NCBI GenBank assembly: GCA_021737185.1
Contig: JAIPEL010000006.1
Coordinates: forward strand, 1 to 64,000
Direction: 5' to 3'
Length of the DNA stretch: 64,000 nucleotides
From: Desulfobacterales bacterium
Lineage (GTDB): Bacteria; Desulfobacterota; Desulfobacteria; Desulfobacterales; CAFBRK01
The translations under genes were made by a program, and so were the position numbers. The stretch's first letter is position 1, and every line of letters starts with the position of its first letter. The notes beneath the pieces were generated by a model that was not told where the DNA came from, ran no database searches, and saw only the letters and a list, made by a program, of their open reading frames with translations. Below, piece after piece: positions 1 through 64,000 of the stretch.

Positions 1-52
1 AGAAAAGGAAGACCGCCGCATAGATCAATTGAATCTGTTCAGGTAACAGGCT

Positions 53-131
53 CGCCACCTTTGAGGTGGCCAATCAAACAACCGCTTTGAGCGGTTCACA
101 TTTTTCAAGCCACCGGCTCTGCCGGTGGTAT
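53..131. repeat. Three consecutive short hairpins (REP-like / IS200-IS605-type end)
   Basis: GCCACCTTTGAGGTGGC, AACCGCTTTGAGCGGTT and CCACCGGCTCTGCCGGTGG follow each other within about 80 bp. Confidence 0.6.
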
Positions 132-265
132 ATGACTTTGGTAACATGGATGAAGGCTTTTATGACTCTCTTAATCGAATGTATCAGAGGGCAATAAAAA
201 AGGTATTGGGTTTGCATCGAGAACAGAAAAAGGCTATGAAAACAAAATTCAGTTGGATTCAATAA
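129..265 (+). pseudogene. C-terminal fragment of a hypothetical protein (truncated upstream by the hairpin cluster)
   Basis: Frame reads VVYDFGNMDEGFYDSLNRMYQRAIKKVLGLHREQKKAMKTKFSWIQ* with no start; protein-like composition. Confidence 0.4.
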
Positions 266-511
266 AATCAATGGGTTAACCATCTTAATATGCCATACTT
301 TATCACATTTGACAGGAGCCTATCGGAAAGCCGCTGATCTTTCAATGTACTTCCAAATAGTCATAACATTCTGAATTCAATTAATAAATGAATATGTGGG
401 TAAACATAGGGCAATCATTTTTCATGTTGCCATCTCCCGCTTTCTCTGATAATGTATTGCATATAGTGCAGGTTTTGACATTGATGTGCATTACATTATC
501 AGGAGGCCGCT

Positions 512-1150
512 ATGTCCCCCAGTTCAGATGCCAGCCACAGGCTGGTATCGCTGTTCGACCGGCAGCCGTGCTGGATGATCGCCGAAATCGCCGAAGAGCT
601 GGAGTATTCCGTCCCGTCTGTTCGGCGCTTTCTCGTTCAAGTCGGCTATTACAGCAGTTTCACCCACAACGGAAGCTGGTACACCCTGGCTTCTATACCG
701 CGCTTTAACCGCGAGGGGCTATGGTTTCACCGAGACATCGGCTTTTCCCATGCGGGCAGTCTGACCAACACCCTTGCAGCGCTTGTGGAAAAAAGCCCAA
801 GCGGGATGACCGCCGAACAACTCGGAGAAAAACTGCGCTGCCGCTGTCATACGGTTCTGGTGAAACTGTACCGCCAGGACCGGCTGCAGCGTCAAAAACT
901 CGGCCGCTCCTACATTTATCTGGCAGCCGACAACGATATTGCCGGCTCCCAGCGACGCGCTGTGGAAAAAACCGAAGCGGTCGATCTACCGGCCGAAATC
1001 GCGGTTTTGGTGCTGGTCGAGTTTATCCGCAATCCCGATGCCGGATACGGCAAATTGGCAAAAGCCATCGACCGTCGTACCGGATTGCGGATCGAAGCCA
1101 GTCAAATCAAGGCGCTGTTCGATCAGCACGGTTTAAAAAAAACGGCGTAA
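512..1150 (+). CDS. Winged-helix DNA-binding protein, probably associated with the adjacent transposase
   Basis: 212 aa ORF with two HTH-like segments (IAEIAEELEYSVPSVRRFL; MTAEQLGEKLRCRCHTVLVKLYR). Confidence 0.6.
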   Translation: MSPSSDASHRLVSLFDRQPCWMIAEIAEELEYSVPSVRRFLVQVGYYSSFTHNGSWYTLASIPRFNREGLWFHRDIGFSHAGSLTNTLAALVEKSPSGMTAEQLGEKLRCRCHTVLVKLYRQDRLQRQKLGRSYIYLAADNDIAGSQRRAVEKTEAVDLPAEIAVLVLVEFIRNPDAGYGKLAKAIDRRTGLRIEASQIKALFDQHGLKKTA

Positions 1151-1665
1151 ACAGCGGCGCGCAAGCCCTTGGCATCTTACAAAAGTGTTTGGATCGACTC
1201 TGCCACGAGACGCTGCCGGCAAGCCTTTTTACTTCTGCGCCCCTTGTCCGGTTTTATCCGGAGCAAGACGTGTGTTCGTGTGGCGGCAAGCTGAACGTTC
1301 AAAAGACGCGGCAAAAGACTGTGCTGAGCCTGACGACTCCGTTTTTGGCCGATGAAACGGTACTTTGTTGTCCGCTATGCGGAAGCAATTTTTTTTCGGA
1401 ACCTTTGCGCCGCCTGGTGCCCAAAAGTTGCAATTTCGCCTGGGATGTCATCGTTTTTGTCGGCCGTTCCATGTTCGAGCAACATCAAAGCGTGGATCAG
1501 GTTCGAAAAGCGCTTTTGGCTCGCAATGTGACCATAAGCCCTTCCCAAGTGGACTACCTCGGACAAAAGTTCATCACCTATCTTGCTATTGCCCATCGCC
1601 AAGCAACGCCGCGGATCAACCAGGCAATGACCGGGCAACGGGGTCGGACCACGACAAGCCTATGA
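1151..1665 (+). pseudogene. Truncated transposase-like protein with Zn-ribbon N-terminus
   Basis: CSCGGKL and CCPLCGSNF Cys pairs; ORF runs into the repeat at about 1640 and stops (GQRGRTTTSL*), so the C-terminal region is lost. Confidence 0.5.
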
Positions 1666-2087
1666 CATAACAATTAATCCATTCAAAATAGGGCTCGAAA
1701 ATAGGTCTATAACGCGTTTTTTAGGGTCAAAAACGGGCATATAGAAATTCAACCCGGAATTTGTTTGCCCTCCATGGCCAGAGCCAGCCGCCACTACATT
1801 CCCGGCTTTATTTGGCATCCCGCTTCGCCAAGGCTTCGCAGGACAAGTATTACCCATCAGGCTTCGCCGTTGGCTTCGACCCGACAGGCCGTTGCCACAA
1901 ACGGGAGTTTCTCCTTCGCTTCCGAAAGGACCGGTATCGGTGGCTGCAGTGGCTTTATCAGGCGAAGAAGCGATACGGAATCACGAGGGAATGGAATTGC
2001 GGGAACCGGTGGTCCCCTATAATGCGCCTTTTGAGGCCGAAAACCCGGAGATAGAGGCGAAAACCCGCTATTTTTGACCGTCATCTG
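1643..2087 (+). mobile_element. Decayed RAYT/Y1-transposase-derived non-autonomous element, copy 1
   Basis: Encodes RAYT-like N-terminus MARASRHYIPGFIWH and, after an insertion and frame change, RCHKREFLLRFRKDRYRWLQWLYQAKKRYGIT. The 314-bp core 1774-2087 matches 7271-7584 with 9 mismatches counted by eye. Confidence 0.75.
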
Positions 2088-2407
2088 TATTTATTTGAAA
2101 CAGTTGCGATGGGCGACCCCAAGACGATTAAAAATATGTATTGCAAAGGATAAATTTTTGAAGGAACTTGAGGCTAATCGGATTTTAGATCAGGCAAAAA
2201 ATCTACCGACCAAAAAGTAAGTGATAAAGCGCTCTAACCTTGCAGTCCAGGGAGACAGCAAGGACCGGGGCACTAATGAAAATCAGGCATTAACAAAGTT
2301 TTGAACTTTCAAAAAAGTCAGTGGAAGCTCTTGCTGCCCCTGACCGCAGCGTTGGAGTGAATAGCTGAAACAAGGCGGTTATCATCAACGGCCTCCGGAG
2401 GTCCTTT

Positions 2408-2641
2408 GTGAAAAAAATGGTTGTCGGTATCGCTGCGTTGCTGCTCGTGGGGGTTGCCTGCCTGCTTCCGGTTTCCTGCTCGAAGGACAAGGAGGAAAAG
2501 GGAAGTGTCGAAAAAATGACGGAAAAAGCCGGAAAGGATGTGGCGAACAAGCTCATGGCGCCTATCGACAAGGCCAAGGCCGCCAAGGAAATGCAGGAGG
2601 AGCGGGACCGGGAAGCGGCAGAGAAGGTGCCGGCCAAGTGA
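2408..2641 (+). CDS. Small lipoprotein, hypothetical
   Basis: 77 aa; signal peptide with lipobox-like LLPVSC; charged C-terminus. Confidence 0.6.
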   Translation: MKKMVVGIAALLLVGVACLLPVSCSKDKEEKGSVEKMTEKAGKDVANKLMAPIDKAKAAKEMQEERDREAAEKVPAK

Positions 2642-2674
2642 AACATACCACCTTTTCGGAGGCAGGGACGGACA

Positions 2675-2839
2675 GTGCCGGAACCGGGAAGGTCGAGTAA
2701 TATTCAGACCGCCAGTCGAAACGTGGTCAAATCCTGGGTCATCGGCGGCTTTGCCATGAGCGTCGTCAAAGGGGAGATCGCATCCGAAAACGGCAAAACC
2801 CGGTACGCGGTCCAAGGGCTCGCCGAGCTGATCATCTAA
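2675..2839 (+). CDS. Small hypothetical protein (GTG start) or gene remnant
   Basis: VPEPGRSSNIQTASRNVVKSWVIGGFAMSVVKGEIASENGKTRYAVQGLAELII*, directly downstream of the lipoprotein. Confidence 0.35.
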   Translation: MPEPGRSSNIQTASRNVVKSWVIGGFAMSVVKGEIASENGKTRYAVQGLAELII

Positions 2840-2925
2840 AGCATCCCTTCGCGGCAATCCGAGTCTGGGGCAGGTTTTTTTGATAAGCCGGCCCAGGTCT
2901 CGATCCGGGGGCGTCCATAAGCTTC

Positions 2926-3046
2926 AGAAATTACTGGATTCCCGCTTTCGCGGGAATGACGAAGGAAATTACTAAATTTCCGCTGCTGTTTACTCCGGAC
3001 TCGATCCGGGGCGGGAATGACGAAAAAGGGAAATTCGGCCTTTTTG
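2926..3046. repeat. Degenerate copy of an intergenic palindromic repeat
   Basis: Contains ATTCCCGCTTTCGCGGGAAT (2938-2957) and a GACTCGATCCGGGGCGGGAATGACGAAAAAGGGAAATTCGGCCTTTTTGCG segment shared with the elements near 14.3, 15.6 and 17.2 kb. Confidence 0.6.
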
Positions 3047-3227
3047 CGCAGCCGGTGAAGCTGGGACTTCTCAAACTCGAAGGGGCAGGCCGATCCGCCC
3101 ACTACCGACTCACCGGGAATCGGCTCAAAAACGGCTCAAACGGCTCTCCCGAACGTAAAGCCGGAAATGGCTCATAAACGGCTCAAATGGCTCACTCGGC
3201 GAAACCGCAAAACATTGAACCATCCGT

Positions 3228-3434
3228 CTATGAATCAATCGAGACCCCGGCTTCGTCGATCGGGTCCGGATTCAGCCAGATCACCCACCTGCCGCCGTCT
3301 TCTTCCGACCAGTATATCAACCGGATCTGTTCCATCCCGGCCCACTGGCCTGACACGGCGTCCCGTAGACGGTCATAGCGGCTTGACGAAACTGGGTGGC
3401 CTTCCTTCGAATCCGGTTTTCGCAAATTGCTCAT
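3228..3434 (-). CDS. Small hypothetical protein
   Basis: 68 aa; strong Shine-Dalgarno (AGGAGGATATCATG) just upstream; co-directional with 3447-6550. Confidence 0.55.
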   Translation of the reverse strand: MSNLRKPDSKEGHPVSSSRYDRLRDAVSGQWAGMEQIRLIYWSEEDGGRWVIWLNPDPIDEAGVSIDS

Positions 3435-3446
3435 GATATCCTCCTG

Positions 3447-4760
3447 TCACGGTGAGATCAGCGCCTGGAAGTAGGAATAGGCGGCAATGATCTGCCTGTT
3501 TTCTCGAACTGCGCCGGCGATTTCGTTTCTCGCCTCGTCAAGCCTCTTCCGTTCTTCGTCCAGGGAATCGCATGCCGCCGGAGGATCGCATTGAAGCGCG
3601 CCGTCTTTTTTCTCGTTTATTGCCGTTTCGATGGCCCTCAGAGAAGACTCCAAGTCTGTCCAGTAGCGAATGACCTTGTAAAAGTCGGTGTTTTTGTCAT
3701 AGGGGATCGAATCATCTGAGCTTCGAGTGAGTGTCGGACTGACATATCGATAGCGATATAGATTTTTCGCGGTGAAGGTTGAAGGAATGGGCAGTTCGGA
3801 AACCAGACCGTCCAGCTTTTCTTTATGGGCCGCTGCGACCGAATCGCCGCTTTGCTTCAATTTTATCAATGTGTCGTAAAAAGCAGATAGTGTATAGGGT
3901 AAAATATACTCCTGGTGTCTTCCCAGTCCCTCCCCGAATTTGCGCAAGTAGGAATTTTGGTTCGGGTCCAGTCTGACCAGCATCGCCCTTCTTACATCCT
4001 GCTGAAACGCCAATAGGGTTGCTGCCTCTCCCGTGGCAAAGTATTGAATATAGCTGGTTTCGAGGGACTGGGCACCGGTATTGGCATCAATGGGAGCGTC
4101 GAGGGTGGCAAGGAGAGGGGCCATTTTCATTCTGTATTTTTTGTTATCATCAGAGTTTTCCTCGGCCATCGAAATCGGCAGTAGCGCAAATTCTTTTCGA
4201 TTGTACCCGAGCTTTGCCGAATCCGGCAGCGCGCCTGTCATGGTCGACCATGCGACTTTTAGACCCAGCATGGTATCGGTTCCGAAGAAAACCGTTTTGA
4301 CATCAACCTCTTTTAGGCCCGTGCCATTTTCAGCTTTCTGAAAAGAATGCCATGTCCCGGGATTCGGCTTGTTGTCCAACTCAAGACTGCTGTCGACCAG
4401 GGTTTTGACTTGTTTCAATCGTTCATTCCATTGGTCGGGCGTCGTTTGATCTCCATAAAATGCGGCCAGAACGACAGCTGCGTCCCCGGTAGCGAAGGTT
4501 GACCCTAAATGAGGGGCAAACGCCCCCGAATTCTTGAATTTGAAGCTGGCGAGCACCGGGAGTTTTTTTCCGTTTTCGAACTGGGGCCCCAGGACACCTT
4601 CAATCCGGGAGATATCCAGGGCCAAAGTGGGCGGTTCGTAGGACAATTCGAGCCCTGCATTAGTTTTTGTTATGAACATCGTACTGGTTTTTCCAACACT
4701 GCACCCGGTGGCCATCAGAATGACGGCAAAAAGCGTAACGGCCCTGAAAGAAAACATCAT
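3447..4760 (-). CDS. Hypothetical lipoprotein, 437 aa
   Basis: Signal peptide and lipobox (ILMATGC); overlaps the upstream gene at 4757-4760. Confidence 0.75.
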   Translation of the reverse strand: MMFSFRAVTLFAVILMATGCSVGKTSTMFITKTNAGLELSYEPPTLALDISRIEGVLGPQFENGKKLPVLASFKFKNSGAFAPHLGSTFATGDAAVVLAAFYGDQTTPDQWNERLKQVKTLVDSSLELDNKPNPGTWHSFQKAENGTGLKEVDVKTVFFGTDTMLGLKVAWSTMTGALPDSAKLGYNRKEFALLPISMAEENSDDNKKYRMKMAPLLATLDAPIDANTGAQSLETSYIQYFATGEAATLLAFQQDVRRAMLVRLDPNQNSYLRKFGEGLGRHQEYILPYTLSAFYDTLIKLKQSGDSVAAAHKEKLDGLVSELPIPSTFTAKNLYRYRYVSPTLTRSSDDSIPYDKNTDFYKVIRYWTDLESSLRAIETAINEKKDGALQCDPPAACDSLDEERKRLDEARNEIAGAVRENRQIIAAYSYFQALISP

Positions 4761-5167
4761 GGCGACTCCTTCCCCGACTTCGGGTAGTCATTCATCATCT
4801 CTTCGAATTCAGCCCCATCGTAGCTTGCATTTTCCGGCAGGGGGTACATGCTGCCCACGGCAACACCGAAAAACCCCTTGCTTGGAAATTCCAGGCGGAT
4901 CGAGGTATCCTCCTTTGCAATGTCGATAAACTGCAGTCGATGCCATCCTGCGGCGAAATATGTCTGTTGGGGGACGCGGCCCAGTGTAATGCCGATCGTA
5001 TCTGTTCCGTGGACGATTGCCTGAAGACCTTCCTCCGGAACGAGAACCCGCATTTTCATATGACCGACGCCCCAAATATGTTGAACGCCGGCCTCTTCGT
5101 CCGCATAGTGAATGGCACATCCGAAGAGGACGGGAATCAAACAAAATAACAAGGAAAAGACTTTCAT
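4757..5167 (-). CDS. Hypothetical small lipoprotein
   Basis: MKVFSLLFCLIPVLFGC lipoprotein signal; 4-bp overlap with the downstream gene. Confidence 0.65.
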   Translation of the reverse strand: MKVFSLLFCLIPVLFGCAIHYADEEAGVQHIWGVGHMKMRVLVPEEGLQAIVHGTDTIGITLGRVPQQTYFAAGWHRLQFIDIAKEDTSIRLEFPSKGFFGVAVGSMYPLPENASYDGAEFEEMMNDYPKSGKESP

Positions 5168-5246
5168 TGAATGCGCTGGCCTGAAAGAGGTCATTTCGGT
5201 GTTTCCATCCTCCTGTTGTCCTGGCGTTGCTCACGCCGAACGGTCT

Positions 5247-5504
5247 TCAGCGTTCCGGATCCGGTTTCGAGGAAGGAGAAGGGGAGGCCCCGCGCTTTTT
5301 TCTTTCCCCTTTCTTGGGCCGCTTTTTTTCGGTGTTTTTTTCTATCTGTTCGATGTCGGCAAGCAGTAGGAGCGAAGGCTTTGAGGTTCGTCCGAATTGC
5401 GCCTCTTCTTTTACGGGAGGCTTCCTGCAGAAGGCCGTTTCCAGCGTCCGGCGGATCATTTCATCCAGGTCGATCGGCATCTTTTCCCGGCGCCGCATCC
5501 TCAT
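5247..5504 (-). CDS. Hypothetical small charged protein (start uncertain)
   Basis: In-frame part of ORF 5247-5612 beyond the upstream gene stop: MRMRRREKMPIDLDEMIRRTLETAFCRK...; lysine/proline-rich tail. Confidence 0.4.
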   Translation of the reverse strand: MRMRRREKMPIDLDEMIRRTLETAFCRKPPVKEEAQFGRTSKPSLLLLADIEQIEKNTEKKRPKKGERKKRGASPSPSSKPDPER

Positions 5505-5521
5505 GGCTTGGATGCGCCTCC

Positions 5522-6550
5522 TCAAGCGGGGGGTTTGTCCACGAACTTCGGGCCCAGGTAACCAGCCTGGCTCATTCCCATCAGGACCACCAATTCCCAG
5601 GGGATTTCCCACAGGACGCCGTCCAGGATGCTCTTGGCCAGAAACAGCACCAGGAGAAGGCCTGTCCAGAAGAGCATCTGGGCCTTGGCAATGGACAGGT
5701 CCTTGGCCGGGGACGATGTTCTGGAGACGCTGACAAGATCTGCCAGGTGCGGCGTAACCGGCGGCGCGGGCGCCTGCGGCAAGATCGCGTTGCCGGACTC
5801 CGGTGCGGGAGGTTTGGAGACCTTGGCGTAACTGATTCCCGTGGTGGCCAGGGACAGGCCCATCAGGGCAAGCAGGGCGTCGGGAATTTCCGGGACCTGA
5901 TGCTGAAACAGCCCGAAGCCGAATACGACGGTGCCGATGGCCACGGTCCAGAGGGCCATCTGGGTGCGGGAAAGGGAAAGATAGCCGTCGGCTCCCGTGA
6001 TCAGGTAGATCGGGCTTCCCTTGGCGGTTTTCGAAATCCAGAGAATGAATGCGACCACGGCCGCGACAACCGCCAGGGTGTAAAGCAGGACCATTTTTCC
6101 GTTGCCCAGATTCACCTCTTTGCCGACCTGTTTCTCATTCCACACCGGGTTGGCGGCCTCGGTCTTCCAGTGGAGAATCGGCGTCACCCGCTTCATGGCC
6201 TTTTGCCGGATCGGCTCGTAGTTGCTGAGGTCGAAAAAAAGCAGCGCGCCGACAAGGGAAGTCTTCTGCCCGTTTTCTTCCCTTTCCCAGCGCTGATGTT
6301 CGATCATGTCGTAGGGGGAGATAAAATCGCCGCTCTTTTCCGGTTTTTTCCCCGCATCTTCTTTGCCCAGTAAATAGAGCCGAGGTTCCTGGTTTGCAGA
6401 GATGTTCGGTGTGACAAACACGCGGACCGGTTGGGATACGAGTTGTCCGTCGGGCATCAGAAGACGCGGCGGCGGATCGGCGGAAAAGCAGGGACCTGAA
6501 ATCGTTGCTGTTAAACAGGCAAGTGCCAAACAGGCGGCGATTCGAAGCAT
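5522..6550 (-). CDS. Hypothetical secreted/membrane protein with duplicated two-TM 'QM-WT...IP-LLxLMG-S' module
   Basis: 342 aa; signal peptide, TM near 'VLLYTLAVVAAVVAFILWI', then repeats SLSRTQMALWT...LMGLSLATTGISY and SIAKAQMLFWT...LMGMSQAGYLG. Confidence 0.7.
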   Translation of the reverse strand: MLRIAACLALACLTATISGPCFSADPPPRLLMPDGQLVSQPVRVFVTPNISANQEPRLYLLGKEDAGKKPEKSGDFISPYDMIEHQRWEREENGQKTSLVGALLFFDLSNYEPIRQKAMKRVTPILHWKTEAANPVWNEKQVGKEVNLGNGKMVLLYTLAVVAAVVAFILWISKTAKGSPIYLITGADGYLSLSRTQMALWTVAIGTVVFGFGLFQHQVPEIPDALLALMGLSLATTGISYAKVSKPPAPESGNAILPQAPAPPVTPHLADLVSVSRTSSPAKDLSIAKAQMLFWTGLLLVLFLAKSILDGVLWEIPWELVVLMGMSQAGYLGPKFVDKPPA

Positions 6551-7140
6551 TTCCCACCTCCCGGGTTTTCAGCAAAGCCTTTAGCCCCCTGTGAAAGAAG
6601 ACCCGTGCGGCCGCCCGCAACACCGGTTTTAGACGGACCCGGTGATGACGTCCTGGGGGCGGCAGTCGCTGAGCGACTGCAATCGAATGCGGGTGCCGGT
6701 TCTTTTTCTTTTTTGGACTATGGCGATTCGGGCAAGAGAGGCAGCGTGATCTTGGAACCGGCGTCAGAGAGAGATTTTCATTGCCCGGCCAATTTTTTGC
6801 TTCCGCCTCTTCGTTATGCGGTAGTTTGAAAAATGTATAATCAACATTCGTGCCAAAAGAAAGCATAAAAAGGAGCGTGGGCCGAAAACCAGCAATTTTT
6901 GTTAGTTTGCAGGGTGTTGAACCGGCGGTTTGCCGGCGGCAAGTCGGGGAGGGCCGGTTCCGGAGCCGGACAGCCCCTGAAACGACGCATCCGGTGCCCA
7001 GATTGCTGTGCAGTCACGACCGGAAAATTGGGCAGCGCCGGGGCAGGGGCAGCGGGTCCGGATTGCCTGCAGCCCCGCCTGCGGAGGACTAATCAGACTG
7101 TCCAGACGGCGTCGGCCGGGTATGGGGTCTGGCTGGGGTC

Positions 7141-7584
7141 TGGGGTCGCCCACGACAACTTGCTGTACTAACATTGAATTGCTTAATATCAGGCCTTCAA
7201 AATAGGCCTATAATGCGTTTTTCAGGGTCAAAAACAAGCATATAGAATTTTTCCCGGAGTTGATGCTTCCATGGCCAGAGCCGGCCGCCACTACATTCCC
7301 GGCTTTATTTGGCATCCCGCTTCGCCAAGGCTTCGCAGGACAAGTATTACCCATCAGGCTTCGCCGTTGGCTTCGACCCGACAGGCCGGTGCCACAAACG
7401 GGAGTTTCTCCTTCGCTTCCGAAAGGACCGTTATCGGTGGCTGCAGTGGCTTTATCAGGCGAAGAAGCGATACGGAATAACAAAGGAATGGAATTGCGGG
7501 AACCGGTGGTCCCCTATAATGCGCCTTTTGAGGCCGAAAACCCGGATATGGATGCGAAAACCCGCTATTTTTGACCGTCATCTG
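7141..7584 (+). mobile_element. Decayed RAYT/Y1-transposase-derived non-autonomous element, copy 2
   Basis: Core 7271-7584 nearly identical to 1774-2087; shares the same internal insertion and the same truncation. Confidence 0.75.
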
Positions 7585-7595
7585 GCTAGGTCTTT

Positions 7596-7696
7596 GGGGA
7601 CGTCCATTGGTTTATAACTTTCTTGTTATTTTCGCTCTATAAGGGTGTTGCCACAAAAATGGAAGGATGGAAACTTATAATCCAATGAACGTCCCC
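7596..7696. repeat. Inverted-repeat element, 22-bp arms
   Basis: Arms GGGGACGTCCATTGGTTTATAA (7596-7617) and TTATAATCCAATGAACGTCCCC (7675-7696), 20/22 complementary. Confidence 0.7.
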
Positions 7697-7812
7697 CAAC
7701 CCTTCCCTAATCTTGGGGTCAGACCACGGCAACTTGTTGCAATAGCAATGAATAGATTGGCGTTTAGTTTTTAATGATAACAGGTGCGTGAGCATCATCT
7801 CAGGAGATCAAA

Positions 7813-8226
7813 ATGAAGGCAAAAAAAGTAAACGTATCTGGTCTTGGTCGTCTCCCTGCCTTTTGCCATGCAGTGATTGCGGGGGATTTTATTTATGTTT
7901 CTGGTACATTGGGGACAGAATCAGACTCAATGGAGCTTGTAGGGGGTGGAACCGGGGCGGAAACCGCTCAGGCCCTTCAGAATATTAGCCTCATTCTAAA
8001 GGAATGCGGTGCCTCTCTTTCTGATCTTGTAAAAGTAAGTGTTTTTCTGGCTGATATAAAGACGTTCCCAGAAATGAATGATGCCTACCTTGAAGTGATG
8101 GGCAGTGATCCTCCCGCACGTATCACGGTTGGTGGAGCCGAATTGGCACGTGGCGCTGCCGTCGAGATTGATGCGGTGGCATACAAGCCAAACGCGATGT
8201 CCGGCGGAATTACCGATACTCAATAA
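7813..8226 (+). CDS. RidA family (YjgF/YER057c/UK114) protein
   Basis: 137 aa; GDFIYVSGTLG, SDLVKVSVFLADIKTFPEMNDAY and GAAVEIDAVAYK motifs. Confidence 0.85.
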   Translation: MKAKKVNVSGLGRLPAFCHAVIAGDFIYVSGTLGTESDSMELVGGGTGAETAQALQNISLILKECGASLSDLVKVSVFLADIKTFPEMNDAYLEVMGSDPPARITVGGAELARGAAVEIDAVAYKPNAMSGGITDTQ

Positions 8227-8235
8227 GGAAGCATA

Positions 8236-9081
8236 ATGAATTCTGGAACACTTTATCGTAGAGCAGCGTTTACGGACAACCCCAAGGGTGGTAATCCCGC
8301 CGGAGTTTGGGTTGGTGAGACCTTGCCATCTGTAGATGTTATGCAGCGAATTGCGGCTGAAGTCGGTTACTCCGAAACTGCCTTTGTGGCGCCGACTAGC
8401 GGACAGAACCGAACGATTCGTTACTACAGTCCTGAGATTGAGGTGCCGTTTTGTGGTCACGCTACTATTGCGACAGGTGTCGTGCTCGGCGAGACCGAAG
8501 GAGACGGTACTTATCGATTAACAACTGCTGTGGGGGAGGTCTCAATCACCGTTCATCCCCAAGGTGGGGTACGTGAAGCCTCGTTGACTTCAGTGGAGCC
8601 AAGGTACACAGGTGCTTCCGATGTGCTTGTCAACGAAGCGCTCTCCGCGCTTGGATGGCTATCCAGTGATGTCGATGGCTCAATTCCTCCGGCCAGAGCT
8701 TACGCCGGGGCATGGCACTTGGTATTGGCAATCAATGATCCGCATAGACTGGCCAAGTTAAATTATGATTTTGAGAGACTGAAGGCGCTTATGCTTCGAG
8801 AAGGACTTACTACGCTACAATTGGTGTGGCGAGAGAGTACGAAAGTCTTTCACTCTCGCAACCCATTTCCAGTAGGTGGGGTTGTGGAAGACCCAGCCAC
8901 GGGCGCGGCGGCAGCAGCGCTTGGGGGGTATCTCCGGGAAGCCGAACTCATTGCTGTGCCCTCCACCATTTTCATCCGTCAAGGGGAAGCGATGGGCCGT
9001 CCGAGTCGACTGACAATCGAAATACCTGCTACAGGAGGAATTGTGGTAAGGGGTACTGCGGTTCCGATTGAGGTAGAGTAA
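8236..9081 (+). CDS. PhzF family isomerase/epimerase
   Basis: YRRAAFTDNPKGGNPAGVW, VGYSETAFV, RYYSPEIEVPFCGHAT and EDPATGAAAAALGGYL motifs of PhzF. Confidence 0.9.
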   Translation: MNSGTLYRRAAFTDNPKGGNPAGVWVGETLPSVDVMQRIAAEVGYSETAFVAPTSGQNRTIRYYSPEIEVPFCGHATIATGVVLGETEGDGTYRLTTAVGEVSITVHPQGGVREASLTSVEPRYTGASDVLVNEALSALGWLSSDVDGSIPPARAYAGAWHLVLAINDPHRLAKLNYDFERLKALMLREGLTTLQLVWRESTKVFHSRNPFPVGGVVEDPATGAAAAALGGYLREAELIAVPSTIFIRQGEAMGRPSRLTIEIPATGGIVVRGTAVPIEVE

Positions 9082-9151
9082 TGTCGAAGGAAGGTTGTGC
9101 TATCGAGTGCGGCTTCAATCCATAACAACCGCCCCACAAAGCGCTTAAGTC

Positions 9152-9299
9152 AGAAAAAGTCCGAATTTCCCCTCCCCTGGTGGGAGGGGACTAAGGGGAG
9201 GGGGTATAAAAGGCTGGAATCCTGTTTTATCCACCCTCACCCCGACCCTCTCCCATCAAAGGAGAGGGGGCCTTTTCGGCTTTTCACGATTTCATCAAG
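9152..9299. repeat. Degenerate inverted MITE-like element
   Basis: Ends AAAAAGTCCGAATTTCCC and GGCTTTTCACGATTTCATCAAG resemble the terminal repeats of the elements at 14.2-17.3 kb; interior carries CCCTCTCCCATCAAAGGAGAGGG. Confidence 0.45.
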
Positions 9300-9316
9300 C
9301 TTGACTCTTCTTCCTA

Positions 9317-9470
9317 TCGCAGCACAAAGCCTTCCTTCAGCGGATCGTCCGGGTCGATGAGAAACTCGTGGCGGCCGGTAATTTTGGCAGTGCCTTCCAC
9401 CTGCGGAATCACGGCGTCGTATGGGCCAAAGCGGGTCGTTTTCAGCACCCGGCCGGTGAAGCGGGTGCAA
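9317..9470 (-). pseudogene. 3' fragment of a proline racemase/hydroxyproline dehydratase family gene
   Basis: Near-identical to the 3' end of the gene at 14386-15423; similarity stops abruptly at about 9470. Confidence 0.8.
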
Positions 9471-9506
9471 ATCTTCTATATGATCCAGATATTTTGCATG
9501 CCATTG

Positions 9507-9926
9507 TTATGCGATCTCGCTTTGGTGGAGAACAATGTCTTTGCCGGGAGCAACAGCTCGATATAATTCGTTTAATTTCTCCAGGCTTGGCGTTGATGTT
9601 CCCCGCTCATATCGGGCATAGGCATTGCGCGACCTAACGCCCAATCTCGCTGCGGCTTCGGAAAGGGAAAGGCCACTCCTTTCACGCTGCCTTCGTAGAA
9701 ACAGGCTGATCAGGCAGCTTGGTTCGTTTGAGCTCACCTCGAAATCCCCATGTTTGCCTTGGTGGACGGTAACTGAAAAACCAGGGCGGTTGACCAAGCT
9801 CTCTAACATATCTTGAACCATAGCAAAGGCCTCCTTCCGCGTATGGCCTTGTGTCATAGCATCAAGAAGCGGAATTTCAGCAAGCCAGAACTTCCCGTCT
9901 TTGTATACTTTTCCGTAAAAACGCAT
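9507..9926 (-). CDS. hicB: HicB family antitoxin with XRE-type HTH C-terminus
   Basis: MRFYGKVYKDGKFWLAEIPLLDAMTQGHTRKEAFAMVQDMLE plus a C-terminal HTH (RERSGLSLSEAAARLGVRSRNAYARYERG). Confidence 0.85.
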   Translation of the reverse strand: MRFYGKVYKDGKFWLAEIPLLDAMTQGHTRKEAFAMVQDMLESLVNRPGFSVTVHQGKHGDFEVSSNEPSCLISLFLRRQRERSGLSLSEAAARLGVRSRNAYARYERGTSTPSLEKLNELYRAVAPGKDIVLHQSEIA

Positions 9927-9927
9927 A

Positions 9928-10104
9928 TTATATGTTCCTCCTATCCCGCCTGAGAATTGCTTTGGCAAGTTTTTCATTTATTTCGTTATGGCGAGGTATC
10001 GGTTCCTCACGTTCACCGTCGGTCCAGATATCATGGCTCTTGCCATGGCGAAGAAACGTCCAACCGATCCTGCGGAGCGCATTTTCTAAGTCACGTTTCT
10101 TCAT
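9928..10104 (-). CDS. hicA: HicA family mRNA interferase toxin
   Basis: 58 aa translated by hand: MKKRDLENALRRIGWTFLRHGKSHDIWTDGEREEPIPRHNEINEKLAKAILRRDRRNI*. Carries the HicA G-S-H-DIW and IPRHxEI pattern. Absent from the supplied ORF track because of its length. Confidence 0.85.
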   Translation of the reverse strand: MKKRDLENALRRIGWTFLRHGKSHDIWTDGEREEPIPRHNEINEKLAKAILRRDRRNI

Positions 10105-10110
10105 GACCTA

Positions 10111-10139
10111 ATTGTACACATATGTGTGTACGTGGTCAA
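10111..10139 (-). promoter_or_regulatory. hicAB promoter with operator-like inverted repeat
   Basis: Minus strand TTGACC-N17-TACAAT, with GTACACA-TATG-TGTGTAC (10114-10131) mostly in the spacer and reaching 3 nt into the -10 hexamer. Confidence 0.65.
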
Positions 10140-10161
10140 GGGTGCTGTAATCTATCCACAT

Positions 10162-10257
10162 AACAAGCTCATGGCGCCTATCGACAAGGCCAAGGCCGCC
10201 AAGGAAATGCAGGAGGAGCGGGACAGGGAAGCGGCAGAGAAGATGCCGGCCAAGTGA
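10162..10257 (+). pseudogene. 3' fragment duplicate of the lipoprotein gene at 2408-2641
   Basis: 96 bp matching 2546-2641 with 2 mismatches, including the stop codon. Confidence 0.85.
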
Positions 10258-10334
10258 GGAATACCAATTGGCGCAAATCCCTTGATCACCCCCTTGAGAG
10301 GTGGTGGGAAACATGGCGCCGGCGCAAAGAGTAC

Positions 10335-10490
10335 ATGACCATTTTCATCAATGGAAAACAGAAACGAGTCAAGCGACCACCGACGATTGACGGTCTGGAT
10401 GTGGACGAGTTTATTCGAAGGAACGCAGATCCCGTCTGGCTGCATCAAAATGAGATGTGGGAGTATATGGTCGATGAAGATGAATCCTGA
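10335..10490 (+). CDS. Small hypothetical protein
   Basis: MTIFINGKQKRVKRPPTIDGLDVDEFIRRNADPVWLHQNEMWEYMVDEDES, protein-like composition. Confidence 0.45.
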   Translation: MTIFINGKQKRVKRPPTIDGLDVDEFIRRNADPVWLHQNEMWEYMVDEDES

Positions 10491-10539
10491 GCTCCCAACG
10501 CTAATCAAACATGGTAGGTATGCCAAAGCGTTTGCTGCC

Positions 10540-11598
10540 TCAGGGGGTGCAGTTCAGGCACAGCGCCGCAAGATCCCGGAACACGCGAATCCGGTAGGTG
10601 CTCTGCCCGCAGCTGCCGCAGACCATCGGATCGATCTTCCGGACGATGGGATTGTATAGAAACGGCAGGGTCTTTCGCCTTTTTCCCACCTCGAAGCGGA
10701 CGAGCAGCTTCACCGCCGGGGTGCGGATCAGCATCCCGCAGCAGGGCCGCAGCTGCACCCGGATGCCGTATTTCTTGTAGAGGTCCTTTTTCTTGCGGGC
10801 CATCTCTTCGGGCAGCAGGGCGATTTTCTCCTTCCGGTCGCGGATGAGTTTTTCAGAGAGACCCGCCCGGTTCAAGCCGGCCTCCATTTCCTTTGAAAGC
10901 GCCGCGTAATAGGCTTCGAGGCTTTCCACATCCCGCCTCAACCTTTTGTTCATGCGGGCTTCAAACGGGCGGATCGCCTCGGCCACCAGGCCGGCCGCCC
11001 GTTTTTCTGCCCAGGCGCGGAGACGGTCGACCTGGGCAGAGCCCCAGGGGAAACGGGCTCCGGGCATATAGAATTCCTTGTCCAGGGCCGGGAGCATCTC
11101 TTCGACCCCGTCTATTTCCGCCCCGCTTTCCAGGTTGACGGCGGCGCTGACGAGCCCTTCTCTTTGTTCGTCGCTCTGGATGAGGTAGGAAAAAGTCAGG
11201 TGCAGGTATTCGGACTGAACCTGCGCATTGCTTTCTACCGCAACCAGCGCGCCTTCAATGTCGAACGTTTCACGGATCAGCCGCGTAAACCCGCCGCTTT
11301 TCAAATAATTGAAGTGCAGACGGCATCTGATCAGGGGCGGTTCGGCGCCTGCCTCGTGAAGCATCTTTTCCAGGATCTGCGATCCGTAGGTAACGGCGAC
11401 AGCCTGCGCACTATTTTGGTCGGGCTCGAAATCCGGGGCTGCCGAAAGGCGGACCATCTCCGGGACCTTTAGCCTGCCTGCCATGGATTCCGGAAGCAGG
11501 GCCTGGACGCCTCCGGCTTCTTCCTCGAAGACGGCGCCGCCGACTCGAAGAAACCGCTTCAGGAAACCTTCGATGAGCGGGTCTGCGTTAAAGCTCAT
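10540..11598 (-). CDS. Hypothetical protein with C-terminal zinc-binding module, partner of SNF2 helicase
   Basis: 352 aa; C-terminal LRPCCGM...CGSCGQSTYRIRVFRDLAALCLNC; overlaps the helicase gene end by 11 bp. Confidence 0.7.
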   Translation of the reverse strand: MSFNADPLIEGFLKRFLRVGGAVFEEEAGGVQALLPESMAGRLKVPEMVRLSAAPDFEPDQNSAQAVAVTYGSQILEKMLHEAGAEPPLIRCRLHFNYLKSGGFTRLIRETFDIEGALVAVESNAQVQSEYLHLTFSYLIQSDEQREGLVSAAVNLESGAEIDGVEEMLPALDKEFYMPGARFPWGSAQVDRLRAWAEKRAAGLVAEAIRPFEARMNKRLRRDVESLEAYYAALSKEMEAGLNRAGLSEKLIRDRKEKIALLPEEMARKKKDLYKKYGIRVQLRPCCGMLIRTPAVKLLVRFEVGKRRKTLPFLYNPIVRKIDPMVCGSCGQSTYRIRVFRDLAALCLNCTP

Positions 11599-13945
11599 AG
11601 GTTTCTCCGAAGAGCTTTTCGTCCAGTTCCCGGGTTTTCAGATACCCGTTCTTGCTGCGGACCAGTTGGGCCGCCAGACGCCCGAATCCCTTCCTGCGCT
11701 CCTTTGCATCGGCCGACTGCACCCAGATGTCGTACACCATCTCGGAAAATTCCAGTTCTCCGCGGATGCGGCCGAGAATCATGTCGATCTCCCCGATTAC
11801 CAGCTCGAACATGTTGATTTTCTTGTCCAGGATGTCGAGTATGTACTCTTCTGCGCTGCCGACGGCACAGAGATTGTGCACGACCACTTCTTTTTCCTGC
11901 CCGATGCGGTGGATGCGGCCGATGCGCTGTTCGATTTTCATCGGGTTCCACGGCAGGTCGTAGTTGATCATCTGGTGGCAGAACTGCAGATTGCGGCCTT
12001 CTCCGCCGATTTCGGTGGTGAGCAGAACGTTTTTTTCTGCCTTGAATTCAAGGATCTGCCGGTTTTTTTCCGCATTGTCCATCGCGCCGTGAAAGAGGCA
12101 GTGGTTGATGTTCTGCCAGGTGAAAAAATCAGACAGATGCTGCAGGGTGGCGATGTATTTGACAAAAACGATCGTCTTGCCCGGCATGGATCGAATCAGG
12201 CCCTGGAGCATTTCGTTTTTTCGGGTGTCGGCCATGCTGCGCGTCAGGTTCACGATGGCCCGGGCCTGACGGTGGCTGGCGTCGGAAAGATCGGGAGAAA
12301 GAAGCATTTTTTCGACGGTTTTGGCCACGGCCGGCGGAGAAGAGCCCGCCGTCGCCAGGAGATTTTTGAGAATCAGTTTCCGGCGAATGCCCGAATCGGC
12401 GTTGATTTGTTGCACCAGCTGCGTTACCCGGTCGTAAAGCTCCTGTTCATGAGGGCTGGGTTGCACCTGCGTCGTATAGGCAAACCGGGGCGGAAGGTTG
12501 ATGCGGGCCACCGCCCGGGTGTTTCGAATCATCACCCGGCCGAGAAGCTCCTTGAGACGGGCGCGATTTTGCGGGTCCGTCGGATCGCCCCGGGTCATGA
12601 ATTCGTTTCGAAATTCGGTGGCGGTTTTCAGCTGGCCCGGCTTGAGGAGCGTGATCAGGTTGTAGAGCTCGATCAGGTTGTTTTCCACCGGAGTGGCGCT
12701 GAGCAGGAGCAAAAACCGTTTTTTTAGGGCGTTGACGAGTTTCCAGTTGAGGGTGGAACGGTTTTTCAGGTGGTGGGCCTCGTCGACAACGACCAGGTCG
12801 TATTCGCGTTTGGTCACCGTGTCGAAATGCTTTTTGGACTTGGCGATGTTGATCGATGCCAACAAAAACGGCGATGTCCAGAATCCGTTTTTACCGGTTC
12901 GAAAATCGGGATCGTCGGTGGAGGGAAAAGTAAGGCCGAACTTGCTTTGCAGCTCGTCTTTCCACTGGCTGACCAAAGGGGTCGGGGTAAGAATCAGCGC
13001 GCTTTTGATCATGCCCCGCTGGACGTATTCCTTGAGGACGATCCCGGCCTCGACGGTTTTGCCCAGCCCCACCTCGTCTGCCAGGAGCGCACGGCCCCGA
13101 AAATCCTTGAGCACTTTTCGCGCCGTCTCCTCCTGATACGGAAGGGACCGGACATTTTTTAAAAAGGGGAGGCAGATCAGCTGGTCGTAGGATTCCCGGA
13201 AGCGGATCTGCTGGGCTTCCAAGGCCAGGGCATAGGCATCCGGGTCCTTGAAACTCCCGTCGGAAAGCACTGCGGCAAAAGCGTCCGCATCGATGAAAAC
13301 GGAAACCGGAACATCGGCGATAGGCGCGGGCTTGTTTCGGTCAAGATCGCCTGCAGCCGGTCGGGCCCCAGTCGCCTTTGAAGCTGCCGGCTTGGCAGGC
13401 GCAGCTTCCGAAGGCGGCGGGGCGTTGGAAATCCTGCCCATTTGCAGCGCTTCGGCGGCGATGGCGGCGTTTTCGATGACCGCAGCGCAATGTTCCTGCA
13501 CGGCGACCAGCGATTTTCTCAGCGCGGCAGTCCCCTTTTTCCGCCGTCCGGCGATTGCGCGAAGCGTTTCGTTTGCGATACCGAGCGCTTCCTGCCGTTG
13601 GCCCTGGAAAATAAGCCCCCAGCAAAGATTCGCCACGAATTCTTCGGTAAGGTTGCCGGTCCGGTAAAGCTGCCGGCATGCTTTGGTTTCCAGGTCGCGT
13701 CTGCCGGCCTTGCGGGCGATTCGCCCCTGGATCTTGAGCACATCCGGATCGTTGGGGGCGCTGCGGCGCGCTTTTTCGATCTTGCCAAGGGCTTTTTCGT
13801 ACTCCATGCCGTCTTCGAACCACATGGCTTCGTGGAGGAAAAAGTCGGCTTTCTCCCTTCGCTGAACCGCTGTGAACGCTTTTTTCCGCTCTTTTTTCTT
13901 GGCTTTTACCCGGGCCTTTCGCCGGGCGTGTTTGTCTTTGGCCAT
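11588..13945 (-). CDS. SNF2/Rad54-family helicase with N-terminal TPR-like region
   Basis: DEVGLGKTVEAG (Walker A), VVVDEAHHLKN (DEAH), RIGRIHRIGQ (motif VI); start MAKDKHARRKARVKAKKKERKK. Confidence 0.9.
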   Translation of the reverse strand: MAKDKHARRKARVKAKKKERKKAFTAVQRREKADFFLHEAMWFEDGMEYEKALGKIEKARRSAPNDPDVLKIQGRIARKAGRRDLETKACRQLYRTGNLTEEFVANLCWGLIFQGQRQEALGIANETLRAIAGRRKKGTAALRKSLVAVQEHCAAVIENAAIAAEALQMGRISNAPPPSEAAPAKPAASKATGARPAAGDLDRNKPAPIADVPVSVFIDADAFAAVLSDGSFKDPDAYALALEAQQIRFRESYDQLICLPFLKNVRSLPYQEETARKVLKDFRGRALLADEVGLGKTVEAGIVLKEYVQRGMIKSALILTPTPLVSQWKDELQSKFGLTFPSTDDPDFRTGKNGFWTSPFLLASINIAKSKKHFDTVTKREYDLVVVDEAHHLKNRSTLNWKLVNALKKRFLLLLSATPVENNLIELYNLITLLKPGQLKTATEFRNEFMTRGDPTDPQNRARLKELLGRVMIRNTRAVARINLPPRFAYTTQVQPSPHEQELYDRVTQLVQQINADSGIRRKLILKNLLATAGSSPPAVAKTVEKMLLSPDLSDASHRQARAIVNLTRSMADTRKNEMLQGLIRSMPGKTIVFVKYIATLQHLSDFFTWQNINHCLFHGAMDNAEKNRQILEFKAEKNVLLTTEIGGEGRNLQFCHQMINYDLPWNPMKIEQRIGRIHRIGQEKEVVVHNLCAVGSAEEYILDILDKKINMFELVIGEIDMILGRIRGELEFSEMVYDIWVQSADAKERRKGFGRLAAQLVRSKNGYLKTRELDEKLFGETYEL

Positions 13946-14039
13946 GATCGATTGTGTTTCGGCACGGCCGAAGGCCGGCCGGGGTTGTCGTCGCAATCTC
14001 AATTCCGTACTTATGGTTCTATGTCCAATGCCTCCTAAA

Positions 14040-14163
14040 ATGTCAAGAAGACCGGCTGGAGAATGCACTGAAGAAATCTGCCGACCTGTACGCGGAGCTG
14101 TACGGTCAGGATGAGGAGCTTGAACAACTCACAGAGTCTGCGATGGATGGATGGCCCGAATGA
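14040..14163 (+). pseudogene. C-terminal fragment of a small antitoxin-like protein
   Basis: ...CQEDRLENALKKSADLYAELYGQDEELEQLTESAMDGWPE*; followed by a short truncated ORF. Confidence 0.4.
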
Positions 14164-14232
14164 AAGCGCTCCTTGAGGACAGTCTTTGCCTTGGATGTTG
14201 GCATCTAAATCTGGAATTTTAAACCTGGAAAC

Positions 14233-14369
14233 TTGATTAAATCGTAAAAAGTGCCCGAAGCGTCATTCCGGGCTTGACCCGGAATCTATAACTTATCGAA
14301 ATCACTGGATTCCCGCTTTCGCGGGAATGACGGAAAAAGGAAAATTCGGACTTATTACGAAAGCATCAA
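14233..14369. repeat. MITE-like element M1
   Basis: Terminal inverted repeats TTGATTAAATCGTAAAAAGTGCC / GGACTTATTACGAAAGCATCAA; internal ATTCCCGCTTTCGCGGGAAT (14309-14328). Confidence 0.75.
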
Positions 14370-14385
14370 GCTTGATTCTCCTTTC

Positions 14386-15423
14386 CTATCGCAGCACGAA
14401 CCCTTCCTTTAGCGGATCGTCCGGGTCGATGAGAAACTCGTGCCGCCCGGTGATTTTGGCAGTGCCTTCCACCTGCGGAATCACGGCGTCGTATGGGCCG
14501 AAGCGGGTCGTTTCCAGCACGCGGCCGGTGAAACGGGTGCCGAGGATGCTCTCGACGACGATCGGCTCGTCTGTTCCGATGTCGTCTGCGGCGTGGTGGA
14601 TCGCCAGCCGGGCGCTGACCCCGGTGCCGGTGGGACAGCGGTCCACCTCGCCTTCGGCAAAGATGCACACGTTGCGGCTGTGGGCGTCCGGCGTCTTCGG
14701 CGGGCCGACGAAAATGGTCCCGTAAAGAAAGGAAAGGTCGGGCTCGAAGGGGTGCTCGATTTTCCGGGCGGCCATGACGGCTCTTTTGACGGCCATTCCC
14801 TTTTGGACGAGAGCGGCAAAATCCGAAGGCTCCGTGGTCAGTCCGATGCTCTCGGCGGAAACAAAGGCATAAAAGGCTCCTCCGAAGGCGATGTCGTAAT
14901 GCACCGCACCGATTCCCGGCACCTCGACGGTTTCGTTCTTCGCCAGGACGAACGATGGCACGTTTTGAAAATAGACGCTTTTGACCCGGCCGCCTTCCAC
15001 CCGCGCGTGGGCAATGACCCGGCCGGCCGGCGCATCGATGGTCAACGTGGTGACCGGCTCGACGGCGGCAACCGCCCCGGTTTCGACAACGGCCGTGGCG
15101 ATGCCGATGATGCCGTGGCCGCACATGGTGCTGTACCCCTCGTTGTGCAAAAACAGGACGCCGAAGTCCGCCCCTGCGGTGGTCGGCGGGGTGACGATGC
15201 ACCCGTACATGTCCGCATGACCCCTGGGCTCCCACATCAGGGCGGTGCGCAGATGATCGAGGCGGTCTTTCATGTACCGGCGCTTTTCCAGGATCGTCTC
15301 CCCGGGCAGGTCGGGCAGCCCGCCGGTGATCACCCGGAACGGCTCGCCCTCGGTGTGAAGGTCCAGGGTGGTGATGCGGGCCCAGTCGGCGGGCGGCGAC
15401 CAGGTTTTCAGTTTATCGAGCAT
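14386..15423 (-). CDS. Proline racemase family protein; active-site pattern suggests trans-3-hydroxy-L-proline dehydratase
   Basis: MCGHG first active-site Cys; second site reads DRCPTGTG where racemases have SPCGTG (Cys to Thr). Confidence 0.85.
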   Translation of the reverse strand: MLDKLKTWSPPADWARITTLDLHTEGEPFRVITGGLPDLPGETILEKRRYMKDRLDHLRTALMWEPRGHADMYGCIVTPPTTAGADFGVLFLHNEGYSTMCGHGIIGIATAVVETGAVAAVEPVTTLTIDAPAGRVIAHARVEGGRVKSVYFQNVPSFVLAKNETVEVPGIGAVHYDIAFGGAFYAFVSAESIGLTTEPSDFAALVQKGMAVKRAVMAARKIEHPFEPDLSFLYGTIFVGPPKTPDAHSRNVCIFAEGEVDRCPTGTGVSARLAIHHAADDIGTDEPIVVESILGTRFTGRVLETTRFGPYDAVIPQVEGTAKITGRHEFLIDPDDPLKEGFVLR

Positions 15424-15523
15424 GAGCCGTTATCCTTCCTGTGTGAAATAGTGGATTGGTCAATTGGGAAACACCCGGACCGACGTCCCCTGAAATTTCT
15501 TCACCATTTGACGAATCAACAAG

Positions 15524-15682
15524 TTGATGAAATCGTAAAAAGTACCCGAAACCTTCGTCGGGCTTTATTCAATTTTCATAAGTATTAGAAAACACTGGAT
15601 TCCCGCTGCAGTTTATCCCGGACTTGATCCGGGGCGGGAATGACGGAAAAAAGAATATTCGGACTTTTTACGAAACCATCAA
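15524..15682. repeat. MITE-like element M2
   Basis: TTGATGAAATCGTAAAAAGTACC ... GGACTTTTTACGAAACCATCAA terminal inverted repeats. Confidence 0.75.
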
Positions 15683-15694
15683 CCAGTAAGCCAA

Positions 15695-16948
15695 TCAACC
15701 AAACCGATCCAGTCGATACGGCGCCGGATCGACATGAGGCGGCTGTCCGGTAAGCAGCTCGGCCGCCAGCCGGCCGGTGGCCGGCGCCATGGAAATGCCG
15801 AGCATGTTGTGACCGGCGGCCAGCACGACGTTTTTGGCGCCGGGAAGCCGGTCGATGATCGGCACCCCGTCGAGGGTCATCGGCCGCCACCCGCACCATT
15901 GCTCCTCCACCCGGCCCAATTTTCGAAGCCGAAGATATCTCCCGGCGGCTGAAAACAGGGCGGCGATGCGAATCGGGTCGATCCGGTCGTCATAGCCGGC
16001 AAACTCCATCATGCCGCCCAGCCGAAAACCGCTCTTCCAGGGTGTGGCCACAGACCGGGTCTCTTCGAAAAAGCAGGGATGCTCGGGTGCCCCTTCTGTC
16101 CCCGACAAGGTGACCGAGTACCCCTTGCCCGGCTGGATGGGGATCCGGCGCCCGATGGCAGCGCAATGCAGCGGCGCCCAGGCGCCGCCGGCCACGACAA
16201 AGGCATCTGCCCGCACCTCCCCCCGGGAGGTGTTTGCCGCCTTCGCGCGCCCGCGTTCGGTACGAAAAGAATGCCAGGCAGTGTTTTCCAGAATCGAAAC
16301 ACCTTGCCGGGCCAGCACCCGCCGAAGCTCGGCCATGAGAGCATCGGGCCTCAGGTGTGCGGCGTTTTCGTCCATCCACGCCCCGACAACGCCCGGCGCG
16401 GCGGCCGGCTCGATCTCCCGCACCGTTCTTGCATCCAGGGGAACGCACCCCGGACCGAAGCGCTGCGTTTCCATCTCCACGGCGGCGTGGCGGGCAAAGG
16501 CCGCAGCATTGCGAAACAGGTGGATCGCTCCCTTTCGCTGCCAATCGCAGCCGATGTTCTCCGTTTGGATCAAGGCGTCGTAGGCTTCCACCGCCGTTCC
16601 GATCAAAGCGGCGACGGCCAGGGCGGACCGGCGCCGGCTTTTTTCGGTGCACCCGGCGGCAAAGCGACCCAGCCAGGAAAAAAGTGCGGGGTCGAAGCGG
16701 GGGCGGATGGCAAACGGTGCGTCCTTTTTCAGCATCCAGCGAAGGCCCAGGGCCAGGTTGTCGACAGTGTTGAGGGTCAGCACGTGGCTGGGCAGGATGA
16801 TGCCGCAGTTTCCCCAGGAGCTTCCTTGGCCGAAGCCGTTCCTTTCTACGATCGTGACCCGCCAGCCCGCCTGTGTCAGATGGTAGGCGGTCATCGCACC
16901 GATAACGCCGCCGCCGATCACGACGGCATGGAGGGAAAGGCGGTTCAA
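15695..16948 (-). CDS. FAD-dependent oxidoreductase, D-amino acid dehydrogenase (DadA)-like; start uncertain
   Basis: VVIGGGVIGAMTAYHLTQAGWRVTIVER dinucleotide-binding motif; C-terminal VLAAGHNMLGISMAPATGRLAAELL. Confidence 0.85.
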   Translation of the reverse strand: MNRLSLHAVVIGGGVIGAMTAYHLTQAGWRVTIVERNGFGQGSSWGNCGIILPSHVLTLNTVDNLALGLRWMLKKDAPFAIRPRFDPALFSWLGRFAAGCTEKSRRRSALAVAALIGTAVEAYDALIQTENIGCDWQRKGAIHLFRNAAAFARHAAVEMETQRFGPGCVPLDARTVREIEPAAAPGVVGAWMDENAAHLRPDALMAELRRVLARQGVSILENTAWHSFRTERGRAKAANTSRGEVRADAFVVAGGAWAPLHCAAIGRRIPIQPGKGYSVTLSGTEGAPEHPCFFEETRSVATPWKSGFRLGGMMEFAGYDDRIDPIRIAALFSAAGRYLRLRKLGRVEEQWCGWRPMTLDGVPIIDRLPGAKNVVLAAGHNMLGISMAPATGRLAAELLTGQPPHVDPAPYRLDRFG

Positions 16949-17098
16949 GGGAGGACCTTTTTTACGATCGACACTTCTGATGCGGGGACCGGGGTGCAGT
17001 AGACAAGCCCGAAATTCGAAACAAATCCGAAATTCAAAAGACCCAATGACAGAAACAAAACGTCGTCTGGTTTTTCCATCTCTTCCGCCACTCAACTA

Positions 17099-17258
17099 TG
17101 ATGAAATCGTAAAAAGTCCCCGAAGCGTCATGCCGGACCCCGGATCAGGTCCGGGGCAGGCTTTGATCCGCCATCCAGAACTTCTTGAAATTACTGGATT
17201 CCCGCTTTCGCGGGAATGACGGAAAAAGGGAAATTCGGACTTTTTACGAAACCATCAA
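17099..17258. repeat. MITE-like element M3
   Basis: TGATGAAATCGTAAAAAGTCC ... GGACTTTTTACGAAACCATCAA; internal ATTCCCGCTTTCGCGGGAAT (17198-17217). Confidence 0.75.
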
Positions 17259-17388
17259 CTATTGTTTTTGGAATTTTGGTCATTCGAAATTGTTTCGATA
17301 TTCGTGCTTCGGATTTCGAATTTATGTTCTCGTAAACACAGGCTCCGTCCTAAAAGGCGAATTCAGTATCGGCAAGCAGGAAATGACT

Positions 17389-18107
17389 TTATTCCCCCAG
17401 ATAGGCTTTTCGGATATCGGGGTTGTCCAGAAGGGTGGCGGCCTGGTCTTCCATGGAGATCGCACCGGTTTCCAGCACGTAGCCCCGCTGGGCGGTCTGT
17501 AGCGCCAGGTTGGCGTTTTGCTCCACCAGAAGGATCGTCGTGCCCTCCTTGTTGATCTCGGCGATGATATCGAAGATCTTCTGGACGATTTTCGGCGCCA
17601 GCCCCAGGGAGGGTTCGTCCATGAGCAGGAGCTTGGGTCGGCTCATCAAGGCCCGGGCAATGGCGAGCATCTGCTGTTCGCCGCCGGAAAGGGTCCCGCC
17701 CTGCTGGTTTCGCCGCTCTTTTAGAATCGGGAAAAACGAATAGGCCTGATCGATGTCCCTGTCGATGGCGGTTCTTTCCCGGCGGTAGAAGGCCCCCAGC
17801 TCCAGATTTTCCCGGACCGTCAGGCGGGGAAAGATCCGCCGGCCTTCCGGCACCTGGCACAACCCCAAGGGCGGAAGCGTTTCCGGCGGCGTGCCCTTGA
17901 TCGATGTTCCCCGGTAGAAGATGTCTCCCTTTTGAACCTGGACAATGCCGCAGATCGTCATCAAGGTGGTCGATTTGCCGGCGCCGTTGGCCCCGATCAT
18001 GGCGACGATCTCCCCAGGATAAACGGTCAGGGAGATCCCCTTCAGGGCCTTGATGCTGCCGTAGCTTGCGTGAACGTCCTGCAGTTCGAGCAGCGGTGCC
18101 GCCACGA

Positions 18108-18111
<4 letters not shown>
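17389..18111 (-). CDS. livF: Branched-chain amino acid ABC transporter ATP-binding protein LivF
   Basis: Walker A GANGAGKST, signature LSGGEQQMLAIARAL, ILLVEQNANLAL. Confidence 0.92.
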
Positions 18112-19317
<1,206 letters not shown>

Positions 19318-19346
<29 letters not shown>

Positions 19347-20229
19347 CCATGATGCCCGTCGGTTTGAAATAGAGCACCGCGATCATGATGATGAACGCAA
19401 AGACGTCCTTGTATTGCCCGGAGATGTAAGCCGCACCGAAGACCTCCACCATCCCGATGATCACCCCGCCCAGCATGGCCCCGGTGATGTTGCCGATGCC
19501 GCCGAGCACGGCTGCGGCAAACGCCTTGATACCGGGGACGAACCCCATGTCGTAGCGCACCGAGCCATAGTAGAAGCCGGTCATCATTCCGGCGCAGGCG
19601 GCCAGGCCCGCCCCGATGGCAAAGGTCAGGGCGATGATCCGGTTGCTGCTGATCGATACCAGCGAAGACATGATCTTGTCCTGGGCCGTGGCCCGCATGG
19701 CCATGCCGATCCGGGTCTTGAACACCAGGATGTTGAGCCCCACCAGCAGCACGGCGGTCATCCCCACGATGATGACCTGCAGGTAGCCGACGGAAATGGG
19801 GCCGATCTCGAATCCGCCGTGGGTCAGCTCGGAGGGGTACGGCTTGTCGAACACGCCCTGGGTGAGCATCAGCCCGTTGGACAGGAAGATCGACATCCCC
19901 AGGGCCGACACCAGCAGCGAGAGCCGGGAGGCGTACCGGAGCGGCTTGTAGGCCATCCGCTCCACGCCCATGGCCAGAAAGGCGGTATAGGCCATGGTCA
20001 GGACCCCGGCCCCGGCGATGCACAGAAACGGATGGGTTTCCAGGTATCCGGCGCCGGTCATGTAGGCAAGCAGGATGACGCCCATGTACCCGCCGGCGGC
20101 GAAAAACTCGCCATGGGCGAAGTTGATGAGCTGGATGACGCCGTAGACCATGGTGTAGCCCAGGGCGATCAGGGCGTAAACGCCCCCCAGGGTGATGCCG
20201 TTGATGAACTGCTGGATGAAGTATTCCAT
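19318..20229 (-). CDS. livH: Branched-chain amino acid ABC transporter permease LivH
   Basis: MEYFIQQFINGITLGGVYALIALGYTMVYGVIQLINFAHGEFF. Confidence 0.92.
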
Positions 20230-20325
20230 GTTGCCTGCGGTGTTTCGCCGTCGATCGGGTTCGCTGCAGAAAACACCGGGCTGCCCGCGCACCGCTGCGC
20301 GGACAGCCCCCGGTTCGAAAGTTGA

Positions 20326-21459
20326 TTAAAGCTTTCCTTTTGCCGGATCCCAGTACTTGACGTACTCGCCGTCTTTGATGACAAAGACGATGTAGTTGGA
20401 GCCGGAGTCTCCGTTGGGCCTGAACTTGACCATCTTGGAAGCCCCCTGGAAGTTCATATTCATGATCTCTGCTTTGATGTCCTCCGGGTCTGTGGAACCG
20501 GATTCTTTGATGGCCTTGAGCAGCACGGTGGCCGCATCGTAGGCGTAGGTGCCGTAGGCGCCGATCTCGCCGTATTTTGCGGAGAACTTCTTGGCGTACT
20601 TCTTGTACTCGGGGGTCGACTCGTCCACGTAGCCGAAGGTGACCATGACGCCTTCTGCGGCATCCTTGGCGACCTTGATGAAGTTCGGATGCATGTTGGC
20701 GTCCTGGGTCAGAATCTGGGCGTCGAGTCCCAGACGCTTGGCCTGGATGGTCATCAGGCTGCCGGTGGCGTGGTTCTGCATGCTCATGTAAAAGACGTCG
20801 GCGCCTTTGCTCTTGGCCTTGGTCAGCAGGGCGGAAAAGTCCTTGTCGCCCTGGTTGACGTGGTCGTGGCCGAGCACTTCGATGCCGGCCTTTTCACACT
20901 CTTTTTCGACGCCGTCGGCCAGCCCCTGGGAGTAGGTGGTCTTGTCATCCACGATGAAGATCGAGTCGGCATTCAGGGACTCTTTGATGAACTGGACGGC
21001 GACCTTCGACTGGTCGTCGTCCCGGCCGCACATCCGAAACATGTAGGGAAGGCCCCGCTCGGTGACCTGCTCGTTGGTGGACGCCGGGGTGATCATCGGG
21101 ATGTCTTCTTCGGCCAGGGTCTCTGAGGCCGGGATCGTGGAAGAGGAGCAGTAGGCGCCGATGACGCCGACCACTTCCAGGTTGAGCAGCTTGTTGGCGG
21201 CGGCCACCGCCTGCTTCGGGTCGCAGGCCGTGTCCTGAGGATAGAGTTCGATCTCGTCGAAGCCCGGGATGCCCCCTTCTTCTTCGAAGATCTCAATGGC
21301 CGTCAGGGTGCCGTTCTTGATGTCGTTTCCGTCGGCGGCATAGGGGCCGGTCAGGGGGCTCATGGAGCCGATCCTCAGCGTTTTGGTCGCCGCCGGGCTC
21401 ACGGCGAACGGCACCAGAATCAGTCCCAACACCAGCATGGTCAACAGTTGCTTTCTCAT
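20326..21459 (-). CDS. livK: Branched-chain amino acid ABC transporter substrate-binding protein
   Basis: Signal peptide MRKQLLTMLVLGLILVPFAVSPA; LRIGSMSPLTGPYAADG; periplasmic binding fold motifs. Confidence 0.9.
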   Translation of the reverse strand: MRKQLLTMLVLGLILVPFAVSPAATKTLRIGSMSPLTGPYAADGNDIKNGTLTAIEIFEEEGGIPGFDEIELYPQDTACDPKQAVAAANKLLNLEVVGVIGAYCSSSTIPASETLAEEDIPMITPASTNEQVTERGLPYMFRMCGRDDDQSKVAVQFIKESLNADSIFIVDDKTTYSQGLADGVEKECEKAGIEVLGHDHVNQGDKDFSALLTKAKSKGADVFYMSMQNHATGSLMTIQAKRLGLDAQILTQDANMHPNFIKVAKDAAEGVMVTFGYVDESTPEYKKYAKKFSAKYGEIGAYGTYAYDAATVLLKAIKESGSTDPEDIKAEIMNMNFQGASKMVKFRPNGDSGSNYIVFVIKDGEYVKYWDPAKGKL

Positions 21460-22250
21460 TGATTTCCTCCTTGCGCATCGGTTTTTGGTTTTGCCGGTTG
21501 GCCCAGGTAGGCCTCGATCACCTTGGGATCCGACTGAATCTCCTCCGGCTTTCCCTCGGCGATTTTCACGCCGTGATCCACGCAAACGATTCGGTGGCAT
21601 ACCCCCATGATTACCTTCATGTCGTGCTCCACCAGCAGGACATCGATGCCGAGCTCCGATATCCGGCCGATGTCTTCGATCAGGTGCTGACTCTCGGCAG
21701 GGTTCATCCCGGCGGCCGGCTCGTCGAGCAGGAGCACCTTCGGCTTGGACGCCAGGGCCCGGGCGATTTCCAGGCGCCGCTGCAGTCCATAGGACAGGTT
21801 GGCGGCGACCGTGTCCGCATACCGGTCGACCCCCATGAACGCGAGGGCCTTGAACCCGTTTTCCCGGATCTCTTCTTCTTCGGCCTTCTGCCGTCCGGTT
21901 CTCAGTACCGCTCCGAACACCCCGACCCGGGAGCGGCAGTGAAGCGCCACCATGGCGTTTTCGATGGCGGTCATGTTGGAAAAAAGGCGGATGTTCTGGA
22001 ATGTCCGGGCGATGCCGAGGGAAAAAAGCTGGTGGGGCCGTTTGCCGAGCAGGCTTTGGTCTTCGAACAGGATATCGCCGGAGGAGCTCTGATACACTCC
22101 GGTGAGCACGTTGAACACCGTGGTTTTTCCGGCGCCGTTGGGCCCGATCAACCCCAGGATCTCTCCGGAACAAAGGGAGAAGCTCAATTCGGAAAGGGCG
22201 GTCAGACCGCCGAAACGCACCGTGATGTTCTGCAGTTGAAGGGTCGCCAT
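21456..22250 (-). CDS. livG: Branched-chain amino acid ABC transporter ATP-binding protein LivG
   Basis: Walker A GPNGAGKTT; LSYGLQRRLEIARAL; ATGA overlap with the binding-protein gene. Confidence 0.92.
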   Translation of the reverse strand: MATLQLQNITVRFGGLTALSELSFSLCSGEILGLIGPNGAGKTTVFNVLTGVYQSSSGDILFEDQSLLGKRPHQLFSLGIARTFQNIRLFSNMTAIENAMVALHCRSRVGVFGAVLRTGRQKAEEEEIRENGFKALAFMGVDRYADTVAANLSYGLQRRLEIARALASKPKVLLLDEPAAGMNPAESQHLIEDIGRISELGIDVLLVEHDMKVIMGVCHRIVCVDHGVKIAEGKPEEIQSDPKVIEAYLGQPAKPKTDAQGGNQ

Positions 22251-22254
22251 GGGT

Positions 22255-23019
22255 TCAGTCGGGTTTCGTTGCATTTTCTACGCGGTGGTGCTTCCCCTTT
22301 TTCATGTATTGATTGAACCGCCGGACATGGCTCTGGGCGATGGTTCGGGCTTCTTCCGGCTGCTTTGCCTCCACCGCATCGACGATGGCGTTCAGGTCCT
22401 GAAAGTTTTCCCGCATCTCCCGGGCTTCCATGGCCAGGTACCGCTCATAGTAGCGGTGGATGTTTTCATGGATCGTTTTCAACACCGAAACATAGACGGG
22501 GTTTTGGGAAATCCGGGCCAGGGTCAGGTGAAAGGTTTTGTCGGCCTTTAAAAAGTCTTCCACCGCGCCCCGGTCGGCATGTTTCCGGGCCTTTTCCACC
22601 AGATCCCTGAGTTTGGAAATGTCGGCTGCACCGGCTCTTTTGGCGGCGATGGCGGTGACATCTCCTTCCACCCCCTCCCGAAATTCGGCCAGATGATTCA
22701 GGGAAACCTTCTGGGACCGGATCAGAAGATCGAGACTCTCGGCCACCTGATCCGAGGAGACCGAACGGACCACCGCACCGCCGCCGACCCCGAGCTTGAT
22801 CTCGATCAGGCCCTTTTGCTCCAGGACCCGAAGGGCTTCGCGCAGGGTGCTTCGGCTCGTCTTGAGCAGGTCCTTGAGCTCACGCTCGGCCGGAAGCTTG
22901 TCGCCGGCCCGGAGGCGTCCGTCGATGATGGCATCCTGGATCTGCTCCACCACATCCTGAAAGATCCGGTTCTGGCGTGCGGCGCGAAACAGGGGCTGGG
23001 AATCGATATTGCTCTCCAT
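22255..23019 (-). CDS. GntR family (FadR/FCD-type) transcriptional regulator
   Basis: N-terminal wHTH LPAERELKDLLKTSRSTLREALRVLEQKGLIE; C-terminal helical FCD-like domain. Confidence 0.9.
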   Translation of the reverse strand: MESNIDSQPLFRAARQNRIFQDVVEQIQDAIIDGRLRAGDKLPAERELKDLLKTSRSTLREALRVLEQKGLIEIKLGVGGGAVVRSVSSDQVAESLDLLIRSQKVSLNHLAEFREGVEGDVTAIAAKRAGAADISKLRDLVEKARKHADRGAVEDFLKADKTFHLTLARISQNPVYVSVLKTIHENIHRYYERYLAMEAREMRENFQDLNAIVDAVEAKQPEEARTIAQSHVRRFNQYMKKGKHHRVENATKPD

Positions 23020-23304
23020 GTCGGTTCAGATCGATCCGATTTATCCTTCTCGATGCGGAAGCCGTGGTTTGGATGGCCTTACCAAGCCTACAAAATGGTC
23101 AGACCATTAAGGCGTTTTTACGATTCTGTCAAGAACAAATTGAGGCGGTTATAGATATTGAACAGGATTTATAGGGATTGTCAGAATTCCGTTCCGTTTC
23201 ATCTGGCCTGGTTTGTCGCTGGAGGAGCATCTTTCGCGATGCAAAGGCAGTTTGACAATCCCTATATGATAAAAAAACGTTGGTTCGATTGGATGCCGAA
23301 AACC

Positions 23305-23335
23305 GGTTACATGTGACCAGTGGCCATATATGACC
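23305..23335. promoter_or_regulatory. 31-bp palindrome A (candidate enhancer-binding-protein site)
   Basis: GGTTACATGTGACCAGTGGCCATATATGACC; same length and 23/31 identical to the 36796-36826 palindrome. Confidence 0.5.
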
Positions 23336-23435
23336 ACCCCGGTCCGCTTTTTCCGCCTTGCCTGTAGGTAATTGCAAAATCCGATATCACTGTAGAATCA
23401 GCGGTCTATGGGCAAATCGCCGGTCATGCGAATTG

Positions 23436-23450
23436 CGGCACGAATTTTGA
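23436..23450 (+). promoter_or_regulatory. Sigma-54-like promoter A
   Basis: CGGCACGAATTTTGA: GG-N10-GA spacing, close to the TGGCACG-N4-TTGCW consensus. Confidence 0.4.
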
Positions 23451-23605
23451 GTGTTAGGTAACTGAAGAAAAGGGGGGCAGATAAAAGGCGATCGTGGACC
23501 CGGGCACAGGCACCCGGTCACCGTCGTCGATGGGTTTACCAAAACGGCAATCCACACGGTCCCTGAAACCATTGAACAAAACCTGAAGATCGGCTTTGCC
23601 GGAAA

Positions 23606-23971
23606 GTGGCTGCCATGATCGTCGTGCGGATAAACATGCTGGTTTTGCCCGAGAAGCAAAAAGAGCTGGAGCAAACGCTTTTGTCGTTGATGGCTTCCAT
23701 GCACAGAGAGGCGGGCTGCCTCGGCTATGCGCTCCTGTGCGATGTGAACGATGCAAGCCGGCTTTGCATGATCGAGGAGTGGGAAAGTCGCAAACAACTG
23801 GACCAGCACCTCCAATCGGACATGTTCGGTGTCCTGCTGGGAACCAAGAGTCTTTTGCGCCGGTCCCACGGCATTCATATTTACACCGTCCAGAAGGCCG
23901 AAGGGATGGACGCCGTTCTCGCCTCGCGCGGCAAAAGAGATGAGGGCGCGCGGAAGGAGGTCTCATCATGA
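23606..23971 (+). CDS. Antibiotic biosynthesis monooxygenase (ABM) / putative quinol monooxygenase
   Basis: MIVVRINMLVLPEKQKELEQTLLSLMASMHREAGCLGYALLCDVND...MIEEWESRKQLDQHLQS. Confidence 0.8.
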   Translation: MAAMIVVRINMLVLPEKQKELEQTLLSLMASMHREAGCLGYALLCDVNDASRLCMIEEWESRKQLDQHLQSDMFGVLLGTKSLLRRSHGIHIYTVQKAEGMDAVLASRGKRDEGARKEVSS

Positions 23972-25470
23972 ATATTTTGCTGGCTTACCCGAAATTTCCG
24001 GAAACATTCTGGTCTTTTACCTATGCTCTGGGGTTTATCAAGAAAAAATCGGCGTTCCCGCCGCTGGGCCTGCTCACCGTCGCCGCCCTGCTGCCGGAAC
24101 AGTGGCCCAAGCGTCTGGTGGATGAAAACACAGAAGCCCTCCATGATGAAGATCTAACCTGGGCGGACCTGGTTCTTGTAAGCGCAATGGCGCTTCAGCG
24201 CAAATCGGTTGTTCAGATCATCACGCGCTGCAAGGCAATGGGATTGAAGGTCGTGGCCGGCGGACCGCTTTTTACGGCGGAGCCGGACGCCTTCGACCAG
24301 GTGGATCACCTGGTTTTGGATGAGGCCGAGCTCACTTTGCCGGCGTTTCTCGCGGATCTGGAAAACGGTCGTGCGAAAAAAATATACAACGCCGACGGCT
24401 ACCCCGACATTCGCGCGACCCCAGTTCCTTTATGGGAGTTGGTTCCCATGCACCGCTATGCATCCTTGAACATTCAGTATTCCAGGGGGTGCCCATTCAA
24501 CTGCGAATTTTGCAATATCACGGCGCTTTTCGGCCGCAAGCCGCGCATCAAAACGCCGCAGCAGATCGTCGCCGAACTGGACGCCATTTATCAGGCCGGT
24601 TGGCGCGGCAACATCTTTTTTGTGGACGACAATTTTATCGGCAACAAGCGCTCCCTCAAGGAGCAGTTGCTTCCGGCCCTGATCGATTGGCGCAGGGATA
24701 AAAAGGGATGCGTCTTTTTTACGGAAGCCTCGATCAATTTGGCCGACGACCCCGAGCTCATGGACATGATGGCCGCGGCCGGATTCGATTCGGTTTTTAT
24801 CGGCATCGAGACGCCGGAGGAGAACAGCCTTGCCGAATGCTGCAAGACGCACAACCAAAACAGAAACCTGCTGCAGGATGTCAAAAAAATACACCGCTCC
24901 GGGCTGCAGGTCATGGGGGGCTTTATTGTCGGCTTCGACAACGATCCGCCCTCGATCTTTCAACGCCAGATCGATTTCATTCAAAAAAGCGGGATTGCAA
25001 CGGCGATGGTGGGCCTGCTGCAGGCCCCTCCGGGGACCCGTTTGTTTGAACGCCTTGCGCGGGAAAATCGTGTCTCCGCCGAGTTTTCCGGCGACAACGT
25101 GGACGGCCGGACCAATATCATCCCGGCCATGGGGCTGGATAAGCTGATCGACGGCTATCGCGCGATGATGAAGCAGATCTATTCGCCCCGCCAATATTAC
25201 CAGCGAGTCAGACGCATTTTGGGCGAGCTCAAGGTGCCGGCGGCGACAACCCCCTTCGATCGGCAGCGAATCCTCGCGTTCTGGCGCGCCTGCCTCCGGC
25301 TGGGCGTGCTGGGCAAAGAAAGGTTCCAGTACTGGCGCCTGCTGGCATGGACCATGGCGCGCAAGCCCAGACTGCTGCCGCTGGCCGTTACCCTGGCCAT
25401 CTACGGCTATCATTACCGGAGGATATGCGAGCTCCATATTTTTGGAGCGAGGACCCCACGGTTCCTTTGA
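23968..25470 (+). CDS. B12-binding domain/radical SAM protein (DUF4070-like)
   Basis: YSRGCPFNCEFCNI (CxxxCxxC), N-terminal cobalamin-binding-like domain, ETPEENSLAECCKTHNQNRNL. Confidence 0.88.
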   Translation: MNILLAYPKFPETFWSFTYALGFIKKKSAFPPLGLLTVAALLPEQWPKRLVDENTEALHDEDLTWADLVLVSAMALQRKSVVQIITRCKAMGLKVVAGGPLFTAEPDAFDQVDHLVLDEAELTLPAFLADLENGRAKKIYNADGYPDIRATPVPLWELVPMHRYASLNIQYSRGCPFNCEFCNITALFGRKPRIKTPQQIVAELDAIYQAGWRGNIFFVDDNFIGNKRSLKEQLLPALIDWRRDKKGCVFFTEASINLADDPELMDMMAAAGFDSVFIGIETPEENSLAECCKTHNQNRNLLQDVKKIHRSGLQVMGGFIVGFDNDPPSIFQRQIDFIQKSGIATAMVGLLQAPPGTRLFERLARENRVSAEFSGDNVDGRTNIIPAMGLDKLIDGYRAMMKQIYSPRQYYQRVRRILGELKVPAATTPFDRQRILAFWRACLRLGVLGKERFQYWRLLAWTMARKPRLLPLAVTLAIYGYHYRRICELHIFGARTPRFL

Positions 25471-25543
25471 AACCGGAGGGCAGCTGCCCTGAAAAAACAA
25501 CCATCGATGTCGCGGATCGGCGCATTGATAAAGGAGACAGGCC

Positions 25544-26587
25544 ATGACTGAATGGAATCAATCCCCGGGGGGATCCACGCCCACGTTGGAAGACATACTG
25601 GAGAAAATCCGGGAGCAGTTTAAACGATTCAAAGGCGGACCGGTCCTGATCCTCGCCGCCGTTGTGGTGGTGGTCGTCGTGTGGACCGCATGGTTCACCG
25701 TCCAGCCCGAGGAGACGGGGATCGTGCAGCGCTTCGGCAAGGTCATGCGCACGGCCGGTCCTGGGCTGCATTTCAAACTGCCGTACGGCATCGAAAAGGT
25801 CCGCCTGGTGCCCACGGCCCGCGTGCTCAAAGAAGAATTCGGCTTTCGGACGGTGTCCGCCGTTCCCGGGGAAAAGACCCGCTACGACACGCAGGGCGCT
25901 TACAAGGACGAGTCGCTGATGCTCTCCGGAGATTTGAACGTCATCGATGTCCAGTGGATCATCCAGTACCGCATCGAAGATCCGATCCTCTACCTGTTTC
26001 AGGTCCGCGACACATCCAAAACCATTCGCGACACCACCGAGGCGGTCATGCGGCGCGCGGTCGGCAACCGTCTGGGCAGCGATGTGCTGACCACCGGCCG
26101 GGTGGCGGTGGCCAGCGAGGCAAAAATCGAGATCCAGAAAATCCTGACGGCCTATGAAACCGGCGTGCGTCTGGTGACCGTGGAGCTCCAGGACGTAACG
26201 CCGCCGGATACGGTGAAACCGGCCTTCAATGAAGTCAACGAGTCGCGCCAGGACAAAGAGCGCACCATCAATGTCGCCCAGGAACGGGCCAACCGGGAAA
26301 TCCCCAAAGCCCGGGGCGTGGCTGCGCAAAGCATCAGCGAGGCCGAAGGCTACGCCCTGGAGCGCGTCAATCGGGCAGAAGGAGAGGCCACCCGCTTTGA
26401 TGCCATTTTAGGACAGTACCAAAAGGCGCCGCAGGTCACGCGCCGTCGTCTGTATCTGGAGGCCATGACCGGTTTCCTATCGGATATGAAAGGGCTCTAT
26501 ATCGTGGATCAGGACCAGAAGGCCATGGTGCCCTGGCTGCCACTGGAGTCCGGCGGACAACCATCAGCCCAGGGGAGACAACCATGA
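25544..26587 (+). CDS. hflK: FtsH protease modulator HflK
   Basis: Single TM then SPFH/band-7 domain; VQPEETGIVQRFGKV and VQWIIQYRIEDP. Confidence 0.93.
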   Translation: MTEWNQSPGGSTPTLEDILEKIREQFKRFKGGPVLILAAVVVVVVVWTAWFTVQPEETGIVQRFGKVMRTAGPGLHFKLPYGIEKVRLVPTARVLKEEFGFRTVSAVPGEKTRYDTQGAYKDESLMLSGDLNVIDVQWIIQYRIEDPILYLFQVRDTSKTIRDTTEAVMRRAVGNRLGSDVLTTGRVAVASEAKIEIQKILTAYETGVRLVTVELQDVTPPDTVKPAFNEVNESRQDKERTINVAQERANREIPKARGVAAQSISEAEGYALERVNRAEGEATRFDAILGQYQKAPQVTRRRLYLEAMTGFLSDMKGLYIVDQDQKAMVPWLPLESGGQPSAQGRQP

Positions 26588-27567
26588 AGTATACCGGAAA
26601 AGCGGTAATCGCCGCGATAGCGGTAGTGATCGCGATCGTGCTCTACAGCGGTCTATATACATTGGAAGAGGGCCTGCAGGCCATTGTCGTGCAGTTCGGC
26701 CGGCCCGTGGGGGAACCGATAACCGAGGCGGGGCTGCACGTGAAGCTGCCCTTCGTGCAGGAGGTCCGGCGATTCGAAAAGCGCCTGCTGGTCTGGGACG
26801 GTGATCCGAACCAGGTCCCCACCAAGGGGCGGGAGTTCATCTGGGTGGACACCACGGCCCGATGGCGGATCGCCGACGCGAAAAAATTTCTGGAGAACGT
26901 GGCCAGTGAAGCAGGCGCCCAGTCCCGCTTGAACGACATTCTCGATTCGGTGGTGCGCGACCAGGTGTCGAGCAGCGAACTGGTGGAGCTCGTGCGCAGC
27001 GCATCGTGGGAAGTGCCAGAGGACGAGGTCTTAAAGGAGGTTCCAAAGGAGCGCGAAGAGGAGCTTAAACGGGAAATTGCCCGCGGCAGGGAGCAGATCA
27101 CCCGAACGATATTGACAGAGGCGCAAAAGATCATTCCGCAGTACGGCATCGAACTGGTGGATGTGCGCATCAAGCGCCTCGACTACATAGAAAGCGTTCG
27201 CGAAAAAGTCTATGAGCGCATGATCTCCGAGCGTAAGCGGATCGCCGCGCAGTTTCGCTCCGAAGGAGAAGGACGCAGCGCCGAAATCCTCGGAACGATG
27301 GAAAAAGAGCTGCGCCTGATCCGATCCACGGCCTATCGCCGGGTTCAGGAGGTCCAGGGCCGGGCCGACGCCGAGGCCACGCGCATTTACGGCCAAGCCT
27401 ACAATAAGGATCCGGAATTCTATGCCTTTTTGAACACCCTTGAAAGCTACAAGGACAATGCAAATCCGAACTCCGTGCTGATTCTCACTACGGACAGCGA
27501 CTTTTACCAGTACATCAAGCAGGCGAATCCAGGCAAAGCACGGGACCTGTCGACTCCGGTTCCATGA
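26584..27567 (+). CDS. hflC: FtsH protease modulator HflC
   Basis: SPFH domain; overlaps hflK by 4 bp; VREKVYERMISERKRIAAQFRSEGEGRSAEI. Confidence 0.93.
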   Translation: MKYTGKAVIAAIAVVIAIVLYSGLYTLEEGLQAIVVQFGRPVGEPITEAGLHVKLPFVQEVRRFEKRLLVWDGDPNQVPTKGREFIWVDTTARWRIADAKKFLENVASEAGAQSRLNDILDSVVRDQVSSSELVELVRSASWEVPEDEVLKEVPKEREEELKREIARGREQITRTILTEAQKIIPQYGIELVDVRIKRLDYIESVREKVYERMISERKRIAAQFRSEGEGRSAEILGTMEKELRLIRSTAYRRVQEVQGRADAEATRIYGQAYNKDPEFYAFLNTLESYKDNANPNSVLILTTDSDFYQYIKQANPGKARDLSTPVP

Positions 27568-27613
27568 TGGGCTTCGCTTCAGACGGGCAAGAATCCGTTG
27601 GGAAGGAAACAAC

Positions 27614-27895
27614 ATGCCAGTAAATTTTGAATCCAAGGACATCGACCGATCAATGGCGGAAGCCGATGAACTCATTGAGCGGATTCAATCCGATTTCCTC
27701 AACGAGATGGAAGAAGAGCATCGGCTGCAGTTTGAAATACACGCGCAGAAACTGAAAAAAATCAAATCCGAGGTTCAAGGCCGGATCGACGAAAAAAAAG
27801 CCGCAAAAACAGACTCCGGTGCGGAAGGGGTGCATGAGGCGATTCTTGACATTATCAAGGCCATGCAGGGGTTGACAAAATCTCTTTCCGAATGA
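27614..27895 (+). CDS. Small coiled-coil-like hypothetical protein between hflC and ftsH
   Basis: 93 aa, Glu/Lys-rich helix-forming sequence; sits within the plus-strand run. Confidence 0.6.
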   Translation: MPVNFESKDIDRSMAEADELIERIQSDFLNEMEEEHRLQFEIHAQKLKKIKSEVQGRIDEKKAAKTDSGAEGVHEAILDIIKAMQGLTKSLSE

Positions 27896-27931
27896 CGACC
27901 GAACGCTTTTGAATGAAACGGGACGATAAAA

Positions 27932-29920
27932 ATGGCACCCAGTGCAAATAAAGATCCACTCGGCGACTTGATGGACAAGCTGCGGTTGTTTTTTGGCCTC
28001 GGCAGTCGTCCGAAAAACAAGGCTGTGCCGCCGGGAAAGAGGCGTTTGAGCATCTGGCACTTTGTATTGGCCATGCTGCTGTTTTCTTATCTGCAGCCGC
28101 TTTTGTTTTCTTCGAAAGTGGAGACGATTTCCTACAGTCAATTTAAACAGTATGTCGACCAGGGGGTCGTTGGCGAGTTGGTGATCGAACCGGAAAACAT
28201 CAGCGGCACCCTAGCGGGATCGCCGGAAAGAGCCTTCACTACCGTTCGCGTAAATGACCCGGACCTGGTCAAGGAGCTGGATGAACTCAAGATCGGCTAT
28301 TCCGGAAAACACGAAAACAGATTTCTAGGCAGTCTTCTTTCCTGGGTTCTTCCACTGGCCTTTTTTTTCCTGGTCTGGCGGTTCGCCATGAAAAAGATGG
28401 GACCGGGCATGGGCGTCATGTCTTTTTCCAAGAGCAAGGCCAAGATTTTCGCGGAAAGCGACACCAAGGTCTCTTTTGCCGATGTGGCCGGAATCGACGA
28501 AGCCAGAGATGAGCTGGAGGAAGTGGTCGAATTTCTCAAGACCCCGGAAAAATTTCAAAAATTAGGAGGCAGAATCCCCAAAGGGGTGCTGCTGGTCGGC
28601 CCGCCGGGAACCGGCAAAACCCTTCTGGCCCGGGCCGTTGCCGGGGAGGCCCAAGTGCCTTTTTTTTCCATCAGCGGATCTGAATTCGTGGAGATGTTCG
28701 TGGGCGTGGGGGCAGCCCGCGTACGGGATCTGTTTTCCCAGGCCGCGGCGCAGGCGCCGTGTATCATCTTCATCGATGAACTGGACGCCCTGGGAAAAGC
28801 CCGGGGGATGAATGTGATGGGCGGCCACGACGAACGGGAGCAAACCCTGAACCAGCTTCTGGTGGAGATGGACGGCTTTGAAACCAATAAAGGGGTCATC
28901 ATCATGGCCGCCACCAACCGGCCGGAAATCCTGGATCCGGCCTTGCTGCGGCCGGGGCGCCTGGACCGGCAGGTCCTGGTGGACCGCCCGGATATCAACG
29001 GACGGGAGGCCATCTTAAAAATCCACTCCAGGAACGTGACGCTGGGACCCGAAGTCGATCTTCGCAAGATCGCCGGCCGCACCCCGGGATTTGTGGGAGC
29101 GGACCTGGCCAACATCATCAATGAAGCTGCGCTTTTGGCGGCCCGCAACGATAAAGAAACCGTGGAGCTGGAGGATTTCGACGAGGCCATCGACCGGGTG
29201 GTGGCCGGCCTTCAGAAAAAAAACCGGGTGATGAATGCGCAAGAAAAAGAAATCGTCGCCTTTCATGAATCCGGACATGCCATCGTGGCCGAATCTGTCG
29301 AGCATGCCGATCCCGTGCATAAAATCTCGATCATTCCCCGCGGGATTGCGGCGCTCGGATACACCCAACAGCAGCCCACCGAGGACCGTTATTTATTGAC
29401 GCGTTCGGAGTTGAACGACCGCCTGGCCGTTCTGTTAGGCGGCCGGGTAGCCGAGGAACTGGTGTTCAATGAAATCTCCACCGGCGCGCAGAACGATCTG
29501 CAGCGGGCCTCCGACATCGCCCGGGCCATGGTCACCGAATACGGCATGAGCGATGTCCTCGGGTTGGTGAACTATGAACGTCCGCGCCAGGCGATGTTTC
29601 TGCCGGAAAACTTTTCCCCGGGCAAAAACTACAGCGAAGCCAAATCCGCCCAGATCGATGACGAGATCGACCGTATTGTCGACGAGGCCCATCAGCGCGT
29701 ACGAAAAATCTTATCGGAACGGCGAGCGGTTCTGGATGGTTTGGCCCATCTGCTTTCCCGGAAGGAAAGCGTTCAGGGCGAAGAGCTCAGAACGATGCTG
29801 TCGGCCGCCGGACCAATGTCATCGTCTGTCAAGCCCTATCGAAACTATGCCGGAAAAGGAGGTATGGTTTTGGATATGGTTTTACAGAATCAGACGTGGG
29901 GGAAGCCGTATGAAACCTAA
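27932..29920 (+). CDS. ftsH: ATP-dependent zinc metalloprotease FtsH
   Basis: GPPGTGKT Walker A, SRH region, HESGH zinc motif, N-terminal TM region. Confidence 0.95.
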
Positions 29921-30113
29921 ACTCATCATAGGCGCGATCCTGGCCGGATTGATGCTGGTATTCATCATCCAGAACGTTGCGGTCATGAACCTCAGATTCC
30001 TGTTCTGGACGCTGTCGATGTCCGGCGCATTGCTGATGCTATTGATTCTGTCGGCAGGCATCATCCTGGGGTGGCTGCTTCACAGCGGCTTCAGCAGAAG
30101 AAAACGTCGGTGA
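29910..30113 (+). CDS. LapA/DUF1049-like small membrane protein, copy 1
   Basis: [67 protein letters not shown]; overlaps the ftsH end by 11 bp. Confidence 0.8.
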
Positions 30114-30172
30114 TGTCAAGAAAGTCGTTGGGAAGTCGCCATGGGCACCCGTCAAAGGGGTCAAATCCGTCT

Positions 30173-30961
30173 TCTGCAAAACGGCGAGGCTTATTTCCCG
30201 GCGACATTTTTTATATCCACTTGCGGCTGCTCGAGCGCGCCACGCACTTGCGTAAAGAACTGGGCGGCGGCTCGCTCACCGCGCTGCCCATCATCGAAAC
30301 CGAAGCGCAGAACATTTCCGCCTACATTCCGACCAACCTGATCTCCATCACCGATGGACAGATCTACCTCTCGCCGTCTCTGTTCGAACTGGGCGTACTG
30401 CCCGCGGTCGATGTCGGCAAATCCGTTTCACGCGTCGGCGGCAAGGCGCAACGGGCCGCCTACCGCGCGGTGGCCGGCGACCTCAAGCTCGCCTACTCGC
30501 AATTTGAAGAACTCGAGACCTTTGCCCGGTTCGGCGCCCGGCTGGATGAAGATAACCGCAAGGTCATCGCGCATGGGCGGCGCATTCGGGCATGCCTCAA
30601 GCAGCCGGAATTCGCCCCGGTGTCCATGCCCGCACAAATCGCCGTGCTGCTGGCGTTGACCGCGGACCTATTCGACGACGTGCCGCTTGATCGGATGACC
30701 GATGCCGAGCAGGCCGTGCGCAAAGCGGCGGCGGAAATCCCGGCGGAGGTGAGCGAGCGATTGGATATCGCCGACACGTTGAGCGATGCGGATCGCGAAA
30801 CGATCATTAAAATCGCCCGCCAAGCGCTCGAAGCGTTTTCACCCGAAGAGGAATCGAAATCCGAGCCTGAGCCCGAACAAGGACCCCAAAAACAACCCAA
30901 ACCGGCAACCAAGCCACAAACAAAGCCGGATAAGCCCAAGGGGTCACCCGGGGGAGCCGTC
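30173..30961 (+). pseudogene. C-terminal part of alternate (N-type) F1F0 ATPase alpha subunit
   Basis: [85 protein letters not shown]; the nucleotide-binding N-terminal half is missing. Confidence 0.8.
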
Positions 30962-31640
30962 ATGAGCGACACCACGGCGAGCCTGCGCCGGAAGATATAC
31001 AGTGCCGGAAATCTGCAATCGGTCGTCCGCACGATGAAGGCTCTGGCCGCTTCCAGTATCGGCCAATACGAGCAATCGGTGCGCGCGTTGGGTGATTACT
31101 ATCATACTGTGGAGCTGGGGTTGGGCGTCTGTTTCCGGGACGCCGGTTCATCAGCGTTGATGACCGGAGAGACAAAACGAACGAATAAGGGTGTGATCGG
31201 CGCGGTCGTGTTCGGTTCAGATCAGGGATTGGTGGGCCAGTTTAATGACGTGGTGGCCGATTATGCGGTCAAGGCGCTGGCGGGTCCGGCGGACAAAGCC
31301 AAGGTCTGGGCCGTCGGAGAGCGCGTTTATGTGCGCCTGGCGGACGCAGGCCTGCCGCTGGTCCGACTTTTCACCGTGCCGAACTCCGTCAAGGTCATTA
31401 CCCCGCTCGTCGGTCAGATTCTCGTGGAGAGCGAGACGCGCCGCAACCGGGGTGAAGTCACCGAACTTTACCTCTTCTACAACCGCCCCGCGTCCGGGGC
31501 GGTTTACACGCCCGTCAGTCAGCGACTGCTGCCGCTGGATGAAACATGGCGACGCGAACTCGCCGAGCTTCCCTGGCCGACGAAGAACTTGCCCGAGATC
31601 ATGGGCGATAACACCGAGACACTGAATCGAACGAACACAT
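30962..31640 (+). pseudogene. N-terminal part of alternate F1F0 ATPase gamma subunit, in-frame with the upstream alpha fragment
   Basis: [40 protein letters not shown]...LPEIMGD, after which gamma-like sequence is lost; no stop codon separates it from alpha. Confidence 0.75.
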
Positions 31641-31691
31641 GGTCCGGAAATTATGGAAAAAATACTCAGGCCGCCGCAGGGAGGGGTATTT

Positions 31692-32630
31692 ATGAAAACC
31701 ATCGTAACCATGGCCTTGAATCCGGCGATCGACAAGAGCTCAAGTGTTGCGCATGTCGTGGCCGAGCGAAAACTGTACTGCAAACCCCCGCATTTTGAGC
31801 CGGGAGGGGGCGGGGTGAATGTCTCCCGGGCCATTAAGAAACTGGGAGGCGAATCTCTGCTCCTTTATCCCGTAGGGGGCCTGACGGGAAAGATGCTTCA
31901 AAAGCTCCTGGACCGGGAAGGACTGAACCATCGGCCCTTTCCCATTGAGGGATCGATCCGGGAGAGCCTGGTTGTACTGGAGGAAGCAACCGGACGGCAG
32001 TACCGTTTTGGAATGCCGGGGCCCGAGTTTCAGGAACAGGAGTGGAAACAATTCCTGACTGCCTTGTCGGTCATGGACCCGGCGCCTGAGTATCTGGTGG
32101 CCAGCGGGAGCCTTCCGCCGGGCGTGCCCACTGGCTTTTATGCACGGGTGGCGCGCGTCGGGAAGGAAAGGGGCGCAAAAGTCATCATCGACGCTTCGGG
32201 GGAAGCCATGAAAAAGGCGCTTGAGGAAGGCGTGTATATGATCAAACCCAATGTCCGTGAATTCAGGAATCTGCTTGGGAAGGATGTCAAAGAGGAAGCA
32301 CAGATCAAAGCGGAGGCCCGAAAGATGATCCAGGGCGGCCGGTGCGAATTGCTGGTCATCTCGCTGGGCGCGGCAGGCGCCTTGATGGTTTCAGAGGAGA
32401 CCATCGAACGCATCCTTCCGCCGACCGTGCCGATTGTCAGCAAGGTGGGAGCCGGAGACAGCATGGTGGCCGGTATCGTCATGCGTCTTGCCCGGGGCAG
32501 GCCGCTCAGGGAATCCGTCCTTTTCGGCGTGGCCGCGGGCACGGCGGCCGTCATGACGCCGGGAACGGAGCTGTGCCGGCGGGAGGATGCTGAAAGGTTG
32601 TTTGAAAGCATGGTTGCAGGGTCCCAATAA
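31692..32630 (+). CDS. pfkB: PfkB family 6-phosphofructokinase/1-phosphofructokinase
   Basis: [40 protein letters not shown]. Confidence 0.9.
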
Positions 32631-32727
32631 ATCTTCTTTATCGGAAGCAGGAGATTGCCATGAAAAAGGACGAATTCATGGAAACATGGGTCCTGGTCTG
32701 TGTTACGGACGCGGGGGTTGCTGCACC

Positions 32728-33835
32728 ATGAGATTACCGGTTCATAAAACCAAAATCGTCTGTACCATAGGCCCGGCCTCCCGATCGGAGGCTGTGTTGG
32801 AGCAGTTAATTCTCCGGGGATAAGGTCTTCTGTCGGACGGTTATCGGCGGCCCGCTTCTTTCCTGCAAAGGATTAAACCTTCCCGGGGTAAAGATATTCG
32901 CCGATGCGGTGTCGGATACGGACCTCGAATTTGTCGCCTTTGCCCTGCGGGAGGGGGTGGATGCCTTTGGCGTTTCATTTGCAGAGACAGCCGACGACAT
33001 ACGCAAGGTAAAGGCCTTTGCACAAAAAGACGGGCAATCCGCGTATGTAGTCGCCAAAATCGAGCGGGCCGAGGCCATTGTCAATTTCGATGAAATTGTC
33101 ACTGCGGCGGATGCCATCATGATTGCCCGCGGCGACCTGGGGGTTCAGATCCCTATAGAGGATGTGCCCGCCGTTCAGAAAAAACTGATCAACAAGGCGA
33201 ATCTTCTGGGCCGGCCCGTGATAACAGCGACGCAAATGTTGTTGTCCATGACGGAAAATATCCGGCCGACCCGTGCCGAGGTATCCGATGTGGCCAATGC
33301 GATTTTTGACGGGACAGATGCGGTGATGTTGTCCGAAGAGACGGCCATAGGAAAATATCCTGTGGAGACTGTTGAAATGATAGCTAAAATAGCAACCTCC
33401 ACAGAGCGGGAACGTAAAGATGTACAGGCCCTGGCCGATCTGCCCGCATACTTCAGGACGGGTGCCGGTTCCGACAACACCCGTGTCGAGGACATCATTT
33501 CCCTGAATGCCGTCGAATCCGCGAACGCGTTAAATGTACGCTATATCCTGGCCCACACCCAAAACAAGGGCGCTGCGTGTTTCATCTCCAGATTCAAGCC
33601 GGACTGCTGGATACTTTCTTTTCGCGGCGATGTAAAAACGAATCATTTTCCGACCCTGGCTTACGGGGTTTATCCTGTCTGCCTTGAGGATGAAACAAAT
33701 GCCTTTTCCGATATGGCGATGCGTTTTCTGGTCAAGGCCGGGATGGTTGAAAAAGACGAGAGAATGATTCTGATAGAGGATGAATCGCATGACGACAGGC
33801 CGGAAACCTTGTTGATGAAAATCTTTAAAGCCTGA
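32728..33835 (+). pseudogene. pyk: Pyruvate kinase with internal deletion and frame change
   Basis: N-terminus HKTKIVCTIGPASRSEAVLEQLILRG* (32728-32823), then in another frame DKVFCRTVIGGPLLSCKGLNLPGVKIFADAVSDTDLEFVAFALREGVDAFGVSF...RGDLGVQIP...; the intervening region is absent. Confidence 0.85.
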
Positions 33836-33909
33836 ACAGGGAGTATGAATACAAGAGCCCTGTTTTGTCTGCGGGAAAACGATAAAGTTTTGGTCGCCTG
33901 GAGGAGGAT

Positions 33910-35622
33910 ATGACGACAGACATCAGCGAACGGCGCTTTGTGGCCTATTTTTCCATGGAGATAGGGATTGACGAAAGAATATACACCTACAGCGGTGGTT
34001 TGGGGGTTTTGGCCGGAGACACGATCCGTTCGGCGGCGGACCTCAAGGTGCCCATGGTGGCGGTCACGCTTCTCTACCGCAAGGGGTATTTCCGGCAGCG
34101 GCTGGAAGCCGACGGATGGCAGCGGGAGGAGACGACCTCCTGGGCCGTTGAAAAGTTGCTTCAGGAGGAGTTCCCGCGATTCCGGGTCCCGGTGGAAGGA
34201 AGAATTGTTCATCTGCGGGCCTGGCGGTATGATGTCAAGGGCGTGGGCGGCTACACGGTCCCAATCTATTTTCTGGACGCGGATCTTCCCGAAAACTCCG
34301 AGTGGGACCGAGGCCTGACCCAAACGCTTTACGGCGGGGATGATCATTACCGGATTTCGCAGGAGGTGATTCTGGGGATCGGCGGCGTCAGAATGCTCCG
34401 TGCTTTAGGCTATAAACACATCAGCCCGTTCCATCTCAACGAAGGGCATGCAGCCCTTCTGACCCTGGAACTTCTGGATGAGGCCGCCAAGGGGGCCGGA
34501 AGGGAATCGGTCGTTCAAAAAGACGCGGAATCGGTGCGGAACCAATGTGTTTTTACGACCCATACCCCTGTCCCCGCAGGACACGACAAGTTTCCTCTAG
34601 AGCTTGCGAGGAAGGTGATCGGAGAGCGGGATGATTTTTTTGGGCTGGAAGGCGTCCTGTACGAAGGGAACACCCTGAACATGACCTATCTGGCCTTAAG
34701 GCTGAGCCGCTATATCAACGGAGTGGCCCAAAAGCACGGTGAGGTCTCACGGCTGATGTTCGCCGGCTATGCCATTGATGCCATCACCAACGGGGTACAT
34801 GCCGCGACATGGGTTTCCGGGCCTTTCCGAAAGCTTTTCGACCGCTACATTCCTTTTTGGCGGCAGGACAACTTCAGCCTGCGCTATGCCTTGAGCCTTC
34901 CCAGAGAGGAGCTGTGGGAAGCTCACATGCAGTGCAAAAAGCGGCTGATGGACTTCGTCAACCGGGAAACGGGCGCAGCCATGGATGAAAATAGTCTAAC
35001 CATCGGCTTTGCCCGGCGTGCTTCAACCTACAAGCGGGGAGACCTCCTTTTCCAGGACATAGAGAGGATGAAACGGATATCCAATGAGGTCGGCAAGATC
35101 CAGGTCATCTACGGCGGCAAGGCCCATCCCCGGGACAATGAGGGAAAGGAGCTCATCAAGCGGATTTTTAGGGCCCGGCGGGAACTGCAACATGACATCA
35201 GGGTTGTTTATCTGGAAAACTACAACATGGCGCTGGGGGCCATGATCACATCCGGGGTTGATATATGGCTCAACACGCCCGAACCGCCCATGGAGGCTTC
35301 GGGAACCAGCGGGATGAAGGCGGCCTTGAACGGTGTGCCCAATTTGAGCGTGCTGGACGGCTGGTGGATCGAAGGGAACATCGAGGGGCTGACCGGCTGG
35401 TCCATCGGCGCCTCGACCCAGGGAAAAGGAGAGAATCGGGACCACTCTCTGGATGCCCCGTCGTTATACGACAAGCTGGAGCATGCTATTGTTCCCCTTT
35501 TCTATCAAGATCGGCGCAGCTTCATGGACATAATGGCTTACTCCATTGCCATCAACGGGTCTTTTTTTAACACCCAGAGGATGGTGCAGGAGTATGTGCT
35601 GAATGCCTATTTCACTCACTGA
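33910..35622 (+). CDS. glgP: Alpha-glucan (glycogen) phosphorylase, short form
   Basis: [70 protein letters not shown]. Confidence 0.92.
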
Positions 35623-35666
35623 AAAGATGTCGGCCAATCGCATTCACATCCGCATGGCGCTTCAAG

Positions 35667-36824
35667 ATGACGTTTGAGATGCTGGACAACAAGCATGAAC
35701 TCAAAGTATCGATGCTGGATGCCGCCACCGGCTTTTACCGCATGCAGCGCTACCGTGTCGGCGATTTTTTCGGTCCCGTGGATATGGGGATTCATCTGGC
35801 CTTTGTCTCCCAGAGCGGGGCCATCTGTACGGCCATTTTAGATCTGGCGTTAAAGGAGCATATCGGTTTCAGCCATTTTGTCAGTATCGGCTCCATGCTG
35901 GACGTGGATTTCGGCGACCTCATCGATTATCTCGGAAACGATCCCTCGGCCAAAAGCATTCTGCTCTACATCGAAAGTCTGACGAATTTTCGTAAGTTCA
36001 TGAGCGCCGCGCGCGCGGTGTCACGACACCATCGAGTGCACGAAGGCGCCGGACACACTCATGAGCGCCGCGCGCGCGGTGTCACGTGTCAAGCCCATCA
36101 TCGTACTCAAAGCGGGCAGAAGCGAGGCCGGGGCAAAGGCCGCCGCCTCCCATACGGGGGCCATGGCCGGCGAAGACGCAGTGTATGACGCCGCCTTCAA
36201 GCGCGCCGGCATCGTCCGTGTGGACACCATCCAGGATCTTTTCGACTGTGCCGAATTGATGGCCAAACAGCCGCGCCCTCTCGGCCCCCGCCTGGCCATT
36301 GTCAGCAACGGCGGAGGCCCGGGCGTGATGGCCACGGACACCCTTGCCCGTTACGGTCTGGAACCGGCACCTCTCGCCCCTGAAACCTTTCAGAAACTCG
36401 ATGCGTTTCTGCCGCCCTTCTGGAGTCGCGGCAACCCCGTCGATATTCTCGGGGATGCCTCCTCGGAACGCTTTCGACGCACACTTGAAATCTGTTTTGA
36501 CGGAAAAGACACGGACGGCGTTTGTGTTATCCTGGCACCCCAGGCCCTGACGGACCCCATTCTGGTGGCCGAGACCCTGGCATCCACGATGAAAGGCCGC
36601 CGGTATCCCGTTTTTGCCTGCTGGAAAAATGCCTGTCCATTGCCGGAAAGCAAGGCTTTCAATCGGTGCAGGGCATCGTGCTACAGGAGAACAGGAACAT
36701 GCTGGCGCTTGCGAAAAAACTGGGGTTTGGCATTAAAAGAGAGCCCGATTCCGGAGACCATGAACTGGTGATCCATTTCGGAAAGAACGAGAAAGGGTCA
36801 TATGCGACCACTGGTGTCATATGA
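35667..36824 (+). pseudogene. Fragmented ADP-forming acyl-CoA synthetase with C-terminal GNAT remnant
   Basis: Three frames: [124 protein letters not shown] (GNAT-like). Confidence 0.8.
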
Positions 36825-36826
36825 CC
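36796..36826. promoter_or_regulatory. 31-bp palindrome B (candidate enhancer site; could also act as terminator, followed by T-run)
   Basis: GGTCATATGCGACCACTGGTGTCATATGACC with 9-bp perfect arms; followed by TTTTTTATATGG. Confidence 0.55.
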
Positions 36827-36928
36827 TTTTTTATATGGTGCCTGACATCGATCAGGGGGAGTCCTTGTTTATCCATTTTGATCAAAAAATCAGAATGATG
36901 AGGGGATTTCCGGTGAGCATTTGATGTC

Positions 36929-36943
36929 TGGCATAAAGATTGA
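36929..36943 (+). promoter_or_regulatory. Sigma-54-like promoter B
   Basis: TGGCATAAAGATTGA: GG-N10-GA spacing. Confidence 0.45.
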
Positions 36944-37040
36944 ACTCATATGTGAATGCAAGGACCGGAAGCTTGGAAGCGCACCTGTCCGGCCTTGACG
37001 CCTAAACATTTGTCAAACCATCATCCAGAAGGAGGGCACC

Positions 37041-37190
37041 ATGCTTTGGACCATATTTGTGATTCTACTGGTTTTGTGGGCGCTGGGACTGTTGACCGGC
37101 TACACTATGGGCGGCGTCATTCATGCCCTGCTGGTGATTGCCATCGTTGTGGTGCTGATCCAGGTGATTCAAGGCCGCCGACAGGTGTGA
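37041..37190 (+). CDS. Lmo0937-like small membrane protein
   Basis: MLWTIFVILLVLWALGLLTGYTMGGVIHALLVIAIVVVLIQVIQGRRQV*; GGAGGG ribosome-binding site. Confidence 0.8.
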   Translation: MLWTIFVILLVLWALGLLTGYTMGGVIHALLVIAIVVVLIQVIQGRRQV

Positions 37191-37439
37191 TCCGCCGATG
37201 CCATCAAACAGTCGCGCACCGGGGAGTATGTCGACGATTCGGTCATTACGACCAAGGTCAAGTCGCTGCTGGCAGGCGACGATTTTCTCAAGTCTTTCCA
37301 GATCGGCGTCGAGACCTTCAAGGGCGTCGTTCAACTGAGCGGGTTCGTCAATACGCAGGATGCCGTGGACAAGGCCGGGCAAATCGCGCGCAGCGTTAAA
37401 GGGGTCAAATCCGTCAAGAACGATCTGATCGTCAAATAG
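37191..37439 (+). pseudogene. BON-domain protein lacking its N-terminus
   Basis: SADAIKQSRTGEYVDDSVITTKVKSLLAGDDFLKSFQIGVETFKGVVQLSGFVNTQDAVDKAGQIARSVKGVKSVKNDLIVK* begins directly after the preceding stop with no plausible start. Confidence 0.7.
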
Positions 37440-37452
37440 CAAAAGGAGAGCT

Positions 37453-37647
37453 ATGATGCCGTTGCTTCACTTGATCATTGTTCTGGTCGTTGTTGGGGTT
37501 ATTCTATGGGTCATCAACAGCTACATACCGATGCAGCCCACGATAAAAAAAATCCTCAATGTCGTCGTGGTTGTTGGGGTCATTCTCTGGCTATTGAGCG
37601 CCTTCGGGGTCATTGGCTCTCTCCAAGGGATTCGTATCGGGGGTTGA
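37453..37647 (+). CDS. Small two-TM membrane protein (Thivi_2564-like)
   Basis: MMPLLHLIIVLVVVGVILWVINSYIPMQPTIKKILNVVVVVGVILWLLSAFG. Confidence 0.8.
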   Translation: MMPLLHLIIVLVVVGVILWVINSYIPMQPTIKKILNVVVVVGVILWLLSAFGVIGSLQGIRIGG

Positions 37648-37705
37648 TAGGCCAAAAAGAATGTAAATCGGGCCATTTCACAAAGGGGAATGAAGGAGGC
37701 TGAAA

Positions 37706-38113
37706 ATGAGTCCATCACACAGAGGTTTCTTCATCGTTGTTTTGCTGTCCATATTTCTCGGATTATCCGGTTGCGAACAAAAGGGAAGCGCCGAAAAGGC
37801 CGGGGAAAAGATTGATCAGGCAGCTGAAAAAGCAGGCGAAAAAATTGAAGACGCCAAGGAAGCGATTGGCGATAGTGCCGAAAAAACCGGGGAATACCTG
37901 GATGATACCGCGATCACCGCCAAGGTCAAGGCGGGTATTCTGGGTGACCCATTGCTCAAGGTGGCCCAGATCAACGTGATCACGACAAACGGCGTGGTCG
38001 CGCTGAACGGCGTCGTTGATTCCCGGCAAAGCATCGACAGGGCAATGCAAATCGCCCAAAGCGTCAAGGATGTGAAATCGGTCGAAAACAACCTTGTCGT
38101 CAAGGGGTCCTGA
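37706..38113 (+). CDS. BON-domain lipoprotein
   Basis: Lipobox LGLSGC, EKAGEKI repeats, BON domain DDTAITAKVKAGILGDPLLKVAQINVITTNGVVALNGVVDS. Confidence 0.85.
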   Translation: MSPSHRGFFIVVLLSIFLGLSGCEQKGSAEKAGEKIDQAAEKAGEKIEDAKEAIGDSAEKTGEYLDDTAITAKVKAGILGDPLLKVAQINVITTNGVVALNGVVDSRQSIDRAMQIAQSVKDVKSVENNLVVKGS

Positions 38114-38136
38114 TACTCGAGCCACTTTCGGGATTT

Positions 38137-38166
38137 CGTATCGGGTCGATCGTCGGGCCCGATACG
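38137..38166. repeat. Stem-loop between BON and LapA genes
   Basis: CGTATCGGG-N12-CCCGATACG perfect 9-bp arms. Confidence 0.6.
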
Positions 38167-38264
38167 ATTTCACCAAGAGACCCGTCAGCCTCCGCCTTCC
38201 AGGCACTCGATCAACACTGTCCATCCGCTGTGGGATAAGACGGCCCATCATAAGGAGAATAAAC

Positions 38265-38495
38265 ATGAATGCTAAACTTATCTTCGGTATGATCCTGGCC
38301 GGACTGGCGGTCGTCTTTGTCATTCAGAATGTCGCGGTGATGGAGCTTAGATTTTTATTCTGGACGCTGTCCATGTCCGGGGCATTGTTGATGTTCCTGA
38401 TCCTGTCGGTGGGCATTTTCCTGGGCTGGCTGCTGCACGGCAGCTTCAGGAGAAGAAAAAGAAATGCCGCGGCCGCAGAAAAAGGCCCGGCATAG
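38265..38495 (+). CDS. LapA/DUF1049-like small membrane protein, copy 2
   Basis: [66 protein letters not shown]; closely similar to 29910-30113. Confidence 0.8.
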   Translation: MNAKLIFGMILAGLAVVFVIQNVAVMELRFLFWTLSMSGALLMFLILSVGIFLGWLLHGSFRRRKRNAAAAEKGPA

Positions 38496-38537
38496 TTAGC
38501 CACGCGCCTCGCTTGGCATCCGAAGGAAACATGCATC

Positions 38538-41500
38538 GTGAGGGCAAGACCCAGGAAAAAACTCCGGACCCTGTTCCATATGAGGGGCCGTCCCGGCAAG
38601 ACCGGCCAAGCGCAAAAGCCGGCCGACGACGAGCCGCCTCTGCGCGCGGAACTGTTCAGCAGCGATCAGATGAAACTGCACGGCAGGGTGCTGGCGGAAT
38701 CGCACACGCTGGGTTCGAAACCCCCTTCGGAGCGGCTCCTGACGCGCCTGGCGGAGAATGAAACGGTCCTGATTGACGCCCGGGACCTGGTCGCGGAGGC
38801 GGTTCTCGCCAATCTCAGGATCGCCCCGGCCGGCGAATGGCTGCTCGACAATTTCTATTTGATCGAGGAACAGATTCGCATGGCCAGGCGACACCTGCCC
38901 AAGGGCTACAGCCGGGAACTGCCGCGGCTGCGGAACGCTCCCCTGGCCGGGCTTCCCCGCGTGTACGACATCGCCCTGGAGATTGTCGCCCACGGCGATG
39001 GGCGCGTGGATCCGGAAAATCTGAGCAGTTTCGTGGCCGCCTACCAGTCGGTGACCATCCTTACGATCGGCGAATTGTGGGCCATCCCCATCATGCTGCG
39101 CCTGGCCCTGATCGAGAATCTGCGCCGGGTTGCCGCCCGGATCACCGCGGGCAGGGTCGAGCGCAACCGGGCCAACCATTGGTCCGGTCTGATGACGGAG
39201 ATCGCCGCACGGGACCCCAAGAGTCTGATTCTGACGGTCGCCGACATGGCCCGGTCGCAACCCTCGATGGGGAGCGCATTCGTTGCGGAGCTGACGCGCA
39301 GCCTGCAGAGCCAGGGCTCGGCGCTGTCTCTGCCGCTCACCTGGATCGAGCAGCGCCTGGCGGAGTCCGGCCAGACCATCGAACAACTGGTGCACGCGGA
39401 GACCCAGCAACAAGCGGCCGATCAGGTCTCCATGAGCAACAGCATCGGCAGCCTCCGTTTCCTGGGGGCGATGGCGTGGCGGGAGTTCGTCGAGACCATG
39501 AGCACCGTCGAGTGGACGCTTCGTGAGGATCCCGGCGATGTGTATGCCAAGATGGATTTTAACACCCGCGATCGCTACCGCCACGTCGTGGAAAGAATTG
39601 CCAAGCGCAGTCCGCACAGCGAAAACGAGGTGGCGCGCCAGGCGATCCGGCTGGCGCAGGCGCGGGCCGCTCAAAAGGACGGGGACGACCGCGCGGCACA
39701 TGTCGGATTCTACCTGATCGACGAGGGATTGGCACAGCTCGAACGCTCCCTGCAGGTGCGCTTATCTCCGGCCGAGGCGATACGCAAGGTCGGCCGCCGG
39801 ATGCCTTTGCCGCTTTATTGCGGCGCCATTGTCCTGCTGACGGCGATTTTTACCGGGGGCTTGGCGGTCAAGGCCTATAGCGAGGGACTGCAGGGCTGGG
39901 CGCTGGGGGTGTACGGGCTTCTTTTGCTGATGTGCGCCAGTCATCTGGCGGTGGCCCTGGTGAACTGGCTGGCGACGTTGCTGGCGACACCGCGCGCGCT
40001 GCCGCGCATGGATTTTTCCCGGGGGATCCCTTCGGAATTGCGCACCCTGGTGGTGGTCCCGACGATCCTCAGGAGCACGGCAAACATCGAGGAACTGATC
40101 GAAGCGCTGGAAGTCCGCTTCCTGGCCAATCAGGATGACCACCTGCACTTCGCGCTGCTCACCGATTACCGCGACGCCGAAGAAGAGACGCTGCCGGAAG
40201 ACGATTTCCTGCTGCGGCGGGCTCGGCAGGGAATCGAAGCGCTGAACGACAAATACCGCCAGCCGGAAGGTGCCGTCTTTTTCCTGTTTCATCGCCCGCG
40301 GCGATGGAATCCGCGCGATCGGACCTGGATGGGATACGAGCGCAAACGCGGCAAGCTAAGGGATTTGAACTGGCTCCTGCGCGGCGGCGCGCAGGGCACC
40401 CCGGAAGAGCGCTTTGCAATGATCGTCGGTGAAACCAGGATTTTATCGAACGTAAAATATGTAATCACCCTCGATACCGATACTCAACTGGCGCGCGATT
40501 CGGCCTGGCAGTTTGTGGGCGCCATGGCGCACCCGCTCAATGTTGCGCGCTACGACGAAGCGCAGCAGCGTGTCGTTGCGGGCTACGGCATTCTCCAGCC
40601 GCGGGTGGCGGTGAGCCTCTCCGGAAGGAACCAATCGCGATATGGCCACATGTGCGCCAGCGAGCCGGGCATCGATCCTTATACGCGTGCCGTTTCCGAT
40701 GTCTACCAGGACCTGTTTGGCGAAGGCTCGTTCATCGGCAAGGGCATCTATGACGTGGATGCCTTCGAACGGGCGCTGGCCGGGCGCTTCCCAGACAACC
40801 GGATCCTCAGCCACGATCTTCTGGAAGGGTGTTACGCGCGGGCCGGGCTGCTCAGCGACGTGCAGTTGTACGAAGAATACCCGTCGCGCTACAGTGCGGA
40901 TGTGAGCCGCCGGCACCGTTGGATTCGCGGCGACTGGCAAATTGCACGCTGGCTGTTGCCGGATATCTCCATGCCCAACGCGCGCCGGCAGAAGAACCCG
41001 CTTTCCATACTTTCCCGCTGGAAGATCCTGGACAACCTGCGGCGCAGTCTGATGGCGGCGGCGCTGACCCTGCTGCTGCTGCTGGCCTGGGCCATGTCGC
41101 CGTCGGCCGGGTTCTGGACCTTGGCGGTGATCGGCATCATCCTGATTCCCTCCTTGATTTCATCGACCCTGAATGTATTTCAGAAGAAAAACGATGTGAC
41201 CGTGGGCCAGCACCTTGCGGCCGAGGCGCGCGCGGCCCGTCGCTACGTTCTCCAGGCGGCCTTCACACTCGTGTGCCTGCCCTACGAAGCGTTTTTCAGC
41301 CTGGATGCCGTGGTGCGGGCCGGCTGGCGGCTGGTGATCACCAAGAAGGGACTGCTGCAATGGGACCTCTCCGGCGCGTGGGATCGTCACGACCGATCGG
41401 GTCTTGCTGCTTCCTGGCGGACCATGTGGTTTGCCGCCGCCCTGGCGGCGGCCGCGGGAATTTATCTGACAGCCGCACGACCGGCCGTGCTGGGCGTGGC

Positions 41501-44500
41501 CGGGCCCCTCCTGGGCCTCTGGTTCGCCTCCCCTGCCATCGCCTGGTGGGTCAGTCAGCCGCTTCCTGACCGCCGGGAAGTACTGACAAGTGATCAGACC
41601 CTCTTTCTGCGCAAGCTTGCCCGGAAAACATGGGCGTTTTTCGAGACCTTCGTCGGTCCGGAAGACCACTGGCTGCCGCCGGACAACTACCAGGAGCACC
41701 CCGTTTCCGTGCTGGCCCACCGCACCTCGCCGACCAACATGGGCCTGGCCCTGCTGGCCAATCTGGCCGCCTACGACTTCGGCTACATTTCGACCGGAAT
41801 GCTCCTCGAACGGACGACGCAGGCCCTTCAGACCATGCAAGGACTGGAACGGCATCGAGGCCACTTCTACAACTGGTATGACACGCAATCCTTGCAGCCC
41901 CTTGCGCCCACATACATTTCGTCGGTGGACAGCGGAAATCTGGCGGGCCATTTGCTGACACTGCGGCCGGGTCTGCTCGGCCTGGCCGATCATCAGCTTC
42001 TTGGAACGCGGTTGTTTGACGGCCTGGGCGAAACCCTCGCTATTGTCGCGGAGGCGGCCGCCACGGCGCCGGAGCCATCCTCCCACGCCCGACTCGCCGA
42101 ACTTCAGCAGGTTCTGGCGTCCGCAGTCGATACCCGGCCTGCGACGCTCATGGCGCTGCGACGGACCCTGGACCGATTGGCGGCGTCCGCCGGGGAGCTG
42201 GCCGCCGGTGTCGAAGCCTTCGATCGGGATCCGGAAAGGCCGTTGCGGTGGTGGGTCCGTGCCTTTGCCGGGCAGTGCCGCGACGCGCTCGACGATCTCG
42301 TGCATCTCGCCCCGTGGACCGCGCTCTATTCCGTCCGGGACAGTCTCGGCGATTTTTTCGATCGCCAAGCGATCCCGACGCTGCGCCAACTGGCGGCCCT
42401 GGACGTGGATCTTACCTCGACCGCTGGGCCGAGTTCCGTGCCGGATGAAATGCAAGGCCTCGTCGCAGAGGGCCGCCGCCATGCGGAGGCGCGGCTTGCG
42501 GTGATCAGCGGTCTTGCGCGACAATGCGACCTGCTGGCGGAAATGGACTTTAGGTTTTTGTACGACGAAAAGCGCCATCTGCTGGCGATCGGCTACAATG
42601 CCGGTGAACACCGACGTGACGCCAGCTATTACGATCTGCTGGCCTCGGAAGCGCGATTTGCCAATTTTGTGGCGATCGCCCGGGGACAGCTGCCCCAAGA
42701 GAGCTGGTTCGCCCTGGGGCGGTTGCTTACCATCGCCGGCGGCGCGCCGATCCTGCTTTCATGGAGCGGTTCGATGTTCGAGTATCTGATGCCGCTCTTG
42801 GTGATGCCGACCTACGAGCGCACCTTGCTCGACCAGACCTATAAGGCGGCGGTGGCCCGGCAGATCGCGTATGGAAAACAGCGCCGTGTTCCGTGGGGTA
42901 TCTCGGAATGCAGCTACAACGCCATCGATGTGAACCTCAACTACCAGTACCGCGCTTTCGGCGTGCCCGGTTTGGGGCTCAAACGAGGTTTGGCCGAGGA
43001 CCTGGTGATTGCCCCTTATGCCTCGGCCCTGGCGCTGATGGTGGTGCCCCGGCAGGCCTGTCAGAACCTCGAGCGGCTCGCGGCCGACGGTCTTGAAACC
43101 CGCTACGGCTTCTACGAAGCGATCGACTACACCCCGTCGCGTCTGCCGCACGGACAATCGCGCGTCGTGGTGCAATCCTTCATGGCCCATCACCAGGGCA
43201 TGAGCCTCCTGTCTCTATCCCATCTGCTGCTGGATCGTCCGATGCAGAAGCGCTTCGCGTCGGTTCCCATGTTTCAGGCGACCCGGCTGCTGCTTCAGGA
43301 GCGCATTCCCGCCAAGACCGCCTTCCATGCGCATACCACCGATATCACCGAGCACCATATGGCCTCCATCGACGCGGAAACGCCGATACGCGTTTTTACG
43401 ACCCCTGACACGCCGAACCCGGCCGTGCAGTTGCTCTCCAACGGGCGCTACCACGTGATGGTCACCAATGCCGGCGGCGGCTACAGCCGCTGGAAGGACC
43501 TGGCCGTCACCCGCTGGCGCGAGGACCGCACCTGCGATAATTGGGGCACCTTCTGCTACCTCCGCGACGTGACCAGCAGGCACTTCTGGTCGACCGCATG
43601 CCAGCCGACGCTCAAGCGGTCGAAGCGGTTCGAGGCGATCTTCTCCGAGGGAAGGGCCGAGTTTCGCTCCCGCGACCACGACTATGACACCCATACCGCG
43701 ATCGCCGTTTCCATCGAGGATGACATCGAGCTGCGCCGCGTGCGCATCACCAACCGCGCCCGGACGCGCCGGGCGATCGACGTTACCAGCTACGCGGAGG
43801 TTGTTCTGGCGTCGCCTGCCGCGGACGCCCTGCATCCGGCCTTCAGCAATCTCTTCGTGCAGACCGAGATCATCCGGCGGCAGCGGGCGATCCTGTGCAC
43901 GCGCCGGCCCCGCTCGCAGGGCGAGACGTCGCCCTGGATGCTGCACCTCATGGCCGTGCACGGGGCCGAAATCGGAGACGTCTCCTATGAGACCGATCGC
44001 ATGCGGTTCATCGGCCGCGGCAACACCCCCGTTGATCCGCAGGCGGTGCGTGGGGTCGGCGATTTTTCTACGGGAGCCCTCTCGGGCAGCGAGGGCTCGG
44101 TGCTCGATCCGATTGTCGCCATCCGCTACCGGATAACCCTTGATCCCGAAGCATCGGCGACCATCAACATCGTCTCCGGCATTGCCGATTCCCGCGACGC
44201 CGCCATTCGCCTGGCAGAAAAGTACCAGGATCGTCGCCTGGCCGACCGCGTGTTCGATCTGGCCTGGACACATGGCCAGGTGCTGCTGCGCCAGTTGAAT
44301 GCATCCCAGGCCGATGCACAGCTCTATGGGCGCCTGGCCGGAGCGGTCATCTATGCCAACAGCTCCCTTAGATCCGACCCGGCCGTCCTCATCAGAAACC
44401 GTCGGGGGCAGTCCGGCCTCTGGGGATACGCCATCTCCGGCGATCTGCCGATCGTGCTGCTGCGGATCGAGGATGCGGCCAATATCGAACTGGTGCGTCA

Positions 44501-47297
44501 GTTGGTGCAGGCTCACGCTTACTGGCGCCTGAAAGGACTGGCCGTGGACCTGGTGATCTGGAACGAGGATCGGGCCGGCTACCGGCAGCTTCTCCACGAC
44601 CAGATCATGAGCATTATTGCCGCCGGCACCGAAGCCGGCGTGACCGATCGGCCCGGCGGCATTTTCGTAAGATCCTCGGACCAGATCGCAGAAGAAGACC
44701 GCATTTTGATCCAATCGGTGGCCCGCGCCGTCATCACCGACGGCGGCGGGTCGCTGGCGGATCAACTCAACCGGCGCAGTCCGGGTGAGGCTGCGGTGCC
44801 GCTGCTTGCCCCCACCCGTATCCACCGCTCCGAACCCCCGGCCGTGGCCGCCGCGCCGCGCCACGATCTGCGGTTTTTCAACGGGATGGGCGGCTTTACG
44901 CCGGATGGGCGCGAATATGTCATCAGCACTGCGCACGGGCAGGTGACGCCGGCGCCCTGGGTGAATGTGCTGGCCAATGCTCACTTTGGCACCGTCGTAT
45001 CGGAAAGCGGTCTTTCCTGCACCTGGAGCGAGAATGCCCACGCGTTTCGCCTGACGCCCTGGGCCAACGATCCGGTCGGTGATTCGCGCGGCGAGGCATT
45101 TTACCTCCGTGATGAAGAGCGCGGCCACTACTGGTCGCCCACGCCCTTGCCCTGTCGCGGCGCGACGCCGTATGTCACCCGGCACGGCTTCGGCTACAGC
45201 GTCTTCGAGCACACCGAGCGCGGCATCCATTCGGAGCTGTGGGTTTACGTGGCCCTGGACGCGGCGGTCAAGTTCATGGTGCTCAAAGTGCGCAACACAT
45301 CGGGTCGCTCCCGCCGGATCTCGGCCACCGGCTACGCGGAATGGGTGCTGGGCGATTTGCGCCCGAACACCGGCATGCATGTCATCACCGAAATCGACCC
45401 CCACAGCGGGGCCCTGCTGGCGCGCAACCCCTACAACACGGAGTTTCGGGAGCGGGTGGCGTTCTTTGCCGTGGACGATGCGGCACGCACGCTTACCGGC
45501 GATCGGACCGAATTCCTGGGGCGCAACGGCAGCCTGCAACGCCCGGCCGCGATGATGCGCACACACCTTTCCGGCAAGGTGGGGGCCGCTCTGGATCCCT
45601 GCGCCGCGATTCAGGTGAGCCTCGATCTGGCCGACGGCCAGGAGCGGGAGGTTGTCTTCCGGCTTGGCGTCGGGCGGGATGCCGACGATGCCCGCAATCT
45701 GATCGATCGCGCGCGCGGATCCACCGCCACGCGCGCCGCCCTCGAAGCGGTGTGGCGGCACTGGGACCACACCCTGGGCGCGGTCAGTGTGGAAACGCCC
45801 GATCCGTCCCTGAACGTGCTGGCCAACGGCTGGCTGTTGTACCAGACCATTGCCTGCCGCTTTTGGGCGCGCAGCGCCACCTACCAGCCGGGGGGCGCCT
45901 TCGGTTTCCGCGATCAACTCCAGGACGTGATGGCGCTGATCCACGCCGAACCGCATCTCGTGCGCGCACACCTGCTTCTATGTGCTTCCCGTCAATTCCC
46001 GGAGGGCGATGTACAGCATTGGTGGCATCCGCCGACGGGGCGGGGGGTGCGAACGCGCTGCTCGGACGATTATCTATGGCTGCCCCTTGCGACATGCCGC
46101 TATGTCCTTGCCACCGGGGACGCCGGCGTCCTGGATGAGCGCGTCCCCTTTCTCGAGGGCCGCCTGCTAAAAGCGGATGAGGAATCCTATTACGACTTGC
46201 CTGGACCTTCCGAGGAGGCGGCCAGCCTCTACGAGCATTGTGTGCGCGCCATCGAAACCGGTCTCAACTTCGGCGGGCACGGGCTGCCGCTCATCGGTTC
46301 GGGTGACTGGAACGACGGTATGAACCTGGTGGGCGCAGGCGGCAAGGGTGAAAGCGTGTGGCTGGGATTTTTCCTGTATGACGTGCTCGTGCGCTTCAGC
46401 CAGGTGGCCTGGGCACGGGGAGACGACTCCTTTGCCGAACGCTGCCGCAGGGAGGCGGGTCGCCTGCGTGGCAATCTCGAGGAACATGGCTGGGACGGCG
46501 AGTGGTACCGGCGCGCTTATTTCGACGATGGCACGCCGCTTGGATCGGCAAAAAATCCCGAGTGCCGGATCGACTCGATTGCCCAGAGCTGGTCCGTGCT
46601 TTCGGGGGCGGGCGATCAGGAGCGGTCGCGGTCGGCCATGGAAGCGGTGGATGCGCGCCTTGTCCGCGGCGAGTACGGACTGGTCCAGCTTCTGGACCCT
46701 CCCTTCGACAAATCGGACCTGAACCCCGGCTATATCAAAGGCTATGTCCCGGGCGTCCGGGAAAACGGAGGGCAATACACTCATGCGGCCATCTGGGCCG
46801 CGATGGCCTTCGCCGACCTGGGGGACCACCGGCGCGCCTGGAAGCTTTTCACCATGATCAACCCCGTGAACCACGCCCGGTCGGCCGAGGAGAGCGCCGT
46901 CTATAAAGTGGAACCCTACGTCGTTGCCGCCGATGTCTACGCGGTGCCGCCGCACACCGGCCGGGGCGGCTGGACCTGGTACACGGGCTCGGCCGCCTGG
47001 ATGTATCGGCTCATCGTGGAATCCCTTCTGGGGCTCGAACGCCAAGGGGACACGCTGCGGATTGCGCCGTGCCTGCCCGCGGATTGGGAGGGCTTCAAGG
47101 TGCACTACCGCTACCGGGAGACGACTTACCACATCGCCGTCCGGCAGCTTGCCGCCGGCCAGGGGGGGATGCGCGTAAGCGTGGATGGCATCGAGCAACC
47201 GGATCAGGCCATCCCGCTCGTAAACGACCACAAGGAACACCGGGTCGAGGTGCGGATACTGATGCTTGAGCATCCGGATCGTCTCGAAGAAAGTTGA
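38538..47297 (+). CDS. ndvB: Cyclic beta-1,2-glucan synthase-like protein (NdvB/ChvB family)
   Basis: 2919 aa; GT module ([14 protein letters not shown]...[27 protein letters not shown]...[10 protein letters not shown]), TM segments, C-terminal GH94-type phosphorylase module. Confidence 0.92.
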
Positions 47298-47305
47298 GAC
47301 GATCC
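47276..47305. repeat. Perfect 10-bp inverted repeat spanning the ndvB stop codon
   Basis: GGATCGTCTC-GAAGAAAGTT-GAGACGATCC. Confidence 0.65.
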
Positions 47306-47430
47306 ACACCAAGGTGTCACCAGGAGGGTTCGCTGCGGCGTGTTGGCCGCGAAAAAAATTGAAGCCTTTAGGGTTTTCTGTTATTTTTTCAATAGCCTTT
47401 CATTGGTGCCGATACACATGGAACAATTCA

Positions 47431-48849
47431 ATGGTCAAAAGCTTCCTGGAAATTCACAACAGCATCCTCGGGTCGATTCGCGAGCCCTTGATCGTGCTCG
47501 ATCGGGATTTGAAGGTCGTAACGGCCAATCCCTCTTTTTACCGGACGTTCGATGTCGAGCGCGCCGAGACCGAGGGCGTACTGATATACGATCTGGGCAA
47601 CCGGCAGTGGGACATCCCCGCATTGAGGAAATTGCTGGAAGATATCCTTCCTCAAAATACCGATTTTCACGATTTTAAGGTGGAACATGACTTTGAAACC
47701 ATCGGACCCAAGATCATGCATCTGAATGCTCGGCGGATTTACGGCGAAGGCGACCGAACCCAGCTGGTTTTGTTGGCCATCGAGGATGTGACCGAGCGCG
47801 AATATTACAAAATTCACCTCGAAGAGTTGGTTGAGGAACGAACGGCCGAAATAAAAAAGCTCAAGGAGCAGCTCGAAGCCGAAAGAGCCTATCTTCAGGA
47901 AGAAATCAAGCTGGTATACAACCACGAGGATATTGTCGGCAAAAGCGACGCTATCAATTACGTGTTTTTCAAGGTGGAACAAATCGCCGGCACAGATACA
48001 AACGTGCTGATTCTAGGAGAAACCGGCACCGGCAAGGAATTGGTGGCCCGGGCCATTCACGGTACAAGCCTGCGCAAGGATCGCACTCTGGTCAAAATGA
48101 ATTGCGCCGCCCTGCCTTCGAATCTGATCGAAAGCGAACTCTTCGGCCATGAAAAAGGCGCCTTCACCGGCGCGCAATCCAGGCGGCTGGGGCGCTTTGA
48201 AGTCGCCGACGGCGCGACCCTGTTTTTGGACGAGATCGGCGAACTGCCGCTGGAATTGCAGCCCAAGCTGCTCCGGGTGATCGAAGACGGGGGGTTCGAA
48301 CGCCTGGGCAGCTCGGAAACCAGGAAAGTGGATGTCCGTATCATCGCCGCCACCAATCGCAATCTGCAAGAGGAGGTCCGCAAGGGCGCTTTCCGGGAGG
48401 ATCTGTGGTACCGGCTGAATATTTTTCCGATCACCATGCCGCCTCTGCGCGACCGCCTGGACGACATCCCGCTGCTGGTCGATTTTTATATCGACAGGAT
48501 TTCAAAAAGGCTGGGCAAATCCGTCAGGATGGTCCCGGCGGGTGTTATGGACGCGCTGCGGCAATATCACTGGCCCGGCAATGTCCGCGAGCTGGAAAAC
48601 GTTCTCGAGCGGGCGGTGATCAGCTCTTCGGGCCTCAAGCTGCGGCTGGAGGACGAACTGAAAAAACCGCACACGGACGCAACCAGGCTCGATCAAACCC
48701 TAAAAAATGTTGAACGCGACTATATCAAGCGGGTGCTGGAGCAGGTCGACTGGAAAGTGAGCGGCAAAAACAGTGCCGCTGAAATCCTCGGAATGGACCG
48801 CAGCACCTTGCGCGCCCGAATGCGGAAACTCAATATCCGCAAACCGTAA
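47431..48849 (+). CDS. Sigma-54-dependent Fis-family transcriptional activator with N-terminal PAS domain
   Basis: GETGTGKE Walker A, GAFTGA motif, Fis-type HTH ([21 protein letters not shown]), PAS-like N-terminus. Confidence 0.93.
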
Positions 48850-48927
48850 ATTTTCATTCCAATCCGCTTCTATCTCGGCCGTCCCGCCATGCGGAAGAAA
48901 TGAAAACTTGCCGGGGTCTGTTGAAAT

Positions 48928-50097
48928 TTAAACCAGCCCCCCTTCGGTCAGAGGCCGGTTTTCGAGGATCCGCTCCGGAGAAAAAATGGAAAGATCGAGG
49001 CGGGTAGACTGCTGCAGAATGATCTCGGCGAGGTAGCGTCCCACGGCGGGGGCCTGCTGCAGGCCGTGGCCGGAAAATCCGTTGGCCAGGTATAGGCCCG
49101 GCATCTCCGGCCATTCTCCGAGGATCGCATTGCTGTCCAGGGTGTTGACGGCATACAGACCCGCCCATCCCCGGAGGAGCTTAGCCCGGTCGAAGGCCGG
49201 GACGAACTCGGCCAGTTCGGGCCAGAGAATCTCGTAAAAGCGCTTCTCATCCCAAGAAAAATCGAATGCCTCCGGGTCTTCGGCCATCGATTTTCCCAGC
49301 AGGATCAGGCCGCCGGTTTCCGTCCGGAAATAGAGCCCGGAAGGCAGAACGGTCAGCGGCAGGGGGCCCGCCGGTTTGACGGCCGTATCCAGGGCAAAGA
49401 CCTGCCGCTTGACCGGCACCACCGGAAGTCGAACGCCTGCGGTCTCTGCGATCTGCGCTGCCCAAGCCCCGGCGCAGTTGACCACGACAGGAGCCGAAAC
49501 CTCGGTTCCGCATGCCAGCCGAACCCCGACAACCCGGCCGCCTGAGGTTCGAATTTCCGCGGCTTCGTCTTCCCGGTACTCCGCGCCGAGGGCTCGGGCC
49601 TTTTTCCGGTACCCCATGAGCACGCCGTAGGCGTCGAAATGTCCGTCGTCGGGACCGAAGGTGCCTCCCGCCAATCCATCCGGGCGGTAGAGGGGATAGC
49701 GCCGTTGGATCTCTTCCGGATTCCACCACTCGACCCGGCATCCGAGGCGCTGCTGGCGCTCGAGGTTTTCCCGGGCTGCCGCTTGTCCGGCACCTTCGAC
49801 CAGAAACAGGTCGCCTTCCCGGCGGAAGGATACCGCCGGGGCCAGATCCCCCACGGCCATGTCCTCTTCGAACCGCTCCAGTACCTGGAAAGCGTATCTG
49901 GATATCTCGATGTTCTGCCGAAGGCTGAACTGAATCCGGGCATTGGCCATGGACAAGGTGGTGGACGCCCGGCTGTATGTCGGATCCCTTTCGACGACCA
50001 TCACATTCAGGCGCGGATCCGCATCCAGCAGAGAAAACGCCGTGGCACTGCCCATGACGCCGCCGCCGATGATGGCCACATCGCAGGTTCGTTTCAT
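48928..50097 (-). CDS. FAD-dependent oxidoreductase (glycine/D-amino acid oxidase family)
   Basis: CDVAIIGGGVMGSATAFSLL; LYLANGFSGHGLQQAPAVGRYLAEII. Confidence 0.88.
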   Translation of the reverse strand: MKRTCDVAIIGGGVMGSATAFSLLDADPRLNVMVVERDPTYSRASTTLSMANARIQFSLRQNIEISRYAFQVLERFEEDMAVGDLAPAVSFRREGDLFLVEGAGQAAARENLERQQRLGCRVEWWNPEEIQRRYPLYRPDGLAGGTFGPDDGHFDAYGVLMGYRKKARALGAEYREDEAAEIRTSGGRVVGVRLACGTEVSAPVVVNCAGAWAAQIAETAGVRLPVVPVKRQVFALDTAVKPAGPLPLTVLPSGLYFRTETGGLILLGKSMAEDPEAFDFSWDEKRFYEILWPELAEFVPAFDRAKLLRGWAGLYAVNTLDSNAILGEWPEMPGLYLANGFSGHGLQQAPAVGRYLAEIILQQSTRLDLSIFSPERILENRPLTEGGLV

Positions 50098-50160
50098 CGC
50101 TGCATTCCAGATCAAATCAGTTTTTCAGCAGGATGCCGGCATGGGTCCGGTCGATTGGTC

Positions 50161-50219
50161 GATTGGTCGATTGGTTGAATCGGAAGGGCGAAAGAACCCA
50201 ATCAACCAATTGACCAATC
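50161..50219. repeat. Intergenic hairpin, 18-bp arms
   Basis: GATTGGTCGATTGGTTGA / TCAACCAATTGACCAATC, one mismatch. Confidence 0.65.
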
Positions 50220-50233
50220 AACCAACTACCTCA

Positions 50234-51214
50234 TCACAATGGCAGCCTCGTTCCAATTCCCATTTCAATGGCCTTCCGGTAGATGAGCGGCGCCACGGCC
50301 ATGTCGTCGATGGCCAGGCCCAGGTTGGCCGTGAGGATGATTTCCTTTTCGTTTTCCCGGCCGGGTTTTTTGCCGGCGACCAGTTCGCCCAGGTCCGCGT
50401 GGATCGGCGGAATCTTCTGGAAAAAGCCAAGTTCCTTGTAGTGGAGCAGCTGGGCCGTGTCGTCGGTGCAGAACTTGGCCGATTCGGCCATGGCATCCGG
50501 GTGCCAGTAAGAGTCGAAGTCGACAAGGGAGGCAAAGGTGCCCGGGGCAGCCCAACCGGCCTGAATCGTCGCATGGGGAACTTTTTGAATCGGTCCGGCG
50601 GTGACCACGATGTCGCACCCTTCTACAGCCGCTTTCGGTTCTTTGACCGCAGCGACCTCCAGCTCGAACCGTTGAGACATCTCGTCGGCATAGACGACGG
50701 CCGCGGCCTCGTTGACATCGAAGGCCATCACCTTCTTTATCGGGAACAACACCTGGAGCGCCTCAAGATTCGTGCGCCCCTGCACGCCGCAGCCGAGCAC
50801 CCCCAGGGTGGACGATTCGCGGCGGGCCAAAAACTTGGCCGACAGGGCCGAGGCCGCACCGGTGCGCATCGCCGTGATCCAGATGCAGTCCATGACGGCC
50901 AGGGGCAGACCGGTTTCCACATCGTTGTAGATAAGCAGGCCGGTGATGTAGGGAAGACCCCTCTGCTGGTTGCCGGGATAGCCGCCGACCCATTTGACGC
51001 CGGCGGACTTCAGGGCCGGGATGTATGCCGGCATGGCGTGGATGAAGTTGTCGCCCCCGCCGGGATGAATTCCCGGCTTGGGGGGCATCTCGGTCCGGCC
51101 GCTTCCCTTTTCGGCAAAAGCAGTCTCGAGGGCCGCGATGATGTCGGCCATGGCCGGGCCGGCGGCAGCCACGTCGGCCTGGGAAAGATAGAGCAGTTCC
51201 TGCGGGCGAGTCAT
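50234..51214 (-). CDS. Ornithine cyclodeaminase/mu-crystallin family protein
   Basis: MPPKPGIHP...HAMPAYIP, KWVGGYPGN, TAMRTGAASALSAKFLAR, LGVLGCGVQGRTNLEAL. Confidence 0.88.
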   Translation of the reverse strand: MTRPQELLYLSQADVAAAGPAMADIIAALETAFAEKGSGRTEMPPKPGIHPGGGDNFIHAMPAYIPALKSAGVKWVGGYPGNQQRGLPYITGLLIYNDVETGLPLAVMDCIWITAMRTGAASALSAKFLARRESSTLGVLGCGVQGRTNLEALQVLFPIKKVMAFDVNEAAAVVYADEMSQRFELEVAAVKEPKAAVEGCDIVVTAGPIQKVPHATIQAGWAAPGTFASLVDFDSYWHPDAMAESAKFCTDDTAQLLHYKELGFFQKIPPIHADLGELVAGKKPGRENEKEIILTANLGLAIDDMAVAPLIYRKAIEMGIGTRLPL

Positions 51215-51232
51215 GGAAAACCTCCTATATTT

Positions 51233-51913
51233 TCAGGCGGCCGGGGCCAGCTCCCATCCCATTTCGATGGACAGCCAGTGGGGCAGCAGCATGATCGATT
51301 TCAGGTAGTCACCGCCGCCGGCTTCGATCCGATCCCGAATCATGGCTGAAAAAGGGTCTGCGGCCCGGACCACCTCGGTAAGCGACAGCGGAGATTTGCC
51401 GGACGTGCGCGGATCGTTGTCATGCCGGCAATAGCGGGGGGGGGTGGACACGAAATGCGTCCGGCAGGTGATCGGCCGCATTGGATAGACGCTGCAGATG
51501 CCGCCGATCAGCAGGGGGCAGGCAGGATGGCCGGTTGCCTCGTCTCCCCACGGGCTGACGGCCGCGGCCGAAGGCTGAAGACGAAGACGATCCCAGTTGA
51601 GCCATCGGCGGGTTCTATCTTTCAGCATCCGGACCTGCCCGGCGGAAAATTCCAGTCGGATGTATTCCGTGAGCGCGCGCGCCTCTACCTCCGTGGCCAG
51701 AATGTGCTGCTTGCAGCAGGCGCAGCAGCCCGGATGGCAGCTCGGGACAATCCCGTCTTCAGCTTGAAGCCGGGCAAGCGCCTGGTTTGCGGCCCGGTCC
51801 ACGCAGCGGTAGACTTGACTGGTGAATTTCCGGTTGTGGGGATCAATCGCCGCTGCTCCCGGAGCCAGGAAGGGTTGGATGCCGTCGTTTCTGTTCATAT
51901 CTGCGTATAGCAT
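51233..51913 (-). CDS. YkgJ family cysteine cluster protein
   Basis: CHPGCCACCKQHI, CPLLIGGICSVYPMRPITCR. Confidence 0.85.
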   Translation of the reverse strand: MLYADMNRNDGIQPFLAPGAAAIDPHNRKFTSQVYRCVDRAANQALARLQAEDGIVPSCHPGCCACCKQHILATEVEARALTEYIRLEFSAGQVRMLKDRTRRWLNWDRLRLQPSAAAVSPWGDEATGHPACPLLIGGICSVYPMRPITCRTHFVSTPPRYCRHDNDPRTSGKSPLSLTEVVRAADPFSAMIRDRIEAGGGDYLKSIMLLPHWLSIEMGWELAPAA

Positions 51914-52094
51914 CTTTTGATTCCGAAAGGAGATTTTTTCCCTCGGTCGCTGATCGGTTGACTGCTTGATGGGTCAATTCGGCCGGGCAAGCACCTGCCT
52001 GGCATGAGGCGCAGGGCAATTGCGTGGCCGGCCGAAAGCGGCTTCTTTTTCAGTCCACCATTTGACAAATCGACGAAATGACCAATCAACCGGT

Positions 52095-53099
52095 TTATGC
52101 CCCGCCGAGCTTGATCGTCACCGTGTAATCCCCCTGCTTTTTCCCTACGCGGATTTCGGTTTTCCCCTGGACCACCCCGTCGTCGACATAAATGATGTCG
52201 GTGGAATTGAGTTGGAGGTCTTCCAGTTTCTTGCCGGGCTGAAGATAATTTAGCAGGTCCAGGTTCTTTCCAGAAACGATGATGCTGATGGTGTTTTTGC
52301 GCTGGAAGGAGACGTCAAGCACGAGGCTTTTTTGCTCGTTGCTTTGATCCGGGTAGGTGAGTGTGACCGACAGAATATCCAGGGAGGGCTCTATAACGAG
52401 TTCTTCAGGGGCGGGAGGCTCCGGGTTTTCGAGCGCTTTCGGTTTTCGGGGGGCGGGCTTTTCCACCTCTTGCCGAGGGGGCGGTTTTTCAGAGGGCTTC
52501 GGCCGGGGAAGCTGCCGGGAGACGCCCTTCATCTTCAGGATGCTCTGGAGAAAATAGTGGACGCGTTCGAGTTCTTCCGGCGGGAAGAATGCAGAGGCCT
52601 GCAGCTTGAGGTAGAGCGACACCGCATGGTTGAGCTCGGACAGCCCGATGTAGCAGCGGAAAATGTTTTTGACGGCTGCCACCCGGAAAGGTTTGCTCTT
52701 GATCAGTTTCCGAAATTCGGCAAGGGCCTCTTTGAACTGGCCGAAGACGAGAAAGGCGGTAGCCGCCTCGTAAACGGACGCGTCGGTTCCTGCTTCATAG
52801 GCCGAGGAAAACACCTTTTTGATTCGGGTTCTGTCTGCGGGAGAGAGGAGGGAACTCAAACCGACGGCCTCGAAGGCGTCGGCTTCTTCCTCGATTTGGC
52901 GGACTTTGGTTTTCAGGGAGTTCAAAATTTGCTCCCTGTGTTTGATGCGGTCGTTTTTGCGGATGAAACCGATCAGGTCTTCTGCCCGTTTTCTTGCCTC
53001 GACGAACAGGCAGTGGGAGCGGTAGACCTCTACTTCTTTCAGGAGGGACTTGGCATATGCGGCTTTGTCCTGCGCCATTGCCGAGGCCTTTTCTTCCAC
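52095..53099 (-). CDS. Hypothetical protein with TPR-like region and Pro-rich linker
   Basis: 334 aa; helical repeats, PRPKPSEKPPPRQEVEKPAPRKPKALENPEPPAP linker, C-terminal beta-rich domain. Confidence 0.55.
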   Translation of the reverse strand: MEEKASAMAQDKAAYAKSLLKEVEVYRSHCLFVEARKRAEDLIGFIRKNDRIKHREQILNSLKTKVRQIEEEADAFEAVGLSSLLSPADRTRIKKVFSSAYEAGTDASVYEAATAFLVFGQFKEALAEFRKLIKSKPFRVAAVKNIFRCYIGLSELNHAVSLYLKLQASAFFPPEELERVHYFLQSILKMKGVSRQLPRPKPSEKPPPRQEVEKPAPRKPKALENPEPPAPEELVIEPSLDILSVTLTYPDQSNEQKSLVLDVSFQRKNTISIIVSGKNLDLLNYLQPGKKLEDLQLNSTDIIYVDDGVVQGKTEIRVGKKQGDYTVTIKLGGA

Positions 53100-53339
53100 C
53101 GCAGAGGGCCTTGCGACAGCTGTCGTTCAAGGGAACGAAGCCCGAACGGGGGCAGCGACCGAGAAGTACCTTTGGCACCCGGCACGATTGGGTGCCGGTG
53201 CGTAAAGTACCCATTACCGAATATCTTCCTAGCAAAAAGCGGGCCCGATTGGCAAGCAATTTCCGCATCATTGCTACCTTTTTTCTCCACGGCAAGCAAT
53301 TGAGCGGCAGGCAGGGAGGTAGGGACGGACCAACGCGGG

Positions 53340-54047
53340 CTACATTCCGAGAAAGGCTTCCCGGATGTCGTCGGAAGCCTTGATCTGATCCGGGGTCCCC
53401 TCGGCCTTGATGGTTCCCTCGTGCATGACGTAGACATAGTCTGCGGCCTCCAGCGAGGCATCAGCGTTCTGCTCCACCAGCAGGATGGTCAGGCCGATGT
53501 CGTCTTTCATCTTCCGGATGGTTTCGAACATCAGCTCCACCAGCAGGGGGGCCAGCCCCTGGCTGGGTTCGTCGAGCATGATCAGCTTGGGCTTGGTCAT
53601 CAAAGACCGGCCGACGGTGACCATCTGCTGTTCCCCGCCGCTGAGCAGCCCTGCCATCTGGCGTCGTCGCTCCTTGAGCCGGGGAAACAGCTCGTAGACC
53701 TGTTCAAGAGACTCCTCCCGGTGCGCTTCTGCCCGTTTCAGGTAGGCCCCCATGTACAGGTTTTCTTCCACGGTCATATTGGGAAACAGATGTTTCCCCT
53801 CCGGCACCAGGGCCATGCCAAGTTGCACCTTTTTGTGCGTCGGCTCCCGGGTGATTTCCTTTCCCTCATAAACGACCGTTCCCCCCCAGGGTGGGACGGA
53901 ACCGAACACCGTTCCGAGCAGGGTGCTTTTTCCGGCGCCATTGGGCCCCAACAGCGAGGTGACGGTGCCGGCCTTTACCTCCAGGCCGGGCTTCCAGAGC
54001 ACCTGCATCGGGCCGTAGCCGGATTCGAGATCTCTGACCTGCAGCAT
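53340..54047 (-). CDS. livF: Branched-chain amino acid ABC transporter ATP-binding protein LivF (second cluster)
   Basis: GPNGAGKST, LSGGEQQMVTVGRSL, ILLVEQNADASL. Confidence 0.92.
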   Translation of the reverse strand: MLQVRDLESGYGPMQVLWKPGLEVKAGTVTSLLGPNGAGKSTLLGTVFGSVPPWGGTVVYEGKEITREPTHKKVQLGMALVPEGKHLFPNMTVEENLYMGAYLKRAEAHREESLEQVYELFPRLKERRRQMAGLLSGGEQQMVTVGRSLMTKPKLIMLDEPSQGLAPLLVELMFETIRKMKDDIGLTILLVEQNADASLEAADYVYVMHEGTIKAEGTPDQIKASDDIREAFLGM

Positions 54048-54049
54048 GC

Positions 54050-54790
54050 TTATCTGCCTCCCGAGCCGCCGAGGTAGACTTCGACCACCTTTGGATCCTT
54101 CAATGCCTCCTGGGTCGGGGCGTCCACCAGTTTGGCCCCCTGGTGCAGGACGATGACTTTTTCGGCCATGCCGATCACGGCCCGCATGATGTGTTCGACC
54201 ATCGCCACGATGGAAATATTCTCCTCTTCGGCAATCTGCCGGGTGAAGGCCACCATCTGGTCGATATCGCTGGGATGCATGCCGGCCATGGCTTCGTCCA
54301 TGAGAAGGAGCTTCGGCTTCATGGCCAAGGCGCGCCCGATTTCCATCAGCTTCTTTTCCACCGGCGTCAGGGTCCCGGCCGCCTTTTCGCGGTGGGCCGT
54401 CAAATCCAGTTTTTCGATGAGCTGGTCGGCCACGTCCATGGAATCGTCCACGGTAAGCTTCTTGCCCAGAGTACCGAACATGGCGCCGACGGCGATGTTC
54501 TCCCGAACGGTTGCCGAGCTGAACGGCCGGGGGATCTGGAATGTCCGGCCGATGCCCAGGGGGGCCCGCTTGTAGGGCGGCATCCGGGTGATGTCGGCCC
54601 CCTCGAAATAGATGCGCCCCTCTTCCGGGAAGAACACCCCGCTGATCAGGTTGAACAGGGTGGTCTTTCCCGACCCGTTGGGCCCGACGATGCCGACGAA
54701 CTGGCCGGCGTCGATTTCCAGACTCACATGGTCGACGGCCACCAGTCCGCCGAATCGTTTGGTTACGTTGTCAAGCTGAAGCAGGGTCAT
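54050..54790 (-). CDS. livG: Branched-chain amino acid ABC transporter ATP-binding protein LivG (second cluster)
   Basis: GPNGSGKTT, IGRTFQIPRPFSSATVRENI. Confidence 0.92.
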   Translation of the reverse strand: MTLLQLDNVTKRFGGLVAVDHVSLEIDAGQFVGIVGPNGSGKTTLFNLISGVFFPEEGRIYFEGADITRMPPYKRAPLGIGRTFQIPRPFSSATVRENIAVGAMFGTLGKKLTVDDSMDVADQLIEKLDLTAHREKAAGTLTPVEKKLMEIGRALAMKPKLLLMDEAMAGMHPSDIDQMVAFTRQIAEEENISIVAMVEHIMRAVIGMAEKVIVLHQGAKLVDAPTQEALKDPKVVEVYLGGSGGR

Positions 54791-54808
54791 TTGAGCCCAC
54801 CCAATCTA

Positions 54809-55810
54809 CTATACGATAAACCGGCCTGCGGCCGTGTTCCGGGTTTTTGCCTTGAGCATGCCGACGACGCCTTCGGGAAACACCACGATGATGACGATGA
54901 TGATCGGGGCAAAGATCAGCAGTTGGAACCCGGGAATGAAGATCGACAGGTAGTACTTGGAGATGCCGTAGATGAGCCCGCCGACCAGGGGGCCCAGCAG
55001 GGTCCCGGCCCCGCCGAGCAGCACGATGATGATCGCCTCGATCGTGTAATGAATCTCGAACACTTCGGGCGGAAATACATAAGGGGTTTTCAATGCCCAC
55101 GAGGACGCCCCCACCAGCCCGGCGAAGCTGGCGCTGGTGATAAAGGCGATGATCTTGAACTTGGTGACGTTGATGCCCATGACCTTGGCGGCATCCTCGT
55201 CTTCTCTCAGTGCGGTCAGGGCGTATCCGATCTTGCTGCGCATGTAGATAAGGGTCACCAGCGCCGCCGCGACGGCGATGATCAGCACGAAGAGGTCGGC
55301 CCAGAAAGTGGCCAGGGCGCTGGCCGCCTCCCGGCCCAGGATCTGGTTGAGCTGGGCCGTGAAGATGATCCCTTCCGAGCCGTTCCATATCCGGGCCCCC
55401 TCGATCAGGAAGCGGAACCCCTCGTTGACGCCGATTGTGGCGATGGCGAAATAGGCCCCGCGCAGACGCAGCGCCACGGCGCCCACCGCAATGGAGAGCA
55501 TCGTCGACATGAGCACGGCCAGGACAAAGCCGATCACGATGATGCCGGCGCCGAGGCCCTCGATGTGGGCCAGGCGGCTGATGGCCAGCGCCATGCCGTA
55601 TGTCCCTACCCCCATGAACGCCACATAGCCGAAATCGACGTATCCGGTCATGCCGAGAAAGATGTTGAACGCCTGGCCAAGGGCGCAATAAAACAGGAGC
55701 ATGGCGACTAGCTGCCACATGCCGGACATGTTTCTTCCGATCAGAAAGAGGGCGGCGTACGCCGCCAGGACCGGCAGCATCGGGTAGTATTTGGTCACTT
55801 GATTTTTCAT
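54809..55810 (-). CDS. livM: Branched-chain amino acid ABC transporter permease LivM (second cluster)
   Basis: Multi-TM; GMTGYVDFGYVAFMGVGTYGMAL. Confidence 0.9.
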   Translation of the reverse strand: MKNQVTKYYPMLPVLAAYAALFLIGRNMSGMWQLVAMLLFYCALGQAFNIFLGMTGYVDFGYVAFMGVGTYGMALAISRLAHIEGLGAGIIVIGFVLAVLMSTMLSIAVGAVALRLRGAYFAIATIGVNEGFRFLIEGARIWNGSEGIIFTAQLNQILGREAASALATFWADLFVLIIAVAAALVTLIYMRSKIGYALTALREDEDAAKVMGINVTKFKIIAFITSASFAGLVGASSWALKTPYVFPPEVFEIHYTIEAIIIVLLGGAGTLLGPLVGGLIYGISKYYLSIFIPGFQLLIFAPIIIVIIVVFPEGVVGMLKAKTRNTAAGRFIV

Positions 55811-56694
55811 TTTCGCGTCAACAACCCGGTGGGTCGGATCAGTAAAATGATCAGCAGAATCAAGAAGGAAAGAAACCGCGTAAGGGCGAAGGGCTCCACT
55901 CCCGGCAGCAATGCGAACAGGGTATAGGATCCGTTTTCGATCAGGCCGAATACCAGGCCGCCGAAAAAGGCGCCATAGGGCGACGACAGGCCCCCGAGCA
56001 CGGCAATGACAAAGGCCTTGAGGGTGTACCCCCCGCCCATGTACGGATTGATGCCGACCGGGATGAACATGGTCAGCAGCACGCCGCTGGTCACCGTCAA
56101 TCCGATGCCCAGGGCAAAGCTCCAGGCATAGGCGGCGCCGACGTTGACGCCGCAGACCCGGGCCCCTTCACTGTCTTCGACGACGCTGCGCATGGCGGAC
56201 CCCGCCCGGGTCCGGTTGAACCAGATATACAGGAGCACGGCGATGCCCACGCTCCCCAGGCTCGCCAGAAGCTTGGACACCGGCAGAACCGTGAGCCCCA
56301 GGTCGATTTTGCCCACTGTCCAGTTGTAGCCCCGGAACTCGGAGCCGAAGATCAGCTTGACCACTTCCTGGAGCAGGACACCGATGGAAAAGGTGGCAAG
56401 GAGCGTGGCCAGCTCCGGGGCTTTGATCAGCCGCTGGATGACGGTGTAGTAAAAGAAGAGGCCCAGCCCGAGTCCGATGACGAAAGCCACCGGAATGGCG
56501 AAAATCGGGTTGACGCCCAGGGCGGAGAACAACCAGAAGGTGATGAATGCGCCGACCATGACAAAGGCGCCGTGGCCGACGTTCACGACCTTGAGAACAC
56601 CGAAGATCAGGCTGAGGCCCATGGTGGCCATTCCGTAGACGGCCCCCAGCACCAGGCCCTGGAACAGATTTCCAGTCAGCTGTTCGAATACCAT
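55807..56694 (-). CDS. livH: Branched-chain amino acid ABC transporter permease LivH (second cluster)
   Basis: NLFQGLVLGAVYGMATMGLSLIFGVLKVVNVGHGAF. Confidence 0.9.
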   Translation of the reverse strand: MVFEQLTGNLFQGLVLGAVYGMATMGLSLIFGVLKVVNVGHGAFVMVGAFITFWLFSALGVNPIFAIPVAFVIGLGLGLFFYYTVIQRLIKAPELATLLATFSIGVLLQEVVKLIFGSEFRGYNWTVGKIDLGLTVLPVSKLLASLGSVGIAVLLYIWFNRTRAGSAMRSVVEDSEGARVCGVNVGAAYAWSFALGIGLTVTSGVLLTMFIPVGINPYMGGGYTLKAFVIAVLGGLSSPYGAFFGGLVFGLIENGSYTLFALLPGVEPFALTRFLSFLILLIILLIRPTGLLTRK

Positions 56695-56840
56695 GCGCGA
56701 CTCGCTTTTTGCGGAAACGGCGGGCGACGGGTAAGCCCCGCGAACAGGGTGCCGTCGTTCAGGGCTGAAATCGCCCGTAGGGGATAAGCGGCGGGGTCAT
56801 TTCCGCCGCTTATCGCGGTCTTTTCCGCAGCATCGGGTGG

Positions 56841-58112
56841 TTACGGAACGGCGACCTTGCCCTTGGCCTTTTCGGCAAAGGTCGGCATCGGGTAGCATAC
56901 CTTTCCGGTCTGTGCCGATTCGGGCCACACGATGATCCTCTCTCCGTCCTGCCACTGCACGTCGACCATGGTGTGGCCAATCTGCAAGCCGCTGTCGTCG
57001 ACGTCCCATCCGCCGTAAAACGACATGAACTGCAGGTCTCCCAGCGCCTTTCGGACCTTGTCCGAAGCGACCGAACCGGCCTTTTCAACAGCCAGGGCAT
57101 AGGCCAGCACCTGGGCGCCGGCTTCGGCGGCATGATAGTCAGGGACCATGTCCTTGCCGGCGGCCTTCTTGAACAGGGCGACGAACTCGTCCTGGCTCGG
57201 GCCGATCCAGGTCGTGCCAGCGCTCTTGGCCGCCTGTTCGGAGTACTTCACCCCGTATTCCCAGTGAGAAGGTCCCATCACGCCTTCTGCCATGTATTCC
57301 AGGGCGTCGTAAAAGGCCGGCAGGGTGGCTGCCGCGATCAGGGAAAACGCGTTTGTGTCGATGTCCAGGTCGGCCATCTGGCGGTTGAACAGCTGCCCGT
57401 CTTCAAAGTGTCCGCCGCCGAGAACGAAGTCGGGCCTGGAAGCCTTCATGGCCGACAGCAGCGGGGTCATGTCTGTCACCCCCTTGGGGTAGGTTCTCTT
57501 GAAGACGATCTCGAATCCGAGCTCTTTGGCATGTTCTTCAGCGCCTTCCATGACCATCTTGGCAAACTCGGAATCCTCGTAAGCCAGGGCCACCCGTTTG
57601 GCCTTGGGATCGATCTTGTGGATCATATCGAGGGTGCCGCGGTGATAGCTGGAGGCCGGGCCGATGGTCTGGACGACGTATCTGAATCCCTGCTGGAAAA
57701 TCTTGTTGTTTGCCCCGCCGTGGTCCATATAAAGCATGCCCCGGGCCTCGGTGACAGGGGCTCCTCGAAGCGTCAGGCCGGAACTATACGGGGCGAAGAC
57801 CACATCGACCTTGTCGACCGTGACCAGGCGGCCGATCAGGCTGGTGACCGACTCCTTGTTGGATTCGCAGTCATAGTAGGTGTATTTCAGCGGGACCTTT
57901 TTCCCCTTCAGGCTGACGCCGCCGTACTCGTTGTTCACCCAGTCGACGCAGGCCTTTATGCCCCCTACGGCCTGCTCGCCGGCTTTTGCGTATTTTCCGG
58001 AAAGGCAGGCCGGATGGCCGATGTCGATCGAATCGGCGGCTTGCGCCGGCGCCTGGCCCGCAACGAAGGCCAGCAGGAAAAATCCCAGTGCGATGATGGC
58101 AGTCTTTTTCAT
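56841..58112 (-). CDS. livK: ABC transporter substrate-binding protein (amino acid, second cluster)
   Basis: MKKTAIIALGFFLLAFVAGQAPAQAADSIDIGHPACLSGKYAKAGEQAVGGIKACVDWVN. Confidence 0.9.
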   Translation of the reverse strand: MKKTAIIALGFFLLAFVAGQAPAQAADSIDIGHPACLSGKYAKAGEQAVGGIKACVDWVNNEYGGVSLKGKKVPLKYTYYDCESNKESVTSLIGRLVTVDKVDVVFAPYSSGLTLRGAPVTEARGMLYMDHGGANNKIFQQGFRYVVQTIGPASSYHRGTLDMIHKIDPKAKRVALAYEDSEFAKMVMEGAEEHAKELGFEIVFKRTYPKGVTDMTPLLSAMKASRPDFVLGGGHFEDGQLFNRQMADLDIDTNAFSLIAAATLPAFYDALEYMAEGVMGPSHWEYGVKYSEQAAKSAGTTWIGPSQDEFVALFKKAAGKDMVPDYHAAEAGAQVLAYALAVEKAGSVASDKVRKALGDLQFMSFYGGWDVDDSGLQIGHTMVDVQWQDGERIIVWPESAQTGKVCYPMPTFAEKAKGKVAVP

Positions 58113-58343
58113 CGGATACCTCCCTCCAACGGAAGACAAAGCCTTCCGCCATGCTGTGAGTATTCCCTGCGCGAAATCGACTGTTGACCGCCGGTCGGTA
58201 TCTGGCGAACAGCTTGGCGCACGAAGCGTCGGACGGTGATTTCGCGCAATAAAACCAACACTAATTTTTATATAAATCACATTCAGGTGTCGATCGGATA
58301 TGGGGCGATTCCTGTATTTTCCGCTACAGTATAGAGGGGATCT

Positions 58344-58733
58344 TCACGAACCGGGCCGCAGGGCGATGCATTTGATTTCCACCGCCGCCCCCTTGGGAAG
58401 GGCCGCAACGCCGATCGCGGCCCGGGCCGGCTTGTGAGCCCCGAAATACTCGGCATAGATGCCGTTGAACTCGGCAAAGTCGCCCATGTCGGTGAGAAAC
58501 ACCTCCACGGCGGTTACGTCAGCCAGGGTGCCCCCGCCGGCTTCTACCACGGCCGTGAGATTTTCCAGGGCCTGGCGGGCCTGGGAAGCCAGGTCTTTTC
58601 CCACCAGTTCGCCGGTCTGCGGGTTCATGCCGAGCTGGCCGCTTACAAACAGCCAGGGACCGGCGGCGATCCCCTGGCTGTAAGGGCCGATGGCCGACGG
58701 TGCCTTGTCAGTGGTGATGGATTTTCGCTCCAT
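58344..58733 (-). CDS. ridA: RidA family reactive intermediate/imine deaminase
   Basis: APSAIGPYSQGI, WLFVSGQLGMNPQTGELV, VEVFLTDMGDFAEFNGIYAEYF, AAVEIKCIAL. Confidence 0.92.
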   Translation of the reverse strand: MERKSITTDKAPSAIGPYSQGIAAGPWLFVSGQLGMNPQTGELVGKDLASQARQALENLTAVVEAGGGTLADVTAVEVFLTDMGDFAEFNGIYAEYFGAHKPARAAIGVAALPKGAAVEIKCIALRPGS

Positions 58734-58798
58734 GGAAGACCTTTCTGCAAAAATGGTGTTTGGTTTTTTATGTCTATAAGAGCGCGCCAGCGATTTGA

Positions 58799-59140
58799 TC
58801 AGCAGGTGAGATGAAAGCAGGCGCCGGTCTTGTGCTTCGCCGCTTGTTCGTTGTAGATTTTTGCCGCTTTGCCATTGGATGCGGCATGGAAATCGATCCC
58901 CTTTTCGGCAAGGGCCGCTGCCAGGCCCGGCTCCGGCTTCATCCTGCCAAACACCCCGCATCCGGCGACGATTACCTCCGGACCGGCGGCCACCAGGGTT
59001 TCGATGTCTTCCATGCGCAGCCGGTGTCCGGACGACCGCCGCCAGGAGTCGGCCACCCGGCCGTCGGGGAAAAGCACCAGGTCCGACTTGTAGGTTCTTC
59101 CGGAAATCGTTATGGACCCGAAGGATGTCGCGTCGATCAT
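58799..59140 (-). CDS. Mth938-like domain protein
   Basis: IDATSFGSITISGRTYKSDLVLFPDGRV...ETLVAAGPEVIVAGCGVFGRM. Confidence 0.75.
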   Translation of the reverse strand: MIDATSFGSITISGRTYKSDLVLFPDGRVADSWRRSSGHRLRMEDIETLVAAGPEVIVAGCGVFGRMKPEPGLAAALAEKGIDFHAASNGKAAKIYNEQAAKHKTGACFHLTC

Positions 59141-59571
59141 GGCGGCTCTCTCTCCGTTTCCCGAAGCAGGGGCAGGATCGTGCCTTTCAGCGGCGGGTTG
59201 AGAGGACGGTATTTTGGATTGAATGCCTTGTCTTCGTGCCAGGAGAATTCGACGATTTCGAAACGTTCGGGGATCAGGTGCTCGTCGTTTTCCCCGTAGC
59301 TTTTCGGCTGGTAGTATTCGATGAAGATCATGCGCGCCGGGTCGATGTCGAACCGGCGGGTCACGCTGGTGGCGATGTGGCCCGAGCAGCTTCGAATCGA
59401 CATAGGGCTGTCCGCCACATCGGAGACGACGACGATCATGGGCCGAAGATGGGCCAGGTTGGCCGCCTTCCCCTTGCGCAGGTCATAGATCCGAAGCCGG
59501 CACTTGCCGCTGCCCAGCTTCAGCTTGCCGCCCCATCCCTCCCAGGTGAATATTTCGTCATGGATCAACAT
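59137..59571 (-). CDS. Conserved hypothetical protein
   Basis: 144 aa; 4-bp overlap with the Mth938-like gene; protein-like composition. Confidence 0.55.
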   Translation of the reverse strand: MLIHDEIFTWEGWGGKLKLGSGKCRLRIYDLRKGKAANLAHLRPMIVVVSDVADSPMSIRSCSGHIATSVTRRFDIDPARMIFIEYYQPKSYGENDEHLIPERFEIVEFSWHEDKAFNPKYRPLNPPLKGTILPLLRETEREPP

Positions 59572-59767
59572 TTGGTCGAGTGGTTGAGTGGCGGATTGGA
59601 TAAATCGTGGTCTGATTCCAGCCCCGCCTCTGGCCGGACCGATTCAAGATTCCAAATTCAAGGTTCAAGATTCACCTAAAGGAATTTTATACGAATATTT
59701 TGGCCTTTAAAGTCTGAAAAGGTCTTTTTCCCATCCAACGAATCGACCAATTATCCAATCAACTAAA

Positions 59768-62458
59768 TTAACACCGAGTCAGGGAGCTGTAAACGCGCAA
59801 CAGCTTGTCGGGAAGCTCCCTGACGTCGGATATCACGTTATGATGAACCTGACCATAGAGGTCGTCCAGTTTCGGATCCGCCGGCAGGTTCACCGTAAGG
59901 GCACGGACGTAGATCTGTTTTGCCCGGGTTTCGGAGATCGCCCGGCGGGTGTCGGCGATGGCATATCCCCCCTTGTAATCCAGGTCGTTGGGAAACCCGT
60001 CTCCGATGATCAGCAGCAGGCGAACCCTGGAAGAAAGCGCTTCGAGCTGCGTTGCCGCATGACGGATGGCCGCCCCCATGCGGGTGCTTCGCTGGGGTGT
60101 CAGGGCGCCGATTCGTCCCCGAACCGAATCGTCGAGGGGCTCTTCGAAATCCTTGATTCTGAAATAGTCGACCCCGAGACGGCCGGTGCCGGAAAAGCCG
60201 GCGATGGCAAATGCGTCTCCCACAATGGACAGTGCTTCACAGAACAGCACCAGGGCTTCTTTTTCCACTTCCAGCACGGAAGCCCTCGATCCGGCCACCT
60301 GGTTGGCGGTGGATCTTGAAAGATCGACCAGCAGCAGCACCCCGATGTCCCGCTCCTGCTTGAGTCGCTTGATGTATAGGCGTTCGGAGGGGGTTTTCCC
60401 GGCCTTTCTGTCCACGGCAAAATCGATGAGTGCCCGGTGGTCGAAGGCGTCTCCTTCGATCCACTGCCGAAGAATTTTCAGCCCTTCGGGCTTGAGGGTC
60501 TCGAAGGCGGTGCGAATGCGGCTCACCAGGTGGCGCCGGCGGTTAAGAGTGTCTGCATAGAAATCGGCGGTGTCTACTCCGACCTGCCGCTCCCGCACGC
60601 GAACATGCCGCTCGAGATAATCGTCGAGGCGTGCGTCCCATTCGCGATACCAGAAAACCGGCCCCTCTGCTTCTTCGGTCAAGGGGGTCGGCGCATCGGG
60701 CGGTGCCAGCCACGGGTCGAGGTCGATGTCTTTTAAATCGACCCGACAATGGCCCGGCCCGGGATCCGGCGTCCGGATCACTTTTTCCAAGGCCTCCCGG
60801 CTCAGCGGTTCGCCCGGGTCCCGGAGAAGCCGGCGAAGATCGGATTTGTAGACCCGAAACCGGCTGCTTTTCTCGACCGCGGACTTGATCCCCATGGCCG
60901 CATTTTCCGCGGCCTGGTCGCTGAAGAAGAAAAGATCCGGCCGCAGCCTTCTGCCGAAGGGAAAGGCAAAGGGCCGATAGCCGCCGTCCCCGGCCCTGTC
61001 AAGGATCGACTGCGCCGCTTCCGGGTAGGCAAGATCGACCATCAAGGCCGCCGTCTCCACAGAGGGGTCTTTTTCGAACTCCTGTAAAAACCGCTTCACC
61101 CATCGGTCGGCAGCCTGGCCGGCGGGGTTCGCATCAGCAGGCATTCCGATCACCAGCCGAGAAAAGAGGTGAACCAATATCGGGTGGCGATCGGTTCGTT
61201 TGTTTTCCAGGGCCTCGCGGTTCTGCGGAAGCACCGTTTGATGAAGCCCGGGGTAGCGGATGGCAAAGAAGCGTTGAATGCGGCCCTGCTCGAAAATAAA
61301 AAAGAGGTCTCGGGCGAGCGCCGGGCAGGAAAACGCATTACAGAAGCGCTCCAGGTCCGAGGCGCTGCTTTCATCCGGCAGCGCCCGGCCGCAGCGTTCG
61401 CATGCCTTTTCCAGGTCGAAATCGAAGGTGCCGAACTCGTGAAGGCCCGCCTCGAGGCGGACCATCAGCCGGTAGAGCCCGACGTTGTCTGAGCGGCGCG
61501 AGTAGACGCCGATGGTTTCGGGCAGATAGATGGTGCGGCTGTCGGAAAACACGGCAAGGGTGTCCTCCGGCTCTTTGAATGCCGCCCGCGGCAGTGCGCT
61601 TAGGGGACGGACGGAAAGCGGCCGGCCTGTCCTGGCCCGCAGATAGCGGTTGAGCCCCTCCCGGATCTGAGAAAGCGCCGCGGTCACCTGAAGTTCGCTG
61701 CAGGCATCGGCGCCCAGCTTCGATTCCAGGGAAAAAAACCGCCGGCCCCGGGCCGGATTCTCCCGGAACCGGCTCCGGCCCATTTCGATGAAACGGTTCA
61801 GGGAGGCCTCGGAGAGCATCGCCAGCCCTTTTTCCATCCCCTCCAAGAACGGTTCGATCAGGGTTGGATCGATGCCGCAGGCGGTCTTCAGCGCACGGAT
61901 CTGCCAGACCCGGCGGGAAAATGAAAAGGAAAAGGGCGCCTTGGACAGAACCACCGTAAGCTGAAGGCACCGGTTGTAGGACAGATCGGCGGAAAAGGCC
62001 GCGTTCAGCAGATCGAGAAACGCGGCGGCCGCATCGGTCTGGCCGGCGTCCAGGAGGCGGGTCAGCGCCGAAAGGGGCCGGGACAGGGTGTAGGTCCCCT
62101 TTTGGGTCAGAATCCGGACGGTTTCGAGAAACTGCCCGACCAGGCCCGGCGCTTCCGATTTCATGACCGGCACCAGGGCTTGAGCCATGATTTTGCCGAA
62201 GGTCGGTCCGTGGCGCCCCGCATCCCGGACCAGTGCTCGATACCGCTTCCACACCCCGGCAGGCGCACCGGCCAGCTCTGCAAGCCCCGTTCCCACGGCC
62301 CGACCGAAGGAAGGCTCCATGGACAGCGCCCAGAGGGTGTCTTCGAGCAGTTCTGCAGTCCGATCGGCAGGCATCTTCTCTCCGGCGCGAGCCAGCCGGT
62401 CGGCCAGTTCCGGGTCGGCCTCGCCGAGCATGTCTATCGGATCGGACTTAGCATTCAT
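59768..62458 (-). CDS. norD: VWA-domain NorD/CbbO-like protein
   Basis: C-terminal VWA with MIDAS DLSRST; pairs with the NorQ-like ATPase upstream. Confidence 0.8.
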   Translation of the reverse strand: MNAKSDPIDMLGEADPELADRLARAGEKMPADRTAELLEDTLWALSMEPSFGRAVGTGLAELAGAPAGVWKRYRALVRDAGRHGPTFGKIMAQALVPVMKSEAPGLVGQFLETVRILTQKGTYTLSRPLSALTRLLDAGQTDAAAAFLDLLNAAFSADLSYNRCLQLTVVLSKAPFSFSFSRRVWQIRALKTACGIDPTLIEPFLEGMEKGLAMLSEASLNRFIEMGRSRFRENPARGRRFFSLESKLGADACSELQVTAALSQIREGLNRYLRARTGRPLSVRPLSALPRAAFKEPEDTLAVFSDSRTIYLPETIGVYSRRSDNVGLYRLMVRLEAGLHEFGTFDFDLEKACERCGRALPDESSASDLERFCNAFSCPALARDLFFIFEQGRIQRFFAIRYPGLHQTVLPQNREALENKRTDRHPILVHLFSRLVIGMPADANPAGQAADRWVKRFLQEFEKDPSVETAALMVDLAYPEAAQSILDRAGDGGYRPFAFPFGRRLRPDLFFFSDQAAENAAMGIKSAVEKSSRFRVYKSDLRRLLRDPGEPLSREALEKVIRTPDPGPGHCRVDLKDIDLDPWLAPPDAPTPLTEEAEGPVFWYREWDARLDDYLERHVRVRERQVGVDTADFYADTLNRRRHLVSRIRTAFETLKPEGLKILRQWIEGDAFDHRALIDFAVDRKAGKTPSERLYIKRLKQERDIGVLLLVDLSRSTANQVAGSRASVLEVEKEALVLFCEALSIVGDAFAIAGFSGTGRLGVDYFRIKDFEEPLDDSVRGRIGALTPQRSTRMGAAIRHAATQLEALSSRVRLLLIIGDGFPNDLDYKGGYAIADTRRAISETRAKQIYVRALTVNLPADPKLDDLYGQVHHNVISDVRELPDKLLRVYSSLTRC

Positions 62459-62544
62459 TGTGTATCTTTGTTTTCGATGCTGACAGCAGCTTCTTTTGGG
62501 TTGTGAAAATGATCACCCAGGCGGCGAAGCCGTCTCTCTTGTTT

Positions 62545-62580
62545 TGAAAAATCGAAGTGCGAAGCGCTTCGATTTTTTAA
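62545..62580 (-). terminator. Terminator-like hairpin between norQ-like and norD-like genes
   Basis: AAAAATCGAAG-TGCGAAGCG-CTTCGATTTTTT stem-loop at the end of the 62577-63395 gene. Confidence 0.6.
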
Positions 62581-63395
62581 AACAGGTCGTCGATCAGCTC
62601 CTGGAGGGTTTCCAGCAGCCGCAGGTCGTCGGTGAGAGGCAGGCAGACCGCCGTCCGGCAGGCCGCCGCCGGGTCGATCCCCCGCCGGATCATCTGGGCC
62701 GCATAGATCAGCAGACGCGTGCTGGCCCCTTCGGTGAGCCCCTGCTCCCGGATGCCCCGGATTTTGCGGGCCAGGGAGACGAGCCTTGCGGCGGTTTCCA
62801 GATCGACTTCCCCCTCGTGGGCGACGATGTCCGCCTCCTGGTCTGCGTCGGGGTAGTCGAAATCGATGGAGACAAAGCGCTGGCGGGTGCTCTGCTTCAG
62901 GTCCTTGAGCACCGACTGGTAGCCCGGGTTGTAGGAGATGACCAGAAAAAAGTCCGGGTGGGCCGAAAGGCTCTCGCCTTTCTTGTCCACCGGGAGCGTG
63001 CGCCGGTTGTCGGTGAGGGGATGGATGACCACCGTGGTGTCTTTCCTGGCCTCGACGATTTCATCCAGGTAGCAGAAGGCCCCGATTCGGACGGCCCGGG
63101 TCAGGGGCCCGTCGACCCAGACGGTTTCATCCGCTTTGAGCAGGTACCGGCCGATCAGATCCGAGGCGAACAGGTCTTCGTGGCAGGCCACGGTGATCAG
63201 CGGCCGCCCGAGCCGGAACGCCATGTATTCCACGAACCGGGTTTTGCCGCAGCCGGTGGGTCCCTTGAGCATGACCGGCAGCCGGGCGTCGTAGGCGGCC
63301 ATAAACAGATCGACCTCGTCTCCGGTGGCCAGGTAAAACGGCTCTTTTTCGATCAGCAACTCCGGATGTTCCGGTAGAGCATCACCTTCAGGCAT
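62577..63395 (-). CDS. norQ: CbbQ/NirQ/NorQ-type MoxR AAA+ ATPase
   Basis: [67 protein letters not shown]. Confidence 0.85.
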
Positions 63396-63696
63396 GAAAC
63401 GCTCCTTCGTAACTGGTGCGATAAATTCCGTCCTTAAGGCGGATCGGCCCTCGTTTGTCTGAAACTTCGGTCAAAGTCGGGGTTTTTGTAAGGCAGAGAC
63501 TTCGAGGCGAAGTTTGCAGAACCGATAAATTTGGCTGCTCTGGCAGCCAGGGGCCGGCGCTGCCGCTTTCGGACCGTTGCGCCGAATATCCTTGCATTGA
63601 CACAAGTCCTGGAATACTTAAAGTGTTTTGTTTTTCTCGGCACCCTGGGGCGGCGCAGCCGCCCGACATAAATACGCGAAGCGGATTTATCATTAG

Positions 63697-64000
63697 ATGA
63701 CGGAAAATGACAACATGGTGCACCGGCTCACCTGGGAAGACAAGGAGATCGTCCTTGTCGGCACGGCGCACGTCTCCAAAGAAAGCGTAGAGCGCGTCCG
63801 GACGGTTATCGACGAAGAGCGCCCCGATACCGTCGCAGTCGAGCTGTGCCCCTCCCGTCACCAGGCCATCCGCCAGAAGGAAAACTGGCTCGACACCGAC
63901 ATCGTCAAAGTGATCCGCCAGCGCAAGGCCACTCTCCTGTTCATGAACCTTCTGCTGGCTTCGTTTCAGCGCCGCATCGCAAAGAAGCTCAACATCCAGC
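63697..64000 (+). CDS. TraB/PrgY family protein, partial (runs off window)
   Basis: MTENDNMVHRLTWEDKEIVLVGTAHVSKESVERVRTVIDEERPDTVAVELCPSRHQAI; GTAHVSKES motif. Confidence 0.8.
   Translation, partial: MTENDNMVHRLTWEDKEIVLVGTAHVSKESVERVRTVIDEERPDTVAVELCPSRHQAIRQKENWLDTDIVKVIRQRKATLLFMNLLLASFQRRIAKKLNIQ

Follow-up and report, generated by a model that had tools for sequence, protein, structure and literature searches.

A hicAB toxin–antitoxin pair as the probable remnant of an integron cassette, flanked by two truncated gene copies

The window, by which we mean the whole stretch of 64,000 nucleotides analysed here (positions 1 to 64,000 of contig JAIPEL010000006.1 of a Desulfobacterales bacterium, genome G000), carries a hicAB toxin–antitoxin (TA) module of 0.7 kb surrounded by fragments of other genes (Table 1). 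That this is a HicAB pair, as a preliminary description of the sequence had claimed, is borne out by the PF07927 match of HicA and by the HTH C-terminus of its HicB partner. The HicA domain adjoins an HTH-type HicB, a single promoter is predicted for both, and the toxin is the single HicA-family match across its own genome. The start of hicB is conserved at codon 18 (alignment A3, 20 homologs); the best PDB match of the predicted HicB fold is a weak one to E. coli HicB (6u0i; E 7e-3, TM 0.41). The promoter pattern TTGACC-17-TACAAT was found once against 0.1 expected, and the GTACACATATGTGTGTAC palindrome within its spacer is kept in hicAB homologs. Because the module retains its own promoter and operator, it is predicted from its sequence to be still capable of TA function. 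A search for relatives on plasmids found none.

Table 1. Features of the hicAB region and of the intact genes related to its flanks (window coordinates)
Feature	Position	Strand	Remark
Intact lipoprotein gene	2408..2641	+	source family of LP'
RidA (7813-8226) and PhzF-like (8236-9081) block	7774..9146	+	93% identical to G011
REP-type repeat adjoining PR'	9154..9303	.	many genome copies
PR', tail (3' end) of a proline-racemase-family gene without its 5' part	9314..9470	-	94% to 14386-14540
Remains of the attC first arm	9471..9505	-	AATGG.ATG common to L131; no GTTRRRY partner after
attC inverse core GCATAAC	9506..9512	-	overlaps the hicB stop codon
hicB antitoxin, intact	9507..9977	-	C-terminal HTH (HTH_31/HTH_3)
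hicA toxin, intact	9928..10104	-	58 aa; PF07927 7.5e-9
Cassette-borne promoter TTGACC-17-TACAAT	10111..10139	-	GTACACATATGTGTGTAC palindrome within spacer
5' cassette boundary G|TTATGTGG	10156..10164	-	crossover between 10163 and 10164; LP' start
LP', lipoprotein gene tail (last 31 codons), 5' part lost at the cassette edge	10162..10257	+	98% to 2546-2641
Third 5'-truncated gene (ORF 10254-10490)	10308..10490	+	RRKEYM onwards kept
TCCCAAC, attC inverse core following the stop of ORF 10254	10493..10499	+	rest of attC missing
Intact proline racemase / hydroxyproline-family gene	14386..15423	-	source family of PR'; PF05544 2.4e-112

The module is bordered on each side by the 3' end of a gene. For the racemase tail, PR', the gapless alignment of 9314-9468 with 14386-14540 covers the last 155 nt of the 345-aa gene; its coding part holds 10 mismatches, nine of them synonymous third-position changes. 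The match stops at GCACCCG (9464-9470), the hicB ORF ending at 9507, and a weaker similarity extends through the 3' flank (9275-9313) until it reaches the REP-type repeat. The lipoprotein tail, LP', differs from 2546-2641 at 2 of 96 positions and breaks sharply at 10161/10162; its gene family is present in 29/390 genomes of the order. Both fragments run in the same direction as their source genes, and in both the 5' part is missing on the side that faces hicAB. These measurements agree with the preliminary description, which had reported a duplicate of the 3' end of the 14386-15423 gene at 9317-9470, a sharp stop of that match about 37 bp from hicB (we measure 36 bp) and, with 2 mismatches, a duplicate of the last 96 bp of the lipoprotein gene at 10162-10257. 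Self-comparison of the 64 kb (at least 80 bp, E < 1e-10) yields just five repeat pairs: PR', LP', a decayed IS200/RAYT-like pair, one REP pair and one 78% pair. That two of the five flank one 0.7-kb module is not chance.

The other repeats may be described here in their own right. REP-type repeats of about 150 bp lie at 9154-9303, at 14271-14369 and on many G000 contigs, dozens of copies in all, and each proline-racemase tail (14386 and PR') has a REP at near-equal distance behind its stop codon. The two IS200/Y1-type RAYT transposase copies (1640-2087 and 7142-7584) are internally deleted and about 90% alike; a fuller copy with a Pfam Y1_Tnp match lies at 228-1004 of contig C125 (L053), and partial copies occur on several contigs. 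A mobile element with ends of its own was considered for the hicAB region and rejected: the flanking fragments are not terminal repeats, and the window holds no tRNA gene.

Comparison with homologs locates both edges of the module. DNA homology to relatives in G001 (the Olavius algarvensis Delta 3 symbiont) and G044 is confined to 9500-10144 of the window, flanks excluded, and the homologs stop where the flanking fragments start. They are 77-83% identical and carry the cores TTATGY at the 5' end and GCATAAC over the hicB stop, with an attC behind hicB in most of the homologs that have these cores. Seven distinct hicAB loci have TTATGY or TTATGA as their 5' edge, with a mean pairwise identity of 0.91 over the six edge bases versus 0.34 in the preceding ten; the window core is TTATGT (10158-10163). 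The 5' edge is thus that of a cassette, with a G|TTRRRY crossover (the bar marking the point of exchange) and homologs in unrelated surroundings. At the opposite edge, GCATAAC, which corresponds to RYYYAAC and whose third base is A as in the homologs' attC, is also found at the hicB stop in L131, L133 and L135-L138.

Behind hicB, the relative in G001 has GCATAAC...GTTAGGC with a stem and L135/L136 have GCATAAC...GTTATGC; an attC also follows hicB in L137 and in L134 (70.7 bits, this site being itself a seed of the covariance model). In L131 an attC (770-826) directly precedes hicAB, and the GTTATGC ahead of hicA is the end of this preceding site, so that homologs stand in attC arrays in L131, L134 and L137. 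L131 is a Candidatus Omnitrophota contig (JAUYMS010000015.1) whose hicAB lies within its attC array, with an identity of 83% at the level of HicB. Its presence in another phylum is a case of cross-phylum cassette transfer, and relatives at 77-83% across such a distance form the pattern known for mobile cassettes. Based on these edges and relatives, we consider it very probable that hicAB is an integron gene cassette by origin.

The junction with LP' falls exactly at the cassette edge. On the hicAB strand, the sequence is GAGCTTGTTCGCC in the lipoprotein gene and GAGCTTGTTATGTGG in the window; lipoprotein identity stops just after GTT, a G followed by the TT that comes with every cassette. This 2-nt TT overlap is as predicted for integrase strand exchange at the G|TT of a secondary site, and the GNT crossover lies in the reverse strand of the lipoprotein gene as GAGCTTG|TTCGCC. 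Secondary sites of IntI1 require little beyond GNT or GTT (PMC10127599, PMC3518468), and cassette insertion into genomic attG sites is established according to the papers citing Loot et al. 2024 (PMC12901181, PMC12444791). We give integrase action at the lipoprotein gene roughly an even chance.

At the hicB end, the junction with PR' lies 36 bp behind hicB, inside the expected attC, where the sequence is joined to GCACCCG and no GTT is present. A covariance model search (R1, filters off) finds no attC in the window, and the hairpin of the attC remnant is weak and no better than that of shuffled sequence (14% of shuffles). Because a complete attC hairpin ending in GTTRRRY is missing, hicAB is an ex-cassette and not a functional one. 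A simple insertion into the lipoprotein gene would leave the 5' part of that gene here; a search of the window finds it nowhere apart from the intact gene, and PR' occupies the attC side, where the target of an attG or secondary-site insertion should continue. We therefore assume a further step at this end, most probably a deletion or template switching that began in attC; integrase-independent breakpoints within the variable terminal structures of attC have been reported (PMC10127599).

These junctions do not support the repeated recombination at gene 3' ends that had been suggested at the outset, since only the LP'/hicAB junction is at a crossover and PR' begins inside the attC remains. Elsewhere in the genome, no duplicated gene ends accompany the 12.5-kb attC cluster on contig C182, REP repeats being all that was found there, so 3'-end duplicates are no general companion of such modules here and the flanking tails look particular to the hicAB site. 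The alternative suggestion of a TA-carrying cassette exchange stands in substance, as a TA-carrying integron cassette, though without support for 3'-end recombination as its mechanism.

Two neighbours of hicAB show traces of cassette origin as well. The preliminary description had overlooked the truncation of ORF 10254, as well as the integron-cassette relatives of hicAB, of this ORF and of RidA-PhzF. In G011, a complete genome of another family, RidA-PhzF forms a cassette from GTTGGGC to GCCCAAC (complementary cores) with an attC (1829783-1829854) directly behind PhzF; in the window this attC is cut about 16 nt in and followed by a REP-type repeat. Close full-length homologs of ORF 10254 have a common start, MAKRKRKLTAAEKAEKKRRQKEYM or similar, and those in L113, L115-L117 and L119 carry CTCCCAAC/TTCCCAAC, with TCCCAAC immediately following the stop codon. 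In L116 this core opens a complete attC that runs to GTTAGGC; in the window TCCCAAC (10493-10499) is followed by the end of the next gene. To judge from these comparisons, RidA-PhzF and ORF 10254-10490 are ex-cassettes too. This part of the window is a cassette cluster that has collapsed and kept no attC; three adjacent ex-cassettes lie there in mixed orientation, each with its attC broken. Because hicAB is opposite in orientation to both of its ex-cassette neighbours, this is no simple array.

We propose that hicAB came in as a unit, its 5' end beginning with TTATGT and its attC beginning at the hicB stop. An integron integrase would most likely have joined this 5' end to the GTT inside a copy of the lipoprotein gene, at an attG-type or secondary site, cutting the copy at codon 46. 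Later, a break inside attC may have been joined to the tail of a copy of the proline-racemase gene, a step that would have removed the remaining attC together with the 5' part of the racemase gene. With its attC lost through this joining, the hicAB cassette would have been frozen, and RidA-PhzF and ORF 10254 may have suffered the same fate. As a whole, this account of a stranded cassette, joined by an integrase at the lipoprotein gene and later deprived of its attC by the racemase tail, seems to us likely. Against this account stand the lack of an intact attC in the window and of a complete intI in the window or the 91%-complete genome, and a PR' junction that has no integrase site.

The proposed history joins known kinds of cassette, namely those carrying TA genes, those inserted at secondary or attG sites and those deprived of their attC. 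A HicAB cassette occurs in the Treponema denticola integron (PMC4909258) and TA cassettes in that of Vibrio cholerae (PMC11023631). Like integron TA cassettes, the window module has a promoter of its own and a cassette core on either side, and its relatives have an attC behind hicB; unlike them, it is not part of an array, and most of its attC is gone. It shares a G|TT junction inside a non-integron gene with cassettes at secondary sites (PMC10127599, PMC3518468) and with attG cassettes (Loot et al. 2024, as cited in PMC12901181 and PMC12444791), whereas here the target gene lacks its far end and the attC is broken. The window cassettes also resemble CALIN, which are attC clusters without an integrase (PMC9024848), and fused cassettes whose attC is lost in part or entirely (PMC4670013), in that intI is absent and attC partially lost, but their orientations are mixed and zero attC sites are left. 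Without any attC, the window is missed by attC-based tools. In sum of its features, hicAB looks like an ordinary but well-kept scar of known gene mobility.

The source of the two gene tails could be different from the one that we propose. In a tandem duplication followed by decay, a unit from the lipoprotein gene (LP) to the racemase gene (PR) would have become LP1...PR1|LP2...PR2, the hicAB cassette would have inserted into LP2 close to the junction, and the 5' parts of PR1 and LP2 would have been deleted. PR' and LP' would then be decayed full-length second copies, which concerns the source of the fragments and does not deny the cassette. The order LP, PR', LP', PR and the orientation, all direct repeats, fit this explanation; both sources lie less than 8 kb away, and the divergence of the fragments (10/155 for PR', 2/96 for LP') is not significantly different (Fisher p 0.14). 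However, the presumed interiors (2650-9311 and 10266-14383) share only REP, so that large reciprocal losses would be needed, and no relative with adjacent LP and PR was seen. We think this explanation somewhat unlikely. It is also conceivable, if improbable, that replication stalled at attC hairpins and that template switching copied the tails of neighbours into the breaks. Such local patches would suit tails that come from neighbours 5 and 7.6 kb off, one per side and in direct orientation, as well as three successive broken attC sites and the known integrase-independent attC breakpoints (PMC10127599). They leave unexplained why LP' starts exactly at the crossover G|TT, and PR', 6% diverged and mostly at synonymous sites, is old or foreign for a local copy.

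In another explanation, the PR'-hicAB-LP' block, with or without RidA-PhzF, was imported by homologous recombination from a sister species that was already rearranged. The differences between PR' and PR are mainly synonymous (9/10), as between orthologs, and RidA-PhzF, at 93% to another family, indicates recent transfer here. When the changes are polarised by outgroups, however, three, all synonymous, fall on the branch of the intact gene, whereas the fragment's branch has two changes, of which one is nonsynonymous; the other differences are ambiguous. A dead fragment may thus also have given this pattern, and we judge the import to be a poor prospect. Finally, the junctions could be artefacts of a draft genome of 201 contigs with repeats nearby. 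Such a chimera is highly improbable: the LP' junction lies at a biologically meaningful base, and because the fragments differ from their sources they are not simple repeat collapses.

Returning to the stranded cassette, a more general, and rather doubtful, idea is that attC hairpins act as chromosomal breakpoints, at which three neighbouring cassettes were immobilised by being joined to gene 3' ends or repeats. Should the attC-less fossil cassettes left in this way be common, a large share of the TA and accessory genes found outside integrons would belong to them and be invisible to attC-based search. The locus offers a natural, base-by-base example of a mobile TA cassette turning into a fixed gene of the chromosome. 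Since ex-cassettes can be recognised without attC by an edge that they share with homologs in unrelated surroundings, orphan TA modules with a G|TT edge could be surveyed.

Integron remains are found across the own and related genomes. G000 has attC sites on contigs C182, C14, C93 and C125, the last of which also holds a C-terminal intI fragment; full-length intI is present in G001 (with one TGA), G017 and G039. C-terminal fragments of the integron integrase, of about 28-50 codons, occur at L054 5792-6107, L035 9312-9395 and L053 2596-2754, and those in several genomes begin near one same codon, at the catalytic RHSFATH box. In G044 such fragments follow a perfect palindrome, ATTATGCCGAGCTCGGCATAAT, and include one back-to-back pair; we considered them as marks of the process proposed for hicAB and rejected them, as they start behind this palindrome and not at GTT.

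The attC-bearing, integrase-less cluster on C182 (L224, 6800-17300) holds large genes: a STAND-like HEAT-repeat protein with a weak PADLOC match to PDC-M54A, a DUF6119 protein, and a radical SAM/SPASM protein that matches viperin models, although a maturase is the likelier identity. This cluster may extend onto contig C34. In the window itself, beyond the third ex-cassette, 10540-14068 encodes a conserved pair, an uncharacterised 352-aa protein and a SNF2-type helicase, whose genes are also found side by side in four more genomes from this order (L202, L203, L204 and L207).
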